Assembly (NCBI GenBank): GCA_013388755.1
Contig: JACAEQ010000060.1
Coordinates: 1 to 64,000, forward strand
Origin: Chloroflexota bacterium
GTDB lineage: Bacteria; Chloroflexota; Chloroflexia; Chloroflexales; Roseiflexaceae
DNA length: 64,000 nucleotides
Direction of reading: 5' to 3'
The notes beneath the pieces are model-generated. The model was not told the origin of the DNA and did not search any database. It saw nothing but the letters and a program-made list of their open reading frames with translations. Both the position numbers and the translations under genes were made by a program. Each line of letters opens with the position of its first letter. The first letter of the stretch is position 1. This document shows, one piece after another, positions 1 through 64,000 of this stretch.

Positions 1-3
1 CAT
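1..3 (-). CDS. Start codon of a gene that runs off the left edge
   Basis: Read on the minus strand, bases 3 to 1 are ATG. A perfect Shine-Dalgarno core (AGGAGG, plus-strand positions 7-12) sits 3 bases before it, and a plausible promoter lies upstream at 39-67. No coding sequence is visible, so the product is unknown. It would be divergent from the phosphodiesterase gene at 565, which makes 4-564 a shared upstream region. Confidence 0.5.
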
Positions 4-38
4 GGATCCTCCTGCTGACGATTGGGTGTGGTAACCAT

Positions 39-67
39 ATCGTAGCAGAAGCATGCCGCACCTTCAA
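39..67 (-). promoter_or_regulatory. Sigma-70-like promoter for the off-window gene
   Basis: On the minus strand a TTGAAG -35 box (plus 62-67) is separated by exactly 17 bases from a TACGAT -10 box (plus 39-44). Transcription would start near position 32, giving a leader of about 30 bases that contains the AGGAGG ribosome site at 7-12. Confidence 0.45.
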
Positions 68-117
68 AAACCCTTGACACCATGCCACCGACTGCTGAAA
101 AACTCTACCCTTGAGAG

Positions 118-223
118 CCCCAACCCGCCCCCGCTGGGGGCGGGAGTCCGGCTCCTCCCCCCGGCGGGGGAGGTTGGGCGGGGGGTGTGTGGTGCGTTGA
201 GCCTGATGTGCAAGGTCGTGCAC
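118..223. repeat. Interspersed GC-hairpin repeat, copy A
   Basis: This segment is C/G-rich and contains self-complementary stretches such as CCCCCGCTGGGGGCGGG. Its reverse complement matches 42613-42725 over most of its length, including the ends that read CCTTGCAC and GAGCCGGACT. Both copies are intergenic. It is a dispersed non-coding repeat; the open frame through it (53-391) looks like a repeat translation, not a gene. Confidence 0.65.
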
Positions 224-254
224 GTCGTGTCTATCCGAAGAACCGATGGCTGGC

Positions 255-440
255 GGTCAGTGCGCGCGATAGCGACACAAGCACCCATCTTCCGGGTCAG
301 TGCGCGTGCGGCGACGCACGCACCCGTCTTCCGGGTCAGTGCGCGCGATAGCGACGCACGCACCCGTCTTCCGGGTCAGTGCGCGCGATAGCGACGCACG
401 CACCCATCTTCCGGGTCAGTGCGCGCGATAGCGACGCAAT
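255..440. repeat. Tandem repeat, 4.6 copies of a 39-40 bp unit
   Basis: Units begin GGTCAGTGCGCG and end CATCTTCCG or CGTCTTCCG. They lie at 255-294, 295-333 (39 bp, more diverged), 334-373, 374-413 and a partial unit from 414. The last unit runs without a break into GCGACGCAATCTC, the edge of the dispersed element also seen at 18241-18268, which suggests the array grew from one end of that element. There are no spacers between units and no cas genes, so it is not a CRISPR. Confidence 0.85.
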
Positions 441-465
441 CTCGCCGTGCGAGCGGAGACCGCGT

Positions 466-522
466 CGTCGCTGACGCTCCGCGCAATGACAGGCGGTCAC
501 TGACGCTCCGCGCAATGACAGG
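466..522. repeat. Two copies of a dispersed repeat end
   Basis: CTGACGCTCCGCGCAATGAC occurs twice in succession (about 470-489 and 500-519). The same string recurs twice at 18297-18316 and 18362-18381. With the GCGACGCAATCTC block just upstream, 424-522 resembles a complete copy of the inverted-repeat element described at 18227-18392. With 118-223 and 255-440, these repeats fill most of the gene-free region 4-564. Confidence 0.7.
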
Positions 523-564
523 GGGCGTCGCGTTTTTCGGTTCGCCATTAAGTGAGGAGGATCG

Positions 565-1068
565 ATGCGTCTTGCAATCCTTTCGGACATCCATGATCAT
601 ATTGCTCGACTGGCGACGGCGCTGGATCGGGTGCGTGGCACGGACGCCCTAATCTGTTGTGGTGACCTGTGTTCGCCATTCATCATGCGTCAGCTCGGCG
701 AGGGTTTTGCCGGGCCGATCCACGTTGTGTTCGGCAATAATGACGGCGACCTGTTTCGTCTGACTGCGACGGCGGCACGTTTCCCGCATGTGACCATTCA
801 CGGCGCATTCGCCGAACTTGAACTGCATGGCCTGAAGGTCGCCGTAACCCACTACCCGGAGGTTGCCGGACCGCTGCTCGACAGTGGGCGCTATGGGCTG
901 GTATGCTGTGGGCATAACCACCAGTATGGCGTGATACGCCGCGGCGCGATGACACTCGTCAACCCGGGCGAAGTCATGGGCGAGTTGTATGGCGCTGCCA
1001 CCTGCGCGGTGTATGACGCAACAACCGGCGACGTGATGCGGCATGATCTGCTGCTGGCGGGTGCGTGA
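565..1068 (+). CDS. YfcE/MJ0936-type metallophosphoesterase
   Basis: A 167-residue calcineurin-like phosphodiesterase of the small YfcE/MJ0936 family. All metal-binding blocks are visible: SDIHDH (D8, H10), GDLC (D34), GNND (N58-N59), THYP (H96) and GHNHQ (H117, H119). Family members are cytosolic two-metal enzymes that hydrolyse phosphodiesters; the natural substrate is usually unknown. The start is fixed by GAGGAGG 5 bases upstream. It is followed after 28 bases by rhamnose mutarotase, so it may be co-transcribed with the rhamnose genes, but nothing in the protein itself points to sugars. Confidence 0.85.
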   Translation: MRLAILSDIHDHIARLATALDRVRGTDALICCGDLCSPFIMRQLGEGFAGPIHVVFGNNDGDLFRLTATAARFPHVTIHGAFAELELHGLKVAVTHYPEVAGPLLDSGRYGLVCCGHNHQYGVIRRGAMTLVNPGEVMGELYGAATCAVYDATTGDVMRHDLLLAGA

Positions 1069-1096
1069 GGGGTCAGGACACAGAGAGGTGGTTGTT

Positions 1097-1417
1097 ATGG
1101 AGCGGATCTGCTTCTTGCTCAAAGTCAAGACCGACCGGATCGAGGAGTACAAGCGGCGCCACCAGGACGTCTGGCCCGACATGCTGCAGGCGTTGCGTGA
1201 GACTGGCTGGCACAACTACTCACTCTTCCTGCGCGATGACGGATTGCTGGTAGGATATTTTGAGACGCCCGATCTACAGGCTGCACTGGATGGCATGGCC
1301 GCGCGCGAAGTCAATCGGCGCTGGCAGGCCGAGATGGCGCCATTTTTTGAGGGGCTTGGCGATCGCCGTCCCGACGAAGGATTTCTCCGGCTGGAGCAAG
1401 TCTTTTACCTGGCATAA
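1097..1417 (+). CDS. rhaM: L-rhamnose mutarotase
   Basis: A 106-residue dimeric alpha/beta-barrel protein that interconverts alpha and beta anomers of L-rhamnose. The N-terminal pattern [11 protein letters not shown]...[14 protein letters not shown] is typical. The histidine at residue 22 matches the catalytic His22 of Escherichia coli RhaM (YiiL), and the length equals the family norm. The ATG at 1097 is chosen over upstream in-frame starts because it gives the canonical N-terminus and follows an AGAGAGG ribosome site. Rhamnose isomerase follows 14 bases later, so the pair feeds the correct anomer into rhamnose breakdown or the reverse reaction. Confidence 0.92.
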
Positions 1418-1431
1418 GGGAGATACGGATC

Positions 1432-2676
1432 ATGACAGCACACCACGCGGCCTATGATCTGCTCGCCGAGCAACTCGCGGCGGATGGCACTGACATCAAT
1501 GGAGTGAAAGCGGCCCTCAAACGACAGAAGATCGAGACGCCGAGCTGGGGGTATGCCAACAGCGGGACGCGCTTCAAGGCGTTTGCCTGGCCCGGTGCAG
1601 CCGTCACGACGCGCCAGAAACTTGATGATGCCGCCATGGTGCATCGCCTGACCGGCATTGCTCCATCGGTCGCGATTCATATTCCATGGGACAGGCCGGA
1701 AGATGGCGATTACACGGCGATGTGCCAGTACGCCGAGGCGCAGGGCATCATGATTGGCGCCGTCAACCCGAATGTCTTCCAGGATGACGCATACCGGCTG
1801 GGTTCATTTGGCAATCCGGATGGCGCGGTACGCGAGCAGGCACTCGACCATGTACTCGAATGCTGCGAGATTATGAGCAAGGTCAAGAGCCACGCCCTGA
1901 GCCTGTGGTTTGCTGACGGGACCAATTTCGCCGGGCAGGATAACCTGCGCATACGCAAGCGGCGTTTCGAGGAAGCGCTGAGCGTGGTGTACCAGAAGTT
2001 GCCGCCTGGCGGGCGCATGCTGATCGAATACAAGTTCTTCGAACCAGCATTTTACAGCACCGATATTCCTGACTGGGGCACGGCATATGCCTGGTGCCTC
2101 AAACTCGGATCACAGGCCCAGGTGCTTGTCGATCTCGGTCACCACGCTCAGGGAGTCAACATTGAGCAGATTGTTGCATTCTTGCTCGACGAGGGGAGGC
2201 TGGGCGGCTTTCACTTCAACAATCGCAAGTATGCCGACGACGATCTGATTGTCGGGAGCGTTAATCCATTCGAGTTGTTCTTGATCTATAACGAGCTTGT
2301 GGCTGCCGAACTCGGTGCTGATGAGCCGGCACGCGCAACGGCGCTCAACGTGGCGTACATGCTCGACCAGTGCCATAATGTCGAGGGGAAAATCGCGCCG
2401 ATGATCTACTCGGTGATGAACTGTCAGGAAGCATACGCCAAGGCATTGTGCCTGCCGCGCGGCAAACTGCAGTTGGCACAACAGACCGGAGATGTTCTCG
2501 AAGCGCACCGCGTGCTGAGCGATGCGTTCCGGCTCGATGTGCGCCCACTGCTGGCACAGGTGCGCGAAGAAATGGGCGTGCCGGTCGATCCGCTCAACGC
2601 CTACCGCGCAAGCGGTTATGAAGCGCGTATTCGAGCGGAACGCGGCATTGCATCGACAAGCGGTGGGTTCCAGTAA
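1432..2676 (+). CDS. rhaI: L-rhamnose isomerase, RhaI (Pseudomonas stutzeri) type
   Basis: A 414-residue xylose-isomerase-fold enzyme converting L-rhamnose to L-rhamnulose. The two-metal site can be matched by spacing to P. stutzeri L-RhI: E199, D234 and H237 (VDLGHH), H261 (FHFNN), D269 and D271 (DDDLIVGS), and a later aspartate in YMLDQC. The 35-residue gap from E199 to D234 and the other spacings agree with that enzyme, and differ from the unrelated E. coli RhaA sequence. It lies between rhaM and a PPOX gene, 12-14 bases from each, so it is probably in one operon. No rhamnulose kinase or aldolase is in view. Confidence 0.9.
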
Positions 2677-2688
2677 GGAGTTGAATCA

Positions 2689-3084
2689 ATGACAACACCG
2701 GCTGTTTTTACCATGTTCAACGGCCATCAATACATGAACCTGACCACGTTCCGTAAGAATGGCCAGCCTGTGCCGACGCCAGTCTGGTTTGCGCTCGAAG
2801 GCGAGCGTATGTTTGTTGTGACCTTCGCTTCCTCTGGCAAGGCCAGGCGCATTCGCGCCAATCCGCGCGTGCAACTGGCGCCGAGCGACGCGCGTGGCAA
2901 GCCACTTGGCGCGACGGTCGAGGCACAGGCGCGTATTCTCGATCCGCGCGAAGCAGAGCAAGGACGCCAGGCGCTGGCACGCAAGTATGGTGTGCTCTTC
3001 TGGCTCTTTGGCGTATTCTGGTGGGTACGTCGCATGACGCCGATCTTTCTGGAGATTACTCCTGCGGCAGGCGGTGGTGTGTGA
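2689..3084 (+). CDS. PPOX-class F420/flavin-dependent oxidoreductase (Rv2061-like)
   Basis: A 131-residue split-barrel protein of the pyridoxamine-5'-phosphate-oxidase-like superfamily. The features NLTTFRKNGQPVPTPVWFAL, SGKARRIRANPRV and ATVEAQARIL are those of the Rv2061c branch, annotated as F420-dependent oxidoreductases. Such proteins are small cytosolic dimers that bind FMN or F420; the substrate is unknown. The C-terminus has an aromatic stretch (FWLFGVFWWVRR) that may pack on a membrane or partner. AAGGAG overlaps the rhaI stop and sets the start. Cofactor choice cannot be decided from the sequence. Confidence 0.8.
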   Translation: MTTPAVFTMFNGHQYMNLTTFRKNGQPVPTPVWFALEGERMFVVTFASSGKARRIRANPRVQLAPSDARGKPLGATVEAQARILDPREAEQGRQALARKYGVLFWLFGVFWWVRRMTPIFLEITPAAGGGV

Positions 3085-3093
3085 TGGTATAAT
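3085..3093 (+). promoter_or_regulatory. Extended -10 promoter for the hydrogenase-like operon
   Basis: TGGTATAAT matches the extended -10 consensus TGnTATAAT exactly and begins 1 base after the stop codon of the PPOX gene. No good -35 hexamer is visible, as is common for extended -10 promoters. Transcription would start near 3100, about 27 bases before the GTG at 3127, with AGGGAAGTGAG between as the ribosome site. Confidence 0.5.
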
Positions 3094-3126
3094 GCTCGCC
3101 CGGTACACAGGGAAGTGAGATCGAGT

Positions 3127-4203
3127 GTGTCATATTCCATAGCGCTGGGGCCTTTCCACCCTGCGTGGCCTGGTCCACAGCGCTTCATTCTGCGCATCGC
3201 CGACGAACGTGTCGTCGATGTCGAGTATCAGGGCGGTTTCAATGAGCGCGGCTGCGCCGAACGGTTGTCGCGTCTGTCATTGCCCGATGCATTACATCTG
3301 GTGGCTCGTATTTGCGGCGAATGTTCGTTTGCCCACTCGCTTGCCTTCTGCCAGGCCGTTGAACAACTCTGTGGCCTGAATGTCGAAGTGCGCGCATCAT
3401 TGCTTCGCACCGCCATTGCTGAACTCGAACGAGCCGCTTCCCACCTGCGTGCCGCTGCTGCGGTGTTGCACGCGATCGGTATGAAACCGCGCGGTACGGC
3501 ACTTGATGCGTTTCGTGAGCAACTCCGCAATCTGCTGGCATCTATCGCCGGTGGGCGTATTGTTGCTGCAGTGTGTGCGCCTGGCGGATTGCGGCGCGAC
3601 CCGGCGCCATCCGATCGAGATGCCGTGCTTGCGGCGTTGCCCGAGATTGGCGCTGCGCTCTATCGTTTCATCGACCGCTTGATCGACCAGCGTTTCCTGC
3701 TGGCACGCACGATTGACGTGGGTGCGCTGCCACGCGCGGCAGCCGAGCAGTTCGGTGTGCGCGGCCCACTGGCGCGCGCTTCAGGTATTCCGCGCGATGT
3801 GCGGGCGGACCATCCTTATGCAGCGTATGAATCGCTCGGCTTTCACCCGATTGTGCAGGAAGGGGGCGATGTGTATGCGCGCTTGCTGGTGTTCCTCCTC
3901 GAAGCGTATGAAGCCATCAAGCTGGTTGATGCCGCACTGCAGCGTCTGCCTGAAGGGAGGAGCGTCGTCGAGCTACCGGGCGAATTACCGCGTGGGCAGG
4001 CGAGCGTCTCGGTGGAAGGCCCGCGTGGTGCCATTCGCTACGCCCTTGAGAGCGATGGTGTGCGCCTGACACGGGTACAGATTGATACGCCGCGGCAGTT
4101 CGATCGACTCCTGGCGCGAACGCTGCTGAGCGCGGCGCAGATGGATAACGTCATGGCGATTATCGCGTCGGCCGATGTGTGCGTGGCCTGCGCGGAGCAG
4201 TGA
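3127..4203 (+). CDS. Group-4-like [NiFe] hydrogenase large subunit (Ech/CooH/HyfG type)
   Basis: A 358-residue protein with the length of the short EchE/CooH class. The N-terminal IALGPFHPAW block is characteristic. The first nickel motif, RICGEC followed by histidine three residues on (C63, C66, H70), is intact. The second motif near the C-terminus, DVCVACAEQ (C352, C355), keeps both cysteines although the usual DPC reads DVC. All four nickel-binding cysteines are therefore present, unlike NuoD of complex I. The protein ends three residues after the last cysteine, so it has no maturation peptide to cleave. GTG 3127 is preferred to GTG 3115 for the cleaner N-terminus. It heads a tight gene set with 4212, 5954, 6770, 8377 and 8732. 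Confidence 0.75.
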   Translation: MSYSIALGPFHPAWPGPQRFILRIADERVVDVEYQGGFNERGCAERLSRLSLPDALHLVARICGECSFAHSLAFCQAVEQLCGLNVEVRASLLRTAIAELERAASHLRAAAAVLHAIGMKPRGTALDAFREQLRNLLASIAGGRIVAAVCAPGGLRRDPAPSDRDAVLAALPEIGAALYRFIDRLIDQRFLLARTIDVGALPRAAAEQFGVRGPLARASGIPRDVRADHPYAAYESLGFHPIVQEGGDVYARLLVFLLEAYEAIKLVDAALQRLPEGRSVVELPGELPRGQASVSVEGPRGAIRYALESDGVRLTRVQIDTPRQFDRLLARTLLSAAQMDNVMAIIASADVCVACAEQ

Positions 4204-4211
4204 CAGGACAG

Positions 4212-5951
4212 ATGACACTTCTGGCGCTTGTTCTGCCGCTTGCCGGCATGGTATCACTTCTGGCATTGAACCGCCGGGTTGCGACGCGTTCTGCTGCTCT
4301 TGGGGGTGCAGGGACGCTGTTGCTCAGTGCATTGCTGCTGTCCGGGGATCGCCTGTCGCGGGGGTTGCCGCAGACGGTGATCGCGCATGCGTGGATGTGG
4401 TTGCCTGAGCAGGATGCACTGGTGCTGACGCTCACGCTTGATGCGGTGAGCTGGCCGCTGGCGTTGCTCGTTTACGCTGGAGGGGTGGCCGCCATAGTGA
4501 GCGCCGCGCTGGCGTTGCCTCCCGATCTGCGTGGTTTTGGCGGCATGTTTGCAGCACTCCTGGCCGGGCTGGCGGTGTTGGCGTCAGGGGTTATGTGTGA
4601 CACGCCGCTCTTATTGCCGTTCATACCGGTGGTTGTAGGAGTGACATGGTTCACTGCGCTACGTGCAAGCGGAGCACTGGCAGGATCCATGGCTCCACTC
4701 ACGCTGGCGCTTGGGGGCAGTGCTGCGGCACTGGCATTACTGGTGGCGGCACTGGTCGAGCGTGCCGGCGGCACAGGTCAGGCGTCGGCAATCATTGTGG
4801 GATGCGCGGTCATGGCGGCGCTGCTACTGTGTGGTTTTGCGCCGGCGCATACAACCATCGCGGCAGCAGGCATGGCACCGGCGGCGCTGGCTGTGTTTGT
4901 GCCGCTGGGCCTGCCACTGGCCGGCGCGGTGGCGTTGCTCCGGCTGTTGCCGGGCCAGCTTGCGTCGCTCAGTGATGAGAGTCGCGGGATGCTGCTGGCC
5001 ATCGGCTTGCTGGCAGTGCTCAGCGCCGCAGCACGCGCCCTCTGGTCACGAGCGTTGCGCCAGATCGTCGTCGCGCAATTCAGCGCGCAGCTCGGGCTGG
5101 TGGTGGTGTGCGCCGGTTGCGGCGAAGCAGCCTTTGCGGCCGTCGCTCCCGGCCTGGTGGCGAATGCCGTGCTGACGACGCTGGCTTTGATGATCGGCGT
5201 TGTCGCGCTTGAGCGTCGCACCGACAGTAATGATCTGATGATGCTCCGTCCTGACGCATCATTGTGGCTGGCGAGCCTGGGTGTTCTGATTGCTGCCGCC
5301 TCAAGTGTCGGGGTTCCGGGGACGTGGGGTATGTGGCCCAGGCTCTGGCTACTTGACGCTGCGATGGCTATGGCGCCGTGGGTCGTTGCACCGCTGCTGG
5401 CCGGCAGTGGTATGCTGGCGCTGGCGCTGGTCGCGCCGCTTGCGGTGTTCTGGCGAGTGGCGGCACTGGCGCCGGCGCCGGCACCAGCCAGTGTGACCGG
5501 TATCGTGGCAGTGACCGTGGCTGCGCCGCTCCTGGTCATGGGTGCCGTGCCCGGCGCGACGTGGGATCTCTGGTTTGCAGCGATGCAGGCTCAACTGGCG
5601 CCGGCGGCGACCACCACGCCCCGCCTGCCGGCGCTCATGGGGCAGATTGCCACGGCAGGCGCGTCAGGTGCGCTGATTGTCCTGTCGGTACTGGCCCGGC
5701 GCGCCCGGTTGCGCCGGGCGCCGCCAGCAGACGAGCGCCTCAATGGAGTACTGACCCCTGATTCCGCCGGCGCAGCACTGTACGGCATAGCATGGCTTGC
5801 CGCACCAGCAGCCTCTGTACGGTCGCGGTTGGTCGTCGCGTGGATTGAGCCGTGGGTACGCCAGGGCCTGCTGGTGCTGGGGAAACGCTATTACCTGGCA
5901 GTTGTGGTGGTTGTGCTGATCGTGATAATTCTGGTGTTTTCCGCCGGGTGA
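4212..5951 (+). CDS. Divergent NuoL/HyfB-like antiporter-type membrane subunit
   Basis: A 579-residue, almost wholly hydrophobic protein with about fourteen predicted membrane segments, 8 bases after the large-subunit stop. Family traces are the CGFAPAHTTIAAAGMAPAAL stretch, matching the KxAxxPxHxWLPxA region of NuoL/NuoM, and the VALERRTDSNDLMML stretch, matching the loop after segment 10. By hand alignment the segment-7 lysine is replaced by a hydrophobic residue and the segment-5 glutamate is missing (the region reads LLPFIPVVVGVTWFT). These residues are needed for proton pumping in complex I, so this subunit may be structural. ATG 4212 follows GACAGGA; the upstream in-frame start at 4179 is less likely. 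Confidence 0.65.
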   Translation: MTLLALVLPLAGMVSLLALNRRVATRSAALGGAGTLLLSALLLSGDRLSRGLPQTVIAHAWMWLPEQDALVLTLTLDAVSWPLALLVYAGGVAAIVSAALALPPDLRGFGGMFAALLAGLAVLASGVMCDTPLLLPFIPVVVGVTWFTALRASGALAGSMAPLTLALGGSAAALALLVAALVERAGGTGQASAIIVGCAVMAALLLCGFAPAHTTIAAAGMAPAALAVFVPLGLPLAGAVALLRLLPGQLASLSDESRGMLLAIGLLAVLSAAARALWSRALRQIVVAQFSAQLGLVVVCAGCGEAAFAAVAPGLVANAVLTTLALMIGVVALERRTDSNDLMMLRPDASLWLASLGVLIAAASSVGVPGTWGMWPRLWLLDAAMAMAPWVVAPLLAGSGMLALALVAPLAVFWRVAALAPAPAPASVTGIVAVTVAAPLLVMGAVPGATWDLWFAAMQAQLAPAATTTPRLPALMGQIATAGASGALIVLSVLARRARLRRAPPADERLNGVLTPDSAGAALYGIAWLAAPAASVRSRLVVAWIEPWVRQGLLVLGKRYYLAVVVVVLIVIILVFSAG

Positions 5952-5953
5952 TA

Positions 5954-6676
5954 ATGATGCCAACACTTGCGATCAACTGGACGATTGTCGGTATGGCCGC
6001 CGCCAGTGGCATGATCCTGCTGTTGCGCGACTGGCGCGTGACCGTGCCGGCGCTGCTGGCGAGTTACCTGTGCGTGGTACTCTTCCTCGCACAGCAGCAG
6101 TTTATTACCCCTGATCTGGCATTTGGCGCACGCACACTCAGCACAACGGTTGTGGTCAAACTGGTCACAGGGCTCGCTGCCAGTGCCATTCTGGCGATTA
6201 CGGCCATCACATTCTCGCGCGAGTATAACCTGGAGGAACTTGACGAGTTTTCATTGACCGAACTGCGCCGCGCCGCGCGCCGCGCGCAGCGGCAGCGGGC
6301 CAGCGAACCGTTTCGCATCTCGGAGTATATCGTGCCGTTCTGGGCACTGGTGCTGGTGGCGCTTGCAAGCCTGGCGCTGCCGCGCCTCTACCCCATCGGT
6401 AGCCAGGAGGTCGACTTTGCGTGGTACTGGCTGGGATTGACCGGCCTGTTCACGATTGTCATCGCTGGTGACATGCTGAAAATCGGGCTTGGCTTGCTTC
6501 TGATCGTCAGCAGTGTCGACCTGGTCTATACTGCGGTGGCCAGTACAGTTCAGGTGTTTCCGCTGGCGTTGTTGAGCCTGACTACCATCGTGCTGGCGTT
6601 GTCCGTCGCCTACTTGAGCGGCCTGTTGTACGGTCGCCTGAAGACGCTCGATCTGGCGGAGTTGTACCAGCGCTGA
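5954..6676 (+). CDS. HyfE/NuoK-like membrane subunit
   Basis: A 240-residue protein with about six to seven membrane segments and one charged cytoplasmic stretch in the middle (LEELDEFSLTELRRAARRAQ). The C-terminal half, GDMLKIGLGLLLIVSSVDLV followed by two hydrophobic segments, is like NuoK/HyfE, where one short segment carries the GxxLLxxxxNL-type pattern. Two adjacent ATGs occur at 5954 and 5957, and the previous stop ends 2 bases before the first, so translation is probably coupled. HyfE-type proteins form the membrane arm of formate-hydrogenlyase-like hydrogenases. Confidence 0.6.
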   Translation: MMPTLAINWTIVGMAAASGMILLLRDWRVTVPALLASYLCVVLFLAQQQFITPDLAFGARTLSTTVVVKLVTGLAASAILAITAITFSREYNLEELDEFSLTELRRAARRAQRQRASEPFRISEYIVPFWALVLVALASLALPRLYPIGSQEVDFAWYWLGLTGLFTIVIAGDMLKIGLGLLLIVSSVDLVYTAVASTVQVFPLALLSLTTIVLALSVAYLSGLLYGRLKTLDLAELYQR

Positions 6677-6769
6677 GATGACAGGAGACGAGAGGCGAAC
6701 TGCTTCACGAGGCTGGTGCACCTTTACCCACGGAACGGTCATTGTTGTATCGGGTCCAGTACGGCACGT

Positions 6770-8227
6770 ATGCCCTATCTTCTACTGATAACCTTTCCTG
6801 TCGCCATCGGTGCAAGTTGTTTCTTGTTGCGCACACAGACACGGCTGGTTATTGTGCTGGCAGTGGCGACGATGCTCGCACAAGTTGCGCTGGCGGTCTT
6901 CATTCCGGTCGATCAGCCAGTGCGCCTGCTAGGCCTGACGCTGAACCTTGACCCGCTCGGTCAACTCTTCCTGATCGTCGTTCCGGCAGTAACCGCGCTG
7001 ATGTTCGTCACAACATGGCGGTTGCCCCATGGCGAGAATTACCTGCCGATTGCGCTTATGATCATCGGGCTGGCATCAACGATCGTCCTGTTGCTTCAGG
7101 AGCCGTTCGTCGCAGCACTGTTGCTGGTCAGCGCCGGTCTGCTCTCGGTGCTGGCGATCGTCGATCTGCCGACAGGTTCGTCGTTGCTGGTTGAGCCGGC
7201 AGTCATCGCTTCGGCGCTCAAATACCTGGTATTGATGGCAATTGCCGGTGTGTTAATGTACATGGGGTTCATACTGATCAATATGTACCGGCCAGGCGTG
7301 ATGCCGCAGCAAGTCGAGCCGCCACGGATCGTTCTTGCTCTCCTGGCTGTCGGGTTTGGCCTGCGCCTGGCGGTGGCGCCATTCCACTCCTGGCTACCTG
7401 ATCTGGTCGAACATGCTGCGCCCATGGTGGCAGCCCTGGTGATTATTGTCCTGAACACAACTGGCCTGCTGTTTCTGATCAGTGTATTTCAGTTCTTCCC
7501 GGTCATCGTTGCCGAAAATGAACATGGCCTGGCACTGCTGGCATGGCTGGGAGCGCTGGCTGCACTGGCCGGGGGCCTGATGGCGCTGGTGCAGGATCGC
7601 CCGCGCCGCGTGGCTGGCTATCTGGTCGTCTATAATGCCGGGATGGTGCTGTTCGGGCTGGCGACGATCACACCTGCGGGCCTGGCGGGTGCGGTCTTTG
7701 AAACATTCAACCAGATTCTGGCCGTGCCATTGCTCCTGCTCTCACTGGCGCTACTGGAACAGCCGGACGGCAGAGCACCGAATGTCGTGCGGCGCGATCT
7801 GCTCTGGCGCTGGCCGGTTGGTGGCGCCGGTCTCCTGGGTGGTGGCCTGGCGTTGCTTGGTTTGCCGCCATTCAGCGGTTATGCCAGCAAAATGCTGTTC
7901 TACGATGTAGCGGCGCGCAATGATATCGTGTTCCTGGGGTTGTTGGTTGGTGCGACGGCGCTAGGGTTGCTCGCGCTGGCACGCCTGGCCCATCAACGCT
8001 TGCTCGGCGCGCCGGAGGATCAACCGGTGGAAGAAACGCCACGTCTGCTTGGGATGACCGAGGTTGACCTGCCGGCGCAACGACGCCTGGAGCGCGAGCC
8101 GCCGGTTGTTGCTCTGGCCGTGGTGCTCTTACTGGCATGGTGCCTGGCGATCGGTCTCTACCCGAAACCGCTGCTGGCGATGATTACCGACATGATCCGC
8201 GGACTGACATTCGTCCGTGAGTTGTAA
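6770..8227 (+). CDS. NuoN/HyfF-like proton-channel subunit
   Basis: A 485-residue membrane protein with about fourteen hydrophobic segments. The family core is clear: SALKYLVLMAIAGVLMYMG, then VGFGLRLAVAPFHSWLPDLV (the lysine of the usual motif replaced by arginine), and later LLGLPPFSGYASKMLFYD. The segment-5 glutamate is not evident. It is better conserved than the 4212 protein and is the likeliest ion-translocating subunit. The ATG at 6770 is chosen because it starts a normal transmembrane helix; the 93-base gap before it shows no clear ribosome site. A dispersed repeat and a new promoter separate it from the small subunit. Confidence 0.7.
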   Translation: MPYLLLITFPVAIGASCFLLRTQTRLVIVLAVATMLAQVALAVFIPVDQPVRLLGLTLNLDPLGQLFLIVVPAVTALMFVTTWRLPHGENYLPIALMIIGLASTIVLLLQEPFVAALLLVSAGLLSVLAIVDLPTGSSLLVEPAVIASALKYLVLMAIAGVLMYMGFILINMYRPGVMPQQVEPPRIVLALLAVGFGLRLAVAPFHSWLPDLVEHAAPMVAALVIIVLNTTGLLFLISVFQFFPVIVAENEHGLALLAWLGALAALAGGLMALVQDRPRRVAGYLVVYNAGMVLFGLATITPAGLAGAVFETFNQILAVPLLLLSLALLEQPDGRAPNVVRRDLLWRWPVGGAGLLGGGLALLGLPPFSGYASKMLFYDVAARNDIVFLGLLVGATALGLLALARLAHQRLLGAPEDQPVEETPRLLGMTEVDLPAQRRLEREPPVVALAVVLLLAWCLAIGLYPKPLLAMITDMIRGLTFVREL

Positions 8228-8243
8228 TCTGTGTGTCATCCCG

Positions 8244-8315
8244 GGTAGCAGTCGATCGTCCAGGTTCACAGGACCCTGAGGAGCCGTGCAGCGGTGTAGC
8301 GCAGGGGGCATGCCG
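8244..8315. repeat. Dispersed repeat, copy 1 of 2
   Basis: About 70 bases match 53345-53415 on the same strand. The best blocks are GGTAGCAGTCGATCGT and CCCTGAGGAGCCGTGCAGCG, with a diverged middle. Both copies lie between genes and just upstream of a promoter. There is no coding potential. It interrupts the hydrogenase gene set between the NuoN-like and small-subunit genes. Confidence 0.75.
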
Positions 8316-8328
8316 TCTCGACCGATCG

Positions 8329-8371
8329 TTGTATGTCTGAATGCAACCGGGTATAACACCTGCCAGGTGTT
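8329..8371 (+). promoter_or_regulatory. Promoter with overlapping palindromic operator before the small-subunit gene
   Basis: A TTGTAT -35 box (8329-8334) lies 17 bases before a TATAAC -10 box (8352-8357). A 17-bp palindrome, AACACCTG-C-CAGGTGTT (8355-8371), overlaps the -10 and the predicted start site and ends 5 bases before the ATG at 8377. A bound protein would block transcription; in RNA the second half-site carries the AGGTG ribosome site. This would give the small and NuoH-like subunits, and the ABC genes behind them, separate control from the first four genes. Confidence 0.5.
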
Positions 8372-8376
8372 GAAAC

Positions 8377-8742
8377 ATGCTCCAGGTCTATCGTCTTAAT
8401 ACAGGATCATGCGGCGGATGCGATCTGGAAATCGCGGCGGCGATTGATGCTGCCGTGGATATCGCCTGGGCCGCGACACCGTTTGATGCCGATGTGCTGA
8501 TGATCACCGGGCCCGTCACGGCGGGGGCCAGGCGTGCGCTGCTGGCACTGTTGCAAGAGCTCGATGGTCGCGTGCCGGTGCTGGCGGTCGGGCGCTGTGC
8601 CATCGACGGGCATCCGTTTGGGCGTGGCGGGCTGGCAGAGCTCGCGTCGGTGACCGCGCGTCTGAAACTCGATGGCTGCCCGCCGTCAGCGGTGCAGATC
8701 GCAGACATGATACGTCGTGTTGCCGCCAGCGATGAGGGCTGA
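8377..8742 (+). CDS. Group-4-like [NiFe] hydrogenase small subunit (EchC/HycG/NuoB type)
   Basis: A 121-residue protein of the minimal small-subunit kind, with ligands for one [4Fe-4S] cluster: NTGSCGGCDLEI (C12, C15), VGRCAIDG (C74) and DGCPPSA (C101). The C-x-x-C spacing in the first motif is that of hydrogenases, whereas NuoB has adjacent cysteines. With the large subunit at 3127 it would form the catalytic dimer, the cluster passing electrons to or from the nickel site. No partner with ferredoxin-like CxxCxxCxxxC motifs is encoded nearby, which leaves the electron donor open. It overlaps the next gene by 11 bases. Confidence 0.8.
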   Translation: MLQVYRLNTGSCGGCDLEIAAAIDAAVDIAWAATPFDADVLMITGPVTAGARRALLALLQELDGRVPVLAVGRCAIDGHPFGRGGLAELASVTARLKLDGCPPSAVQIADMIRRVAASDEG

Positions 8743-9571
8743 GGTGGCTGCATCATTCATGGGATTGGTGCTCACACTGCTGCTTGCGCCTGTGCTGGCG
8801 GTTGGCTTTGGCGCACTGGTTGCGGCGATTGCGGCCGGTGACAGAATCAGGCTGCGCCCGCCGGAGCAACGCCTGCCGTTGAGCGTCGATGCCCTTGTGA
8901 CGCTGGTGAGTGTCGTGCTCGCGGTGCTATCAATGGCGCTATTGCCCTGGCCACTGCACCCGGCCGGCGCCAGCAACTGGGTCGGGCATCCGTTGCTGGT
9001 GTGGGTCATGGTTGAGGGCGCGTTTCTTGCGCCGCTCCTTGCCGGTCTGCTGGCGCCGTCGCCGCTGGCTATGCGGGCAGCGTTGCGCGATGCCCAGATC
9101 AGTGCAGGAGGTCGCATCGTATTGTGGCTCGTGATCGGTGGTTCCCTGTGGGGCGGTGCAGGCTGGGAAGCACATGAACTTCCGGGGCGCGGGCTGTTGC
9201 TGGTTGCCGGGTTGATGGCAGTTGCCGCCGCGGCAGGGGTTGGCCCGTTTGCGCCTGACGATACCCTTGCGCCTGCCGGCGCGGAGGAAGGCGCCGATGC
9301 CATGGCGCGCTGGCTGGCATGCCTGGCGCGCCACGTGCGCGGTGGCCTTGCCGTGGCGCTTCTGGTCGCCGCCGTGATCCCGGGGCCGGCTATTGTGCAA
9401 CCTGTGCCGGCGCTGCTGCTGGCGCTGGGATTGTTCGTCGTGATAACGCTGGGATTGCGGCAGGTTCGCCTGGCATTGCCGCGCTTCACACTGCACATGG
9501 CGTTGCGCTGGTGCCTCTGGCGCGCTCTGCCGGTTGGGATTGCCGGTGTGTTGTACCTGGCATTGACATAA
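8732..9571 (+). CDS. NuoH/HyfC/EchB-like membrane subunit
   Basis: A 279-residue protein with about eight membrane segments. It keeps weak NuoH landmarks: GDRIRLRPPEQRLPLSVDAL near the N-terminus (the quinone-chamber loop region of NuoH), an acidic loop LAPAGAEEGADAMARWLACL in place of the EAE...EYSG loop, and a C-terminal LALPRFTLHMALRWCLWRAL resembling the RxDxLLxxxWK end. NuoH-like subunits dock the catalytic dimer to the membrane arm. ATG 8732 overlaps the small-subunit stop; ATG 8759 behind GAGGTGG is an equal alternative. It is divergent enough that function rests largely on context. Confidence 0.6.
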   Translation: MRAEVAASFMGLVLTLLLAPVLAVGFGALVAAIAAGDRIRLRPPEQRLPLSVDALVTLVSVVLAVLSMALLPWPLHPAGASNWVGHPLLVWVMVEGAFLAPLLAGLLAPSPLAMRAALRDAQISAGGRIVLWLVIGGSLWGGAGWEAHELPGRGLLLVAGLMAVAAAAGVGPFAPDDTLAPAGAEEGADAMARWLACLARHVRGGLAVALLVAAVIPGPAIVQPVPALLLALGLFVVITLGLRQVRLALPRFTLHMALRWCLWRALPVGIAGVLYLALT

Positions 9572-9575
9572 CAGT

Positions 9576-10628
9576 ATGAATGTTATTGAGATTGAGGATG
9601 TCCATAAGGCGTATGAAGACGTGGCGGTCTTGCGCGGCGTGAGCCTGCATGTGATGCGCGGCACGGTCTACGGGTTGCTGGGGCCGAATGGATCGGGAAA
9701 GACCACGCTGATCCATGTGATGCTCGGCTTTCTGCGCCCCGATCGCGGTACGCTGCGTGTGCTGGGCAGCAACCAGTTGCAACGGATCGATGGCCGTGTC
9801 GGCTATGTGCCGGAACGCTTACGGTACCATACACGCTACACGGCTCGTGAGTATCTCCATTACCTGGGAAGGTTCAGCAACCTCTCCGGTGCGGCGCTGA
9901 GCAGCCGCATCAATGCTGAACTTGGGGCGGTTGGCCTCACTGCGGTCGCCGATCGGCAGTTGAGCACGTTTTCACGTGGCATGCTGCAGCGGATCGGTAT
10001 CGCTCAGGCGTTGCTGAGTGAACCGGAGTTGCTGCTGATAGATGAACCGACATCCGGTCTCGACCCGGGCGGCCAGCACGATGTGATTGCGCTGCTTGAC
10101 CGGGTGCGCACACGCGGCTGCACTATCTTCATGGCGACGCATTTCCTCGATGAGGCGGAGTTGCTCTGTGATCGGATCGGCGTCCTGCATGCCGGTCGTA
10201 TTGCGGCGGAGACCGAGATGCATAGGCTGCGCGGTCCCGGCGGTAGTGTGGTCATCACCGTGGAGGCGCTGCCGCCAGGCATGGCCGAGATGCTGGCATC
10301 ATTCTCGCCGGCAGTACGCTGCATCGGCCAGGAGATTACGCTGGCACCCAACACGCCGGCGCTCCAGGCCAGGGTATTGCGCGCGCTGCTCGATGGCGGG
10401 GTCGCCATTCTCAGCCTCGTGCCGCAGCACCGCCCGATCGAGGAGTTTTACCTGCGCGCTGTGCGTGGTGAGAAGGCGCCGGATCGCGCGTCTCAGGCGA
10501 TGGAACCATCGCCTGATGCGATCGTTCCGCCGCCACCGGGACCATCCGGCACGGGTGATACACTGCTTCGTGAATTGCTGAGCCGTGAAGAAGGGCGCCA
10601 GCGCAGTGAACCAGAGAGCGATGCATGA
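9576..10628 (+). CDS. ABC transporter ATP-binding protein (ABC-2/drug-export type)
   Basis: A 350-residue cytosolic ATPase with GPNGSGKTT (Walker A, about residues 37-45), a signature-like FSRGMLQRIG, LLLIDEPTSGLDP (Walker B) and a switch histidine in MATHFLDEAELL. After the ATPase core come about 120 residues of the regulatory tail seen in CcmA/NatA-type exporters. It begins 4 bases after the NuoH-like gene and overlaps its permease by 4 bases. The tight spacing places it in the hydrogenase transcript. The cargo is unknown, and there is no binding protein to suggest import. Confidence 0.88.
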   Translation: MNVIEIEDVHKAYEDVAVLRGVSLHVMRGTVYGLLGPNGSGKTTLIHVMLGFLRPDRGTLRVLGSNQLQRIDGRVGYVPERLRYHTRYTAREYLHYLGRFSNLSGAALSSRINAELGAVGLTAVADRQLSTFSRGMLQRIGIAQALLSEPELLLIDEPTSGLDPGGQHDVIALLDRVRTRGCTIFMATHFLDEAELLCDRIGVLHAGRIAAETEMHRLRGPGGSVVITVEALPPGMAEMLASFSPAVRCIGQEITLAPNTPALQARVLRALLDGGVAILSLVPQHRPIEEFYLRAVRGEKAPDRASQAMEPSPDAIVPPPPGPSGTGDTLLRELLSREEGRQRSEPESDA

Positions 10629-11386
10629 GCGCTCTTCATCGCACGCTACAATTTGCCGTCTTCACGCTCATCGAGTATCTGCGTTCCGGGCGCATCATGG
10701 TCGAGGCGCTGGCGACAGCGGCTGCGTTCTATCTGCTCTTCCGGCGCTGGACGACGCCGATGGCTCCGGAGTATTTCTTTTCCACCGTGGGGCTCTTTAC
10801 CCTGGGGTTGACGTTCTACACCGGATCGGCAATCCTCGCGCTGGGCGACCGGCCGCCGGGCTATGTGCTGCTGGCACGTCGTCTGGGGCGCGGCCCATAT
10901 CTGCTCGGCCTGTACACGGCTATCCTGGCGGTTACCTGGGGTGTCTACGGCGTCATCTGCCTGCTCGTTGCTGCGACGAACCCGGTAGACGGCCTGGATC
11001 TGCGTGGCTGGTTGCTTGGCACGGCGCCACTCTTGCTGAACCTGGCACTACTGGCGGCGTTACTCACCCTGCTCTCGCCGATCGTCCTGCCCGCGCCGTG
11101 GCGCCTGGCGGTACTTGCGCTGGTTGCACTGGCTTTTTCCGGGAGCCTGATCGGCGGCCCGACGATGGCGTCGCTGCCGGCGCCGGTGGCGGTCGGGCTG
11201 GATGTTTTGCGCACCGTGTTGAGCACGCCGCTACTGCCGGCGTTTACCGGTTTTGCTATCTCGGTGAGTCGCGATTACAGCGGTGTGTCCATTGCAATTC
11301 CTGTTGCTCAGTTGTTTCTGGTGATCGGCATGCTGGCGCTGGCAGTGTATACGTTCGCGCGGCGCGAGTTGATCTTCTCTTCCTGA
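10625..11386 (+). CDS. ABC-2-type permease
   Basis: A 253-residue membrane protein with about six hydrophobic segments, starting in an ATGA overlap with its ATPase gene. No substrate-specific motif is seen. With 9576 it should form an exporter of two ATPases and two permeases, or it may act in membrane-protein assembly. A 13-bp palindrome (GTTCAGTCTGAAC, 11391-11403) lies just after the stop. Confidence 0.7.
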   Translation: MSALHRTLQFAVFTLIEYLRSGRIMVEALATAAAFYLLFRRWTTPMAPEYFFSTVGLFTLGLTFYTGSAILALGDRPPGYVLLARRLGRGPYLLGLYTAILAVTWGVYGVICLLVAATNPVDGLDLRGWLLGTAPLLLNLALLAALLTLLSPIVLPAPWRLAVLALVALAFSGSLIGGPTMASLPAPVAVGLDVLRTVLSTPLLPAFTGFAISVSRDYSGVSIAIPVAQLFLVIGMLALAVYTFARRELIFSS

Positions 11387-11554
11387 CCATGTTCAGTCTG
11401 AACGGTGACCGATTCAGGTAACGGTGCACACTTCTCTCGCGTCTGCTGGCTTTGCACCCGTGAAAAAGCGGACGTGCCTCTTTGCCGCGCCGCAACGCCG
11501 CAGCCAGTAACAGAGATGTACCCCACCTGTGAACACTTATCGGTACGATATATC

Positions 11555-11584
11555 TTGACAGAAACGCACTCACGCGAGTAAAGT
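11555..11584 (+). promoter_or_regulatory. Promoter of the ArsR-family gene
   Basis: TTGACA (11555-11560) is followed after 18 bases by TAAAGT (11579-11584). The spacer ends in the imperfect palindrome ACTCACGCGAGT (11569-11580), which could be the binding site of the repressor encoded next. The transcript would start about 15 bases before the ATG at 11606, with GAGAAAGG as the ribosome site. Confidence 0.55.
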
Positions 11585-11605
11585 GTGGCGGAGAAAGGTC
11601 CGCCA

Positions 11606-11908
11606 ATGGAGGCAGTGTACACATCGGACGATGAACGGTTCGCCGCGATGTGCCGGGCGCTTGCCAACCCGGTACGCCTGGCAATTGTGCGTTATGTGTG
11701 GCACCATCCGCGCTGCATCGGCAACCAGATCCAGTTGCACCTTCCGCCACGCATGGCGCGCGCGCAGTCCACGCTTTCCCAGCATTTGAAGATCCTGTGT
11801 GCCGCTGGCTTACTTCATGCCGAGGCTGATGGCCCGGCTACCTGCTATGTCCTTAACCATGATCAGTTCGACTGGCTCTGCCGAAAAATCGGCGCTCTGC
11901 GTGATTGA
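11606..11908 (+). CDS. ArsR/SmtB-family winged-helix regulator
   Basis: A 100-residue DNA-binding protein. RFAAMCRALANPVRLAIVRY is the first helix of the family, and RAQSTLSQHLKILCAAGLLH is the recognition helix-turn-helix and start of the wing. There is no ELCVCDL metal-binding motif in the recognition helix, so if it senses metal it uses another site; many members respond to non-metal signals. ATG 11606 is chosen because the promoter and ribosome site fit it. The stop overlaps the possible TTG start of the next gene, so the regulator may control that membrane glycosyltransferase as well as itself. Confidence 0.85.
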   Translation: MEAVYTSDDERFAAMCRALANPVRLAIVRYVWHHPRCIGNQIQLHLPPRMARAQSTLSQHLKILCAAGLLHAEADGPATCYVLNHDQFDWLCRKIGALRD

Positions 11909-11961
11909 CCGATGCCGATCGCGCCTGTTTGTGTGCGCGCTGCGATCCGTGTCTCCGTCAC

Positions 11962-13482
11962 ATGGCACGTAGGCTCCAGCAGGCGGCGTTCCCGCTTCTG
12001 ATCCTATTCGGTATCATCCTGCTGGCCATCCTCGGCTACCGCGACCTCCCGGGACGCCCATTCGCTGCCGATGACTTCCAGTGGTTGCTGAATGTTCGCA
12101 TGCTTTCTTTCCGGGAGGTCGTCGGGCGCGCCTTTGACGCCGACGCCGAATCGCACTTCTATCGCCCGCTGATCTGGCTGGCGTTCTGGATGCAGTGGCG
12201 TCTTTTCGGGAGCGACGCCGGCAGCTATCACATGGTCTCGCTGGTACTGCATATAGCAAATGCTCTGCTGGCCGGTGGGCTGGTCTATCGGCTGGCAGCA
12301 GCCGGATCGCCTGGCGCCAATCCACGCTTCTGGCCATGGGCTGGCGTACTTGCCGGAACAATGATAATGGCATTGCACCCGGCACCGTTCGAAGCCGTCG
12401 TGTGGGTGTCGGCACAGAGCGAGTTGCTGGCGGCGCTGTTCTTGCTGGGGGCAGCGCACTTCTGGTTGTGCACCGGGCCTTCGTGCTATCGCCCTGCGGC
12501 GCGTCGCTTCCGGGTGGCAGCCGCAACCGTGGCATTGGGCCTGGCCTGCCTTTCCAAGGAAAGCGCCGTGGTCGGGTTGCCGTTACTGGTGTTGCTCGAG
12601 TGGGAAACGGCACGCATTGCGCAACGGCGTCCAGCGGTAGCGTTGCTGGCCTTGCCGGCGCTGATCACGGTGGCATACCTGGCAGCAGCCTTGAGTGTGG
12701 CGTCACGCAACTATCTGGTACGGAGCGATGGTTACGGTATTGGCGCGCAGCTCGTTCTCAATCCGCTGCGTAGCCTGGGTCTGCTGGTTGCGCCGCTGCC
12801 GGGTGTAGAAAATGGCGAAGCGCCGTGGTTGCCGATCCTCGGCGCATTTCTGGCGATTGCCTGGCTCGTGGCGCTGATGGTCGGGTTGTGGCGCGGCAGG
12901 CCGGTTGCGCGCCAGGCGTCCGGTTTGCTGGCGCTGCTTGTCACGCTGCTGCCGGTCGCGCCATTCGCCTCGCCGCCTGATTCGCGCTACCTCTATCTGC
13001 CGGTGCTGATGATCGCGCTGTATGTGGGGCGATGGGCGGCGGGCGCGGTTCGGGTAGTCGTCGCTCCAGGCACGCCTGGTCAGGTTCCACATTCCGGCAG
13101 CAATCACGCTCCGGCACCCGGGAGACGTCTGGCCATCGGTGTTGCCGGCGTGGCCGTGGCTCTGTTGCTGATCGTGCCGGCAGTGCTTGAAATACAGGGA
13201 CGCGAGGCGCGGTTTGCCGCCGGTGCGCGCCCTGGTGAAGAACTACGCCGCCTGGCGGCGCAACAGTGTGCTGCCGGGCAACTGAACCGCATGTTGATCG
13301 TCGAGCCGCCGATAGCTGCCGCGCACGCCGAAGCGATTGTACGCCTGACATGTGGCGCACGCCCACGCCCGATCGTCGTCGCGAGGCATGAGATAGAAGA
13401 TCAACTGCGCACCAACACGCTGGTTGTCGTATTTGAGGGTGGCGTTCCGCGCGTGGTGCTGCGCACCCCGCCGCCAGAGTAA
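11962..13482 (+). CDS. Multi-spanning membrane glycosyltransferase (GT-C fold, PMT/TMTC-like)
   Basis: A 506-residue protein with about ten to twelve membrane segments and a short soluble tail. The first periplasmic loop has the acidic pair FAADDFQWLL, matching the DD/DE catalytic motif of GT-C enzymes, followed by HFYRPLIWLAFWMQWRLFG, typical of prokaryotic relatives of O-mannosyltransferases. GT-C enzymes use lipid-linked sugars on the outer face of the membrane. A TTG start at 11905 would overlap the ArsR stop; ATG 11962 gives a more normal N-terminus. The acceptor is unknown. Confidence 0.7.
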   Translation: MARRLQQAAFPLLILFGIILLAILGYRDLPGRPFAADDFQWLLNVRMLSFREVVGRAFDADAESHFYRPLIWLAFWMQWRLFGSDAGSYHMVSLVLHIANALLAGGLVYRLAAAGSPGANPRFWPWAGVLAGTMIMALHPAPFEAVVWVSAQSELLAALFLLGAAHFWLCTGPSCYRPAARRFRVAAATVALGLACLSKESAVVGLPLLVLLEWETARIAQRRPAVALLALPALITVAYLAAALSVASRNYLVRSDGYGIGAQLVLNPLRSLGLLVAPLPGVENGEAPWLPILGAFLAIAWLVALMVGLWRGRPVARQASGLLALLVTLLPVAPFASPPDSRYLYLPVLMIALYVGRWAAGAVRVVVAPGTPGQVPHSGSNHAPAPGRRLAIGVAGVAVALLLIVPAVLEIQGREARFAAGARPGEELRRLAAQQCAAGQLNRMLIVEPPIAAAHAEAIVRLTCGARPRPIVVARHEIEDQLRTNTLVVVFEGGVPRVVLRTPPPE

Positions 13483-13524
13483 ACAATCAGCGCACGCGTG
13501 TGCAACGATAAAAATACTATCAGC

Positions 13525-13530
13525 TATAAT
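13525..13530 (+). promoter_or_regulatory. Possible -10 box for the cyclase/ATPase/TPR gene
   Basis: A perfect TATAAT lies 39 bases before the GTG at 13570, without a convincing -35 hexamer. If it is used, the GTG at 13498 cannot be the start, which supports 13570, where CAGGAG stands 8 bases upstream. Confidence 0.4.
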
Positions 13531-13569
13531 GCATCTGGCACACACGATGTAGCGATCAGGAGCCGCAGA

Positions 13570-16500
13570 GTGTTGCAGCGCAATGCACAGGGTATGCTGG
13601 ATTCGGTGGATGCTGGCGGTGTTGCGCCTGAACGGCTGGCGCGTTATCTGCCGGCAGAGTTCAGTGCCGATCCCGCCGCACTGCGTGAACGTAACCGTGC
13701 CATGATGGCATTCGTGCACCTTGTCGCGGCAAGGTATACGATCTCGACCTACCTGCCACGCCAGATCATCCGGCGCGCATTGCATGAGCGCCGGGCGACT
13801 CCGTGGCTGCACTGGGTCGAAGGGTCGCTGTTGTTTGCCGATCTCTCCGGTTCGACGGCGCTGGCCGAACGGCTCAGCGCGTTAGGTCGTGAAGGCACCG
13901 AACTGGTCACCGACTTCCTCAATCGTTTCTTTGCCCAGATGATCAACGTCATCGAGCAGTACGGCGGCGACCTGGTGTCGTTTGGCGGGGATGCCGTGCT
14001 GGTACTGTTTGATGATGCGCATCATCCGCAGACTGCGGCCCGTGCCGCACTGGCGTTGCAGGAAACACTCAGGGGATATGGGCGCAGTATTGCCGGCGTG
14101 GGTGAGTTTCCGATGCATCTGCATATTGGTGTCGAGAGCGGCCAGGTGGCGCTGGTCAGTGCCGGCCGGCCGGACGCGCTCCATTATGCGGTGCTTGGCG
14201 CTGTGGTCAATGGCGTGGCTCGTGCGGAGTCGCTTGCCGGGCCGGGTGAAGTGGTGCTGGGGCGGCGCATCCGTGAACTGGTGGGTGATGCCCCGGGCGA
14301 TGAGCTGCCGGATGGATTTCTGCGCCTGCACCGGATGGCCCCGATGGTGGCATTACCACCCGGGCCTGCTACCGACCTGGCCGTGCATGAGGCGACGAGT
14401 GCGGCGATTGCGCCGCTGGTGGACGATCTTGATCGGATCAGCCCGTACATGCCACCGGCGTTGCTCAGCCGCATTGTGGCAGCACCTGAACAACCCCAGG
14501 TTGAAGCCGATCTGCGCCCAGTCACGGCGTTGTTCGCCCAGGTTGTTGGTCTCGAAATGCTCGCCGAGGTGCTGCCGTCCGATCATGCGGCCCGCGCCTT
14601 TGAGTATTACATCATGGCGATGCAGGAGGCGATCGAGCGCTATGGCGGGGTCGTCAACAAGATTGATGTCGCCGAAGAGGGCGTCAAGTTGCTGGCGATC
14701 TTTGGCGCGCCGGCGGCGTATGAGGATCATGCGGAACGGGCGGCGCGCGCCGGGCTGGCAATGCAAGCGGCCATGGACGAGGTGAATGCGGCGATCGAGG
14801 CATTGTTGCACAGTGACGGCCACGACTCCGTGGCGCACCATTCGACGCCGATTGCGTTCCTGCGCCAGCGGATCGGGCTGAATTCCGGCACGGTCTTTGC
14901 CGGGAACGTTGGCAGTCTGGAGCGCAAGGAATACACGGTGATGGGGGATGCGGTGAATAGCGCCGCGCGTGTGATGAGTGCAGCACCGTGGGGTGAGGTG
15001 TGGGCCAGTGCGGCGCTTGCTGCCGCAGCACCGCGCATGCGGTGCGAGCCGCAGGGTACCGTGGCACTGAAAGGGAAGTCGGCGCCGCTGGAACTCTGCC
15101 GGATAGGCGGTGAGCGCGGTGCCGACGGAGCGCCTGTCGAGTTGATGGGGCGGCGTGCGCCATTCATCGGGCGTACTCACGAACTGGCATGGTTGTCGGC
15201 GGAACTGGATGCAGCGATTACCGGCACCGGACGGGCGGTGCGGCTGGTTGGCGAGGCGGGCGTTGGCAAGAGCCGGCTGGCCGCTGAACTCGTCGAACTG
15301 GCGAACAGCCGCGGTGTACGGGTCATCTCAGCGACCTGTCTCGCGTATACTGCAAGCATTCCGTACGCTGCCTGGGGTGAATTTCTGAAATCGCTCTGTT
15401 GCCTGGTGGCTGGCGAGAGCAGCGATGCGCGTGCAGAACGGATCGCCATGCATCTGGCCGCGCTTGGCCCCGGTATGCAAGAATGGCTGCCGTTGCTGGG
15501 CGACCTGGTACGCCTCGACATCCCTGATAACCGGTTGACGCGTGGCCTTGATCCGCAATTGCGCCAGGAACTCCGCTTCGATCTGATCGAGCGCCTGTTG
15601 TTACACGCGGCCAGTGAAGGCCCGCTTCTGGCAATGTTTGAGGATCTCCACTGGGCCGACCCGGTTTCGATCGATCTCTGGCAGCGGGTTGCTCACGTGG
15701 TGCAGGCACACCCGATCCTGTTGCTTGGCGTCCACCGTCCTTCACTGGCGCTGACACCGGCCGACGATGCTGCAGTGCTCGAATTGCGCGAACTTCCGGC
15801 CGAAGATAGTGATCGCCTGGTTGAGTCGCTGGCGGGCGATGCACGACTTCCTGAGCCGCTACGCCGCCAGATTGCCGCGCGGGCGGCAGGGAATCCGCTC
15901 TTTCTTGCCGAGTTGTTGCGCGCAGTGCTCGACCGGCTGGAGGCCGACCGGACCATCTCCGCCGCGTTCGATGGCCTGCCGGATAGCCTGAATGGCCTGC
16001 TGCTGGCACGCATTGATCGCCTCGACGAAAATAGCCGGGGCGTGCTGCGCGTGGCGTCGGTTATCGGCCAGCGTATCCCGTTCGGCGTGCTGCATGCCAT
16101 CCAGACGGCTGACCGGGTTGCGCTGCTGCGGTTGCTGACACGTCTCGACGAGCAAGAGATCACGCTGCTGGAACGTACCGAGCCGGAGCGGGTACACCTG
16201 TTCCGCCATGCGCTCTTGCAGGAGGTAGCCTATCAGAGCATGCTGTACGCCCGGCGGCGCGAACTACATGGTCGCATTGGCGAATATCTTGAGCGGCGGT
16301 ACGGTGACGATCTTGATGACTATTATGGCCTGCTGGCGCACCATTACCGGCTGAGCGACCGGCGGGACAAGGCGGTGCATTATCTGTTAAAGGCGGGTCA
16401 TGCAGCGCGCGCCGTCTTTGCGAATGAGGAAGCGCTGCAATACTATCACTGGGCGCTTGATGCGCTGGCGGGCGACGAGTCCGATCCGCGCACCTGGGAG

Positions 16501-17850
16501 GCACGCGAGGCGATCGCCGAAGTTGAGGCGACGCTGGGCCATTATGGCGAAGCGCTGGCCCAGCTTGCCGCTATCCTGGAAGCACCCGGCGTGCTGCCCG
16601 ACACGATGCAGGAGGCGTACCGCCGCCGTGGCGCGATTCTGGAAAAACAGGGGATGTATGCTGCAGCCCTGGAAGAACTTGAGCGCGCCATGGCCATTGC
16701 ACAATCCCATGCTGCGGATGTTGCGTCTCTGGCTGTGCCGACGATCAGCGCGGATATTGCGCTGGTGCGCCGGCGACGCGGTGAGTATGATCTGGCGCTT
16801 GCGGCGTGTGAGGCGGGCCTGGCGGCGCTACGCCAGGCGGCAGATGAGCGAATCGAGGCGCGATTGCACGCTGAGAGTGGCGCAGTGCTGACGCTGCGCG
16901 GCGATTATGTGCGCGCCAGACAGTTTTTCGAACGCAGCCTGCAGGTGCGCGAAGCACTCGATGACTTGCCCGGCATGATTGCATCGCACAATAACCTGGG
17001 CTACCTGTGGCAGCTTCAGAGCGCTCATGATCGCGCACTCGAACACTACCGTGTGGCTGAAGAACTGGCACGCAAGATTAATCTGCGGTATGCCATTGTC
17101 TATGCCCTTGGCAATATCTCGTACGCATTGACCATTCTTGGGCGCTATGGCGAGGCAGAGGCGCGCTGTCACGAGGCGCTCGCGCTCTCACGTGAACTGC
17201 ATGCCCGGCAAACCACGGCCCAGTTGCTCAATACGCTGGGCATCGTCTATTACCGCCGCGGCGAGTATAAGCGGGCGCAGGCGATCTATGAAGATGCGCT
17301 GCGCATGAATCACGAACTTGGTAGCGCCGACCAGGAGGCCAATGCCATTGTCCATCTTGCACAGGCGCATAGCGCACAGGGTGATCATGTGCAGGCTGCT
17401 GAACTTGCGCGACGTGCGCTGGCGACGGCTGAGGCGCTTCAGGCACTACCGCTCAAGGTCGAGGCACTCAATGCACTGGCCGAGGCAACCCTGGGTGCTG
17501 GTGATGCTGCCGCTGCGGCAGCGTATGCCGACCAGGCGGTCGTATTGAGTCGCGCACTCGGCGCTGATGATACGACGGCGATTGCGCTCAGATTGCGCGG
17601 CGAGGCGACGCAGGCGCGCGTTGCGGATTTTAGCGAGAGTGCAATATTGTGTGAAGTGGTCCAGGATCGATTCGAACTGGCGCGTACATGGCGGGCGCAT
17701 GGGGACGCACTGGTACGGGCCGGAAACCTTGACGACGGTGCCGCGTATCTAAAGCGGGCATACGATACGTTCATGGCGTTAGGAGCTGATGGCGAATTGC
17801 GCCGCGTGGTGCCCGTCGATCCGGGGTTCACTCCCCGTGATGCCGGCTGA
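13570..17850 (+). CDS. Tandem class III cyclase - AAA ATPase - TPR regulator (soluble adenylyl cyclase-like)
   Basis: A 1426-residue soluble protein. Cyclase domain 1 (about 80-260) has LLFADLSGSTAL with a metal aspartate near 90 and VSFGGDAVLVLF with the second near 139. Cyclase domain 2 (about 315-510) has lost the first aspartate (the region reads LFAQVVGLEML) but keeps VMGDAVNSAARVM, the ribose/transition-state helix. This asymmetry, and the order cyclase-cyclase-ATPase-TPR, is that of animal soluble adenylyl cyclase and its bacterial relatives. The ATPase has GEAGVGKSRLA (about 562) and LAMFEDLHWADP. At least ten TPR-like repeats fill about 930-1400. It probably makes cAMP in response to a ligand; GTP use is not excluded. 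A small leader-like peptide gene follows after 50 bases. Confidence 0.85.
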   Translation: MLQRNAQGMLDSVDAGGVAPERLARYLPAEFSADPAALRERNRAMMAFVHLVAARYTISTYLPRQIIRRALHERRATPWLHWVEGSLLFADLSGSTALAERLSALGREGTELVTDFLNRFFAQMINVIEQYGGDLVSFGGDAVLVLFDDAHHPQTAARAALALQETLRGYGRSIAGVGEFPMHLHIGVESGQVALVSAGRPDALHYAVLGAVVNGVARAESLAGPGEVVLGRRIRELVGDAPGDELPDGFLRLHRMAPMVALPPGPATDLAVHEATSAAIAPLVDDLDRISPYMPPALLSRIVAAPEQPQVEADLRPVTALFAQVVGLEMLAEVLPSDHAARAFEYYIMAMQEAIERYGGVVNKIDVAEEGVKLLAIFGAPAAYEDHAERAARAGLAMQAAMDEVNAAIEALLHSDGHDSVAHHSTPIAFLRQRIGLNSGTVFAGNVGSLERKEYTVMGDAVNSAARVMSAAPWGEVWASAALAAAAPRMRCEPQGTVALKGKSAPLELCRIGGERGADGAPVELMGRRAPFIGRTHELAWLSAELDAAITGTGRAVRLVGEAGVGKSRLAAELVELANSRGVRVISATCLAYTASIPYAAWGEFLKSLCCLVAGESSDARAERIAMHLAALGPGMQEWLPLLGDLVRLDIPDNRLTRGLDPQLRQELRFDLIERLLLHAASEGPLLAMFEDLHWADPVSIDLWQRVAHVVQAHPILLLGVHRPSLALTPADDAAVLELRELPAEDSDRLVESLAGDARLPEPLRRQIAARAAGNPLFLAELLRAVLDRLEADRTISAAFDGLPDSLNGLLLARIDRLDENSRGVLRVASVIGQRIPFGVLHAIQTADRVALLRLLTRLDEQEITLLERTEPERVHLFRHALLQEVAYQSMLYARRRELHGRIGEYLERRYGDDLDDYYGLLAHHYRLSDRRDKAVHYLLKAGHAARAVFANEEALQYYHWALDALAGDESDPRTWEAREAIAEVEATLGHYGEALAQLAAILEAPGVLPDTMQEAYRRRGAILEKQGMYAAALEELERAMAIAQSHAADVASLAVPTISADIALVRRRRGEYDLALAACEAGLAALRQAADERIEARLHAESGAVLTLRGDYVRARQFFERSLQVREALDDLPGMIASHNNLGYLWQLQSAHDRALEHYRVAEELARKINLRYAIVYALGNISYALTILGRYGEAEARCHEALALSRELHARQTTAQLLNTLGIVYYRRGEYKRAQAIYEDALRMNHELGSADQEANAIVHLAQAHSAQGDHVQAAELARRALATAEALQALPLKVEALNALAEATLGAGDAAAAAAYADQAVVLSRALGADDTTAIALRLRGEATQARVADFSESAILCEVVQDRFELARTWRAHGDALVRAGNLDDGAAYLKRAYDTFMALGADGELRRVVPVDPGFTPRDAG

Positions 17851-17900
17851 TGCAACCCCTTGAGTGGGGCTGCGCACGGATTCAGAGAGGAGCATTTTCC

Positions 17901-18119
17901 ATGTCGCACGCGGAAGTTGAGCGTGTCATCGGGCGCGCGGTTACCGATCCGGTGTTCCGCCAGGCGCTGATCGACAATGCTCGTGAGGCCTGCCAGGGGT
18001 ATGATCTGACCGAGGAAGAACTGGACGCACTTGAGAAGCTTGATAGCAACAGTATGCAGGCGTTTGCGATGACGCTCGATCGGCGGTTGTCGAAACGAGG
18101 CGGGACCGGACTGATGTGA
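17901..18119 (+). CDS. Small Os1348/NHLP-clan-like peptide (possible RiPP precursor)
   Basis: A 72-residue acidic protein. VERVIGRAVTDPVFRQALID and GYDLTEEELDALEKLDSNSM match the helical leader region of Os1348/Franean1_4349-type small proteins, which are distant relatives of nitrile-hydratase-like leader peptides. The C-terminus reads SKRGGTGLM; a double glycine in that place recalls a leader cleavage site, but only four residues would follow, so a modified product is uncertain. AGAGGAG lies 8 bases upstream of the ATG. No modifying enzyme or peptidase-containing exporter is in the window. It may instead be a small partner of the large TPR protein encoded just upstream. Confidence 0.65.
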   Translation: MSHAEVERVIGRAVTDPVFRQALIDNAREACQGYDLTEEELDALEKLDSNSMQAFAMTLDRRLSKRGGTGLM

Positions 18120-18126
18120 TCCACAG

Positions 18127-18156
18127 ACGCGGCGCGCCTGGCCTGGTGCGCCGCGT
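18127..18156 (+). terminator. GC-rich hairpin after the small peptide gene
   Basis: ACGCGGCGC (18127-18135) pairs perfectly with GCGCCGCGT (18148-18156) across a 12-base loop, starting 8 bases after the stop codon. There is no run of T after it, which is usual for GC-rich genomes. It lies between convergent genes. Confidence 0.55.
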
Positions 18157-18226
18157 ATATGCTGCCGGCGGCACAGGGTATGCGGTGACACGGGCGTAGG
18201 TATGCCGCCAAGAGCCTGTCCGAATA

Positions 18227-18392
18227 ACGGATGGTTGGATGTCATGGCGCGCGAAGCGACGCAATCTCCCATCTCCCGCCGAGATTGCTTCGTCGCTGAC
18301 GCTCCGCGCAATGACAGGAGGCGAGATTGCTTCAGCCACGCGTTGCTCGCTGCAGGCGGTCGCTGACGCTCCGCGCAATGACAGGAGGCGAA
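18227..18392. repeat. Inverted-repeat (MITE-like) dispersed element plus an extra end copy
   Basis: GTCATGGCGCGCGAAGCGAC with GCAATCTC (18241-18268) is the imperfect inverse of GAGATTGCTTCGTCGCTGAC through CGCGCAATGACAGG (18281-18318), so the two can fold as one hairpin. A second copy of the right end lies at 18358-18387. Related pieces occur at 424-522. The leading ACGGATGGTTGGATGTCAT (18227-18245) recurs at 40137-40154 and, diverged, near 241. The element has no transposase. Its right part encodes the last codons of the minus-strand gene that ends at 18332. Confidence 0.75.
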
Positions 18393-20533
18393 TTGTTGTT
18401 CGGATGGGCCTGATTGTCGCCGGGCCGGCCTGGTACGATGAGTCGCGCCGAGTCGATCAGGACGCCAAGGTGCCGGCTGTCAGCGGCCACGAACGTCGGA
18501 CTGCGCACCTCGATGGTCATGATCGGGTCGCCGGGTATGTCGAGCGCCAGCATGTAGCTGCGCCAGCCGGCGCGCAAGATGATCGTCCGGCAAGCATTCG
18601 CCACGCAGATCGTGGCCGGAACTGCTTCGGTCCCCGGGTGCGGTGCCGCAAGACGCAGGACGATGACCACAGTTGCCGGCGTCTCCGGTCCCGCGAGGCG
18701 CAATAACGCGCGTCCGGCGCTCCAGCGCGCCGATGTTCCCTGGAGTTCCTCCGCAGGATACACGCCGCCAACGTTGCCAAAGTCCAGACCGTCGCCAACA
18801 TCCAGCGCTGCTGGCGGCTGCGCGTCGAGTGTGCGCCACGACCAGTCGGTGACACGTTGCGCATCAACATAATATCCCGCAAAGGCACGCCGCGCCTGTT
18901 CGATGTTGCCGAGGGTTCGTTCGAGATCGCCAAGGCGTGAGCTGGCGACGTAATAGAGCGGGCTGCTGCTCCACGCGGCACGGTAGGCGCGCCGTGCGTC
19001 TTCGATGCTGCCGCGCGCCAGATATGCCGCGCCAAGCCGCAGCCAGCCGTCGGCTGTCGCCTTTGCCTCAAGTGCATCATGATACGCTGCTACCGCCCGG
19101 TCAGGGTCTCCCAGGGCCAGGAACAGATCGCCCGCCAGCGCCCGCGTGCCGCGCGCCAGATTCTCGCCGACCCAATCCCATGGATACGCCGTCAGTACCG
19201 TCCAGAGAAAGACGGCTGCCAGCGGCGCGACGATCGCCAGGCGCTGGCGCCGGATCTCGGCGGCACGGCGGCACAATGCCGCGATGCTCCATGCGGCATA
19301 AGGAATGAGGACTGGAAAGAGAAAATGGCGGTACCGTGCCTCGCCATGCGTCAGTAGCATCGTTGCCACGGCATAGCCGATCCAGAGCAGGCACATCAGG
19401 GCCGGCCAGAATGGTGGACCTCGCTGATTGCGTCCGGCATGTGCCAGGCCGGCCATGGCCCCGAGCACAATGATGATGTAGAGCAGATCGTCGAAGATCA
19501 GCGCTGCGCCGAAGAGTGGTAGAGTGACATCAGCGTAGTAGCTCTCCATCAGGAAGCGATCCTGGATGGGCTTGACACGCGCGAGCAGCACCCAGTTCGG
19601 CCAGAGTTTGCGTGCAATGATTGCCGGATCCTCGCGCAGTCGTTCCAGGCCGCGTCTGGTGGCATAGTCTGCACGTTCAACCGGGTTCGTGATGCGTTCC
19701 AGGGTTTGATGAATGGTGTCACGGTCCTCACGCGGCTCATTAAACACCCACAGGTTGTATGACAGTCCGGTTTCAACAAGAATGATGCCACCATACGCCT
19801 GGATGTTGCGAATGGTCCATGGCGCGATGGTCAACGTTGCCGCTCCAAGGTAGATGGCTGCCGCCAGGAGTGGCGCGGCCATGCGCCGTCGCGTCGCTCC
19901 GTCGCGTGTGCGATGGACCTGTGCTGCGAGCCAGAGAGCCGCGCATGGCAAGAACAACAGGGTGATCGACCGTGTGAGGGTTGCCAGGCCGAAGCAGAGC
20001 CCGGCGGCCGCAATGAGCGGCCAGCGAATGGTGGTGGAGCGATCGCCGCTGCTATAGAGGAGGAAGAGCATGCCGGCCTGAAACAGTGCGGCAAATAGCG
20101 TTTCGGCCATGTACAGGCTGGCGAAGGTGGCGCTGGTCCACAGGATCGCGGCGATCAGGGCGGCAATGATCGCCGCGCGCTCATACGCCAGCCGGCGAGT
20201 CAGTAGATAGGTGAGGAACACGTTACCAACGCTGAGCGCAATGTTTGGCAGCGCCGCAAGGTGCAACGCGCGCGTTGCGCCCGGCCACGCATCGTCGCCC
20301 GCCAGGCGCCATGAAGCCGCCAGGAACAGCGGGTAGAGAGGCGCGCGCAGCCAGTGGTAACGCTCGTAGAACGACCAGCCACGTCCTTCGAGCAGGTCAC
20401 GCGCGACGGTAATGTACTCCACTTCATCATTGGCTGGCTCGTGCAATGGCTGGCTCCAGAGCGCGAGGCGCAGCCCCAGCGCCAGCCCAAGGATGACCAG
20501 CAGAGAAATGTGTGCAGATCGAATGGATGCCAT
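18332..20533 (-). CDS. GT39-like membrane glycosyltransferase with TPR and C-terminal beta domain (third of three)
   Basis: A 733-residue protein: about eleven membrane segments (1-450), TPR-like repeats (about 470-580) and a C-terminal soluble domain containing LDVGDGLDFGNVGGVYPAEE. The first outer loop, PANDEVEYITVARDLLEGRG, carries the Asp-Glu pair of ArnT/PMT-type glycosyltransferases, which move sugars from polyprenyl phosphate. Its ATG shares a base with the previous gene's TAA stop. The last 20 or so codons (NNSPPVIARSVSDR...) are read from a dispersed repeat, so the natural C-terminus has probably been replaced. It is the last gene of a four-gene operon starting at 27515. Confidence 0.8.
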   Translation of the reverse strand: MASIRSAHISLLVILGLALGLRLALWSQPLHEPANDEVEYITVARDLLEGRGWSFYERYHWLRAPLYPLFLAASWRLAGDDAWPGATRALHLAALPNIALSVGNVFLTYLLTRRLAYERAAIIAALIAAILWTSATFASLYMAETLFAALFQAGMLFLLYSSGDRSTTIRWPLIAAAGLCFGLATLTRSITLLFLPCAALWLAAQVHRTRDGATRRRMAAPLLAAAIYLGAATLTIAPWTIRNIQAYGGIILVETGLSYNLWVFNEPREDRDTIHQTLERITNPVERADYATRRGLERLREDPAIIARKLWPNWVLLARVKPIQDRFLMESYYADVTLPLFGAALIFDDLLYIIIVLGAMAGLAHAGRNQRGPPFWPALMCLLWIGYAVATMLLTHGEARYRHFLFPVLIPYAAWSIAALCRRAAEIRRQRLAIVAPLAAVFLWTVLTAYPWDWVGENLARGTRALAGDLFLALGDPDRAVAAYHDALEAKATADGWLRLGAAYLARGSIEDARRAYRAAWSSSPLYYVASSRLGDLERTLGNIEQARRAFAGYYVDAQRVTDWSWRTLDAQPPAALDVGDGLDFGNVGGVYPAEELQGTSARWSAGRALLRLAGPETPATVVIVLRLAAPHPGTEAVPATICVANACRTIILRAGWRSYMLALDIPGDPIMTIEVRSPTFVAADSRHLGVLIDSARLIVPGRPGDNQAHPNNNSPPVIARSVSDRLQRATRG

Positions 20534-22668
20534 TAACGGACCGGATCTTCCTCTATCGTGTGTGTCACCCGTACCTCGTCCACCACCACGCCCAGTTCAC
20601 GGTTGTCGGGGCTGGCGCGATCAACACTGCGTGGCCGGTAGGTCGTGCTGGAGATGGTGACGATGATCCTGCCGTCGCCGGTGGCTTCTGGCGGTAGTGT
20701 AAGCGACACGGTCTGCCAGCCCGGCTGTAGCCGCATCTGGCCGGCTGCACGGCCATCCACCTCAAACCTGACAACCGGCGGTGGCGCGCCAGGCAACCGG
20801 TCGCCGCCAAGGCGGAGTTCGATCGTGGCGTCAGGCTGCACCGCCAGGAGTATGTCCGCTCTGCTCATCGTCCAGCGAATGCCATGCTCAGCCGGATGAA
20901 ACCCGCGGATGTAGCCGAGATCGAGGCCATCACCAATGTCCAGCTGTGCAGGTGGCGGCGCGATTGGTTGGAACGCCAGCCATGCCCAGTGTTGAAGATC
21001 TTCGAGCGATGCGGTTTCATAGGCCAGGTCGGCTCGCGCTGCACCGTCGTCGCCACGCGCGCGGGATAATGCGCCGCGCAGGAGATGGGCATACGGATGG
21101 TCGGGTATGGCGTCGAGCGCAGCATTCAGATGCGCCAGCGCAGCCGTGGCATCGCCTGCTGCCAGGTCGGCGCGTGCAAGTGCCACATGCGCCAGGGCGG
21201 ATCGCGGATCGAGGCGCAGCGCCGCAGTGGCCGCGTCGCGTGTCGCGGCAGGATCGCCGTTATTGAGGGCGCGTTCGGCCTGCCACAGATGGGTGTGTTT
21301 CTGCGCCAGCATCAGCGCCTCGGCGGGGTAGAGACGGTGGGCAAGCATGAGCGCGACTGGCAGGGCACATGTGAGTGCCGCCAGGCCCCATGTCCAGGTG
21401 TGCGGCGCTACAGAGAGGTGCACGCGCCGGTCGGCGATCCACACCGTCGTCCAGGCGGCGAACGGGATCAGCGCAGGATAGACTGGCAGGCGGTAGCGTG
21501 CTTCGACATGGAAGACCAGCGCTGTCAGCAGCACATAGAGCGCCCAGGGACCGGCAACGACCAGGGCCCAGCGACGCGCCGGCGCGAGCCACGCGCCCGC
21601 GACGCCAGCGAGCAGAGTGATCAACCAGAGACCATCGCCGAGCAGCAGGCGCAGCCATACCTGGAGCGGCGGAACCCAGATCGCGGGCCGGTCGCGCATG
21701 TCGTCGAAGAATTGGAGCGCGAAGAAGAGCCGGGCCTCGCGCCAGACCCTGGCGCCGAACCGTTGTGGGTCGGTCACTATCGCTGCCAGGCCACGCTCCG
21801 TCGCGAGTTGCTGGCGCGTCGCCATGTCGTTTCCCAGCGCATAGAGCTGCCGCTTGACCGCTTCGCGCCCGGCAGGATCGTTGTCGAGCCAGAGATTCTC
21901 AGCACCGGTTGTATCCACAATAATCAGTGCATGGTAGGTCAGGTAGTTGCGCAGCGTCCAGGGGGCAATCACCAGCGCCGCTGTGAGCGCAAAGAGAGCG
22001 GCGGCACGTCTGTTTGCCGTGATGAACAGCCATACCGTTCCGAGTAGCAACAATGGCAGCGCCACAGAACGGGTCAGCGCCAGCGCGGCAAGCGTTACGC
22101 CGGCGATACCGGCCCGGCGCACCGGCGCACTGGCGTGTTGCAGGAGCCAGAAGAGCGTCGTGATGCCCAGCAGAAAGACCGTTTCGGCAAGTAACTCTGT
22201 CGCGGTAGCGGCGAGCGTGTAATTGAGTGCTACCAGCAGTCCGGCGACCAGCGCGATACGCCGATCGCGCCACAGGTGCAGCGTCAGTAAATAGATCGGG
22301 ATGACCGTGAGCGCGCCAACAACCGCCTGCACCAGACGCAAGTTCTGTACCAGCGAGTCCACCAGCAGAATACTGAGTGCCAGAAAACCGGCATACAACG
22401 GCGGCCGCATCAGGCGTAATTCAACATAGCGCCGCTCGCGCAGCAGCGTCAATGCCTGCTGAAGGTATTCCTGCTCGTCGCCTCCCAGCGGGTAGAACTG
22501 GTGCCAGTGCCAGACGAGCAGGCGCAATACCAGCGCCACGATGATCAGCGCAAGGAGATCTACTGCATGCGATCGCCAGGTCGAGGCACCCGGCAATGCG
22601 CGATGGCGCGCGGCGTTGCGATCGACTGGCCATCCTGCGCTGTTCTGAATATCTGGTCTCTCTGTCAC
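20533..22668 (-). CDS. GT39-like membrane glycosyltransferase with TPR and C-terminal beta domain (second of three)
   Basis: A 711-residue paralogue of its neighbours. FYPLGGDEQEYLQQALTLL carries the catalytic acidic pair in the first outer loop, followed by about ten membrane segments, a TPR block (AERALNNGDPAATRDAATAALRLDP and following, cut here), and the shared C-terminal domain with LDIGDGLDLGYIRGFHPAE. The GTG start lies in a GTGA overlap with the upstream paralogue. The soluble parts should face the cell exterior, where a TPR surface could hold a protein or glycan acceptor. Sugar and acceptor are not predictable. Confidence 0.82.
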   Translation of the reverse strand: MTERPDIQNSAGWPVDRNAARHRALPGASTWRSHAVDLLALIIVALVLRLLVWHWHQFYPLGGDEQEYLQQALTLLRERRYVELRLMRPPLYAGFLALSILLVDSLVQNLRLVQAVVGALTVIPIYLLTLHLWRDRRIALVAGLLVALNYTLAATATELLAETVFLLGITTLFWLLQHASAPVRRAGIAGVTLAALALTRSVALPLLLLGTVWLFITANRRAAALFALTAALVIAPWTLRNYLTYHALIIVDTTGAENLWLDNDPAGREAVKRQLYALGNDMATRQQLATERGLAAIVTDPQRFGARVWREARLFFALQFFDDMRDRPAIWVPPLQVWLRLLLGDGLWLITLLAGVAGAWLAPARRWALVVAGPWALYVLLTALVFHVEARYRLPVYPALIPFAAWTTVWIADRRVHLSVAPHTWTWGLAALTCALPVALMLAHRLYPAEALMLAQKHTHLWQAERALNNGDPAATRDAATAALRLDPRSALAHVALARADLAAGDATAALAHLNAALDAIPDHPYAHLLRGALSRARGDDGAARADLAYETASLEDLQHWAWLAFQPIAPPPAQLDIGDGLDLGYIRGFHPAEHGIRWTMSRADILLAVQPDATIELRLGGDRLPGAPPPVVRFEVDGRAAGQMRLQPGWQTVSLTLPPEATGDGRIIVTISSTTYRPRSVDRASPDNRELGVVVDEVRVTHTIEEDPVR

Positions 22669-24977
22669 GGTATGATCTCGACCCGGTCGAGGCGCACCAT
22701 CAGGCGCTGCACCTGGCCGGTGACATGTTCGCTCTGCTGGCTGAGATAACGCGCCGCATCAGGCACGAAACTTGCACCGCGCAACTCGATGACGACATCG
22801 GCGCCCTCCGAGGTGGCCGGTAATGGTAGCTCGAATGCACGTGGCCCGCTGCGATCGGGCGTGATTGCGCCGATAGTATCGCCCCCGACCAGGACATGGA
22901 CCGGTGGCGTGGGTTGCAGGTCGGCGGGCCAGCCGCGGCCATCAACCGTGAAGACGATCCGTTGCGGATGTGTCCTGCCGGCGCCCGGGAAACGCAACAT
23001 TGCGCCGCTTGTGCACCAGCGGTACGTTGTTCGTTCGGCGGCGTCACCCTCGCCGAGGTAGCAGCCGGCAATATAGCCCAGGTCCAGGTTGCCCCCCAGG
23101 TCAATGCTGCGCGAGGGTGCCGGGTGCAGCCAGTCCCACGCCCACTGGACCGGGTTGGCCGAATCGACATAATAGGGGGTGAATGCGGCGCGCGCGCCGC
23201 TGTCATCACCAAGGCTGCGCAATAGATCGCCGCGCACAACACTGCCGTAGACGTCACCTGTGGCGGCCATGGTATCGGGCGACGGGAGGAGCGCCAGTGC
23301 GTCACGGTACTGACCGCGCCGCGCCGCAATCAGCGCCGGGCCGAGACGAGACGTATCACGTCCCACCGATCCGGCACGCAGGATGGACTCGGCCCGGGCA
23401 AGATCGCCGGATTGCAGTGCGGCCAGAAAGCGTGCATCATTCAGGGCCAGTGGCCGGGCCGTGATGGCGATGCCGGTGATTGCCAGGCTGGACGGGTACG
23501 GCCCCAGGTAGGAGGCCCAGCGCGAGTCGCTGCCAGATGCGCGTGGCTCCAGGTACGCGTGAGGCGTCGCGGCGGTAAGCGTCAATGCCACAGCCAGCCC
23601 GGCGTAGCTGATGCCATGGCGGGTGCGTAAGGCAGCGGCGAGATCGCTACGATGCCGGATCAGGGCGTCAACAGCGATTGCTGCCAGAATGAAGACGAAC
23701 GGCAGGAGTGGCACGCGAAAACGATTGATTGCAAAGAGCAGTGGTGCAAGCAGAACGTTGAACGCCAGCCAGATACCGATCAGGGACCGGAGATCGCTGG
23801 CTGCTGATGAGTGATGGCGCACCAGCGCCCATCCCAGCACAGCAAGCGGCAGTGAGAGCACATACAGCGTATCATCGAGAAGGAAGGTTGCAACCACGAA
23901 CCAGATCGGCAGTCTCCCGGTGGAGAATCCGCTGGTGAAGCGCTCGGCGCCGGTGTAGTTGATCTGAAAGAAGTCAATCAATTCGGCCAGCGATTTCGAG
24001 GCGAAGGCAAGTGGCCGGTCGGCAATCAGGCAGATCCCTTCGCGTATCATTGCCGTCTGGCGAGCGGCCTGGTCGGGTTGCGGCCCGGGATGCGGCAGGC
24101 AGGTCCGGGCAGGTGGCGTCGTTCCACGTTCTGGGAACATTGCCAGCACAAAATCGCGGGTGGAAGCATCGCGGCGTGCACCGTCGTGCGCCGTCTGTGC
24201 GCCGAGTAACAGGTTGAATGCGCCGCTGGTATCTACAGGTACCAGGCCTCCGTATGTGCGTGAATTGTAGATGGTCCACGGCGCAATGGTCAGCGCTGCG
24301 GCGATGGTAAACGTTGCCGCGCTCCGGAGCGCCGGACCATGATGGTCGCGCCTGGCAAATGCCAGCCAGCCTGCGATCAGTGGCAAGACAAAGAGTGTCT
24401 GGCTACGGGTCAGGGTTGCCAGGCCGAGCAGTACCCCGGCGAGCATGTCTGCGGCCAGCTGGTGCCGCCTGGTGGGCGAGCTGGCCGTGAGTGCCAGAAC
24501 GCCACCCGGCAACAGGCTCATGTACAGGGTTTCGGAGAGCAAGAGTTGGGAATAGATGGCGAACGGCAGATAGAGGGCGGCGAAGAATGCCGCCAGGTAT
24601 GGGGCGATGTGCAGAGCTGGTGGGGTGATGCGCCTGGCAAGCACGTGGATCAGCAGAATGTTCAGCAGGCTCAGTGCCGTCTGAGTGCCAGCGATTGCAG
24701 CAAGGCCATCGCCGAAGAGGCGCAGATGAGCCGCGACGAACAGCGGGTAGAGCGGCGCGCGTGTCCAGAGATAGCCCTGGTGCCAGGCGAATCCCCGGCC
24801 CTGCGCCAGCCACCAGGCGGCGGACAGGTACTCGCCTTCATCGGAGATCAGGCCCTGCCGTGGCAGGGCGACCCACATGATTCCACGCACGATGAGCGCG
24901 ACAAGCAGAATGCCGAGCAACGGCGCAGCAGCGAGGCGATGGCGTGCCCTGAATGTGTGTGTAACCTCCTGGCTCAT
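22665..24977 (-). CDS. GT39-like membrane glycosyltransferase with TPR and C-terminal beta domain (first of three)
   Basis: A 770-residue GT-C-type protein. GLISDEGEYLSAAWWLAQG is the acidic-pair loop, AHDGARRDASTRDFVLAMFP forms part of a larger outer loop, and the C-terminal half has TPR-like helices and the domain marked IDLGGNLDLGYIAGCYLGE. It starts 9 bases after the histidine kinase stop, so the kinase and the three glycosyltransferases look like one transcript. The three paralogues have similar length and domain order but diverged sequence, as expected from old tandem duplications with different specificities. Confidence 0.82.
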   Translation of the reverse strand: MSQEVTHTFRARHRLAAAPLLGILLVALIVRGIMWVALPRQGLISDEGEYLSAAWWLAQGRGFAWHQGYLWTRAPLYPLFVAAHLRLFGDGLAAIAGTQTALSLLNILLIHVLARRITPPALHIAPYLAAFFAALYLPFAIYSQLLLSETLYMSLLPGGVLALTASSPTRRHQLAADMLAGVLLGLATLTRSQTLFVLPLIAGWLAFARRDHHGPALRSAATFTIAAALTIAPWTIYNSRTYGGLVPVDTSGAFNLLLGAQTAHDGARRDASTRDFVLAMFPERGTTPPARTCLPHPGPQPDQAARQTAMIREGICLIADRPLAFASKSLAELIDFFQINYTGAERFTSGFSTGRLPIWFVVATFLLDDTLYVLSLPLAVLGWALVRHHSSAASDLRSLIGIWLAFNVLLAPLLFAINRFRVPLLPFVFILAAIAVDALIRHRSDLAAALRTRHGISYAGLAVALTLTAATPHAYLEPRASGSDSRWASYLGPYPSSLAITGIAITARPLALNDARFLAALQSGDLARAESILRAGSVGRDTSRLGPALIAARRGQYRDALALLPSPDTMAATGDVYGSVVRGDLLRSLGDDSGARAAFTPYYVDSANPVQWAWDWLHPAPSRSIDLGGNLDLGYIAGCYLGEGDAAERTTYRWCTSGAMLRFPGAGRTHPQRIVFTVDGRGWPADLQPTPPVHVLVGGDTIGAITPDRSGPRAFELPLPATSEGADVVIELRGASFVPDAARYLSQQSEHVTGQVQRLMVRLDRVEIIP

Positions 24978-24986
24978 GACGCCGGA

Positions 24987-27515
24987 TTATACCCGACGTG
25001 ACAGCAACAGCGGTGGGTCATGGAGCAGTGTCTCTGGCGTGGTGAGCGCGCGTTCGATTGCATCGTGCAGTTCGTGCGTAGTGAAGGGTTTCTGGAGAAA
25101 GCCGTTAATACCGAGCCCGGCATAGCGCCGCATTGCTATTTCTTCAGTATAGCCGCTCATCAGTACAATCGGAATGGCGTTGCAGATGCGCCGCAGGTCA
25201 CTGATTGTCTTTTCAACGTTTTGCTGCGGCATCACAATGTCGAGCAGCACACACGCCAGTTGTGCGCAATGTTGCTCAGCGAGCTGGCATGCGGTTGAGA
25301 CATCGCCGGTTGCCAGGACAGGGCGCCCTTTCCATTCAAGCATCCGTGTGGCGACGGCGCGTACTCCTTCTTCGTCGTCAATGACCAGAACAATGCCGTT
25401 GTGTGCCGGCTGGTGGGTCACAAGATCATGATCAGCCGATGGCACCTCCAGCGCTGGCTGCCGGAAACGAGGCAACAGGATGGTCACGGTTGTTCCCTTG
25501 CCGGGTGTACTATCCACTTTGATGGCGCCACGATGACTGCGCACAATCCCGAGGGTCGCCGGCAGACCCAGGCCACGCCCGGCAAACCTGGTAGTAAAGA
25601 ACGGATCAAAGATCCGTCCGAGTGTGTCCGCATCCATGCCGCTGCCATTGTCGATCACATCGAGCGTAACATACTCGCCCTCGGGCAGATCGGGCGACAG
25701 GAATGTCGTTGCGAGGAACTGGTGGTCGACATGACGCGTGCCGGTTACGATACGAACCTCGCCAGGGCCATCGCCAATCGCCTCGGCTGCATTGATGGTC
25801 AGGTTAAGCAGCACCTGGCGGAGTTGCGCCACATCTCCCTCGATCAGCGGCAGATCCGGGGCCAGGCGATGGCTCAGCGACACGCTGCGCACGATTGAGG
25901 CCTGAAGCAGCGGTCCCATGTCAGTGATCAGCGCATTCAAGTCGAGCAGCGTGGTATTCAGCCGGTGTTGCCCGACGTAGGCCAGTATCTGGCGTGTCAG
26001 CGCCGCCGCGCGCCGGCCGGCGCTGGCGATGGCTTCGATCGAGATACGGGTCGGTGTCTCGCGGGGAAGATCGGCCAGCGCCAGTTCGGCATTTCCCAGC
26101 ATGATGCCCAGCAAGTTATTGAACTCATGCGCAATGCCCCCGGCCATTACCCCCATGCTCTCAAGTTTCTGGCGATCTTGCAACGCCAGGGCCTGTTGCC
26201 GGCGCTCAGTAATATCGCGCGAGATGGCCAGCAGCGACTCGACATGGCCATCAGGTTCAAGTTCGGGCACGATACGCGACTCGTACGCGCGCATGCCGCG
26301 TGGCGAGGTAAGTTCGAACTCGGCCGTCTGCACGGACCTGGAGCTGATCGCTGCCTGGAAACGGGCGTCCCACAGGCTGGCGATCGTTTCGGGAACGCCA
26401 AGTTCGCGATGCGTTTTGCCGAGGGCCGCGTCGGGCGCCAGGCCAGTTGCCGCCTGGAACGCAGGGTTGACGTAGAGGTAACGGAATTGCAGATCATAGC
26501 GGGCAATAATGTCGGGTGCATTCTCGGCGATTGCCTTGAACTGCCGCTCACTACGGTACAGTTGTTCCTCAACCCGCCTGCGCTCGGTGACGTCTCGGCC
26601 GACCGACTGGTATCCCATCAGCCGGTCACCGTCGTAGAGCGCGCGATTCGTCCATTGTTGCCAGCGTATCTTGCCACTACTGAGCATCACGCGGTGTTCG
26701 ATCGTTCCTACCGGCGACTCACGGGTGAGCGAGGCCAGATGCTGGTTCAACAGCGGAACATCGTCGGGATGCACAAATCGCCGCAGGTCATGGCCAAGGA
26801 TCTCTTCACGCGGCATGCCCCAGTAGCGACAGTTTGCCTCGTTGATCAGCGTTACGATACCGTCCGCGCGAGAACGGCAGATCAATTCGGTCTGATCCTC
26901 GACGATGGCGCGGTAGCGCGCCTCGCTCTCGCGAAGCGCCGCATTGGTTGCTTCCAGCTTTTCCAGCATGGCATGCAGCCGGCTGCCGAAGCGCCAGAGT
27001 GTTGCGGCCAGGAGGAGCGTCACTCCCGCCAGCACGAACACGCGAATGGCCGGCGCAAGTGGCTCATTGGTAGCGAATGCGGGATGCGCCAGTTCAGCGC
27101 TGACCACCAGTGCCAGCGAAATCAGGCAGGCGACAACCACCAGCGGGCCAAGCTCACGTTTGTGCAGATGCCGGAGGGTGGTCATCAGAATGAGCGGTGG
27201 GATAAGCACGGTGACCGGGAGGCTGGCCGGCTCAATCCATACGGCTGTGATGGCGCCGGCGGCAAGCGTCAGGGTAAAGAGTGTCACCGTCGCATGACGC
27301 CTGCCACGTAATGCCAGACGCCGGGCCACGATCAGCATCAGGCTGGAGACGGCAGCGATCAGCGCGATGGCAGCGCCGGTCAGGCTGCCACTGAAGAGCG
27401 TAATACCGATGTTGATGGCTGCAAGGGCCAGTGCAAACAGCACCATCATCGTCATCAGGGATGCAAGAGGAGCAGCGTCGCGCAGCACGTCTGGTGACCG
27501 TTCTGGTTCAGTCAT
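24987..27515 (-). CDS. Membrane-anchored hybrid sensor histidine kinase (PAS-PAS-HisKA-HATPase-REC)
   Basis: An 842-residue protein: about six membrane segments (20-185), two PAS domains (about 200-320 and 325-440), a HisKA domain with phospho-acceptor histidine in MAGGIAHEFNNLLG, a HATPase domain with DNGSGMDADTLG and GRGLGLPATLGIV, and a receiver domain with VIDDEEGV, the acceptor aspartate in LLDIVMP and the lysine in LQKPF. The HxxE/FNN form of the histidine box marks the hybrid-kinase class. The ligand is unknown. It is the first gene of the operon with the three glycosyltransferases. The ribosome site is GTGAGGAACC. No DNA-binding response regulator is nearby. Confidence 0.9.
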   Translation of the reverse strand: MTEPERSPDVLRDAAPLASLMTMMVLFALALAAINIGITLFSGSLTGAAIALIAAVSSLMLIVARRLALRGRRHATVTLFTLTLAAGAITAVWIEPASLPVTVLIPPLILMTTLRHLHKRELGPLVVVACLISLALVVSAELAHPAFATNEPLAPAIRVFVLAGVTLLLAATLWRFGSRLHAMLEKLEATNAALRESEARYRAIVEDQTELICRSRADGIVTLINEANCRYWGMPREEILGHDLRRFVHPDDVPLLNQHLASLTRESPVGTIEHRVMLSSGKIRWQQWTNRALYDGDRLMGYQSVGRDVTERRRVEEQLYRSERQFKAIAENAPDIIARYDLQFRYLYVNPAFQAATGLAPDAALGKTHRELGVPETIASLWDARFQAAISSRSVQTAEFELTSPRGMRAYESRIVPELEPDGHVESLLAISRDITERRQQALALQDRQKLESMGVMAGGIAHEFNNLLGIMLGNAELALADLPRETPTRISIEAIASAGRRAAALTRQILAYVGQHRLNTTLLDLNALITDMGPLLQASIVRSVSLSHRLAPDLPLIEGDVAQLRQVLLNLTINAAEAIGDGPGEVRIVTGTRHVDHQFLATTFLSPDLPEGEYVTLDVIDNGSGMDADTLGRIFDPFFTTRFAGRGLGLPATLGIVRSHRGAIKVDSTPGKGTTVTILLPRFRQPALEVPSADHDLVTHQPAHNGIVLVIDDEEGVRAVATRMLEWKGRPVLATGDVSTACQLAEQHCAQLACVLLDIVMPQQNVEKTISDLRRICNAIPIVLMSGYTEEIAMRRYAGLGINGFLQKPFTTHELHDAIERALTTPETLLHDPPLLLSRRV

Positions 27516-27773
27516 GGTTCCTCACCTGTCGCGTTATCGTACCCATGGGTCATGCGCTGCATTGCGACCCCATGTAGTACAATTGTATGCATGCATCTTC
27601 GTCATGCAGGCGCGGAGCAATGCTGTGACGTTCGCCGCTTCCAGTGCGGTAGCGACATGCGATCGTTGTGGCCCTACGGAGAGGAGCATCGGCACATGTC
27701 TGCCCGGATGCCCTGAAGAGTGATTACTATTGTAGCACGTTCACCCGCCATCCGGAGAGGATGTACCCGCTGC

Positions 27774-27802
27774 TTGACGGGTATTCTCGCTCCGGCTATA
27801 CT
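27774..27802 (+). promoter_or_regulatory. Strong promoter giving a near-leaderless transcript
   Basis: TTGACG (27774-27779), a 17-base spacer and TATACT (27797-27802) form a close match to the housekeeping consensus. Only eight bases separate the -10 box from the GTG at 27811, so transcription should start at or within a base or two of the start codon. The rest of the divergent gap 27516-27773 holds a 10-bp palindrome TACAATTGTA (27578-27587) and no gene. Confidence 0.65.
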
Positions 27803-27810
27803 CGCGCGCT

Positions 27811-29508
27811 GTGAGCCATACTTCTTTCCACCGGCCTTTGTACCGCAGGTTTCGCCTGCTTCTCCCGGCTATTGCGCTCCTTGCCGTTGCGCTTGCCGCA
27901 TGGTGCTGGGTTGACAATGCGGTCAATCGCGGCGTGACCTACGAGCCGCCAGCCACACCGGTCGCATGGGCCGATGTGCCGCAGATTGGCGTGAACGCCT
28001 TCAATATTCAGTTCGAGCCTGATCCGGCTGATGTGACCCGCACACTGGAGCTGGCGCGCGATCTTGGCGCTGGTTTTGTTCGTGTGCAGATGCCATGGGA
28101 CGATATCGAGATCCACGCCAAAGGTGATTTCGAAGATCGCCGTAATGCCGACCATGTCCGCAGCGCCTGGGAAAAGTATGATGTTATCGTCGCCGAAGCG
28201 AATCGTCTCGGCCTTGAACTGATCGTCCGGATCGATCGTGCGCCGCGCTGGGCGCGCCCGAATGATCATGACGATCCGCGCTTCCAGGCCGGCTTGCAAG
28301 AGAACCCCGACTCCACCGGCCCGCCGGAGAACTATGCCGACTATGCTGATTTCGTCGCTGCCGTTGCGCGGCGCTATCGCGGCAAGGTGCGCTTCATTCA
28401 GATCTGGAACGAGCCGAACCTGGCGTATGAATGGAGCTGGCGCATTCCTGAGCCGGAGCGTTTTGTCGAGTTGTTGCGCGCTGCGAGTATTGCCGCACGC
28501 GCCGCCAATCCCGAGGTCGTGATCATCTTCCCCAGCCTGTCGCCCACCGACGGTAAAGAACCGCGCAAGGCGCCGATGAGCGAACTGGACTATCTTGACC
28601 GTGTCTACCGTGCCGGGGGCGCGCCCTATTTCGATATCATGTCGGCGCAGGCGTATGGGCTCGGCCAGCCGCCCGACGAGAATCGCTATATTCGCCTGCG
28701 CTGGAGCCCCGCTGCACCATTCAACGACCTTGATCGGCCGATCGACTCGCGGATTGATGTTTCGCGGGTGGTGATGCTGCGTGAGGTGATGGAACGGTAT
28801 GGCGATGGCGACACAGCGATCTGGATCAGTGAGTTCGGCTATAACAGTGCGCCTGAGAGTGTTCCGGAGCCGGCGCGCAGCAACTGGGGTCCGCCTGTGT
28901 CGGAAGAACTGAAAGGCGCATATCTTGTTGGCCAGCTGGAACGTGCCCGCCGCGAGTGGCCGTGGGTCGGCGTGATGAATGTCTGGTTCTTGCGCTGGGG
29001 TGGGTATCGCGAGCCAGATCCTGCCGATCCAACGCCATATTTCGCCATTGTCGATCGTGATTTCACGCCGTTGCCGGCATATGCTGCCTTGCGCGCCTAT
29101 GCTGCCGGTGCACCGGTGGCCGGCGCGGGTGCGCATGCCTGGAGCCATCCGGCCGTAGCAACGATCAGTAACGGGGTGTGGCGCGTGCGTTTTACCGGCC
29201 AGTCGCTGGTACTCAGGCCCGCCGCGCCGGTTGACGTATCACTTGATGGCGCTGCGCCTGTGCGGTTCAATCCAGACGTGCATGGTGGCCCCGTCATTGT
29301 CGCCTCCGGCCTGGCGGATGATATCCACGTGGCCGAGATTCGTGGTTCGCTACCGCCACAGAGCTTCCTGGTCGGGCGCGAGCGCCCGTTCCCCTGGATC
29401 TGGACACCTGTGCCGGCGCTGCTGGTATTGCTGCTTGCATGTGCCACGGCACTGACCATGCTCGAGATTGGCCGGCGCGCAGCGTATGCCAGGGCGAGCA
29501 AGGTATGA
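27811..29508 (+). CDS. Membrane-anchored glycoside hydrolase, clan GH-A (GH39/GH5-like)
   Basis: A 565-residue protein. Residues 12-32 are an N-terminal signal anchor, followed by a TIM-barrel domain. WNEPN places the acid/base glutamate at 201, and WISEFGYNS places the nucleophile at 341; the 140-residue gap is normal for the clan. A beta-rich tail (about 435-520) and a C-terminal membrane helix (about 530-550) follow. Similar enzymes in exopolysaccharide loci (for example PslG) trim or release polysaccharide. There is no downstream ATG before residue 94, so GTG 27811 is the start, although there is no ribosome site. The O-antigen ligase gene overlaps its stop. Confidence 0.8.
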   Translation: MSHTSFHRPLYRRFRLLLPAIALLAVALAAWCWVDNAVNRGVTYEPPATPVAWADVPQIGVNAFNIQFEPDPADVTRTLELARDLGAGFVRVQMPWDDIEIHAKGDFEDRRNADHVRSAWEKYDVIVAEANRLGLELIVRIDRAPRWARPNDHDDPRFQAGLQENPDSTGPPENYADYADFVAAVARRYRGKVRFIQIWNEPNLAYEWSWRIPEPERFVELLRAASIAARAANPEVVIIFPSLSPTDGKEPRKAPMSELDYLDRVYRAGGAPYFDIMSAQAYGLGQPPDENRYIRLRWSPAAPFNDLDRPIDSRIDVSRVVMLREVMERYGDGDTAIWISEFGYNSAPESVPEPARSNWGPPVSEELKGAYLVGQLERARREWPWVGVMNVWFLRWGGYREPDPADPTPYFAIVDRDFTPLPAYAALRAYAAGAPVAGAGAHAWSHPAVATISNGVWRVRFTGQSLVLRPAAPVDVSLDGAAPVRFNPDVHGGPVIVASGLADDIHVAEIRGSLPPQSFLVGRERPFPWIWTPVPALLVLLLACATALTMLEIGRRAAYARASKV

Positions 29509-31010
29509 GCGCCGCATCTCGCCGGCGATTACAGCACCTGTTGCAATGGTCGCCGCCACGCTATCCGTTGCTGGGGTTGATGGCGCTGGCACTGGCGCTG
29601 TTCTATTCCAGCGCGCCGCCGTTGCCGCTGCGCCTGGCCGGGGCGCTGGCGTTTACCGGTGCAGTGTTGATGTTGCCTGCGGGAGGCGTCGCGTACGCTA
29701 TGGCGACCACGCCGCTCTACCTGATACCCGCCGCAATTGATGTGTCTGGTCGCACGTTACTGTTACCGCTCCACGAGGTTGCACTGCTTATCACCGTAGG
29801 CATGGTCGCGGTGCGCCATGCGCTGCTGTGGGTCATGGGGGCCAGCCCGGACGGCGCGTTATTGACACCTGCCGGCGCTCCGATCCCGCGGGTGACCTAT
29901 GTCCCACATGTCCTGTTGCTGGTTGCAGGGATCGCTGGCGTCCTGATTGCGGTTCCCGAAGGGCGCGGCGCGGCGTTGCGCGAATTTCGCTGGCTGGTGG
30001 TCGAGCCGCTGCTGTTCTACGGGCTGTTGCATCAGCAACAACGTTGCGGCCTCGTGATGGGAGCCTTTGTACTGAGCGGCGCGCTTGTCGCCCTGGTTGG
30101 CCTGGCACAGTTTGTGGGGCTGGACCTGGTGCCATGGATCGGGGAGAAGCGCGCCTTCAGCGACAATGTGATCGCGATAGACGGCGTCCGGCGCGTCACG
30201 TCAGTCTATGGGCACCCGAATAATCTGGGCCTGTACCTTGAACGTGTCTGGCCGCTGGCAGCGGCGCTCGCGGCAGGGATCGGAAGAACGGCGCACGGTT
30301 GGCAACGGGCAACGAAAGTGAATGTGTTGTTCTTTGCCGTCTGTGCGCTGATCACTCTCTCAGGCGTCGTCGTCTCGTTTTCACGCGGGGCATGGCTCGC
30401 CAGCGCACTGGCGGCGATCGTGCTGGCGACTGGATGGCTGGTGCAGCGATCAGCGTCTGCCAGTAGCGCCGGCAACCACCTGGTGCGCAGGCTGCCATTA
30501 CTCCCTGGGGGCGCGCTGATCGTGATGGTGATCGCGCTGGCGTTGACATTGCGTGGCGGGCCGGGAGGAGGCAGCACCGACGCGCGACTGCTCCTCTGGC
30601 AGGAGTCGTTTGCTTACCTGCAGCGCGCTCCACTTGGACTGGGCCTCGATCAGTTCTATTACTACCACAACCCGGAGTATGGGCGCAGCCTGATCGATCC
30701 ATCGCTGGTTGGCACGAGCGAGCAATTCGCAGCGCATCCACACAACCTGCTGCTCGAGGCCTGGCTGAATCTTGGCCCGGTGGGAACACTGGCGCTGGGC
30801 TGGCTCCTGCTGCGGTTCTACCGGCGCGCGCTTGCCGCGCTGCCCGCAGGCGGCGATCCGGCGCTTCCGGGCGCGCTGGCGGCGATGAGCGCCGGCGTGT
30901 TGCACGGGCTTGTCGACCGGTTCTATTTTGTGCCGGATCTGGCCTTTGTGTTCTGGTTGCTGCTTGCTATCGCAGAACAACGGCAATGCGACACAATGAA
31001 TAATCCTTGA
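29505..31010 (+). CDS. O-antigen ligase / Wzy-like polymerase membrane protein
   Basis: A 501-residue protein with about twelve membrane segments and one long outer loop. The loop sequence GVRRVTSVYGHPNNLGLYLE and the later PLGLGLDQFYYYHN and AHPHNLLLEAWLNLGPVG are the conserved Wzy_C/WaaL features, including the HPNN and HPHN motifs near the catalytic region. Such enzymes join or polymerise lipid-linked glycans outside the membrane. It starts in an ATGA overlap with the glycoside hydrolase gene, so polymerisation and trimming of one surface polysaccharide are probably linked. Confidence 0.85.
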   Translation: MSAASRRRLQHLLQWSPPRYPLLGLMALALALFYSSAPPLPLRLAGALAFTGAVLMLPAGGVAYAMATTPLYLIPAAIDVSGRTLLLPLHEVALLITVGMVAVRHALLWVMGASPDGALLTPAGAPIPRVTYVPHVLLLVAGIAGVLIAVPEGRGAALREFRWLVVEPLLFYGLLHQQQRCGLVMGAFVLSGALVALVGLAQFVGLDLVPWIGEKRAFSDNVIAIDGVRRVTSVYGHPNNLGLYLERVWPLAAALAAGIGRTAHGWQRATKVNVLFFAVCALITLSGVVVSFSRGAWLASALAAIVLATGWLVQRSASASSAGNHLVRRLPLLPGGALIVMVIALALTLRGGPGGGSTDARLLLWQESFAYLQRAPLGLGLDQFYYYHNPEYGRSLIDPSLVGTSEQFAAHPHNLLLEAWLNLGPVGTLALGWLLLRFYRRALAALPAGGDPALPGALAAMSAGVLHGLVDRFYFVPDLAFVFWLLLAIAEQRQCDTMNNP

Positions 31011-31045
31011 CGAGACCACTCGTTTAGGCTACCATCCGGATCGGC

Positions 31046-31066
31046 GCAACGACGGTATGTCGTTGC
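31046..31066. terminator. Perfect 8-bp hairpin between ligase and phosphohexomutase genes
   Basis: GCAACGAC (31046-31053) and GTCGTTGC (31059-31066) pair fully around a GGTAT loop, 36 bases after the ligase stop. No T-run follows. It may end the upstream two-gene transcript, or it may be a protein-binding palindrome for the operon beginning at 31159. Confidence 0.4.
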
Positions 31067-31158
31067 CCGGCGATGAGCCCGGGTATCCTGTGTGTCCCCT
31101 TGAGTGCAGCAGCGCCGACAGCCTGTGGCGCATGGTGCCTGTTACCGGAGGAGCCCCG

Positions 31159-32547
31159 ATGACCGTTTCCGTCAACCCGACGATGTTTCGCGCCTACGAT
31201 ATTCGCGGCGTGGTTGACCGTGATCTTTCCGAGGATGTCTACCAGGTGCTTGGTCGTGCCAGCGGGACCTTCTTCCGGCGCTATGGGCGCCGCCGGATTG
31301 TTGTAGCGCGCGACGCCCGACTCACGTCGCCGGCCTATGCGGCGGCGCTGGCCGGGGGGTTGCGGCGCGCCGGCTGCGATGTCATTGATATCGGCATGGC
31401 GCCGACGCCATTGATGTATTTCGCAGTCTCATTTTTGCGCGCCGATGGTGGTACGGTTGTCACTGCCAGCCACAACCCGCCGCAGTTCAATGGCCTCAAA
31501 CTGCGCCTTTCCGACCCGGTGTATGGTGGGACACCGCTTGATAGCGACCAGATTCAGGAGATCGGGCGGATTGCCACCAGTGGCGAGTTTGCCGATGGTG
31601 ATGGTGCATATGAGCGCCACGACGTGGCGGACGACTATGTACACGATGTTGCATCGCATTTCTCGCTCGAACGCCCGGTCAGGCTCGTGCTCGATGGCGG
31701 CAATGGCGTTGCCGGCCCGCTCGGTGTGCGCACATTTGAGGCAATAGGGTGTACGGTCACACCGCTCTTTATCGAACCGGACGGCACGTTTCCAAATCAT
31801 CATCCCGACCCGCTCAAAGAAGAGAATCTTCAGGATCTCATCCGCACAGTGCGCGCCACCGGCGCCGATATCGGTATCGGCCTGGACGGCGACGGTGATC
31901 GGCTGGGCGTCGTTGATGGCAATGGCGAAGTTGTGTTTGCCGATCGCTACATGATTGTGCTGGCACGGCAGGCGCTGGCGCGTGGTCCGGCGCCGATCGT
32001 GTTCGATGTCAAGTGCAGTGCGCTACTGGCGGACGCGGTGCGTTCCTTCGGTGGCACACCGATCATGTGGAAGACCGGGTATACGAACCAGTCGGCCAGA
32101 ATGCGCGAGGTTGGTGCGCCGCTGGCTGGTGAGTTGAGCGGCCACGTTTTTGGCGCGGTGGCGCATCATTACCATGATGATGGGATCTTTGCCGGCTGCA
32201 TGCTGCTCGACGCGCTGGCGCGCAGCGGGCAAACCCTTGCCGAGGCGCTGGCCCCTTACCCCGTGTGGCCGTCGCTATCGGAAGGGCGCCTGCCATTCGA
32301 TGAGGACGCCAAGTTCAAAGCGATAGCATTTGTGCGTGACCATTTTGCGGCACGCTATCCGGTGATTGATGTTGATGGCGTGCGCGTCGATTTTGGCGAC
32401 GGCTGGGGAGTACTGCGTGCCTCAAATACGGAACCGGCGATCACAACCCGGTTTGAGGCCCGCACCATGGAGCGGGTGTACGAAATCCGCGATGTCATGA
32501 TTGGAAAACTGCGCGAATATGCGTCGCCAGTGCAGAGTGCTTTATAA
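31159..32547 (+). CDS. Phosphomannomutase/phosphoglucomutase (AlgC/ManB family)
   Basis: A 462-residue four-domain alpha-D-phosphohexomutase. The N-terminus FRAYDIRGVV, the active-site serine loop VVTASHNPPQFNGLK, the metal loop GLDGDGDRLGVVD, the sugar loop AGELSGHVFGAV and the C-terminal phosphate loop RASNTEPAITTR are all intact. It moves phosphate between C6 and C1 of mannose or glucose, supplying nucleotide-sugar synthesis. Which sugar is preferred cannot be read from the sequence; given the alternative GlmU downstream, glucosamine phosphate is also possible. ATG 31159 follows GGAGGAG. A degenerate paralogue lies downstream. Confidence 0.9.
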   Translation: MTVSVNPTMFRAYDIRGVVDRDLSEDVYQVLGRASGTFFRRYGRRRIVVARDARLTSPAYAAALAGGLRRAGCDVIDIGMAPTPLMYFAVSFLRADGGTVVTASHNPPQFNGLKLRLSDPVYGGTPLDSDQIQEIGRIATSGEFADGDGAYERHDVADDYVHDVASHFSLERPVRLVLDGGNGVAGPLGVRTFEAIGCTVTPLFIEPDGTFPNHHPDPLKEENLQDLIRTVRATGADIGIGLDGDGDRLGVVDGNGEVVFADRYMIVLARQALARGPAPIVFDVKCSALLADAVRSFGGTPIMWKTGYTNQSARMREVGAPLAGELSGHVFGAVAHHYHDDGIFAGCMLLDALARSGQTLAEALAPYPVWPSLSEGRLPFDEDAKFKAIAFVRDHFAARYPVIDVDGVRVDFGDGWGVLRASNTEPAITTRFEARTMERVYEIRDVMIGKLREYASPVQSAL

Positions 32548-32677
32548 GCGCTGCCATCGCCCGGGACGCGACCATTGCAGGCACGCCCGTGCCGCGCTCC
32601 GCGCCCGCTGCCCGAACCTGGTCGTAGCGCATTGTGATGCCGTTACGTAACCGCTCAGGGCCATACCATCTTCCCGA

Positions 32678-32716
32678 AAGGTTGAGCGAGGCACGTGATG
32701 CACGATGATCAACCTT
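32678..32716. other. Inverted repeat ahead of the degenerate mutase
   Basis: AAGGTTGA (32678-32685) and TCAACCTT (32709-32716) are perfect inverted arms around a 23-base loop. A separate 10-bp palindrome GTTACGTAAC lies at 32642-32651. Both fall in the 182-base gap between the two mutase genes. They may be regulator sites or RNA structure. Confidence 0.4.
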
Positions 32717-32729
32717 CCCGAGAAGATAT

Positions 32730-33851
32730 GTGGAGCTATCTGGTCAGGTCGTTATGCATGTCACCAGGTATACGTATTGCTGGGAGGGCGTCGTTGCCGC
32801 CGATTTTACGCTCGGCGCGGTCCGTCGCCGGTATGCGGCGCTGGCTGATATGCTCATCGCGCGCGGCTGGAGTTGCCTGGTTGCGTATGATACTCGCTTT
32901 CTATCGGCACAGATCGCCGCGGATTGCCACCGCGGGTTGCTGGCGCTTGGCGCGCGCGTGATGCTCGGTGCGGCGCCGCTGCCACGCCCCGCGGTTGAAT
33001 TTGCGCTCGATCGCAGCGTGGCTGATTGCGCTGTGATCGTGTCCGCAGGGAATCGCAACTGCTGGTTCAACGGGTTGATCGTTATTGCGCCAGCGCCAGG
33101 GTTGACCCCACTTGTTGATGGAACAGCGCCACCCGAGGATGCTCCCTTCCCGCCGCTTGTGCCCGAATCGAGTGTCATTGACGCGCGCCAGATGTATATT
33201 GATAGCCTGCGTGCCGCAATTGATGTGGACGTGGCGCGCCGCGCATCGCTGACCGTGTTTGTGGATGTGATGCATGGCACGGCCAGTGGTGTGGTACCGG
33301 CAGTACTGGGTGAAGGAGCGCAGACGCGCACGATCGAGATTAATCGCGAGAGCGATGCATGGTTTGGCCGGCAAACGCCGCATCCGAAAGAAGCGTCGCT
33401 GGTGCGCCTGCGGAAACTGGTACGCGAGAGCGATTCGCATCTGGGTGTCGCGATCTCCGCGGATGGCCGTTCGTTAGGTGTGGTTGACAATCAGGGCGAC
33501 CTGGTCCCTCACCTTGATGTTGCCCTGTTGCTGGCGCACTATTTGAATCGCCAGTATCGCCGTCGTGGCGTTGTGATTGTGCCGGCGTCCACCGACTCCA
33601 CCGCGCCCTGGGTGCGCGCCCTGGAAGCGCAACCGGGTCTTAGCGTACAGTGTGTTAAGGATCCTGCGGTTCGGGTCGCCGAAGTGCGAGCAACGGATCA
33701 ACTGCTGTTCGGGTTGACCGACGAGGGGGAGCCAGCAGTCGGGTATACCGGTGGTCGAGTGGACGCAACCCTGGTGGCGCTCTTGCTGATCGAACTGGTA
33801 GCGCGACGCGGCGAGAAGTTGCACGTGTTGCGCGAGAAGCTGCGTCAGTAG
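32730..33851 (+). CDS. Degenerate, truncated phosphohexomutase paralogue (probable pseudoenzyme)
   Basis: A 373-residue relative of the GWRG-type phosphohexomutases: EGVVAADFTLGAVRRRYAAL and VAYDTRFLSAQIAADC match the family. The catalytic loop reads IVSAGNRNCWFNGL in place of TASHNPxxxNG, so the phosphoserine is an alanine. The metal loop reads AISADGRSLGVVD in place of DGDADRxGxVD, so two of three aspartates are lost. The sequence stops at KLHVLREKLRQ, before the fourth domain with the phosphate-binding RxSxTEP loop. The frame is open and well conserved elsewhere, which argues for a retained non-catalytic role and against simple decay. GTG 32730 or ATG 32754 may start it. Confidence 0.75.
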   Translation: MELSGQVVMHVTRYTYCWEGVVAADFTLGAVRRRYAALADMLIARGWSCLVAYDTRFLSAQIAADCHRGLLALGARVMLGAAPLPRPAVEFALDRSVADCAVIVSAGNRNCWFNGLIVIAPAPGLTPLVDGTAPPEDAPFPPLVPESSVIDARQMYIDSLRAAIDVDVARRASLTVFVDVMHGTASGVVPAVLGEGAQTRTIEINRESDAWFGRQTPHPKEASLVRLRKLVRESDSHLGVAISADGRSLGVVDNQGDLVPHLDVALLLAHYLNRQYRRRGVVIVPASTDSTAPWVRALEAQPGLSVQCVKDPAVRVAEVRATDQLLFGLTDEGEPAVGYTGGRVDATLVALLLIELVARRGEKLHVLREKLRQ

Positions 33852-33894
33852 CCGCGTGGCGCATCGAGCCGCCAGCGCGTGGTGGAGTCATAGC

Positions 33895-35088
33895 ATGCAA
33901 CGTGTGGTTCAGCGCCTCGGTGCGCTGCGGCGTTTATTGCGCCCGTTGACCCTGACGTTCATCGGAATTGTGCTGCTGTCGCTGGGAGTGGCGTATTTTG
34001 TCATCTTCGTATACCGGACGATGCCGATGCCGCCGGTGTTCACGCTGCTGACGCTCCAGTTTCTACCACTGTGGATGCGCGGCGTCGTGTTTGCAGTGCT
34101 CGGCCTGCTGACGCTCGCCATCGGGATCTGGCACCTCAGCGCCGTGGCGGTTATTCCGCTCAATGCGCAGGTGGATACGAGCGGCGAACTTGTGCTGGCG
34201 TACCAGCGCGATACTGCACCGCCACGTATGGTCGTCATCTCTGGTGGTGCCGGCCTGTTGATTACCGCCAGCCTGGGGCACGCGGCGCGACGGCTGACAT
34301 GCATTACGCCGGTTCAGGATCCGGTTGAATATTACTATCGCGCCTCCAGCCTGTTCAACTTTGAAAATGTGATCTTTGTTGTGCCAACCCCCGAACCACA
34401 TGAGGTCATGGTCGAACTCGATGATGGGCAGCGCCTGAATGTCAAGCACAACATCGCGCATGATGAGCGGCTGGCGCAGCGCCATGCGGTGAATATCTAC
34501 ATCGGTGATGAAACCGGCCCCTGCAACCTGACATTGCCGGTCACACAGGTTGCGCTTGATGCGATCGCTTCCGCCGATGTGATCGTGTTTGGCCCCGGCA
34601 GCCTGTACGAAAGCATTCTTCCCAACCTTTTGCTTCCGGAACTGCGCGAAGCCATTCGCCGCAGCAAAGCGTGCAAAATGTATATCTGCAGCTTGATGAC
34701 CGAACCGGGAATGACCACCGGGTTCAGCGTGGCCGACCACGTGCGCCAGATCGTGCGGGTTGGCGGCTTCCCGCCCGATTATGTGCTGGTGAATGCGCAA
34801 CGCATTGATGCCGAGGTGCGCCAGGTCTATGCAGCAGCGGGCCAGACGCCGGTGTTCCTGACGCCGGAAGAGTATGAGGAGACTGTGGTAAGTACCACTG
34901 ATCGTGTGACGACACACGACGTGATTGTCGAGGGCGCGAAAGTGATTGAGGGTGACCTGGCGACTGCGGTCGTCCAGTTGACGGCATCGCTCGATCACCC
35001 CGGTGAGAGCCGTACGGTTCGGGTTCTGCGTCACGATCCGGAGAAGCTGACCACCGCCATTCTGGAAGTATGGCGGCGAGGCCGATAG
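33895..35088 (+). CDS. Membrane-anchored, degenerate YvcK/CofD-family protein
   Basis: A 397-residue protein with two N-terminal membrane helices (about 15-40 and 52-80) and a Rossmann-like YvcK domain. The C-terminal family block VIVFGPGSLYESILPNLLLP with YICSLMTEPGMTTGFSVADH is well kept. The N-terminal ligand loop is not: PRMVVISGGAGLLITASLGH leads into TPVQDPVEYYYR where YvcK has DDGGSSGxLR. YvcK/GlmR proteins bind UDP-GlcNAc and steer carbon toward cell-wall precursors. A membrane-bound copy with an altered ligand loop suggests a scaffold or sensor. ATG 33895 follows GGTGGAG. It sits directly before the alternative GlmU gene. Confidence 0.75.
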   Translation: MQRVVQRLGALRRLLRPLTLTFIGIVLLSLGVAYFVIFVYRTMPMPPVFTLLTLQFLPLWMRGVVFAVLGLLTLAIGIWHLSAVAVIPLNAQVDTSGELVLAYQRDTAPPRMVVISGGAGLLITASLGHAARRLTCITPVQDPVEYYYRASSLFNFENVIFVVPTPEPHEVMVELDDGQRLNVKHNIAHDERLAQRHAVNIYIGDETGPCNLTLPVTQVALDAIASADVIVFGPGSLYESILPNLLLPELREAIRRSKACKMYICSLMTEPGMTTGFSVADHVRQIVRVGGFPPDYVLVNAQRIDAEVRQVYAAAGQTPVFLTPEEYEETVVSTTDRVTTHDVIVEGAKVIEGDLATAVVQLTASLDHPGESRTVRVLRHDPEKLTTAILEVWRRGR

Positions 35089-35099
35089 ACGGATGATCT

Positions 35100-36470
35100 A
35101 TGCACGATACGCTGGTTCTTTTTGAAGATGAAGGGTGCCGCACATTTTTGCCGCTTGCGCATACGCGCCTGACCTGCGATCTGCGTTGCGGTATTTTCAC
35201 TCTGCGTGAGCGTGTCCATGCGGTGACCGGTATAAAACCGGCGGCGATTTGCCGTATGCACCTGGCGCGGGTGTATGGTGCCGGGCGCTGGCCATTGTCG
35301 TTGCTGAGTCACAGCGTGCCGGTCACGTTCATCAATGCGCGTGCCCTCGATGTCGGCTGGTTGCCGGGGTTGCTCGATGCGCCACCCGGCACGGTGTATG
35401 TGGCAGATCCCGGTTCGGCACTGATTGGCGGGCCGGTGCTGCTGGGCGCGCGGTTATCGCCGTCGCTCGCCAGCGCCGTGCTGCCGTATTTGCTGGATCA
35501 GCAGGGTGGCGCAGCATTGAGCGAGTTGCGCCGCTTTGGTCGTGTCGTTGCAGTTGATGCGCGCCTGCTCGTCTTCCCCTGGGATCTGATCGCGCTGAAT
35601 GGTGAGCAGGTGGTGCGTGATACACCCGTTCTGGTTGCGCAGGAGGGTTGGGTGAGCGCTGCCGAGCGAACGCCGGAGCATCCCTCGATCGCGGTGACGA
35701 ACCCGGCACAGGTGTTTCTCCATCGCGATGCGCGGCTGGAACCGCCGCTGGCCCTCGATGCCCGCGATGGCCCGATCGTGATTGACGCGGCGCGGATTGA
35801 GCCGTTCTCGTTTATTCAAGGGCCGACCTACATTGGTGCCGGTTCATTGATCGCCAGCGCTCGCGTGCGCGGTGAGACGAGTATCGGCCCGGTGTGTCGC
35901 GTCGGCGGCGAGATTGAGGCCAGTATTATCCAGGGCTATAGCAATAAGCACCATGATGGCTTTCTTGGTCACTCGTTCCTTGGCGAGTGGGTAAACATTG
36001 GCGCCATGACGACCAACAGCGATCTGAAAAATACCTACGGTACAATTCGCATGGTTATCGAAGGGCTGGGGCAGGTAGACAGCGGTATTCTCAAGCTGGG
36101 TTGCTTTCTGGCCGACCATGTGAAGCTGGGCATTGGCGTGCATCTGAATGGCGGCGCAGTGATCGGTACCGGTTCAAATATCTTTGGCGTTCATTTCGCT
36201 CCCAAGACCATCCCGCCGTTCACCTGGGGCGGTGAAGTGTTCCGCGAGTACCGCATTGAGTCGATGATTGATGTGGCGCGCAAAGTAATGGCGCGGCGCA
36301 AGGTGAGTCTGGGAGCCGATCAGGAAGATATGCTGCGCGCCGCATTCGCTATGACCCGTGGCGACCGCGCCGGCATGAGCGATGGCGGCGGGCGTGATGA
36401 GGCTGCGCTGCGACGCGCCGAGCTCGAAGCGGTGCGTGCCTTTGATCTGGTGGAGGCGTCGGGTGGCTGA
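35100..36470 (+). CDS. Alternative GlmU-like sugar nucleotidyltransferase/acetyltransferase (TIGR03991-like)
   Basis: A 456-residue protein. The N-terminal part (1-190) with LVLFEDEGCRTFLPLAHTRL and TCDLRCGIFTLRERV is the nucleotidyltransferase-like region of the Bacteroidetes-type GlmU family, which lacks the usual GxGTRM loop. Residues about 230-400 form a left-handed beta-helix with hexapeptide-like repeats (GPTYIGAGSLIASARVRGET) and the NKHHDGFLGHSFLGEWVNIG segment. The likely role is making UDP-GlcNAc or a related nucleotide sugar. It is sandwiched between two YvcK-family genes, 11 bases after one and overlapping the other by 8. Catalytic residues could not be checked by alignment. Confidence 0.8.
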   Translation: MHDTLVLFEDEGCRTFLPLAHTRLTCDLRCGIFTLRERVHAVTGIKPAAICRMHLARVYGAGRWPLSLLSHSVPVTFINARALDVGWLPGLLDAPPGTVYVADPGSALIGGPVLLGARLSPSLASAVLPYLLDQQGGAALSELRRFGRVVAVDARLLVFPWDLIALNGEQVVRDTPVLVAQEGWVSAAERTPEHPSIAVTNPAQVFLHRDARLEPPLALDARDGPIVIDAARIEPFSFIQGPTYIGAGSLIASARVRGETSIGPVCRVGGEIEASIIQGYSNKHHDGFLGHSFLGEWVNIGAMTTNSDLKNTYGTIRMVIEGLGQVDSGILKLGCFLADHVKLGIGVHLNGGAVIGTGSNIFGVHFAPKTIPPFTWGGEVFREYRIESMIDVARKVMARRKVSLGADQEDMLRAAFAMTRGDRAGMSDGGGRDEAALRRAELEAVRAFDLVEASGG

Positions 36471-37452
36471 GGCACGGCTGCACGTTGTCGCCATCGGCGG
36501 CGGCGGTGGCGCAACGCAGGTACTGCGCGCCGTTGAACCGTATGCCGCGTCGCGAACGGCGGTCATTGCGGTTACCGACACCGGCCGTTCTACGGGGTTG
36601 GCACGGCAGATTGGCGACATCCCCGCCCCTGGCGATCTGCGCGCGACGATCGCCGCATTCGCGGGAGACGAGTTGATGGCGTCACTGTTGAACCACCGAT
36701 TCGATGGCGCGGGCGTGCCTGCGCTGGCCGGCATGGCCTTCGGTAATCTGCTGCTGGCAGCGCTCGCCCGTGTTACCGGCGACTTTGCCGCTGCCGTGGA
36801 GCATGCCGCGCGTCTGGCCGGCGCGTCGGTCCGTGTATTGCCGGTGAGTGTGGCCAACACAACACTGTGCGCTGAACTGGCTGATGGCACAATCGTTGAA
36901 GGCGAACTGGCGGTGCGCGGTCGCGAAAAAGCGCCGCTGGCGCGCCTGTTTCTGCGCCAGCCGGCTGATGCGTATCCACCGGCCCTGGCGGCTATCCGGG
37001 AGGCTGACCTCGTTGTTCTGGGGCCGGGCAGTCTGTGGACCACCGTGCTGGCATGTCTGCAGTTCGCAGGGCTGGTGGAGGCGCTGGCGGAAAGTCGTGG
37101 CGTTGTGGTATATGTGTGTAATACCACTACCCAGCCAGGACAGACGGATGGCTACCGTGCCCTGGATCACGTGCAGCGCGTTGTTGCGGCCCTCGGGCCG
37201 GGTGTGCTCGATGGCGTGGCGATCAACCGGAGCGCGCCCGACCCGGATGCGCTGCGCCAGTATGCAGCCGAGGGTTTGTACCTGTTACAACCGGGTGATG
37301 ATGAGATCGCAGCGATTGCCGCGCTGGGCGTCCGGCTGCTGGTACGCCCCCTGACGGAGCCGGTGGGCGAAAAACGCGCGCTCTGGAACAAGCAGGATAC
37401 CGTACGCCATGATACTGGCGCGCTCGGTGCGGCATTGCGCGACATGGTGTGA
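36463..37452 (+). CDS. yvcK: YvcK/GlmR-family regulator of cell-wall precursor synthesis
   Basis: A 329-residue soluble protein with a canonical ligand loop: VVAIGGGGGATQVLRAV, then AVTDTGRSTGLARQIGDIPA followed by PGDLR. The later LVVLGPGSLWTTVLACLQFA and VCNTTTQPGQTDGYRALDHV match the YvcK subfamily of the CofD superfamily. In Firmicutes YvcK/GlmR binds UDP-GlcNAc and stimulates GlmS. Although the superfamily includes CofD of F420 synthesis, the motifs and context favour YvcK. The GTG start overlaps the GlmU-like stop by 8 bases, so expression is translationally coupled. Confidence 0.85.
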   Translation: MAEARLHVVAIGGGGGATQVLRAVEPYAASRTAVIAVTDTGRSTGLARQIGDIPAPGDLRATIAAFAGDELMASLLNHRFDGAGVPALAGMAFGNLLLAALARVTGDFAAAVEHAARLAGASVRVLPVSVANTTLCAELADGTIVEGELAVRGREKAPLARLFLRQPADAYPPALAAIREADLVVLGPGSLWTTVLACLQFAGLVEALAESRGVVVYVCNTTTQPGQTDGYRALDHVQRVVAALGPGVLDGVAINRSAPDPDALRQYAAEGLYLLQPGDDEIAAIAALGVRLLVRPLTEPVGEKRALWNKQDTVRHDTGALGAALRDMV

Positions 37453-37471
37453 ACACTGGAAAGGTGCTGTG

Positions 37472-38572
37472 ATGGTTGACCCCTATGTGGCAAAGATGGC
37501 ACGTGTGCTTGTGCAATACTCGCTGGGCCTCAAACCCGGCGATCTATTTCGCATCATTGCGCCTCCCGCAGCTGTGCCGCTGGTGAGCGAACTGTACCGT
37601 GCAGCGCTGGAAGCCGGCGCGCACCCATACCTGGCGCTGACGCTGGAAGAGACCGAGGAGCTGCTCTATCGTCACGGCTCCGATGAGCAGATCGGCTTGA
37701 TCACACCCATGATGCGCCAGGAGATCGAGGAAATCCACGCATCAATTCGCATCATGGCCAGCGAGAACACGCGTGCCCTGTCAGGAATTGATCCGCAGAA
37801 GGTTGCCATCCGGCGCCAGGCGCTGCGACATGTGCAGGAGCGTGTGATGCAGCGTTCCGCTGAGGGAACGCTCAACTGGTGCGTGACGCTCTTCCCGACC
37901 AATGCTGCGGCCCAGGATGCCGACATGTCGCTCCGTGAGTTCGAGGAGTTCGTCTATCGCGCCTGCAAGTTGCACTACGATGACCCGGTCGCTGAATGGC
38001 GCAGGACATCCGCCGAGCAACAGCGGATTGCTGATGTTCTCAATGGGTGTGCAACCATTCGTATCCTCTCGCCCGATACCGATTTGACCTACCGTGTCGC
38101 AGGGCGAACATGGATCAATTGCGCCGGTGACCGCAACTTTCCTGATGGAGAAGTGTTCTCCAGTTGCGATGAGACGGCAACTGAAGGTCATATTCGCTAC
38201 ACGTTCCCGGCCATCTATGCCGGGCGCGAAGTCGAAGATGTGCGGCTGTGGTTCGAGCACGGCCAGGTTGTGAGGGCGACAGCCGCCAGGGGTGAGGATC
38301 TGCTGCATTCGCTGCTGAACATGGATGACGGTGCGCGGCGGCTGGGTGAAGTGGCGTTCGGCACGAACTATGAGATTACGCGGTTCACTCGCAATATCCT
38401 GTTTGATGAGAAGATCGGCGGTACGGTGCATCTTGCACTCGGGGCAGGATACCCGGAGACCGGGTCGCGCAATACCTCGGCGCTCCACTGGGACATGATC
38501 TGCGATATGCGCCAGGGCGAAGTGTATGCCGACGGGCGCATGATCTACAAAGATGGGAAGTTTGTCATCTGA
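37472..38572 (+). CDS. M29-family metallo-aminopeptidase (aminopeptidase T/AmpS-like)
   Basis: A 366-residue cytosolic peptidase. Family landmarks are NWCVTLFPTNAAAQ, TDLTYRVAGRTWINCAGDRN followed by FPDGEVFS, the metal ligand region DETATEGHIRYTFPA, GEVAFGTNYEI and the HLALGAGYPETGSRN with SALHWDMICD (histidine and aspartate ligands). M29 enzymes use two Co or Zn ions and release N-terminal amino acids. GGAAAGG lies 8 bases before ATG 37472; GTG 37469 is a minor alternative. It is co-oriented with the YvcK gene (19-base gap) and lycopene cyclase (2-base gap), with no obvious pathway link. Confidence 0.9.
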   Translation: MVDPYVAKMARVLVQYSLGLKPGDLFRIIAPPAAVPLVSELYRAALEAGAHPYLALTLEETEELLYRHGSDEQIGLITPMMRQEIEEIHASIRIMASENTRALSGIDPQKVAIRRQALRHVQERVMQRSAEGTLNWCVTLFPTNAAAQDADMSLREFEEFVYRACKLHYDDPVAEWRRTSAEQQRIADVLNGCATIRILSPDTDLTYRVAGRTWINCAGDRNFPDGEVFSSCDETATEGHIRYTFPAIYAGREVEDVRLWFEHGQVVRATAARGEDLLHSLLNMDDGARRLGEVAFGTNYEITRFTRNILFDEKIGGTVHLALGAGYPETGSRNTSALHWDMICDMRQGEVYADGRMIYKDGKFVI

Positions 38573-38574
38573 CC

Positions 38575-39816
38575 ATGAGCGTGAGCGATATACTGGTTGT
38601 CGGCGCCGGCCCGGCCGGCCTGGCGATCGCGGCGGCTCTGAGCGAGGCGGGGTTGCGGGTTACCGGCCTGGTTCCTACGCCGCCGTCAACACCATGGCAC
38701 AATACCTACGGTGTCTGGTGTGATGAGCTTGAGCATACCGCGCTCCTTACCACACTCGGGCATCGCTGGTCCGATGTCGTGGTCTATGCCGGCGAACGCG
38801 AGATTCGTCTCGAGCGCGAGTATGCCCTGTTCGATAATGCCCGGTTGCAGCATCATTTGCTCACACGCTGTGAACATGGCGGCGTCATCTGGCGAACCGG
38901 CGTTGCTGCTGCCGTCACGCATACTGCCACGCATTCGCGCGTGACGTCTCGTGACGGCGCGGTCTACGAGGCGCGTGTTGTCGTTGATGCCAGTGGCCAT
39001 ACTCCCGCGCTGCTGCGCCGGCCTGCCGTACCAGGCATTGCGCGCCAGGCGGCGTACGGCATTGTCGGCATGTTCTCTGCCCCACCGGTTCGCGGGAACC
39101 AGATGGTGCTGATGGATTATCGTTCCGATCATCTGCCGCTGGAGGAACGGCGCGGGCCGCCGACGTTTCTTTACGCCATGAATCTGGGTGATGGGCGCTA
39201 TTTTGTCGAAGAAACCTCACTGGCGCATCATCCGGGCGTGCCGCTCCCCGCGCTTGAACGCCGTTTGCAGCGGCGCCTGGCGGCGATGGGTGTCGCCGTG
39301 CGCGAGGTGCTGCATGTTGAACGGTGCCTCTTTCCCATGAACAATCCATTACCGTTTCTCGATCAGCCGGTGATGGGATATGGCGGCGCGGCGAGTATGG
39401 TGCATCCGCCGTCAGGCTACCTGGTTGGCGGGGTGCTCCGGCGCGCTCCGGCAGTCGCACAGGCGATTGCCGGGTCACTGGGTGCCGCAATTGCGACGCC
39501 ATTGCATGCGGCGCGCGCTGGCTGGCAGGCGCTCTGGCCACCGGCGCGGCTACGGCGGCGCCAGCTCTACCTCTTCGGGCTGGCGAGCCTGATGCGCTGC
39601 AATGATGCCCAGACCCGGGCGTTCTTCAGTGTTTTCTTTGGCCTGCCACGACGCGAGTGGACGGGGTATCTGTCAGATACACTGAACACGCGTGATCTGG
39701 TTCGCACGATGATGCGCCTGTTCGTGCGTGCGCCGGGAGACGTCCGCCGAACGCTGATGGCGGCTGCCGGGGCGGAACGTGACATGCTGCGTCGTGCAGC
39801 GCTGGGTCTTGCGTGA
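38575..39816 (+). CDS. crtL: Lycopene cyclase (CrtL/CrtY-type flavoprotein)
   Basis: A 413-residue FAD/NAD(P)-binding protein. VVGAGPAGLAIAAALSEAGL is the dinucleotide fold, NTYGVWCDELE is the cyclase-specific motif, and FLYAMNLGDGRYFVEETSLA is the second family signature. The enzyme forms beta-ionone rings on lycopene at the membrane without net redox change. Gamma-carotene-type pigments are typical of Chloroflexus and Roseiflexus, so this supports a phototrophic or pigmented host. It starts with ATG 2 bases after the aminopeptidase stop and is 10 bases from DUF507; no other carotenoid gene is in the window. Confidence 0.88.
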   Translation: MSVSDILVVGAGPAGLAIAAALSEAGLRVTGLVPTPPSTPWHNTYGVWCDELEHTALLTTLGHRWSDVVVYAGEREIRLEREYALFDNARLQHHLLTRCEHGGVIWRTGVAAAVTHTATHSRVTSRDGAVYEARVVVDASGHTPALLRRPAVPGIARQAAYGIVGMFSAPPVRGNQMVLMDYRSDHLPLEERRGPPTFLYAMNLGDGRYFVEETSLAHHPGVPLPALERRLQRRLAAMGVAVREVLHVERCLFPMNNPLPFLDQPVMGYGGAASMVHPPSGYLVGGVLRRAPAVAQAIAGSLGAAIATPLHAARAGWQALWPPARLRRRQLYLFGLASLMRCNDAQTRAFFSVFFGLPRREWTGYLSDTLNTRDLVRTMMRLFVRAPGDVRRTLMAAAGAERDMLRRAALGLA

Positions 39817-39826
39817 AGGAGGAGCG

Positions 39827-40108
39827 ATGAAACTCTCGCCTGCCAAGGTTGAGCAATTATCCGCCGCGATTGTTGATTTTCTCGCCGAAGTTGATGGTGT
39901 CATGTTTCGTGGCGACGACAGCCAGTTGCGCCTGGCCGTGCAGCAGATTATGAGCGATGAACTGATGGTTGAGGAACAACTGGATGCCGAGATTCACAAG
40001 ATGTTGCAGGCATACAAGTACGAGATCACGATGGGGCGGATGAGCTACGATGAGCTGTTCAAGAAAACGAAGCAACGCCTCGTGAAGGAACGGCGGCTGG
40101 TACTCTGA
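39827..40108 (+). CDS. DUF507 family protein
   Basis: A 93-residue, highly charged, helical protein of unknown function. MKLSPAKVEQLSAAIVDFLA, DELMVEEQLDAEIHKMLQ and GRMSYDELFKKTKQRLVKER match DUF507. A strong AAGGAGGAG stands upstream. It closes the long plus-strand operon and may be co-transcribed with lycopene cyclase. The gap to the convergent transglycosylase gene is 87 bases. Confidence 0.8.
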   Translation: MKLSPAKVEQLSAAIVDFLAEVDGVMFRGDDSQLRLAVQQIMSDELMVEEQLDAEIHKMLQAYKYEITMGRMSYDELFKKTKQRLVKERRLVL

Positions 40109-40136
40109 TGGAACCGCTTCGTGCCTATCTGCAGAG

Positions 40137-40154
40137 ACGGATGGCTGGATGTCA
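40137..40154. repeat. Fragment of the dispersed repeat
   Basis: ACGGATGGCTGGATGTCA matches the left edge of the element at 18227-18244 with one change. Only the edge is present here. Confidence 0.55.
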
Positions 40155-40187
40155 TCAGGGTGCTGTCATCCGCTACGATCGAATGCT

Positions 40188-40207
40188 GCCTGGTATTACT
40201 TCCAGGC
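40188..40207. terminator. Short hairpin at the end of the transglycosylase gene
   Basis: GCCTGG (40188-40193) and CCAGGC (40202-40207) pair around an AT-rich 8-base loop that includes the minus-strand stop codon (40196-40198). Weak by itself, but placed between convergent genes. Confidence 0.3.
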
Positions 40208-42568
40208 GTACAGGCGCCGGTAGATATCGTACTGGCCAATGACGGCTTTGACGTAATTGCGTGTTTCCTCAAAGTCGATCCGTTCCGCGAAAAGGTCTGG
40301 ATCGGCAATCGGCGCGCCGCCCGACCAGCGTTGCGCATTGCCGGGTCCACCATTGTATGCCGCAAGCGCACCCTCGACATTTCCGTCCATTGCGACAAGC
40401 TGGCGGCTGAGATAGTACGCCCCGAACCGTATGCTCAGTTCAGGGCGATAGAGATCATGTTCCTGAAAGCCCGGCATGCCAAGCGCCCGGGCGATCCCCT
40501 GGCTCGTTGCCGGCATGACCTGCGCCAGGCCACGCGCCCCGGCCCACGAGGTTGCCGCCGGGTCGAACGCACTCTCCTGGCGCAAGAGCGCAAACAGGAG
40601 CGCCGGATCAATGTTGAACTCGCGCGCGCGTGCCAGTACCACGGCAGTGAACGGCGTCGGGTAGATCAGCCGTCGTAGTGCGGCAGGCGCAACAGCCTGA
40701 TTATCACCAGGTGCCAGGCGCGCCAGCATCCCGGCTGCACGCAGCGCCGCCGCTGGTATGTCGTGCTCGTGTGCCAGGCGCGCCAGGGTAGCGAGGGCGT
40801 GCGGGTCGTCGGTGTGCCTGGAAAGCACGGCGGACCACTCCGCCATTGCCTCGCCGCGCAGGCCGAGCGCATTCAGTTCCATGGCGCGCTGGACGGCGGG
40901 ATCGCCGGCCGGGTCGGAAGCATTCGCCGGCGGCGCACCGGCCCAACCCGTCAGCCATTCCGCAATGGCGCGCCAGTCGGCGTCGCTCAATGAGGATGCG
41001 GGCGGCAATGTGCCGGATTCCTGGAGGCCAAGCAGTACGCGGGCGCGCGCGGCGAAGTATGAATCCGGCGCTGTGGCGATGACTTCCTCAAGCCGCGCGC
41101 GCCCGGTGGCTGTCTCTCCTGCGGCGAGCGCAGCACGCCCGGCCCAGTAGCGTGCGCGTATGGCCGTTGCGCCGCTGCTTGCGGTAGCCAGTTCCTGCCA
41201 GGCCACGAGGGCTTCTGCCGCGCGGCCTGCGGTAAACAGGTACAGGGCGCCGCTGAAGAATGCCTCCTGGGCCAGCGGCGATGCAGGATAGCGCCGCCCC
41301 AGGTCAATGCGTTGCTCGGCGGCGCCATCGCTGTCACCAAGGCGGTCGAGTAACAGGGCAGCGCGCTGCAATGCCTCTGGCGCGCGCGGATCATCGGGCA
41401 GGCCGGCGGCGAAGGCGCGGTATTCCGCAATGGCTGCCTCGGTGGCGCCGCTCTGCCCAACAGTCTGGATCCGGTCGAGTTGCGCCTGGCGGCCGGCGTC
41501 ACTGTCGCCGCCAGCGACAATGGCGGCGTCAAGGCCTGCCAGGGCCCCGGCGAAATCGCCTGTGGCGCGAAGGGCCAGCGCGTGCCGCCGCAGCAGATCG
41601 GCGCGCCGGTCCCCACTGGCGGTCCCGATGGCGATGTCGAGCGCAGCAATCGCTTCGGGCCAGCGCCCATGCGCCTCATAGGTGCGAGCTGCAAGCTCCG
41701 GCGGCACCTGCGCGCCGGGATCGGCGCGGAGTTGCTCCAGCGCCGCAAGCGCCGCCGGTGAAGCGGGTGCACGCTCGATCGCTTCGGTCAACCAGGCGCG
41801 CGCCGTCGCGATGTCGCCCTGGTCGCGTGGCAGTGCAGCCAGTTCGAACAACATCCGGGCACGGTAATCTGGTTGTTCCGCCAGCGCCAGCAGGTCGCGG
41901 GCAAGTTGCAGCGCCTGCGCCTGCTGCCCGAGTTCGCGTCGTAACGCGATTGCCCGTTCATAGGCTGCGGCGCGTTCACCACGTGCAATAGCGCTCGCAG
42001 CCACCGCCTCATACCCACTTGCAGCGGCATCAAGACGGCCAAGCGCGCGTTCCTGGGCAGCCTGGCGGAGACGCGCATACGGTTCGGCAGGCGTTGCCAG
42101 TGCACGATAGCGTTCGTAGGCCGTGATCGCTGCAGCATGCGACCCGGCTTCTTCATGGCCGCGTGCAATCAGAAAGAGCGCACGTGCCGACCATTCATCC
42201 TGGATATTGTCGGCGACGAAGGCATTCAGCGCCTCGACCGCCGATGTCCAGCGGCCACGAAGGGCGAAACTCTCGGCAAGGTAGTAGCGCGCCACACGCG
42301 CGACCGGACCCTCCGGTACAGTGTTTGAGGCGGCGAAGAAGTCTTCGGCGGCGGAATCGTAGTCGCCTGCCGCGCGTCGTTCCAGCCCGCGATTGAACGC
42401 TTCTTCCGGAGCAAGCGTCGCAGTCGGGGCAGGTTGTGGCGCAAGAGAGGGGACGGCAGATACTGGTATTGTCGGCGTCGCCTGCGACGGCGATGCCTGA
42501 GACGGGATACCCGGTGTGCAGGCGGTCAGCCACAATGCGACCACCATCACACAGCATAAGCAACGCAT
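40196..42568 (-). CDS. Lipoprotein soluble lytic transglycosylase with TPR-like superhelix
   Basis: A 790-residue exported enzyme. MRCLCCVMVVALWLTACTPG is a lipoprotein signal with lipobox LTAC, followed by a Pro/Thr/Ser-rich linker. About 550 residues of TPR-like helices (AEEQRIDLGRRYPASPLAQE is one) lead to the C-terminal SLT domain: LLFALLRQESAFDPAATSWA with catalytic glutamate, GLAQVMPATSQGIA and ALAAYNGGPGNAQRW. Slt enzymes cleave peptidoglycan between MurNAc and GlcNAc. The longer open frame starting at 42877 is rejected because it reads through a dispersed repeat. An extended -10 box lies 6 bases before the ATG, so the mRNA may be leaderless. Confidence 0.88.
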   Translation of the reverse strand: MRCLCCVMVVALWLTACTPGIPSQASPSQATPTIPVSAVPSLAPQPAPTATLAPEEAFNRGLERRAAGDYDSAAEDFFAASNTVPEGPVARVARYYLAESFALRGRWTSAVEALNAFVADNIQDEWSARALFLIARGHEEAGSHAAAITAYERYRALATPAEPYARLRQAAQERALGRLDAAASGYEAVAASAIARGERAAAYERAIALRRELGQQAQALQLARDLLALAEQPDYRARMLFELAALPRDQGDIATARAWLTEAIERAPASPAALAALEQLRADPGAQVPPELAARTYEAHGRWPEAIAALDIAIGTASGDRRADLLRRHALALRATGDFAGALAGLDAAIVAGGDSDAGRQAQLDRIQTVGQSGATEAAIAEYRAFAAGLPDDPRAPEALQRAALLLDRLGDSDGAAEQRIDLGRRYPASPLAQEAFFSGALYLFTAGRAAEALVAWQELATASSGATAIRARYWAGRAALAAGETATGRARLEEVIATAPDSYFAARARVLLGLQESGTLPPASSLSDADWRAIAEWLTGWAGAPPANASDPAGDPAVQRAMELNALGLRGEAMAEWSAVLSRHTDDPHALATLARLAHEHDIPAAALRAAGMLARLAPGDNQAVAPAALRRLIYPTPFTAVVLARAREFNIDPALLFALLRQESAFDPAATSWAGARGLAQVMPATSQGIARALGMPGFQEHDLYRPELSIRFGAYYLSRQLVAMDGNVEGALAAYNGGPGNAQRWSGGAPIADPDLFAERIDFEETRNYVKAVIGQYDIYRRLYAWK

Positions 42569-42574
42569 GGATAC

Positions 42575-42583
42575 ATTGTACCA
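42575..42583 (-). promoter_or_regulatory. Extended -10 promoter six bases before the transglycosylase ATG
   Basis: Read on the minus strand the sequence is TGGTACAAT, then GTATCC, then ATG (42568-42566). The spacing puts the transcription start on or next to the A of the start codon. No ribosome site is present, which agrees with leaderless translation. Confidence 0.5.
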
Positions 42584-42612
42584 CAGAGCGCATGGTATAC
42601 TCTGATCTACAT

Positions 42613-42725
42613 GCAATACCTTGCACGTAAGGCTCGACTCACCGCACAGTCCCCCTCCCGACTCTCCCCACCGGGGGGATGAGCCGGACTCTCTCCCCCG
42701 GCGGGGGAGGGCCGGGGTGGGGGTG
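42613..42725. repeat. Interspersed GC-hairpin repeat, copy B
   Basis: Reverse-complement partner of 118-223. It contains CCGGGGGGATGAGCCGGACT and CTCTCCCCCGGCGGGGGAGG. It lies between the divergent transglycosylase and pseudouridine synthase genes and is non-coding. Confidence 0.65.
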
Positions 42726-42783
42726 ACAGGCTTATTTGAAAAGTATAGGCTTTTAGCCGCTATCACATTGGGGTCAGGATGCC

Positions 42784-43710
42784 ATGATCGTGACCACGAC
42801 CGTTGATCATGTTTCGCTGCACGCGTTGCTCGCCGCTGAGTCTGGCGATGCGGCGGAAGCGGCGCGGCTGATCGCACGCGGCGGGGTGTGGGTCAACAGC
42901 ATGCGGGTGCGCGACCCGGCCATGCATTTGCCCGCAGGCGCAACCGTCGTTGTCAAGCGCCCACCTGGCGGCATCTACCGCGATCCGGTGGTGACAGCGG
43001 AGATGATCCTCTACGAAGATGCCGATCTGATCGCCCTCAACAAACCGCCGGGAGAGTATGTTGAGGCGACGCCCTGGGATGCCGATGGGCATTTGCGGGC
43101 GGCGCTGGCGCGGTTCCTTGCCTGGCGCGATCATGGCCCGCCGCCACCATTGCACCCGGCGCACCGGCTCGACCGCGATACGTCGGGCGTCTGGCTGTTA
43201 TCGAAGACGCCCGATGCCAATGCTGCGCTGCACCGGGCATTTCACGATCACATGGCGCATAAGGTCTACCTGGCGCTGTGTGCAGGTGAGCCGTCCTTTA
43301 CGGATCTGGACATTGAAACCGGCCATGGGCGCGGTCGTGGTGGGCGGTTTCGCGTTTTTCCTCCTGAGGTGATCGGCTGGACACCACCGATCGGTGGGAC
43401 GGTGAGAGCGATGCGCACGCGACTGGTGGTTGTGCGGCGCCTGGGCGATGCGGCGCTGGTGCGCGCCTGGCCGTTGACCGGTCGGACACATCAGATCCGG
43501 CTTCATCTCGCCTCTCTGGGTCATCCGATCGTTGGCGACGGTACCTATGGCGGCCCGCTGGTGTGGCGCGATGGTACGGTGCCGCATCATCGTCTGCATG
43601 CAGAACGGCTGGCGTTGCCGCACCCGCGCAGCGGCGCGCCGCTGGTCATCGCCGCGCCGTTGCCGGCCTGGGCGGAGGAGGCAGGGATCGGAACCATGGG
43701 GTCATGGTGA
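42784..43710 (+). CDS. RluA-family 23S rRNA pseudouridine synthase
   Basis: A 308-residue RNA-modifying enzyme. The N-terminus (about 1-60) is an S4-like RNA-binding domain (AAEAARLIARGGVWVNSMRV). The catalytic motif HRLDRDTSGVWLLSKTPDAN contains the essential aspartate (HRLDRDTSG), followed by HKVYLALCAGE and the C-terminal GRTHQIRLHLASLGHPIVGD. Related RluC/RluD proteins isomerise uridines in 23S rRNA; the site cannot be told. ATG 42784 gives the normal S4 start. Its last 9 bases overlap the convergent beta-lactamase-fold gene. Confidence 0.9.
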   Translation: MIVTTTVDHVSLHALLAAESGDAAEAARLIARGGVWVNSMRVRDPAMHLPAGATVVVKRPPGGIYRDPVVTAEMILYEDADLIALNKPPGEYVEATPWDADGHLRAALARFLAWRDHGPPPPLHPAHRLDRDTSGVWLLSKTPDANAALHRAFHDHMAHKVYLALCAGEPSFTDLDIETGHGRGRGGRFRVFPPEVIGWTPPIGGTVRAMRTRLVVVRRLGDAALVRAWPLTGRTHQIRLHLASLGHPIVGDGTYGGPLVWRDGTVPHHRLHAERLALPHPRSGAPLVIAAPLPAWAEEAGIGTMGSW

Positions 43711-45021
43711 GGTGAAGATGCGCGATGCGATGTAGTTTGCAATGCTTTCGGAGCTGGCGTACTGCATATTAGCCAGCACAATGATGACGGTGTGATCGTC
43801 TGGATAGCGCGCGAGGAAGTTGGCGACGCCGGTCATATTGCCGGCATGGCTCACGCGTCGGCGCCCGCCAATGGTTTCAATCTTCCAGCCGAACCCATAC
43901 CCCAGCAACGCCGGTGTGAACATCTGGTCGAGTTGCGCGCGTGGCAGCGCTTCTTCCGTGGAGAGTGCCTGATCCCAGCGGTACAGGTCGCCGACCGTCG
44001 AAAACAGGCCGCCGGCAGCATAGAGGGTTGATGTGTCGAGGAATCCGGTTTTATTGCCGGGGGTAAAATACCCTTGTGCTCCGCCGATAATCGTACCACG
44101 GTTGGTGTCGTAGCCGGTCGCTGCCATGCCGAGCGGGATGAAGAAGCGCTGTTGCAGGTAATCGGCGTACCCCTGGCCCGATACGCGCTCAATGATCAGG
44201 CCGAGCAGCACATAGTTCGAGTTGCAGTAGTCGTAGAGCGTGCCGGGGGCGAAGCCAGGCGGGAAGTCGCGGAAGCGCGCAACCAGTTCCTGCGGTGTCG
44301 CCGGGTTCATCTCGGTCGGTTCGAAACTGGCAAAATCGGTATAGTCCACGATCCCTGACGTATGATTGAGCAGGTGACGGATCGTTATTGCCTTCCAGGC
44401 GTCAGGGCAGGGGTCGAGATAGGTACAGATGGTGTCATCAACCGAGAGTTTGCCATCGTTCTGTAGTGCGAGTACGGCCGCAGCCGTGAACTGCTTGGTC
44501 AGGGAAGCGAGGCGAAAGCGCGTCTGCACCGTATTCGGTACGCCATCGTCGGCATTGCCATAACCGCGTGCAATAATCACCCGATTGTCACGGGCAACCA
44601 GTACTGCGCCCTGGAACTGGTTACTAGTCGTCAGGCCACTGAGGTAGGCATCAATTTCGCGTCCCAGGGCATCGAGTGGGGGCGCATCCGGCGCCGAACC
44701 CGGCATGGCCGTCGGGGTCACCGTGGGCAATGGTGTTGCTGTCGGGCGGGGTGTTGTCGTTGGCAGCAGTGGCAACTGGAGTGGTAGCGCCGTTGCAACG
44801 GGCGAGGCTGCAATCCCGGCCGGTGCTGCCGCTGCGGTCGGCGCCGGAGCCGCTGCCTGGTGCAGGGCACGCGGAACGAGCGGCGCACTGCAGGTGGCGA
44901 TCAACACCAGTAACGCGCCGACAATAATCAGCGCAGCACGCAGCAATCGCGGCGGAGCGCGCCGGGTACGGCGGCGCCGGCGAAAACGTTGATGGCGCGG
45001 GCGAAAATAGACAGGCTGCAC
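43702..45021 (-). CDS. Membrane-anchored serine hydrolase, class C beta-lactamase/DD-peptidase fold
   Basis: A 439-residue exported enzyme. An arginine-rich start is followed by one membrane helix (about 28-50), a low-complexity Pro/Ala/Thr linker (about 55-110) and the hydrolase domain. FRLASLTKQFTAAAV has the SxxK nucleophile, YDYCNSNYVLLGL the YxN motif, and RRVSHAGNMTGVAN the HxG motif in place of KTG. Such proteins are esterases, DD-peptidases or D-aminopeptidases more often than true beta-lactamases. The linker suggests it works away from the membrane in the wall. It converges on and overlaps the RluA-like gene by 9 bases. Confidence 0.87.
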   Translation of the reverse strand: MQPVYFRPRHQRFRRRRRTRRAPPRLLRAALIIVGALLVLIATCSAPLVPRALHQAAAPAPTAAAAPAGIAASPVATALPLQLPLLPTTTPRPTATPLPTVTPTAMPGSAPDAPPLDALGREIDAYLSGLTTSNQFQGAVLVARDNRVIIARGYGNADDGVPNTVQTRFRLASLTKQFTAAAVLALQNDGKLSVDDTICTYLDPCPDAWKAITIRHLLNHTSGIVDYTDFASFEPTEMNPATPQELVARFRDFPPGFAPGTLYDYCNSNYVLLGLIIERVSGQGYADYLQQRFFIPLGMAATGYDTNRGTIIGGAQGYFTPGNKTGFLDTSTLYAAGGLFSTVGDLYRWDQALSTEEALPRAQLDQMFTPALLGYGFGWKIETIGGRRRVSHAGNMTGVANFLARYPDDHTVIIVLANMQYASSESIANYIASRIFTSP

Positions 45022-45080
45022 AGGCGGTATTGTACCGCAATGACGCGATCGGTCAAGCGGCGCGGCGTGTTATGGTCGGG

Positions 45081-46346
45081 TCAGACCGCCTGCGCGCGGC
45101 TGTTTCGTAGCTGCAGCACATTGCGGTAAGTCGCCAGAATATCGCAGGCGACATGCTCCCAGCCAAAACGACGGGCGCGCTCACGTGCCGCCGCGCCCAT
45201 GGTGATACGCGTCTCGTCGTCAAGCAACAGGCGCTCTAGATGCGCTGCAAGCACGGGCGGATCCGCGGGCGGTGTCAACAATCCGCTCACGTTATCCTCA
45301 ACAATGAACGCCGGCCCGCCGGCGCTGGTTGCTACCACCGGCCGGCCGCATGCCAGCCCTTCGAGGGCAGCCATACCGAACGACTCGTAGTGCGATGGCA
45401 TGGTGACAACGTCGGCGGCGGCATAGTAGAGCGGCAGGCGTTCCTGTGGCTGCGCGCCGGCAAAGCGCACGGTGTCGGCAATACCCAGCGCATGGCGCAG
45501 GTCGTCGAGCCGGCGCTGCTCAGCGTTCCAGCGCCCACGTTCACCTTCGCCGCCGCCGCCGACCACCAGCGCCGTCAATGCGCCGCGCCATTCCGGGTGA
45601 CGTTCCAGTAACAGTGCACTTGCCTCGATGAGCGCATCAATCCCTTTGAGTGGCTCGATGCGCCCGACGAGCAGTACCATCCGGTGGGGTTGCGGCGGCA
45701 ACCCCAGCGCGCTACGCGCTGCCGCAGCATCACGTGGTTGAAACCGGCGCAGGTCAACCCCCGCCGGCACGACGTGGATTGCATCGGGGCTGGCGCCATA
45801 ATGCCAGACCATTTGCGCCCGATCGAGCGGCGTCGCGGCGACGATCGCGTCGGCCTCGCGCATGATGCGCCCTTCTATCGTCACGCGCCGTTCCGTCTCA
45901 CGCTCATCCGCGCCCCGCGCCACGCGGTTCTTCATCGCGCCAAGCGTGTGAAACATGTGAACAACGGGCGCCCCCCAGCTCTGCCGTAATGCCAGCGCCA
46001 CCTCACCCGAGATCCAGTAATGGCTGTGGAGCAAGTCATAGCTGAGGTCCTCGCCATCGGCAAAGCAGCGTATCCGCCCAATGAACTCGGGCAAATGATC
46101 GAGCAGGCGGTTCTTGTCGTATGGTACAGCCGGACCGGCGCGCAGTTGCACCAGCCGTACACCGCGATCGAGTGCGATGATGTGTGGTGCGTTTCGCTCC
46201 TGCGCGCGGGTGAATATGTCGACGGCGATACCACGCCGCCCAAGCTCGCGGCTCAATTCGCGGACATAGACGTTCATGCCGCCCGCTTCCTTACCCCCCA
46301 GCCGGGCGATCGGGCTGCTGTGAACGCTTAACATGGCTATGCGCAT
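45081..46346 (-). CDS. GT4-family glycosyltransferase (MshA/sucrose-synthase-like)
   Basis: A 421-residue GT-B fold enzyme. AMLSVHSSPIARLGGKEAGG with MNVYVRELSRELGRRG is the N-terminal acceptor-domain loop, VHMFHTLGAMKNRVA the linker histidine region, VGRIEPLKGIDALIEA the nucleotide-domain start, and HYESFGMAALEGLACGRPVV the EX7E donor-binding motif. The sequence is close to D-inositol-3-phosphate glycosyltransferase-like proteins, but this label is often applied loosely in Chloroflexota. The donor is probably a UDP- or GDP-sugar. The ATG follows GAGG. It is divergent from the GGDEF/EAL gene. Confidence 0.88.
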   Translation of the reverse strand: MRIAMLSVHSSPIARLGGKEAGGMNVYVRELSRELGRRGIAVDIFTRAQERNAPHIIALDRGVRLVQLRAGPAVPYDKNRLLDHLPEFIGRIRCFADGEDLSYDLLHSHYWISGEVALALRQSWGAPVVHMFHTLGAMKNRVARGADERETERRVTIEGRIMREADAIVAATPLDRAQMVWHYGASPDAIHVVPAGVDLRRFQPRDAAAARSALGLPPQPHRMVLLVGRIEPLKGIDALIEASALLLERHPEWRGALTALVVGGGGEGERGRWNAEQRRLDDLRHALGIADTVRFAGAQPQERLPLYYAAADVVTMPSHYESFGMAALEGLACGRPVVATSAGGPAFIVEDNVSGLLTPPADPPVLAAHLERLLLDDETRITMGAAARERARRFGWEHVACDILATYRNVLQLRNSRAQAV

Positions 46347-46554
46347 GAAAACCTCATGGTGTGATTTACCTGAGAGTGGCTTCTTTGCTGCAACTGGCAG
46401 ACTTGACCATACGGTCCCGCTCTGCCGAAGGCGCGCAACATTATCTCACGAGTCGCCTCTCAGGGCGATCGCGCCACTCGTATTCATTATACGCCCTCCG
46501 TGCAGAAACGTCTCTGTCTGTGGGCCGAGTTTCATCGCTTCCGGCGTGCAGAGA

Positions 46555-46563
46555 TGGCATAAT
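46555..46563 (+). promoter_or_regulatory. Extended -10 promoter for the GGDEF/EAL gene
   Basis: TGGCATAAT fits the extended -10 pattern with one change from TGnTATAAT. It stands in the 268-base divergent gap, 51 bases before ATG 46615. GGAG at 46603-46606 is the ribosome site. Nothing else notable was seen in 46347-46554. Confidence 0.4.
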
Positions 46564-46614
46564 TGCTGTACCATTCAACAGCGCCGCGACCGATCATTCT
46601 GTGGAGCTTCAGGT

Positions 46615-48801
46615 ATGGTGGGCGATACTGCCACACTCGCGCAATTACATGCAACCATCAACGCGCTTGAGCAAGAGATCGCTCTGTTGCGTGCTCAGGC
46701 CAGTCGGGATGCCATTGCCGGTAAACGCATGGCGGATATGCTGCGGTCCATCCTCGACGACATGTCTGATGGCGTGGTTGTGATTGATGCTGCCGGGCAT
46801 CCGATCCACGCTAACCATGCTGCCAGCCGGTTGTTTGGCGATCAGTTCGATGGGCTGCTGTCATCCCTGGCAAGCGCAGCTGATGGTGAATCGCCGGCCC
46901 CCGAGATTGTACCGCTCGCCGCGACGCTCCACGGCCAGACGACCGACTCCGCCGAGATGTTCGTTGCGCGTCTTGGCCGCTGGATCACGATCAGTGCCCG
47001 TCCGCTGATTGGCGAGGATGGCCGGCCCGGTGGCGGGGTGGCGGTCTTTCGCGATGTTAGCGACGCACGCGCCGCCGAAATCGCGCTCCACGAAAGCGAA
47101 CAACGATATGCGCTCGCTGCTCGGGCCGCCAATGACGGCTTCTGGGAATGGGACCTGGACGCCGGGCGCGTATCGTTCTCGCCGCGCTGGAAGGCGATGC
47201 TGGGCTACCAGGAGCATGAGATTGGCCCGGATCCGCGCGAGTGGTTCAGCCGGGTACATCCCCAGGACGTTGATGCGCTCGAAGTACGTCTGGCCGCTCA
47301 TCTGAAACGGCTGATCACCCATTTTGAATACGAGTACCGCATCCGGCATCGCGATGGCGCCTGGCGCTGGATGCTCTGCCGGGGCCTTGCCATGTGGGAT
47401 GGATCTGGGAAAGCAACGCGCATCGTTGGCTCGCAGACGGACGTTACGGAACGCAAGACGGCGGAAGAACGCCTGCTGTATGGCGCCCTGCACGATCCGC
47501 TGACCGGCCTGGCCAACCGTGCTCTGTTCACCGAGCGGCTGGCCCATGCTCTGGCACGTTCCCAGCGTCCTGATATGCCACCGTTTGCCGTGCTCCTGCT
47601 CGATCTGGACCGCTTCAAGATCATTAATGACAGTCTGGGCCATCCGGCAGGTGACCAGTTGCTCACGGTGATTGCGCATCGCCTGCAGCATTGCCTGCGG
47701 CCCGGCGACACGGTGGCGCGCATGGGCGGCGATGAATTCGCCATCCTGCTCGAAGATCTGATAGAGCCTGATGCCGCATCCCAGATCGCCGAACGGGTGC
47801 TCCATGAACTTGGACGGCCGTTTCTGCTCAATGGCCAGGAAGTGTTTACCAGCGCCAGTATCGGCATTGTGCTTGGTGGAACGGCGGATTATCAGCGTCC
47901 GGGTGATGTGCTGCGCGATGTGGATACGGCGATGTATCATGCAAAGTTGCTTGGCAAAGCGCGATATATCCTGTTCGACCCCGCAATGCATGAGCAGGTG
48001 ATGACGTTGCTCCAGATCGAAACCGACCTGCGCCATGGTATCAATCGCAGTGAATTGCGGGTTGTTTATCAACCGATCGTTGCGCTCCAGACCGGCGAAG
48101 TCACCGGCTTCGAGGCGCTAGTGCGCTGGCAGCATCCGCAACGTGGCCTCGTGTCGCCGGATGAGTTCATCCCCGTGGCTGAAGAGACTGGCATGATCAT
48201 CCCGATTGATCGCTGGGTGTTGCGCCAGGCGTGCCACCAGTTGTACGACTGGCAGCAGCGCTGTGCGGATCTGCCGCCGCTGACGATCAGTGTGAACGTT
48301 TCCGCGCGCCAGTTTGTTGAGCCGGATATTGTGGAACAGGTGGATGCGGTGCTCCGTGAGACCCATATCGATCCGCAACGGCTAAAGCTCGAGATTACCG
48401 AAAGTACGCTGGTTGAGCACGGTGAGATCGCTGCCGCACTCTTGCGCCGCCTGCGCGACCGTGGCATCCAGATCAGTATTGATGACTTCGGCACTGGTTA
48501 CTCGTCGCTCAGTTATCTCCATCGGCTCCCGATCAACACTATCAAGATCGATCGCTCATTTGTGGCAAGCCTGGAGCATCAGGGTGAAAGCTACGAGATT
48601 GTGCGCACGATTCTGAACCTGGCGCAATCGCTTGGTCTGGATACGGTTGCTGAGGGGGCGGAAACCGATGATCAGATCAAGATCCTGCGCGAACTGAAGT
48701 GTGACTATGTTCAGGGCTGGCGATTCGCGCTGCCACTCGCCAGCGACCAGGCGACCGCGCTGGTTGTGGCGCGTTTCGGCGCTCGCACGCCGGAGTTGTA
48801 A
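46615..48801 (+). CDS. PAS-PAS-GGDEF-EAL cyclic-di-GMP turnover protein
   Basis: A 728-residue cytosolic signalling protein. A short coiled coil (8-45) precedes two PAS domains (about 42-165 and 165-285; WKAMLGYQEHEIGPDP and YRIRHRDGAWRWMLCRG mark the second). The GGDEF domain has ARMGGDEFAILL near 370, with an RxxD inhibitory site (RPGD) five residues before it. The EAL domain has GFEALVRWQHP near 498 and SIDDFGTGYSSLSYL. Both halves look catalytically intact, so it could make and degrade cyclic-di-GMP. The longer open frame from 46333 reads through the divergent promoter region and is rejected. Confidence 0.9.
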   Translation: MVGDTATLAQLHATINALEQEIALLRAQASRDAIAGKRMADMLRSILDDMSDGVVVIDAAGHPIHANHAASRLFGDQFDGLLSSLASAADGESPAPEIVPLAATLHGQTTDSAEMFVARLGRWITISARPLIGEDGRPGGGVAVFRDVSDARAAEIALHESEQRYALAARAANDGFWEWDLDAGRVSFSPRWKAMLGYQEHEIGPDPREWFSRVHPQDVDALEVRLAAHLKRLITHFEYEYRIRHRDGAWRWMLCRGLAMWDGSGKATRIVGSQTDVTERKTAEERLLYGALHDPLTGLANRALFTERLAHALARSQRPDMPPFAVLLLDLDRFKIINDSLGHPAGDQLLTVIAHRLQHCLRPGDTVARMGGDEFAILLEDLIEPDAASQIAERVLHELGRPFLLNGQEVFTSASIGIVLGGTADYQRPGDVLRDVDTAMYHAKLLGKARYILFDPAMHEQVMTLLQIETDLRHGINRSELRVVYQPIVALQTGEVTGFEALVRWQHPQRGLVSPDEFIPVAEETGMIIPIDRWVLRQACHQLYDWQQRCADLPPLTISVNVSARQFVEPDIVEQVDAVLRETHIDPQRLKLEITESTLVEHGEIAAALLRRLRDRGIQISIDDFGTGYSSLSYLHRLPINTIKIDRSFVASLEHQGESYEIVRTILNLAQSLGLDTVAEGAETDDQIKILRELKCDYVQGWRFALPLASDQATALVVARFGARTPEL

Positions 48802-48884
48802 TCGTTCATCTTCGCCCGCTCCACGGCAGCCACGGGATGCTCTCGCAGAACGCCGTCCCGGCCCCTGCTTGCGCCGTGAGCACT

Positions 48885-48912
48885 CTTGATTCCAGCACAG
48901 ATGGGTGTAGAC
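48885..48912 (+). promoter_or_regulatory. Promoter for the AmmeMemoRadiSam pair
   Basis: TTGATT (48885-48890), a 16-base spacer and TAGACT (48907-48912). The predicted leader is about 80 bases, and AAGGGGG lies just before ATG 49000. Confidence 0.4.
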
Positions 48913-48999
48913 TCATCGTAGACAGGAAACACGCGATTGTTCGCATGGCGAGCACGCACACCCGTCGCCATGCGTTTTCCAGCGCGCAAGAAGGGGGCG

Positions 49000-50103
49000 A
49001 TGAATGTGCGCACGCAACTTGCACCAGGCGTCGTGATTGGTGACTGGTGGCATCGCACCGATGATGGACGGATGCAGTGCGACCTTTGCCCGCGCGGGTG
49101 TACGCTTCGCCCTGGCCAGCATGGGTTCTGTTTCATTCGCGAGGCGCGCGAGGAGGGCGTTGTGCTGGCCGCCTACGGGCGTACTTCCGGTTTCTGTGCC
49201 GATCCGATCGAGAAAAAGCCGCTGAATCATTTTCTGCCCGGGAGTGGTGTTCTTTCCTTCGGTACTGCCGGTTGTAACCTGGGGTGCCGGTTCTGCCAGA
49301 ACTGGACGATCTCCAGGGCGCGTGAGACGGTGTTGTTCGATGCGCCCGTCGCGCCGGAAGCCGTCGCTGAGGCAGCCCTGGCCGCCGGTTGCCGCAGTAT
49401 TGCCTTTACCTACAATGATCCGGTCATCTTTGCCGAATATGTTATTGATTGCGCTCGTGCGGCCCACGATCGCGGCCTGGCGGCGGTTGTGGTCTCGGCA
49501 GGGTATATTGCGCCACAGGCCAGGCCGGCCTTCTTTGCCGACATTGACGCGGCGAACATTGATCTGAAGGGGTTCAGTGAAGCATTCTACCGGCGCATGT
49601 GCCTCGGTTCGCTGGCGCCGGTGCTCGATACACTGCGCTGGTTGCGCCATGAGACGAACGTCTGGCTGGAGGTGACCAACCTGGTCATTCCTGGCGTCAA
49701 CCATGCGCCTGATGATATTGCCCGCCTGTGCGACTGGTTCGTCCGCGAACTCGGGCCAGACGTGCCGCTGCATTTCACCGCGTTCCACCCCGACTATCGC
49801 ATGCTCGACACGCCGCCGACGACGGCTGCAACGCTGGCGCGCGCCCGCCGCCAGGCGCTGGCAGCGGGTATTCGCTATGTGTATACCGGCAATGTCGTTG
49901 ATGTGACAGGTCAGTCGACCTGGTGCGCTGGATGTGGCGCCCTGTTGATTGAACGCGATGGGTATCGCCTGGGGCGCTGGGGGCTCGATGCCGCCGGGTG
50001 TTGCGCGGCATGTGGCCGTCCGTTACCCGGGCGTTTTGATCGCGCTCCCGGGTGCTGGGGCGCTCGCCGATTGCCTGTGCATATCGCGACGACAACGAAG
50101 TGA
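49000..50103 (+). CDS. amrS: AmmeMemoRadiSam system radical SAM enzyme
   Basis: A 367-residue radical SAM protein. The [4Fe-4S]-SAM motif is TAGCNLGCRFCQNWTIS (CxxxCxxC). A cysteine-rich N-terminus (CDLCPRGCTLRPGQHGFC) and a C-terminal zinc-ribbon-like part (WCAGCGALLIE, then CCAACGRPLPG) are typical of the AmrS family, which is related to pyruvate-formate-lyase-activating enzymes. The family is linked across genomes to AMMECR1 and MEMO proteins; its biochemical product is not firmly established in my knowledge. The MEMO partner follows 8 bases later. AMMECR1 is absent from the window. Confidence 0.88.
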   Translation: MNVRTQLAPGVVIGDWWHRTDDGRMQCDLCPRGCTLRPGQHGFCFIREAREEGVVLAAYGRTSGFCADPIEKKPLNHFLPGSGVLSFGTAGCNLGCRFCQNWTISRARETVLFDAPVAPEAVAEAALAAGCRSIAFTYNDPVIFAEYVIDCARAAHDRGLAAVVVSAGYIAPQARPAFFADIDAANIDLKGFSEAFYRRMCLGSLAPVLDTLRWLRHETNVWLEVTNLVIPGVNHAPDDIARLCDWFVRELGPDVPLHFTAFHPDYRMLDTPPTTAATLARARRQALAAGIRYVYTGNVVDVTGQSTWCAGCGALLIERDGYRLGRWGLDAAGCCAACGRPLPGRFDRAPGCWGARRLPVHIATTTK

Positions 50104-50111
50104 GGCGTGCC

Positions 50112-50957
50112 ATGGATGTCCGGCCATCCCCAATTGCAGGGAGCTGGTACCCGTCCGGTCCAGTACGATTGAGCCGTGAGATTGATCGGTACCTGGCACA
50201 GGCCGCACCACCGCGACTCCCAGGGAAACTCTGGGGCGTCCTTGCGCCACACGCCGGGTTACCGTATTCCGGTCCGGTTGCTGCCTGGGCATTTGCCTGT
50301 GCGCGTGGGCTGGCGCCGGACATTGTGGCGGTTGTGGCGCCGTGGCATCGTGGCGGGCGTGCTCCGTTGATCACCAGTGGTCATGCGGCCTATGCCACGC
50401 CGCTGGGCGTTGTCGAGGTAGATGCTGATGCAAGAATGCGGCTTGACGCTGCGCTCTGCAGGCGCCTCGACTATGGCCTGGCGCCATGCCGTAACGATGA
50501 TGAGCATGCCGTCGAGATCGAGTTGCCGTTTCTCCAGCGTGTGCTGGGCTCCTTTCGCCTCCTTCCGGTCATGATTGGCGATCAGAGTTTACCGATAACA
50601 GCGGCGCTCGGTGCCGCGCTTGCCGAGGCGCTGCATGGTCATAAAGCGCTACTGGTCGCCAGTTCCGATCTGTCGCACTATGAGACGGAAGAAGTCGCGC
50701 GCCGCCTGGACGCCGAGGTGTTGCGGCGTATCGCTGCATTTGATCCGCACGCCGTGCTGGCAGCCGAAGCGGAGGGCGCCGGGTATGCGTGCGGTAGTGG
50801 CGCTATTGCTGCCGTATTGTGGGCCTGCCGCGCGCTCGGGGCTGACCATGTCACCGTGCTGCGCCATGGTACATCGGGCGATGTCGATCGCGACGCTGCA
50901 TGGGTGGTGGGGTATGGAGCAGCCGCGATCTGGCAGGCCGGCGTGCCAACCGTCTGA
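50112..50957 (+). CDS. AmmeMemoRadiSam system protein B (MEMO1 family)
   Basis: A 281-residue protein of the MEMO fold, related to class III extradiol dioxygenases. SPIAGSWYPSGP is the N-terminal signature. Metal-type histidines appear in LAPHAGLPYSGPVAAWAF (His), DDEHAVEIELPFLQR (His, Glu) and VASSDLSHYE (the final His). Human MEMO1 binds copper or iron; the function in bacteria is open. The ATG lies 8 bases after the AmrS stop, consistent with one transcript. Confidence 0.9.
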   Translation: MDVRPSPIAGSWYPSGPVRLSREIDRYLAQAAPPRLPGKLWGVLAPHAGLPYSGPVAAWAFACARGLAPDIVAVVAPWHRGGRAPLITSGHAAYATPLGVVEVDADARMRLDAALCRRLDYGLAPCRNDDEHAVEIELPFLQRVLGSFRLLPVMIGDQSLPITAALGAALAEALHGHKALLVASSDLSHYETEEVARRLDAEVLRRIAAFDPHAVLAAEAEGAGYACGSGAIAAVLWACRALGADHVTVLRHGTSGDVDRDAAWVVGYGAAAIWQAGVPTV

Positions 50958-51060
50958 TCGGGTATGCAAGAGGCATCCCACACTTCACAACTGGCGCAGG
51001 TAGCGTGTTCGCCCGACCATAACGGGTGCTCGTTGCAGCATGATACGATCATCTACGAAG

Positions 51061-51098
51061 GGCGGCAGGTTGCAGCGGAGCCACCACAACCTGCCGCC
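51061..51098. terminator. Perfect 12-bp stem-loop between convergent MEMO and hpf genes
   Basis: GGCGGCAGGTTG (51061-51072) and CAACCTGCCGCC (51087-51098) are exact inverted arms around a 14-base loop. It lies between genes that converge, so it can serve both as a terminator, though no T-run follows on either strand. Confidence 0.6.
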
Positions 51099-51165
51099 AT
51101 ATACCGTCGCTCCGCGCACGCGGCGAAGGGGGAGACGGCATCCGGGATAAGCCGGGACGCCATGA

Positions 51166-51738
51166 TCACTCGGCGACTTCCGGCACAATCAGGCCGTAAT
51201 TACCGTCCTCGCGACGGTAGAGCACATTCAGCTTGCTGGTTTCAGCATCGCGGAACACGAAGAAATTGTGACCGAGAAGCTCCATCTGCTCGACGGCCTC
51301 GTCGCTAAACATGGGCTTGACTTGAAACTCCTTGGTGCGCACGATCCGTGGCCGGTGCTCCTCATCTGCGGCGACGGTCGCCGCCGCCTCGGGCATCGCC
51401 TCGACGATCTGCCCACCCTGGCGCCGCAGCTTACCGCGACGCCAGTGCTTATCCTTGTAGCGCTCGATCTGACGTTGCAACGTGTCGTACACCTCGTCGA
51501 TTGCCGCATACAGCTCGGCGGCGCGCCGCTCGGCGCGCAACAACACGCCATGATCGCCGACCACTGTCACCTGCACCCGGTGAACATTGCCCTCGTTGCG
51601 CCGTAGTTCCTCGTTGTGCTCGACCGTGACCTTGCCGATACTATCGAGGTAACGGTCAAGGCGGGCAAGCTTTTGTTCAATGTGGTTGCGCTGGCGCTCG
51701 GAGATTTTTCCATTGCGGCTCTTGACGATCAGGTCCAT
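51166..51738 (-). CDS. hpf: Long-form ribosome hibernation promoting factor
   Basis: A 190-residue protein. The N-terminal domain (1-105; LIVKSRNGKISERQRNHIEQ, LDRYLDSIGKVTVEHNEELR) binds the decoding centre of the 30S subunit. A linker leads to the C-terminal dimer domain (about 130-185), with RTKEFQVKPMFSDEAVEQME and LGHNFFVFRDAETSKLNVLY. The long form dimerises 70S ribosomes into 100S particles in stationary phase. AGGAGG stands 6 bases before ATG 51738. The transcript is predicted to carry an unusually long structured leader (51739-51988). Confidence 0.93.
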   Translation of the reverse strand: MDLIVKSRNGKISERQRNHIEQKLARLDRYLDSIGKVTVEHNEELRRNEGNVHRVQVTVVGDHGVLLRAERRAAELYAAIDEVYDTLQRQIERYKDKHWRRGKLRRQGGQIVEAMPEAAATVAADEEHRPRIVRTKEFQVKPMFSDEAVEQMELLGHNFFVFRDAETSKLNVLYRREDGNYGLIVPEVAE

Positions 51739-51988
51739 AGCGCCCTCCTGCACTGCCGCCCGCTCCTTTACGGGCGGGGATGTAGAGCATGGCTACCATG
51801 CCGTGAGGATGCAGAAGGCCCTCAGCCGCACACCATGCAGCCGAGGGCCTTGCTCCATGTCAACGAATAATGGCGTTGCACACCGATCCGTATCCATCCA
51901 GGCCACAAACGGTCTGTGTCACGTTTGTCGTCCTTTCCAGGCTACGAACCACCGGCAGGGAGCCGGTATGCACACCATTGCGGGTCAT
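51739..51988 (-). promoter_or_regulatory. Long structured 5' leader of hpf (candidate cis-regulatory RNA)
   Basis: From the predicted start site (about 51988) to the hpf ATG there are about 250 bases containing five perfect hairpins. In transcript order they are ACCGGC/GCCGGT (51951-51967), ACAAACG/CGTTTGT (51905-51928), AAGGCCCTC/GAGGGCCTT (51815-51851), GCATGG/CCATGC (51787-51801) and CCGCCCG/CGGGCGG (51756-51777). The last has TAAAGGAG in its loop and ends 9 bases before the AGGAGG ribosome site. In cyanobacteria the leader of the hpf homologue lrtA controls mRNA stability; an analogous role here is inference. Confidence 0.55.
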
Positions 51989-51994
51989 TGACTC

Positions 51995-52023
51995 ATTCTA
52001 CTACGCCGGCAGTCGCGGTGCAA
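51995..52023 (-). promoter_or_regulatory. Promoter of hpf
   Basis: On the minus strand TTGCAC (plus 52018-52023), a 17-base spacer and TAGAAT (plus 51995-52000). It is the only good match found upstream of hpf. Confidence 0.55.
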
Positions 52024-52043
52024 GGGATCGCTGTTAAGGATTG

Positions 52044-53120
52044 TTAACTACGCGCGGCGGCATAATCATCGCTCAACTCGCGCAACATCTCGTCGCGCGC
52101 ATCGTACAGCCGTTTGAGCGGGCGCGTTCCTGCCTGCTCCAGCGCGTATGCGGCAAAGATCGGCAACGCGATCGTGCTATCGACATAACAGACAACCGTG
52201 TCTGGCAGCATATCCGGGTCAACCTTGCCCCAGGTCATCGCTTCGCTCGGCGTTGCGCCACTCAGGCCGCCAGTATCGGGGCGCGCATCGGTAAACTGGA
52301 TGAAATAGTCGTGCCCTTTCTCAGCAATCCCCATGATCTCCTGAAGTTGCGGTTCGGTCTGCAGGATAAAGTTCTTCGGCGATCCGCCACCGAAGATGAT
52401 GACCGCGCTCTTGCCGCCGCTCTTCTTCGCGCGATAGACAATCGCCGTCGTTTCATTGACGTCGGCCTCGACATCAAAACGCAGTCTGTTGCCGCTTAAT
52501 GCCATTGCCGCCACATTCATGCCAATCGTCGAGTCGCCGGGGCTGGATGTGTAGAGTGGTACCCCCGCCTCGTGCGCGGCTGTCAGCATGGATACGTAGT
52601 CGGTTCCGAGGGCGCGTTCGCGCGCCTGGGTGTAGCGCCCGAGCAAATGGTGTAGTTCTGCCGTCGACATGCTGCGTTGAAATTCCGGCCCGGCGATGCA
52701 CTGCCGCAAGAAGGCGTCGGACTCCAGGAGAACTTCCTGATCAAACAGAATGTCGTAGATACGGATGATATGCTGCTCGCGCAAGTCGGCGTCATTGGTA
52801 AACGGCGTGCTGCCATACAGTTCGAAGCCCAGCGAGCGATGCATGTCGTGATACAGATTGGCCCCGGTACTGACCACCCAGTCGACCAGGCCGGCGCGAA
52901 TAAGCGGCACGAGCGCCGCAGTTCCCAGGCCGGTTGGCGTCAGTGCGCCCGAAAGGGTTACACCGATCGTGACATCCGGCTGGCAGATTTTCTCGGTGAA
53001 GAGCTGGCATGCTTCGCGTAACCGTGCTGCATTGTAGGCGTACAGGTGCTTCTCAACCAGCTCGCGTACACTCAGGCCCGCCGTGATCGGCGCCGGGTCG
53101 AGCTTTTTTCCATAAGCCAT
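52044..53120 (-). CDS. Deoxyhypusine synthase-family protein
   Basis: A 358-residue NAD-dependent enzyme fold. [20 protein letters not shown] and [18 protein letters not shown] belong to the NAD/spermidine pocket. [13 protein letters not shown] and [15 protein letters not shown] follow; the WGK lysine (K299) corresponds to the catalytic lysine that forms the enzyme intermediate in eukaryotic deoxyhypusine synthase. Bacteria lack eIF5A, and studied bacterial relatives transfer aminobutyl groups to polyamines such as putrescine or agmatine. A role in homospermidine or similar polyamine synthesis is therefore likely. ATG 53120 follows GGAG; the longer frame to 53258 starts at the predicted transcription start. 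Confidence 0.85.
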
Positions 53121-53264
53121 GAGGCATTCTCCGTTGTTTTGCGCTCTCCGCAGGCGAGGAGCAACCGGTTGTGACCGCAGATGTTCGATGGTAGATGAGG
53201 CACGGCATATCCGGATTCGGTTGACGGCGCACTGGTTCCTGCACAGGCTGCCTGACACCGCACT

Positions 53265-53293
53265 ATTCTACGTCCGGCTCTGCCACCGGTCAA
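53265..53293 (-). promoter_or_regulatory. Promoter of the deoxyhypusine synthase-like gene
   Basis: On the minus strand TTGACC (plus 53288-53293), a 17-base spacer and TAGAAT (plus 53265-53270). Transcription would begin near 53258, leaving a leader of about 138 bases. The 398-base gap 53121-53518 holds this promoter, a dispersed repeat and the promoter of the next gene; no RNA gene was recognised. Confidence 0.55.
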
Positions 53294-53344
53294 ACACACG
53301 TGTTGTGAGCCTGTGGAGAGGTTTTCGGACAGGCTCTTCAACCA

Positions 53345-53415
53345 GGTAGCAGTCGATCGTACTGGATGGCAGCACCCTGAGGAGCCGTGCAGCGATGGAG
53401 CGAAGGGTGCACGCC
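53345..53415. repeat. Dispersed repeat, copy 2 of 2
   Basis: Same-strand match to 8244-8315. It shares GGTAGCAGTCGATCGT and CCCTGAGGAGCCGTGCAGCG. The block just before it, TTCGGACAGGCTCTT (53324-53338), is the reverse complement of AAGAGCCTGTCCGAA near 18209-18223, so two repeat families touch here. Confidence 0.75.
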
Positions 53416-53457
53416 CCGGCAAGCAGCGGGATTCGCGCCACTGCATCACTCGTGTCA

Positions 53458-53486
53458 TTGACAGCGCACGCGCCATGCCGTACAGT
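53458..53486 (+). promoter_or_regulatory. Promoter of the GAF histidine kinase gene
   Basis: A consensus TTGACA (53458-53463), a 17-base spacer and TACAGT (53481-53486). The leader would be about 26 bases, with GCGAGG as the ribosome site before ATG 53519. Confidence 0.6.
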
Positions 53487-53518
53487 ACGCGCAATTCAAT
53501 AATCGCGAGGTGTGCGCT

Positions 53519-55153
53519 ATGGCGCAATTGCTCATGGATCAGCGTCAGTTGCAGACGCTCGGCCAACTCATCTCCGCCGGTGGCCACCAGGATGTGCAAG
53601 GGTTGCTTCAGGCGTCGCTGGAACGTCTTGTTGCTTTCTGGCCAGCCCGGGGCGGCGCATTGCTCTATCATGCCCCGCACGGTGAAGTGATTCGCCTGCA
53701 GCATGGCGTGATTGATGCCGAGGCGGGCGCAATGATTGCTGAGGCGCGTGAGGCATTTGCGCGCCGTGAGGAAGGTCGTGAACCCGCGATCGGATACTAT
53801 GCGCTCGATGATGAACGCAAGTTGCTGGAGCTGCCATTGCAGAGCGGCCACCACGCTGTCGGGCTATTACACCTGGTGGTGCTCGAATCTGAAGCCGAAC
53901 GCCCGTCGCCCACGCCGGACGAAGACGTGGTCATGCTGCTGGTGCGCGCCATTGGTGGTGAGGCCGATAAACTGGCGCGCCTACGGCGGGCCGAACAGGA
54001 TCTTCGCGAGTTGCACCTGCTCTATGAGGTGGGGCAGGCGCTGGCGAGTAACCTCGATCTCGTCAGCCTGCTGGGCGATATTCGTCGGCGGGTGCCGGAG
54101 GCTATGGGCGCCGAGCGATGCTCAATCATGCTGCTCGATGAGCAGAGCCGCGAACTGGTGCTCGACCTGGTGGATTCGCACAGCGGCGACATGCGCGAGT
54201 TTCGCATTCCGCTTGATCGCGGTATTGCCGGGTGGGTTGCAACTAACGGCATCGGCCAGATCGTCAATGATGTTGAGCAAGATCCGCGCTGGTTCGACGG
54301 GATCGCGCGCGATGTTGATTTTGTGACGCGTCAGATCCTCTGTGCGCCAATGCGGATTGGTGAGCGCATTGTGGGCGTGATGCAGGTACTCAACAAACGC
54401 GATGGGACGCCGTTTGATGACCAGGATCTGCGCCTGCTGACGACCCTTGCTACCCAGGCTGCGATTGCGGTCGAAAATGCGCGCCTGGTGCGTAGCTTGA
54501 AAGAAGAACGCGATCGGTTGCTGGCCAAAGAGGCGGAGGTGCGCGCCGCGATTGCCCGCGATTTGCACGATGGCCCGACCCAGAGCGTTGCGGCGATTGC
54601 GATGAATATTGAGTTCATCAAGAAGCTCCTGCGCGCTATGCCGGATCGTGTCGAGAGCGAGCTTGAGGTGCTTTCCGATCTGGTGATGAAGACAACCTAT
54701 GATATCCGGACGTTACTGTTTGAGTTGCGCCCGCTGGGCCTTGAGACCCAGGGGTTGCTGGCCACATTGCAGCAGTATGTCCACCGTTTCCGCGATCCAT
54801 CAGGCGTGATGAAACTGCGCCTTGAAGCGCCGGCAAGCATCCCGCGTCTGCCGGTTGAGATCGAGGCAGCGATTTTCATCATCGTTCAGGAGGCGGTGAA
54901 TAATGCACGTAAACACGCGCGCGCCGATGAGGTGGTCGTCTATCTCTACCCGGAGGAAGGGCAACTGGTTGCCAGTGTACGCGATCGTGGGCGTGGGTTT
55001 AACCTTGCAGCGGTCGAGTCAAGTTACAATACGCGTGGTTCGCTTGGTTTGCTGAATATGCGCGAACGCGCGCGCCTGATCGGAGGGGAATGTCGTATTC
55101 GCTCTGCTGAAGGCGAGGGGACGACGGTTGAACTGCGCGTGCCGCTGTGCTAA
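53519..55153 (+). CDS. GAF-domain sensor histidine kinase (NarX/DegS-type)
   Basis: A 544-residue soluble kinase. A divergent N-terminal GAF-like region (about 15-155) is followed by a clear GAF domain (about 175-320; RVPEAMGAERCSIMLLDEQS, ILCAPMRIGERIVGVMQVLN). The HisKA_3 dimer helix has the phospho-acceptor histidine in ARDLHDGPTQSVAAIAMN. The C-terminal ATPase has VQEAVNNARKHARADEVVV and GLLNMRERARLIGG. HisKA_3 kinases signal to LuxR-type response regulators; none is in the window. With no membrane helices, it probably senses a cytosolic signal. Confidence 0.9.
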   Translation: MAQLLMDQRQLQTLGQLISAGGHQDVQGLLQASLERLVAFWPARGGALLYHAPHGEVIRLQHGVIDAEAGAMIAEAREAFARREEGREPAIGYYALDDERKLLELPLQSGHHAVGLLHLVVLESEAERPSPTPDEDVVMLLVRAIGGEADKLARLRRAEQDLRELHLLYEVGQALASNLDLVSLLGDIRRRVPEAMGAERCSIMLLDEQSRELVLDLVDSHSGDMREFRIPLDRGIAGWVATNGIGQIVNDVEQDPRWFDGIARDVDFVTRQILCAPMRIGERIVGVMQVLNKRDGTPFDDQDLRLLTTLATQAAIAVENARLVRSLKEERDRLLAKEAEVRAAIARDLHDGPTQSVAAIAMNIEFIKKLLRAMPDRVESELEVLSDLVMKTTYDIRTLLFELRPLGLETQGLLATLQQYVHRFRDPSGVMKLRLEAPASIPRLPVEIEAAIFIIVQEAVNNARKHARADEVVVYLYPEEGQLVASVRDRGRGFNLAAVESSYNTRGSLGLLNMRERARLIGGECRIRSAEGEGTTVELRVPLC

Positions 55154-55251
55154 TGTCAACAACCGATGGCCGATAGCGTACAACCCCTGTGCTGGTGTCA
55201 TCACGGTGGTGAGCGGTGCCGCCGTATGGGGGGCCGGCATCAATAACGAGC

Positions 55252-55260
55252 TGCTAGTAT
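55252..55260 (+). promoter_or_regulatory. Extended -10 promoter for the 2-oxoacid dehydrogenase genes
   Basis: TGCTAGTAT fits TGnTATAAT with two changes and lies 29 bases before ATG 55290. No -35 box is obvious. Confidence 0.35.
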
Positions 55261-55289
55261 CACAACTCTGTTGAGGTCGTAGCCGAAGC

Positions 55290-56303
55290 ATGGAATCGAA
55301 AGATGACCCGCTCCATATTCGCCTTGGCCTGAGCCCTGAGCAACTTGTTGCCGGCCTGCGCACGATGATCACGGCTCGCGAGACGGACGATCGGCTCTGG
55401 TTGTTGAGTCGCCAGGGGCGGGCACATTTTGTTGTCACCTCGGCTGGCCACGAGGCATCCCAGCTCGGGTGTGCCTGGGCCATCCACATCGGCCACGATT
55501 ACGTCATTCCTTACTACCGCGATATGGCCCTGGTGATGGCGCTCGGCCAGTCGCCACTCGACATTATGCTGCACGCCATGGGCCGCCGCGATGATCCATC
55601 AAGCGGTGGACGGCAGATGTTTGGCCACTTCAGCAGCCGCCGGTTGCGGATTGTCAGCGGTTCGAGCTCGGTCGGAAGCCACCTGGTGCATGCCGCCGGC
55701 ATTGCACTCGCGTTTCGTGCCACCGGAGAACGCGATATTGCCGTTATGGGCCTGTTCGGCGAAGGGGCGACCGCTGAGGGCGCCTGGCATGAAGGGCTGA
55801 CGATTGCCGGCATTCACCAGTTGCCGGTGGTATTCGTGTGTGAAAACAATCAGTACGCTATTTCAGTGCCGCAACGGCATGAGGTGCCGGTGGAGGATGT
55901 GGCGACCAAAGCCACAGGCTATGGGATGCCGGGTGTCGTGGTTGATGGTAACGATGTATTTGCGGTGTATGCAGCGGCGCGCCAGGCCATGGACCGCGCG
56001 CGCGCCGGGGAAGGTCCGACTCTGATCGAGTGTAAGACGTATCGTTTGCGACCGCACTCCAATGCTGATGATGATCGCAAGTATCGGTCGGCGGAGGAGA
56101 TCGAAGCGTGGCGGGCGCGCGATCCCATACTGCGTTTTGAGCGTTACTTGATCGATCACGGGCTGCTTGGGCCAGAACAACTCGAAGCGATGCGTCGTGA
56201 GGTGCGCGCCGAGGTTGATGCGGCCACTGATGCTGCCGAAGCGGCTCCATGGCCGCTACCCGATAGTCTGACCGATCATCTCTATGGGAGTGTCAGCCGG
56301 TAA
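55290..56303 (+). CDS. 2-oxoacid dehydrogenase E1 component, alpha subunit
   Basis: A 337-residue thiamine-pyrophosphate enzyme subunit. The TPP motif runs from GEG (157-159) to NN (186-187): GEGATAEGAWHEG ... CENNQYA. GEG in place of GDG, and YYRDMALVMALGQSP, are typical of branched-chain 2-oxoacid dehydrogenases. The phosphorylation-loop region reads YRLRPHSNADDDRKYRS. With the beta subunit it decarboxylates 2-oxoisovalerate-like acids (or pyruvate or acetoin) and passes the acyl group to an E2 component, which is not in this window. The beta subunit gene follows after 120 bases. Confidence 0.88.
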   Translation: MESKDDPLHIRLGLSPEQLVAGLRTMITARETDDRLWLLSRQGRAHFVVTSAGHEASQLGCAWAIHIGHDYVIPYYRDMALVMALGQSPLDIMLHAMGRRDDPSSGGRQMFGHFSSRRLRIVSGSSSVGSHLVHAAGIALAFRATGERDIAVMGLFGEGATAEGAWHEGLTIAGIHQLPVVFVCENNQYAISVPQRHEVPVEDVATKATGYGMPGVVVDGNDVFAVYAAARQAMDRARAGEGPTLIECKTYRLRPHSNADDDRKYRSAEEIEAWRARDPILRFERYLIDHGLLGPEQLEAMRREVRAEVDAATDAAEAAPWPLPDSLTDHLYGSVSR

Positions 56304-56423
56304 CTGCTCGAACCCGTTCATCGTCGGGGGTTCGGGGGCGGCTCTGGTACAGACGCCTTGCCGATGAAACATGCCAGGTCGCGGAGACGTGTGAAGCATT
56401 GATCTGACTCTCACCATGTGCCT

Positions 56424-57407
56424 ATGCCTGTCCTGACATTTCTCGAAGCGATTCGTAGTGCGTTGCACGACGCAATGGCCGCAGACCAGCGGATCATTGT
56501 ACTTGGCGAGGATGTTGCGGTCAAAGGGGGCGTGTTCCTGGCAACCGACGGCTTGCTGGCGCGCTTCGGCGAGCACCGCGTGATCGATATGCCGATCGCC
56601 GAGGCGGCCATTGTTGGCGTCGCTATCGGTGCGGCAATCCATGGATTACTGCCGGTGGCTGAGATCCAGTTCGCCGACTATATCTACCCGGCCATTGACC
56701 AGATCCTGAATGAGGCGGCGCGTCTACGTTACCGTTCGAATGGCGACTGGAGCTGCCCGATTGTGGTGCGCGCCCCCTTCGGTGCCGGTATCCACGGCGC
56801 GCTGTATCATTCGCAGAGTGTCGAAGCACTGTTCACCAGCACGCCTGGTATCAAGGTCGTTGTTCCATCCACTCCTGCCGATGCAAAAGGGCTATTGATC
56901 ACTGCAATCCATGACCCGGATCCAGTGGTTTTCTTTGAGCACAAACAACTCTACCGATCGGTGCGGGGCGACGTTCCCGACGGCATGTACCGTGAACCGA
57001 TCGGGAAAGCGGCCGTGCGGCGCAGTGGCGACGATCTGAGCGTGTTCAGCTATGGGTTGATGGTTCATTATGCGCTGACCGCAGCGGAGCAACTGGCGGC
57101 GGACGGGATCGATGCCGAGGTGATCGATCTGCGAACGCTGGCGCCGCTTGATCGCCACACAATCCTTGCGTCGGTCGCAAAAACCGGGCGGGCGCTGATT
57201 GTGCATGAGGATACACTGACCGGGGGTGTCGGCGGTGAAATTGCTGCACTGATCGCCGAGCATGCGTTCGAGTATCTCGATGCTCCGGTACGCCGCCTGG
57301 GCGCGCCTGATGTTTTTGCCGCGCCGTTTGCCGATCCGCTTGAAGCGCATTTTATGCTCAATCCGCAGAAGATTGCGGCGGCAATGCGCGATCTTGCAGC
57401 TTACTGA
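56424..57407 (+). CDS. 2-oxoacid dehydrogenase E1 component, beta subunit
   Basis: A 327-residue partner of the alpha subunit. TFLEAIRSALHDAMAADQRI, LGEDVAVKGGVFLATDGLL, DMPIAEAAIVGVAIGAAIHG, FADYIYPAIDQILNEAARLR and FFEHKQLYRSVRGDVPDG are all family blocks; the glutamate in IAEAAIVG is the one that activates TPP. Several starts are in frame: ATG 56416, GTG 56418 and ATG 56424. I take 56424, which gives MPVLTFLEAI. The E2 and E3 genes are absent nearby, so the complex must be completed by genes elsewhere. Confidence 0.88.
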   Translation: MPVLTFLEAIRSALHDAMAADQRIIVLGEDVAVKGGVFLATDGLLARFGEHRVIDMPIAEAAIVGVAIGAAIHGLLPVAEIQFADYIYPAIDQILNEAARLRYRSNGDWSCPIVVRAPFGAGIHGALYHSQSVEALFTSTPGIKVVVPSTPADAKGLLITAIHDPDPVVFFEHKQLYRSVRGDVPDGMYREPIGKAAVRRSGDDLSVFSYGLMVHYALTAAEQLAADGIDAEVIDLRTLAPLDRHTILASVAKTGRALIVHEDTLTGGVGGEIAALIAEHAFEYLDAPVRRLGAPDVFAAPFADPLEAHFMLNPQKIAAAMRDLAAY

Positions 57408-57432
57408 CCATCGCGCTTCGCGGAGGTGGACT

Positions 57433-58473
57433 ATTAACCCCACAGAAACAACACAGTTCCGGCGCATGCCCTGGGGAACGATCATCGGTCTGCTTCTGCT
57501 GGCGGCTATTATCGGGATCGCCTATCTTAATCGGGTTGAGGTCGAGAAGGCGCTTACGCTGTTGCGTGGCGTTCGCCCGATGTATCTGGTGCTGGCGTTG
57601 GCTGCGGTAGTGGCAGGGTTCGTGTGTGCCGGGCAGATCTATGGCCGGGTGCTGGCGATTCTTGGCCATCGCGCGCAGGTGTGGTGGTTGACTGCCGCCG
57701 CGATGGTTACGATCTTGATTAACCAGGCGATTCCCGCCGGAAGCGTCGGCGCGTATGCGTTCCTCGTCGCCAGCCTGCGGCGGCGCGGTTTCCCGGTCGG
57801 CAGCGTTGCCATGGTTGCCGGGATGGAACTGCTGAGCTGGAATGGCGCGGTGCTGGTCGCGTTCAGCTATGGCCTGATCTATCTCCTGGTGACGACTGGC
57901 CTGAGTGGGGCGTCCATCAGTTATGGTGCGCTGGCGGTTGCGCTGGGAGTGATGGGCGGCGCGATGTATGTCGCTTCTCGTCCGGATGTGACGTTGCAGA
58001 GCTGGGGCCTGTCGCTGAAGTCGGTGGTGAACCGCCTGTTCGGACCGGTGTTGACCACTGCCCAGGTCAGTCAGGCGGTTGATGAGATCGTCGCCAGCCG
58101 GCGGTTGATTCTGGAACAGCCACGCCGCATGGTGATGCTGGTCGGTATGCAACTTCTGATCTTTTTCTGCCATAGCCTGGCGTTGCTGGCGATCCTTCAC
58201 AGCCTGGGCGCCGAGCCGCCGGTTGCCGCCATGGTTGCCGCCTATGGCCTGGCATTGATTGTCAGCGTGTTTACCTTGCTTCCTGGTGGCGGCGGCACCG
58301 TCGAAGCGGCGCTGACCGTCGCGCTGCATGCTCAGGGGACGCCGCTCGAAGCGGCGCTCGGTGCTGCCATCCTGTTCCGCCTGATCAGCTTCTGGATCAT
58401 GTTGCCGGCTGGTATGCTGTGCTATCGCCTGCTGACCCGTCCGGGTGGGAACGGGCCTGCGCCTCCGGAGTAA
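57433..58473 (+). CDS. Lysylphosphatidylglycerol synthase TM-domain/UPF0104-type flippase-like protein, possible AUU start
   Basis: A protein of about 346 residues with about eight membrane segments. NQAIPAGSVGAYAFLVASLR and LPGGGGTVEAALTVALHAQG are the hallmarks of the LPG_synthase_TM/YbhN family, thought to move or modify lipids. The only strong ribosome site, GGAGG (57422-57426), lies 6 bases before an ATT codon at 57433. The first in-frame ATG (57466) has no ribosome site and would cut the protein just before the first helix. I therefore give ATT 57433 as the start, as in infC, with ATG 57466 as the alternative. It follows the E1 beta gene by 25 bases. Confidence 0.7.
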   Translation: MNPTETTQFRRMPWGTIIGLLLLAAIIGIAYLNRVEVEKALTLLRGVRPMYLVLALAAVVAGFVCAGQIYGRVLAILGHRAQVWWLTAAAMVTILINQAIPAGSVGAYAFLVASLRRRGFPVGSVAMVAGMELLSWNGAVLVAFSYGLIYLLVTTGLSGASISYGALAVALGVMGGAMYVASRPDVTLQSWGLSLKSVVNRLFGPVLTTAQVSQAVDEIVASRRLILEQPRRMVMLVGMQLLIFFCHSLALLAILHSLGAEPPVAAMVAAYGLALIVSVFTLLPGGGGTVEAALTVALHAQGTPLEAALGAAILFRLISFWIMLPAGMLCYRLLTRPGGNGPAPPE

Positions 58474-58492
58474 ACGTCAGGCGACCCGGCGA

Positions 58493-59650
58493 TCAACTGG
58501 CAAGGTATGCCAGCATGGTTGCGTATACCGCAACACCGCGCGTCAACTGATCAACGCTGATATATTCATCAACGACGTGGAACTGTGCCGCGTCGCCTGG
58601 CCCGATGATGATCGAGGGAATGCCGAGGTCGCCGGCGCTGCCGCTGCCGTTGGTGCAGTAGGCGATCGTACAGGTGCGCGGCTCGACCCCCGCCGCTTCT
58701 GCTGCACGCAGCGCCGCACGCACCAGTTCGTGCTCGGGATGAATCTCCCATGCCGGGTGGAAATCGTCGCTTCGCAGCGTTGCGCCGGTGTAGCACGGTA
58801 CGGTGACATCAAGGTACGCCACGCCAACCTGGTCGAGCCCACCGAGCGCAGCCCGGATGCCTTCCAGCACACTGGTGCGTGTTTCGCCGCGCACGAGCCG
58901 GCGATCCCAGCGCACATCGCAGCGATCCGGCACGATGCTGGTGCCGGGGTAGGGCGAACTGACAATTTCGACCAGTTCCATCACACCGGCGCCGAGCAAC
59001 GTGTCGTGGGGCGCCTCGATAGCGCGCAGTCGCGCGATGACGTCCATCATGCGGTATACGGCATTGTCGCCTTTGTGCGGGACGGAGCTGTGTGCTGGCT
59101 GGCCATGGGTCGTGACGCGAATGCCCGCGCGACCCTTCTGGCCAATGCCGGCCTGTAACATGGTCGATTCGCCGATGATCACCAGGTCGGGGCGCCGTTC
59201 TGCGATGATGGCATTGAGTGCCGGCCCCTCAAGTTCCTCTTCGGCAACGCTTGCCGAGACGCCGATCGTCCCGCGGATGCGGGCTCGATCGAGCGATGCG
59301 GCGGCGCAGATCATGGCCGCCAGTGGTCCTTTCATATCGGTTGCGCCACGTCCCCAGATCTTGCCGTCAGAGAGTTCGGCGCCGTATGGCTCGTGGGTCC
59401 AGAGCTCGAGCGCCGTGGCCGGTACAGTATCGAGGTGGCCGTCAAGGTGGATGTACGGCCCTGGCGCCCTGCCGTGGATGATGCCCACCACACTGCCGTA
59501 CCGATCGACCGCTACCACATCGTAGCCGAGGCGGCGCATCCAGCGTTCGGCAGCCTCGGCAGCCTCGCGCTCGCGACCGGCAAGGCTGCGGGCGCGTACC
59601 AGGTCACGGCAACAGGCGATCACATCCTGCTGCATTTCTGCGCCAATCAT
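58493..59650 (-). CDS. M20-family metallohydrolase (ArgE/DapE/YgeY-like)
   Basis: A 385-residue two-zinc amidohydrolase. YIHLDGHLDTVPATAL provides the first histidine and aspartate, WGRGATDMKGPLAAMICAAA the bridging aspartate, SVAEEELEGPALNAI the catalytic glutamate pair, and a histidine near the end lies in AQFHVVDEYISVDQL. The small lid domain has GQPAHSSVPHKGDNAVYRMM. Related enzymes deacylate acetylornithine or succinyl-diaminopimelate or cut carbamoyl/dipeptide bonds; the sequence resembles the YgeY branch most, but this is uncertain. The start may be ATG 59650 or ATG 59740; the longer frame to 60124 begins upstream of the promoter. It is divergent from a LacI regulator. Confidence 0.82.
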   Translation of the reverse strand: MIGAEMQQDVIACCRDLVRARSLAGREREAAEAAERWMRRLGYDVVAVDRYGSVVGIIHGRAPGPYIHLDGHLDTVPATALELWTHEPYGAELSDGKIWGRGATDMKGPLAAMICAAASLDRARIRGTIGVSASVAEEELEGPALNAIIAERRPDLVIIGESTMLQAGIGQKGRAGIRVTTHGQPAHSSVPHKGDNAVYRMMDVIARLRAIEAPHDTLLGAGVMELVEIVSSPYPGTSIVPDRCDVRWDRRLVRGETRTSVLEGIRAALGGLDQVGVAYLDVTVPCYTGATLRSDDFHPAWEIHPEHELVRAALRAAEAAGVEPRTCTIAYCTNGSGSAGDLGIPSIIIGPGDAAQFHVVDEYISVDQLTRGVAVYATMLAYLAS

Positions 59651-59840
59651 GGATGCTTCTTCGCAGAGATCACCGAATGTGGCGGTAAGCAATGCTGCCG
59701 TCTGCCGGCACAGAGCGAACGTTGCGGCGCGCTCACCCATGTACGCGGGCAGAGGTTCCTTTTCAGCGTCCCGGTCAGTTGCAGCAGGTCTTCTGCGTGA
59801 TCGCATCGAGCCTTCTGCGGTAGCCGGAACTCGGGGCGAG

Positions 59841-59891
59841 ATCATACCAGAGTCGCACGGTTTGTCAAGTTGATCAACACGGTGTTGACAA
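59841..59891. promoter_or_regulatory. Promoter of the M20 gene with overlapping palindromic operator
   Basis: On the minus strand TTGACA (plus 59863-59868), a 16-base spacer and an extended TGGTATGAT -10 (plus 59841-59849). The -35 is one half-site of a dense palindrome: TTGTCAA (59862-59868), GTTGATCAAC (59869-59878, perfect), and TTGACAA (59885-59891); ACAC-G-GTGT forms the centre between the last two. The likely ligand is the LacI-type protein encoded at 60030, which would repress the hydrolase and possibly itself. Confidence 0.6.
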
Positions 59892-60029
59892 GCGCATCCA
59901 TGCCAGGTGCGTTCGTCGTTGCGCATTGCGTCGTGTAACCGCTCGTGATACACTGTGTCCACCGGAAGTTGTCGCAAGCCCTGCCGGCTCGTCTGGCATC
60001 GCGCTGTGATGCGTCGAAAGAGGATCCGC

Positions 60030-61109
60030 ATGCGCTCCAGGCGTGTGTCGCACCAGAAGGTAACGATCAGCCAGATCGCGAAAGAGGCGGGCGTCTCAAA
60101 GACTGCCGTCTCGTTTGCCTTCAATGATCCCTCGCAACTCTCTCCAGCAACGGCCAGTCATATCCGCGCGATTGCCGAGCGCCTGGGATATTCGCCCGAC
60201 CCGATCGCGCGTAGCATGACCACCCGGCAGACGAACGCACTTGGCGTGCTGCTGCCGCAGGATATTGCCACCACGATGGATAATCCGTTCTTCCCGCAGT
60301 TTTTACGTGGCATCGGCGTCGTCTGTGGTGCGGCGGGCAAGACGCTCATGCTGGTGCCACCGCTCTGGGGTTCGGTCTTGAAAGCCATTCCTCATGCGAC
60401 TGTAGATGGGTTTGTGGTGGTTGGCCTTGAGGTGGATCGGGGCGAAGTACAGCAACTGCGGCGGCGTCACGTGCCATTCGTGATGGTTGACAGCGACGCT
60501 CCCGATGATGTGCCGGCCATTAACGTTGATGATCATTGTGGCGCGCGTGCCGCTATGCTGCACATTCTGGGCCAGGGGCACCGGCGTATTGCCATTGTCT
60601 GCCTGGAGTCGTGGCGGCAACGCTACGAAGAGTATACTGGCACCCTGGCGGCGCGCCTGGCCGGGTATCGTGCCGGCCTTGAGGCGTATGGCCGTAGCCT
60701 GGACGATGGGGATGTGCAGGTGATCGCGGCGTCCGCCAGTCGCGCAGGCGGTGTCGAAGCATTCACACGGCTCTGGAACGACCAGTCGCCCCCCACGGCG
60801 ATCATTACCATGAGCGATATTACGGCGCTGGGGATCCTGGATGCGGCCGCTGCGCGGAGTGTACGCGTTCCGGAACAGCTAGCGGTGGTCGGGTTCGATG
60901 ATTTGCCGGAGGCGGCGCATGCGACTCCGCCGTTGACGACGGTTCGCCAGCCAATCGAGGCTAAAGGCAAGCTGGCGGCGGAACTGCTGGTGCAGGCCCT
61001 GGAGCAGGAGAGTGAGCCGGTGCATCATGTGTTGCGTACCGAATTGATCATACGCGGCTCGACATGCGCCCCGCTACGGTCAGGCCGCGCAAACAACGAA
61101 TCAGCATAG
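60030..61109 (+). CDS. LacI-family transcriptional regulator
   Basis: A 360-residue repressor. The N-terminal helix-turn-helix VTISQIAKEAGVSKTAVSFA is followed by the hinge helix region SPATASHIRAIAERLGYSPD. The periplasmic-binding-protein-like domain (about 70-350) includes LPQDIATTMDNPFFPQFLRG, GQGHRRIAIVCLES and VPEQLAVVGFDDLPEAAHAT, a standard LacI block. The ligand is not predictable; many relatives bind sugars or nucleosides. AGAGG 7 bases before ATG 60030 selects this start over ATG 60009. The divergent M20 hydrolase gene and palindromic operator suggest a local circuit. Confidence 0.9.
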   Translation: MRSRRVSHQKVTISQIAKEAGVSKTAVSFAFNDPSQLSPATASHIRAIAERLGYSPDPIARSMTTRQTNALGVLLPQDIATTMDNPFFPQFLRGIGVVCGAAGKTLMLVPPLWGSVLKAIPHATVDGFVVVGLEVDRGEVQQLRRRHVPFVMVDSDAPDDVPAINVDDHCGARAAMLHILGQGHRRIAIVCLESWRQRYEEYTGTLAARLAGYRAGLEAYGRSLDDGDVQVIAASASRAGGVEAFTRLWNDQSPPTAIITMSDITALGILDAAAARSVRVPEQLAVVGFDDLPEAAHATPPLTTVRQPIEAKGKLAAELLVQALEQESEPVHHVLRTELIIRGSTCAPLRSGRANNESA

Positions 61110-61121
61110 AAAGAGGAGCGT

Positions 61122-61373
61122 ATGTTCGTTCTTGGGGTCCTGGTGGCGCTGGGCTCGGCGGTGGCGTTTGCTGCGCTTGGCCTGGTAACGCTGTTTGGCG
61201 GTGCGCGTTCGACCCGGGAGCAGGTGATCCCTGGTTTTCTCCCTGACCAGCCGGGTGGGGCCGAACGGCTGTTCACCCTTGGTGCGGTGTGGCTGCCGGT
61301 GATTGTTGTGGCGATCTTCGGCGTCTATGCGGCGGTCCGGATCGTTGAGATGGTCATTCAGGCGACGGCGTAG
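61122..61373 (+). CDS. Small two-helix membrane protein of unknown function
   Basis: An 83-residue hydrophobic protein: helix 1 (about 2-27), a short polar loop (RSTREQVIPGFLPDQPGGAE) and helix 2 (about 50-75). I do not recognise the family. AGAGGAGCGT is a good ribosome site, and the gene lies 12 bases after the LacI stop, so co-transcription is likely. It converges on opcA. Confidence 0.6.
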   Translation: MFVLGVLVALGSAVAFAALGLVTLFGGARSTREQVIPGFLPDQPGGAERLFTLGAVWLPVIVVAIFGVYAAVRIVEMVIQATA

Positions 61374-61417
61374 GCAGCTCACGCCGGGCGACACGATGGT
61401 GCGCTTTCCGCTCTACC

Positions 61418-62545
61418 CTACGGCCGTACCCGGGAGTACAGTTCGTTTGCCTGGCGCAGTGCCGCTTCGTAGATCGGATCGCGCCGCGCCAGGCGCAATT
61501 CGTCAATGATGAGCGCGGCATCATCCTGCTCCGGCAGACGCACGGCACGCTCCACCGGTGCAAGGCCATCCACGATCGCGCATGCCGTCAGATGGCCTGG
61601 CATCGTTCCCCGAAAGACGATAAACTGTGCGTCTGGTACAAACAGCGCCACCGATACGATGCCGTCAACGGCTGCGCTCTCAACAGGAAGTATCTCCAGC
61701 CACGTAGTGCCGCCATCCTTCCGCCGCAGCGGAACGGCGTCATCAACGGGGGCATCCGGGCGCCAGTCGAGCCGTGTTCCCAGCCAGCCCGCCAGCAGCA
61801 GCGCAGCCGCGGTTCCGGCAGGTGTCTGCTCAATGATGACTCGCTCAATCTGCGGCAGTCGTTGCAGCGCCGGCGGCGCATCGAACAACTGGGCGATCTG
61901 CTCGCGCCACGGTGTCAACCGTCCCCAGGCCAGGTCGCTGACGGCGACGCCTTCGGTCGCGAAGGCGTGTGCGGCTGCCAGCGCCGCCCCCGCTCCGCCC
62001 ATGTGCGTTGTGTCAAGCACAAGTCGATCGGCAACGCTGCGGAGTTGCGCCAGAAGTTCACCTTCCGGCAGGTGATCAAACGCCCACCACAGAACGACCG
62101 GTACGTCCGGTTCGAGCAGCGCCAGCACAACTCCCGGGATCTGCGCTTCGCCGCCCTGGCGCGCAACGATGGTGATCTGCTCGCCGCAGACCTGTGGCCG
62201 CCCCGGTGCAGGAAGGTGGCAATGCGCCTGCACCCACGCGTCCAGTCGCCCGGATGCCGGCGTGGCGAGTGACGCATCCGTCGCGTGCATTGCCGCGACA
62301 ATCGCTCGATTCGGGCAGGCGGCGGTCAACCGTGCGATGAGCGCTGTTGCCCGGTCAACTGTGGTGCCGGTGGTCAACACCACAAGATTCAGGACGCAGG
62401 CCCGCATCATGGCGGCGCCGCCAGCGTTCTCAGACTCAGCGGCCACGTGCCAGAGCTGCGCCAGTTCATGCTCAATCGTGCGCGCATCAACCGTTGCAAG
62501 GTCCATGGTTGGCGTCGTGGCCGTGTGCGTCACAGGCGTCTCCAC
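61418..62545 (-). CDS. opcA: Glucose-6-phosphate dehydrogenase assembly protein OpcA
   Basis: A 375-residue protein. The pattern [60 protein letters not shown] and [20 protein letters not shown] matches OpcA of cyanobacteria and actinobacteria. OpcA binds glucose-6-phosphate dehydrogenase and promotes its active, redox-regulated form. The GTG at 62545 overlaps the end of zwf by 16 bases; GGAG precedes it. The zwf-opcA pairing supports the call. ATG 62506 is an alternative start. Confidence 0.9.
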
Positions 62546-64000
62546 TTTGCTCCAATGGATGCAATCAGTGCATCAGCGCTTGCCGGCCCCCAGCTTCCCG
62601 CACCATAGTTCGGAAATGGCGGTGGCGCGCTTGCGGCCCAGCCTGCAATAACCGGGTCGAGGAGTGTCCACATCGCTTCGACTTCATCACTGCGCGTGAA
62701 GAGGGTCGAGTCGCCCAGCATGGCGTCCAGCAACAGGCGCTCATAGGCTTCCGGCGACTCAACGCCAAACGAATCGTTATACCGAAAATCCATCATGACC
62801 GGCCGGATGGTATTGGACTGGCCGGGAACCTTTGAGTCGAATCGTAGCGAGATGCCCTCATCAGGCTGGATCTTGATCGCCAGCACATTCGGCTCAATGC
62901 CGCTCAGGGGGCCATGCTCAAACAGCATGAGCGGCGCCATCTTGAACTGGATCGCGATCTCGCTGGCGCGTTTTGGCATCCGTTTCCCGGTACGCAAGAA
63001 GAACGGAACACCGGCCCAGCGCCAGCTCTCAATATAAAGGCGCAACGCCACAAACGTCTCGATGGCCGAGCCGGGGGCAACACCCGGCTCCTCACGGTAT
63101 CCGGGCGCCACAGCGCCGCCTACGGCCCCCGGGCCATACTGGCCGCGCACGGTTGCATGCGCAACATCCGCAGTCGTCAATGGGCGTATTGCGCGCAGCA
63201 CCTTGACCTTCTCATCGCGCACGGCATCGGCGCGATAGCCGACGGGTGGCTCCATCGCGGTCAGCGCGAGGAGTTGCAGCAGGTGGTTCTGCACCATGTC
63301 GCGCAGCGCGCCGGCGCGCTCATAATAGCCACCGCGCCCCTCGACGCCAACACTTTCAGCAACCGTGATCTGCACATGATCGACGTAGCGCCGGTTCCAG
63401 AGTGGCTCGAAAATACCGTTGGCAAAGCGAAACACGAGGATGTTCTGCACCGTTTCCTTGCCGAGATAATGATCGATGCGATAGACCTGTGGTTCGTCAA
63501 ACACCCGGTGAATGGTAGTGTCGAGCGCGCGCGCGCTTGCCAGGTCAGCGCCAAACGGCTTCTCGACAATGATGCGCGTCCAGCCCCCATTCGGCGATCG
63601 GTTGAGCCCGGCAGCGCCGAGCTGGCGCACGATCTCGCCGTACGACTCGGGGGGAGTGGCCAGGTAGAACAGCCGGTTGCCGCCGGTGCCGCGCTCGACA
63701 TCAAGCTGGTCAAGGCGCGCCGCCAGCGCAGCATAGCCGGCAGGATCGTCGAATGGCGCGCGCACATAGAAGCAACCGGCGGCAAAGCCGCTCCACAATT
63801 CAGTATCAAGGCCGGATCGCGAGTAGCGGTGCGCACTCTCCAGCAACGACTGGCGAAAATGGTCGTCGCTCCAGTCACGGCGCGCGAAACCCACGACACT
63901 GAAACCAGGGGGGAGCAGGCGTTCGCGCTGAAGATGATAGAGCGCAGGGATCAGTTTACGATGGGTCAGGTCGCCTGTGGCACCAAAAATGACCACGGTG
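62530..64000 (-). CDS. zwf: Glucose-6-phosphate 1-dehydrogenase (5' end outside the window)
   Basis: At least 489 residues are visible; the frame is open to the right edge, and the first visible residues [20 protein letters not shown] are the NADP-binding start, so only a few N-terminal residues are missing. [20 protein letters not shown] contains the substrate-binding RIDHYLGKE motif with the catalytic histidine region downstream in [16 protein letters not shown]. The C-terminus has [20 protein letters not shown]. It oxidises glucose-6-phosphate to the lactone, making NADPH for the pentose phosphate pathway. opcA overlaps its stop. Confidence 0.94.

Follow-up and report, generated by a model that had tools for sequence, protein, structure and literature searches.

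A compact group 4 hydrogenase-related gene cluster of Chloroflexales, linked to an ABC transporter and probably not an energy-converting hydrogenase

Gene content and subunit identities

The window, a 64,000-nucleotide stretch of DNA from a Chloroflexota bacterium, carries six genes for relatives of group 4 [NiFe] hydrogenase subunits, followed by a gene pair for an ABC transporter (Table 1), and the gene spacing suggests that all eight, from 3115 to 11386, form one operon. The initial annotation had read the six as a compact group 4-like hydrogenase complex, and we recovered their order and coordinates as it gave them, with the start of the large-subunit (LSU) gene slightly upstream of its position 3127, at a GTG codon. 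Every cysteine motif that it listed is in place (RICGEC and DVCVAC in the LSU; SCGGC, GRCA and DGCPP in the small subunit, SSU), and, as it also stated, the cluster holds neither a ferredoxin (NuoI-like) nor a NuoC-like gene. Directly upstream lies a pyridoxamine-5'-phosphate-oxidase-like gene (2689-3084), which, among the loci read, is confined to the genus of the window and the sister genus nearest to it. A 1450-aa reading frame at 13498-17850 displays, by eye, adenylate/guanylate cyclase domains together with an ATPase and TPR-like repeats.

Table 1. Genes of the complex and of the adjoining ABC transporter in the window.
Product	Position	Strand	Remarks
LSU, NuoD/HyfG-like large subunit	3115..4203	+	362 aa; GTG start; without C-terminal extension
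NuoL/HyfB-like membrane subunit	4179..5951	+	590 aa
HyfE/NuoK-like membrane subunit	5948..6676	+	242 aa; NuoK assignment weak
NuoN/HyfF-like membrane subunit	6773..8227	+	484 aa
SSU, NuoB/HyfI-like small subunit	8377..8742	+	121 aa; ligands for one [4Fe-4S]: C12, C15, C74, C101
NuoH/HyfC-like membrane subunit	8738..9571	+	277 aa; eight helices
ABC transporter ATPase, DrrA/NodI/GldA-like subfamily	9576..10628	+	starts 4 nt past NuoH
Putative ABC-2-type permease	10625..11386	+	253 aa; overlaps ATPase gene; no Pfam match; assigned to this type by its position beside the ATPase

Searches against Pfam matched the LSU to Complex1_49kDa (5.6e-41) and weakly to NiFeSe_Hases (2.6e-6), the SSU to Oxidored_q6 (2.3e-11) and the NuoN-like protein to Proton_antipo_M (6.4e-18), and gave no significant match for the NuoL-like, 242-aa and NuoH-like proteins. 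By sequence search, the closest solved structures to the LSU and SSU are subunits of Mbh and of E. coli FHL, and profile-profile comparison paired the LSU with HyfG (100%), the SSU with HyfI (99.8%), the NuoL-like protein with HyfB (99.6%), the NuoN-like protein with HyfB/HyfF (99.9%) and, moderately, the NuoH-like protein with HyfC (86%). The predicted structure of the NuoH-like protein (pLDDT 90.6) found NuoH in Foldseek (E 5e-6) and reached a TM of 0.73 to HycD and Mbh-M. The earlier NuoL-, NuoN- and NuoH-like labels therefore stand, whereas the NuoK-like label comes down to a weak profile match of the 242-aa protein to HyfE. A fold search of solved structures with the predicted model of that protein gave no relative, leaving a NuoK identity unconfirmed by either profile comparison or fold. 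No other protein of the complex is as well conserved as this subunit, whose charged cytoplasmic loop at about residues 99-111 (D99, R107, R108, R111; LDEFSLxELRRAARxAQRQR) is invariant. By eye, the subunit resembles two NuoK-like halves.

Catalytic, channel and maturation features across the order

The LSU of the window keeps all four Ni/Fe cysteines (C67, C70, C356, C359), along with H74 (equivalent to Mbh His75), P303, R304 and D354. In pairwise alignment, G20 takes the place of Mbh Glu21, from which the NiFe site chiefly receives its protons (PMC11228991), and the equivalent of this glutamate is absent from 44 of 45 LSUs of the compact clade described below and kept in the remaining one. 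Glu69 occupies the position of the Ile in the CGIC motif, and other superfamily-invariant residues have been replaced (H44 by E, E48 by A, E64 by A, R260 by F, N330 by D), including several that are invariant in canonical and Cys-less relatives alike. Invariants at the level of the fold are kept, namely E83, R98, E103, R106, R198, R221, D228, R230, D252, R256, E263 and E301.

The antiporter-like subunits were compared with a reference set of 42 HyfB/F/D subunits, in which the channel residues Glu, Lys, His and Lys are conserved in 40-42 of the 42 members. In alignments that rest on 15-24% identity, the TM5 Glu, the TM7 Lys and the His and Lys of the HSLAK motif are all replaced in the window's NuoL-like protein, and its NuoN-like protein has V119 for the TM5 Glu, R198 for the TM7 Lys, Q314 for the His and V318 for the Lys; order-wide, the channel residues are gone from all NuoL-like proteins, the NuoN-like ones keeping only the Lys-to-Arg exchange in TM7 and a few His, and hhalign agrees. 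When the charged residues within hydrophobic stretches are counted without an alignment, the number is reduced for the NuoL-like subunits only, not for the NuoN-like ones. With the channel residues missing, pumping is unlikely.

Within the window's genome (5.08 Mb, 145 contigs), hypA, hypB, hypC, hypD and hypE are present on contig C79, away from the complex; the earlier statement on missing hyp genes thus holds for the window and fails for the genome. The genome has four other [NiFe] large subunits, two of classical group 1 type, one NiFeSe-like and one Vhu-like, and one of the two group 1-type genes lies on C79 as well. A NuoC-type subunit encoded elsewhere, one way of completing the complex, found no candidate in this genome, which has two NuoC genes only, both beside the complex I NuoD in its two complex I operons (C75, C81).

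We found LSU homologues with 39-76% identity in 55 of 60 Chloroflexales relatives; they fall into four family-level groups: f1, Roseiflexaceae-like and including the window; f2; f3, Herpetosiphon-like; and f4, Chloroflexaceae-like. Two further relatives (G012, G041) have the NuoN gene and no clear LSU, the LSU stretch being missing there, and two relatives without the complex, G010 and G013, are incomplete genomes (G013 83% complete). Gene order is fixed across the relatives and the frames are intact in more than 50 genomes; conservation of the gene neighbourhood, suggested at the outset as a check, is seen order-wide in Chloroflexales. In a quick tree of 98 sequences, the compact LSUs form one clade (SH-aLRT 98, rising to 100 without the long-branched G319), separate from canonical group 4, from Cys-less Hyq/Ehr-type sequences and from NuoD, in keeping with the possible new subgroup proposed at the outset. 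Other group 4 loci in Chloroflexota mostly have a ferredoxin subunit and often NuoC. Outside the order Chloroflexales the complex was seen in one relative only, G319, which belongs to another order of the class and has the compact layout too. The G319 locus (L143, 6323-12004) is a five-gene version, in which the LSU has four cysteines and the proton-donor Glu, the SSU lacks all four Fe-S ligands and a NuoH was not recognised; a TM5 Glu and a TM7 Lys/Arg are still present in its antiporter subunits, an intermediate state.

One and the same set of 30 genomes among the 60 relatives lacks both HypC and HypD, and most members of this set have the complex. Among these are 16 Roseiflexaceae-like genomes with all four LSU cysteines (CCCC), including G001 (100% complete) and G007 (98%), and also G019, which is only 82% complete; sister genera at about 60% identity have the same cysteine motifs without HypC/HypD. 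The absence of hyp genes, which had been named as an argument against an active nickel site, is therefore a property of half of the order, though not of the window's own genome. The four-Cys state and the presence of Hyp do not correlate on the tree, where independent pairs are too few to be decisive. In one genome (G029; L116, L171), HypC and HypD are present, yet the sole PF00374 match is the degenerate complex (CHCC), possibly reflecting an assembly gap.

The metal ligands themselves also vary. LSU position 70 is His in 5 of 5 f2 genomes (CHCC) and Asp in 9 of 9 f3 genomes (CDCC), and the full Cys4 set is missing from f2, f3 and part of f4. A general loss of LSU cysteines in Chloroflexaceae, considered at one point, proved wrong, as most keep all four in the form CPxC...PCxxC. 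No SSU turned up anywhere in the Chloroflexaceae-like genomes tested, where complex I NuoB was the only protein of its kind, and most of these keep CCCC in the LSU. The main locus of Herpetosiphon suggested a loss of the SSU there as well, which we rejected when a whole-genome search found SSU, NuoH and the ABC genes at a second locus; this SSU has none of the four Fe-S cysteines in the four Herpetosiphon-like genomes read whole. The SSUs of G048 and G319 are also Cys-less. Two families without any Fe-S cysteine thus still conserve the complex, and its conservation where neither NiFe(CN)2CO nor Fe-S can be held points to a shared function independent of hydrogenase chemistry.

Linkage to the ABC transporter and selection

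Wherever an f1, f3 or f4 locus extends far enough, the ABC ATPase gene lies directly 3' of NuoH, usually with the permease. At the second Herpetosiphon locus the ABC pair follows SSU-NuoH, indicating that it moved together with them, and in f2 genomes the permease is present in all, at another locus unlinked to the complex. The permease was found in 14 of 15 Chloroflexales genomes searched, the exception being the incomplete G013 (83% complete), and in 0 of 9 genomes from other orders of the class; at the threshold applied, the complex itself was missing from eight of these nine. Since complex and permease are both order-wide traits, it is their linkage, and not their co-occurrence, that constitutes the evidence. 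This linkage suggests a functional coupling with the transporter, and we lean slightly towards a partnership between the complex and the ABC pair.

All subunits evolve under purifying selection, with an overall dN/dS of 0.01-0.27 (0.01-0.08 for Herpetosiphon-like, 0.06-0.24 for Chloroflexaceae-like and 0.02-0.27 for Roseiflexaceae-like pairs), and the lowest values belong to the redox-dead Herpetosiphon versions. This result contradicts the view that the cluster is a decaying relic without function, to which we assign a negligible probability: decay would fit the step-by-step disappearance of cofactors, subunits and catalytic residues, but not the low dN/dS in every subunit, the Herpetosiphon-like ones included, the intact frames or the conserved gene order.

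Candidate functions and relation to known systems

Having lost its entry point for ferredoxin, its catalytic proton donor and its pumping residues, the complex is very probably not an energy-converting hydrogenase. Its ancestor would have been a group 4 hydrogenase-type enzyme that shed these features, and what remains would be a membrane platform of NuoL-, HyfE-, NuoN- and NuoH-like subunits carrying the cytoplasmic LSU. The LSU would hold a small metal site, Cys4 here and Cys3His or Cys3Asp in sister families. Zinc or a single metal ion, and not NiFe(CN)2CO, is what such ligand sets typically bind, and their retention suggests a single metal ion. To this the SSU would add one [4Fe-4S] cluster in the window's family, and the platform might work with the downstream ABC-2-type transporter, for example by assembling, gating or redox-tuning it. 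For the window's genome we infer that H2 chemistry and pumping would both be lost, that the metal would be of this simpler kind and that the complex would be physically coupled to the transporter. Overall, we give about even chances to a non-pumping, probably non-hydrogenase derivative of complex I that was repurposed as a metal-bearing membrane assembly for the ABC transporter. The metal-platform mechanism as proposed is tentative, and equally tentative is its specific form, in which the NuoD/hydrogenase fold would serve the filamentous, gliding Chloroflexales as a metal-dependent, possibly zinc-dependent, platform for driving or gating an ABC-2-type exporter, with no electron transfer or pumping.

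One option in the initial annotation was a minimal membrane hydrogenase supplied with electrons straight from a soluble carrier; the Hyp-less relatives, the loss of the SSU and of Fe-S cysteines, and the missing proton-donor and channel residues speak against it. Were such an enzyme an ion-pumping member of group 4, supplied directly by ferredoxin or through a subunit encoded elsewhere, the subunit homology and cysteine motifs would be accounted for, but pump residues are lost in both antiporter-like subunits, the genome has no spare NuoC, the complex occurs in Hyp-less genomes and the SSU, its sole Fe-S relay, is dispensable in Chloroflexaceae, all of which makes this version highly improbable. 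An active non-pumping [NiFe] hydrogenase, confined to the window's genome and other Hyp-positive Roseiflexaceae-like members, would oxidise or evolve H2 at the LSU and pass electrons, with one [4Fe-4S] in the SSU, to or from menaquinone at the NuoD/NuoB/NuoH interface or a soluble carrier. Non-pumping H2:quinone chemistry needs no antiporter residues, and the four Ni/Fe cysteines, H74, P303, R304, D354, the SSU ligands and hypABCDE are all available for it; we nevertheless consider it unlikely, given Gly20 at the place of the main proton-donor Glu, Glu69 at that of the CGIC Ile, the loss of several invariant residues, the sister genera with the same motifs and no HypC/HypD, and a hyp contig that also bears a classical group 1-type hydrogenase. 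The case for an assembled NiFe site in the window's genome, which would draw on the hyp genes, the eight cysteines, H74, P303, R304 and D354 there and in the closest relatives, appears weakened.

A Hyq/Ehr-like oxidoreductase, that is, a non-hydrogenase, redox-coupled and quinone-linked enzyme with an unspecified donor, seems to us distinctly unlikely as well. It would fit the six-subunit cores without NuoE/F/G known as Hyq (PMC3357923), the Ehr complexes without Ni/Fe residues described in PMC6349859, and the retention of H15 and the NuoD fold core in f1-f3, but the compact LSUs form a clade apart from Hyq/Ehr-type sequences, two families conserve the complex without Fe-S cysteines, and Hyq/Ehr-type reference antiporters keep their channel residues. 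The Hyq core of Azorhizobium and related Cys-less Hyf-like clusters (L046-L064) share with the window complex six subunits and the lack of a separate ferredoxin subunit, their NiFe site being unclear or absent; unlike the window LSU, the Hyq LSU has a NuoC domain and no CxxC pairs (PMC3357923), and Hyq-related SSU loci carry extra cysteine motifs. Ehr and Mbx/Mbs are, like the window complex, group 4-derived with a NiFe cofactor that is not assured. PMC6349859 describes Ehr as presumably linking redox reactions in the cytoplasm with the transport of ions, whereas the compact complex has lost its pump residues and, in two families, all Fe-S cysteines; the Ni/Fe ligands, lost in Ehr in the broad sense, are kept in the window and partly replaced in f2/f3 and some f4.

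Among characterized systems, Hyc/Hyf formate hydrogenlyase (group 4a) and Mbh (group 4d) have homologous large, small and membrane subunits and are the closest solved relatives, with four cysteine pairs that the window keeps. In contrast to both, the window complex is without HyfA/HyfH ferredoxin subunits, a NuoC domain, Glu21 and the channel residues, and its LSU is short, has no cleavable tail and belongs to a separate clade. Respiratory complex I shares the NuoB/D/H/L/N ancestry, but its NuoD forms a clade of its own, and NuoC/E/F/G/I have no counterpart in the window complex. Open-access papers on the Chloroflexus genome and transcriptome report two nuo clusters only, with two hydrogenases in the transcriptome paper (PMC3150298, PMC8004040), and the compact cluster is not mentioned in the passages found there. 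Six-subunit cores, some without CxxC pairs (Hyq, PMC3357923), and group 4-related complexes without Ni/Fe ligands (Ehr, PMC6349859) are already known. The combination of pump-residue loss, family-wide loss of redox ligands and ABC linkage under strong order-wide selection was not found described in the open-access literature.

Relatives of complex I are redox-driven pumps. If the whole membrane arm and the NuoD/hydrogenase subunit are indeed under strong selection after cofactor and channel loss, this architecture can serve a non-redox role, and the lineage would offer a natural deletion series for the function of each part. A caution for annotation also follows, in that cysteine motifs alone are insufficient for a hydrogenase call: the window would receive a group 4 [NiFe] hydrogenase label, and many of its relatives in the order cannot be such enzymes. 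Outside Chloroflexota, the LSUs of Patescibacteria-like Hyf clusters (L041, L043-L045, L048, L050) are without CxxC pairs and their SSUs, where in view, are nearly Cys-free, apparently a redox-dead parallel derivative of group 4.
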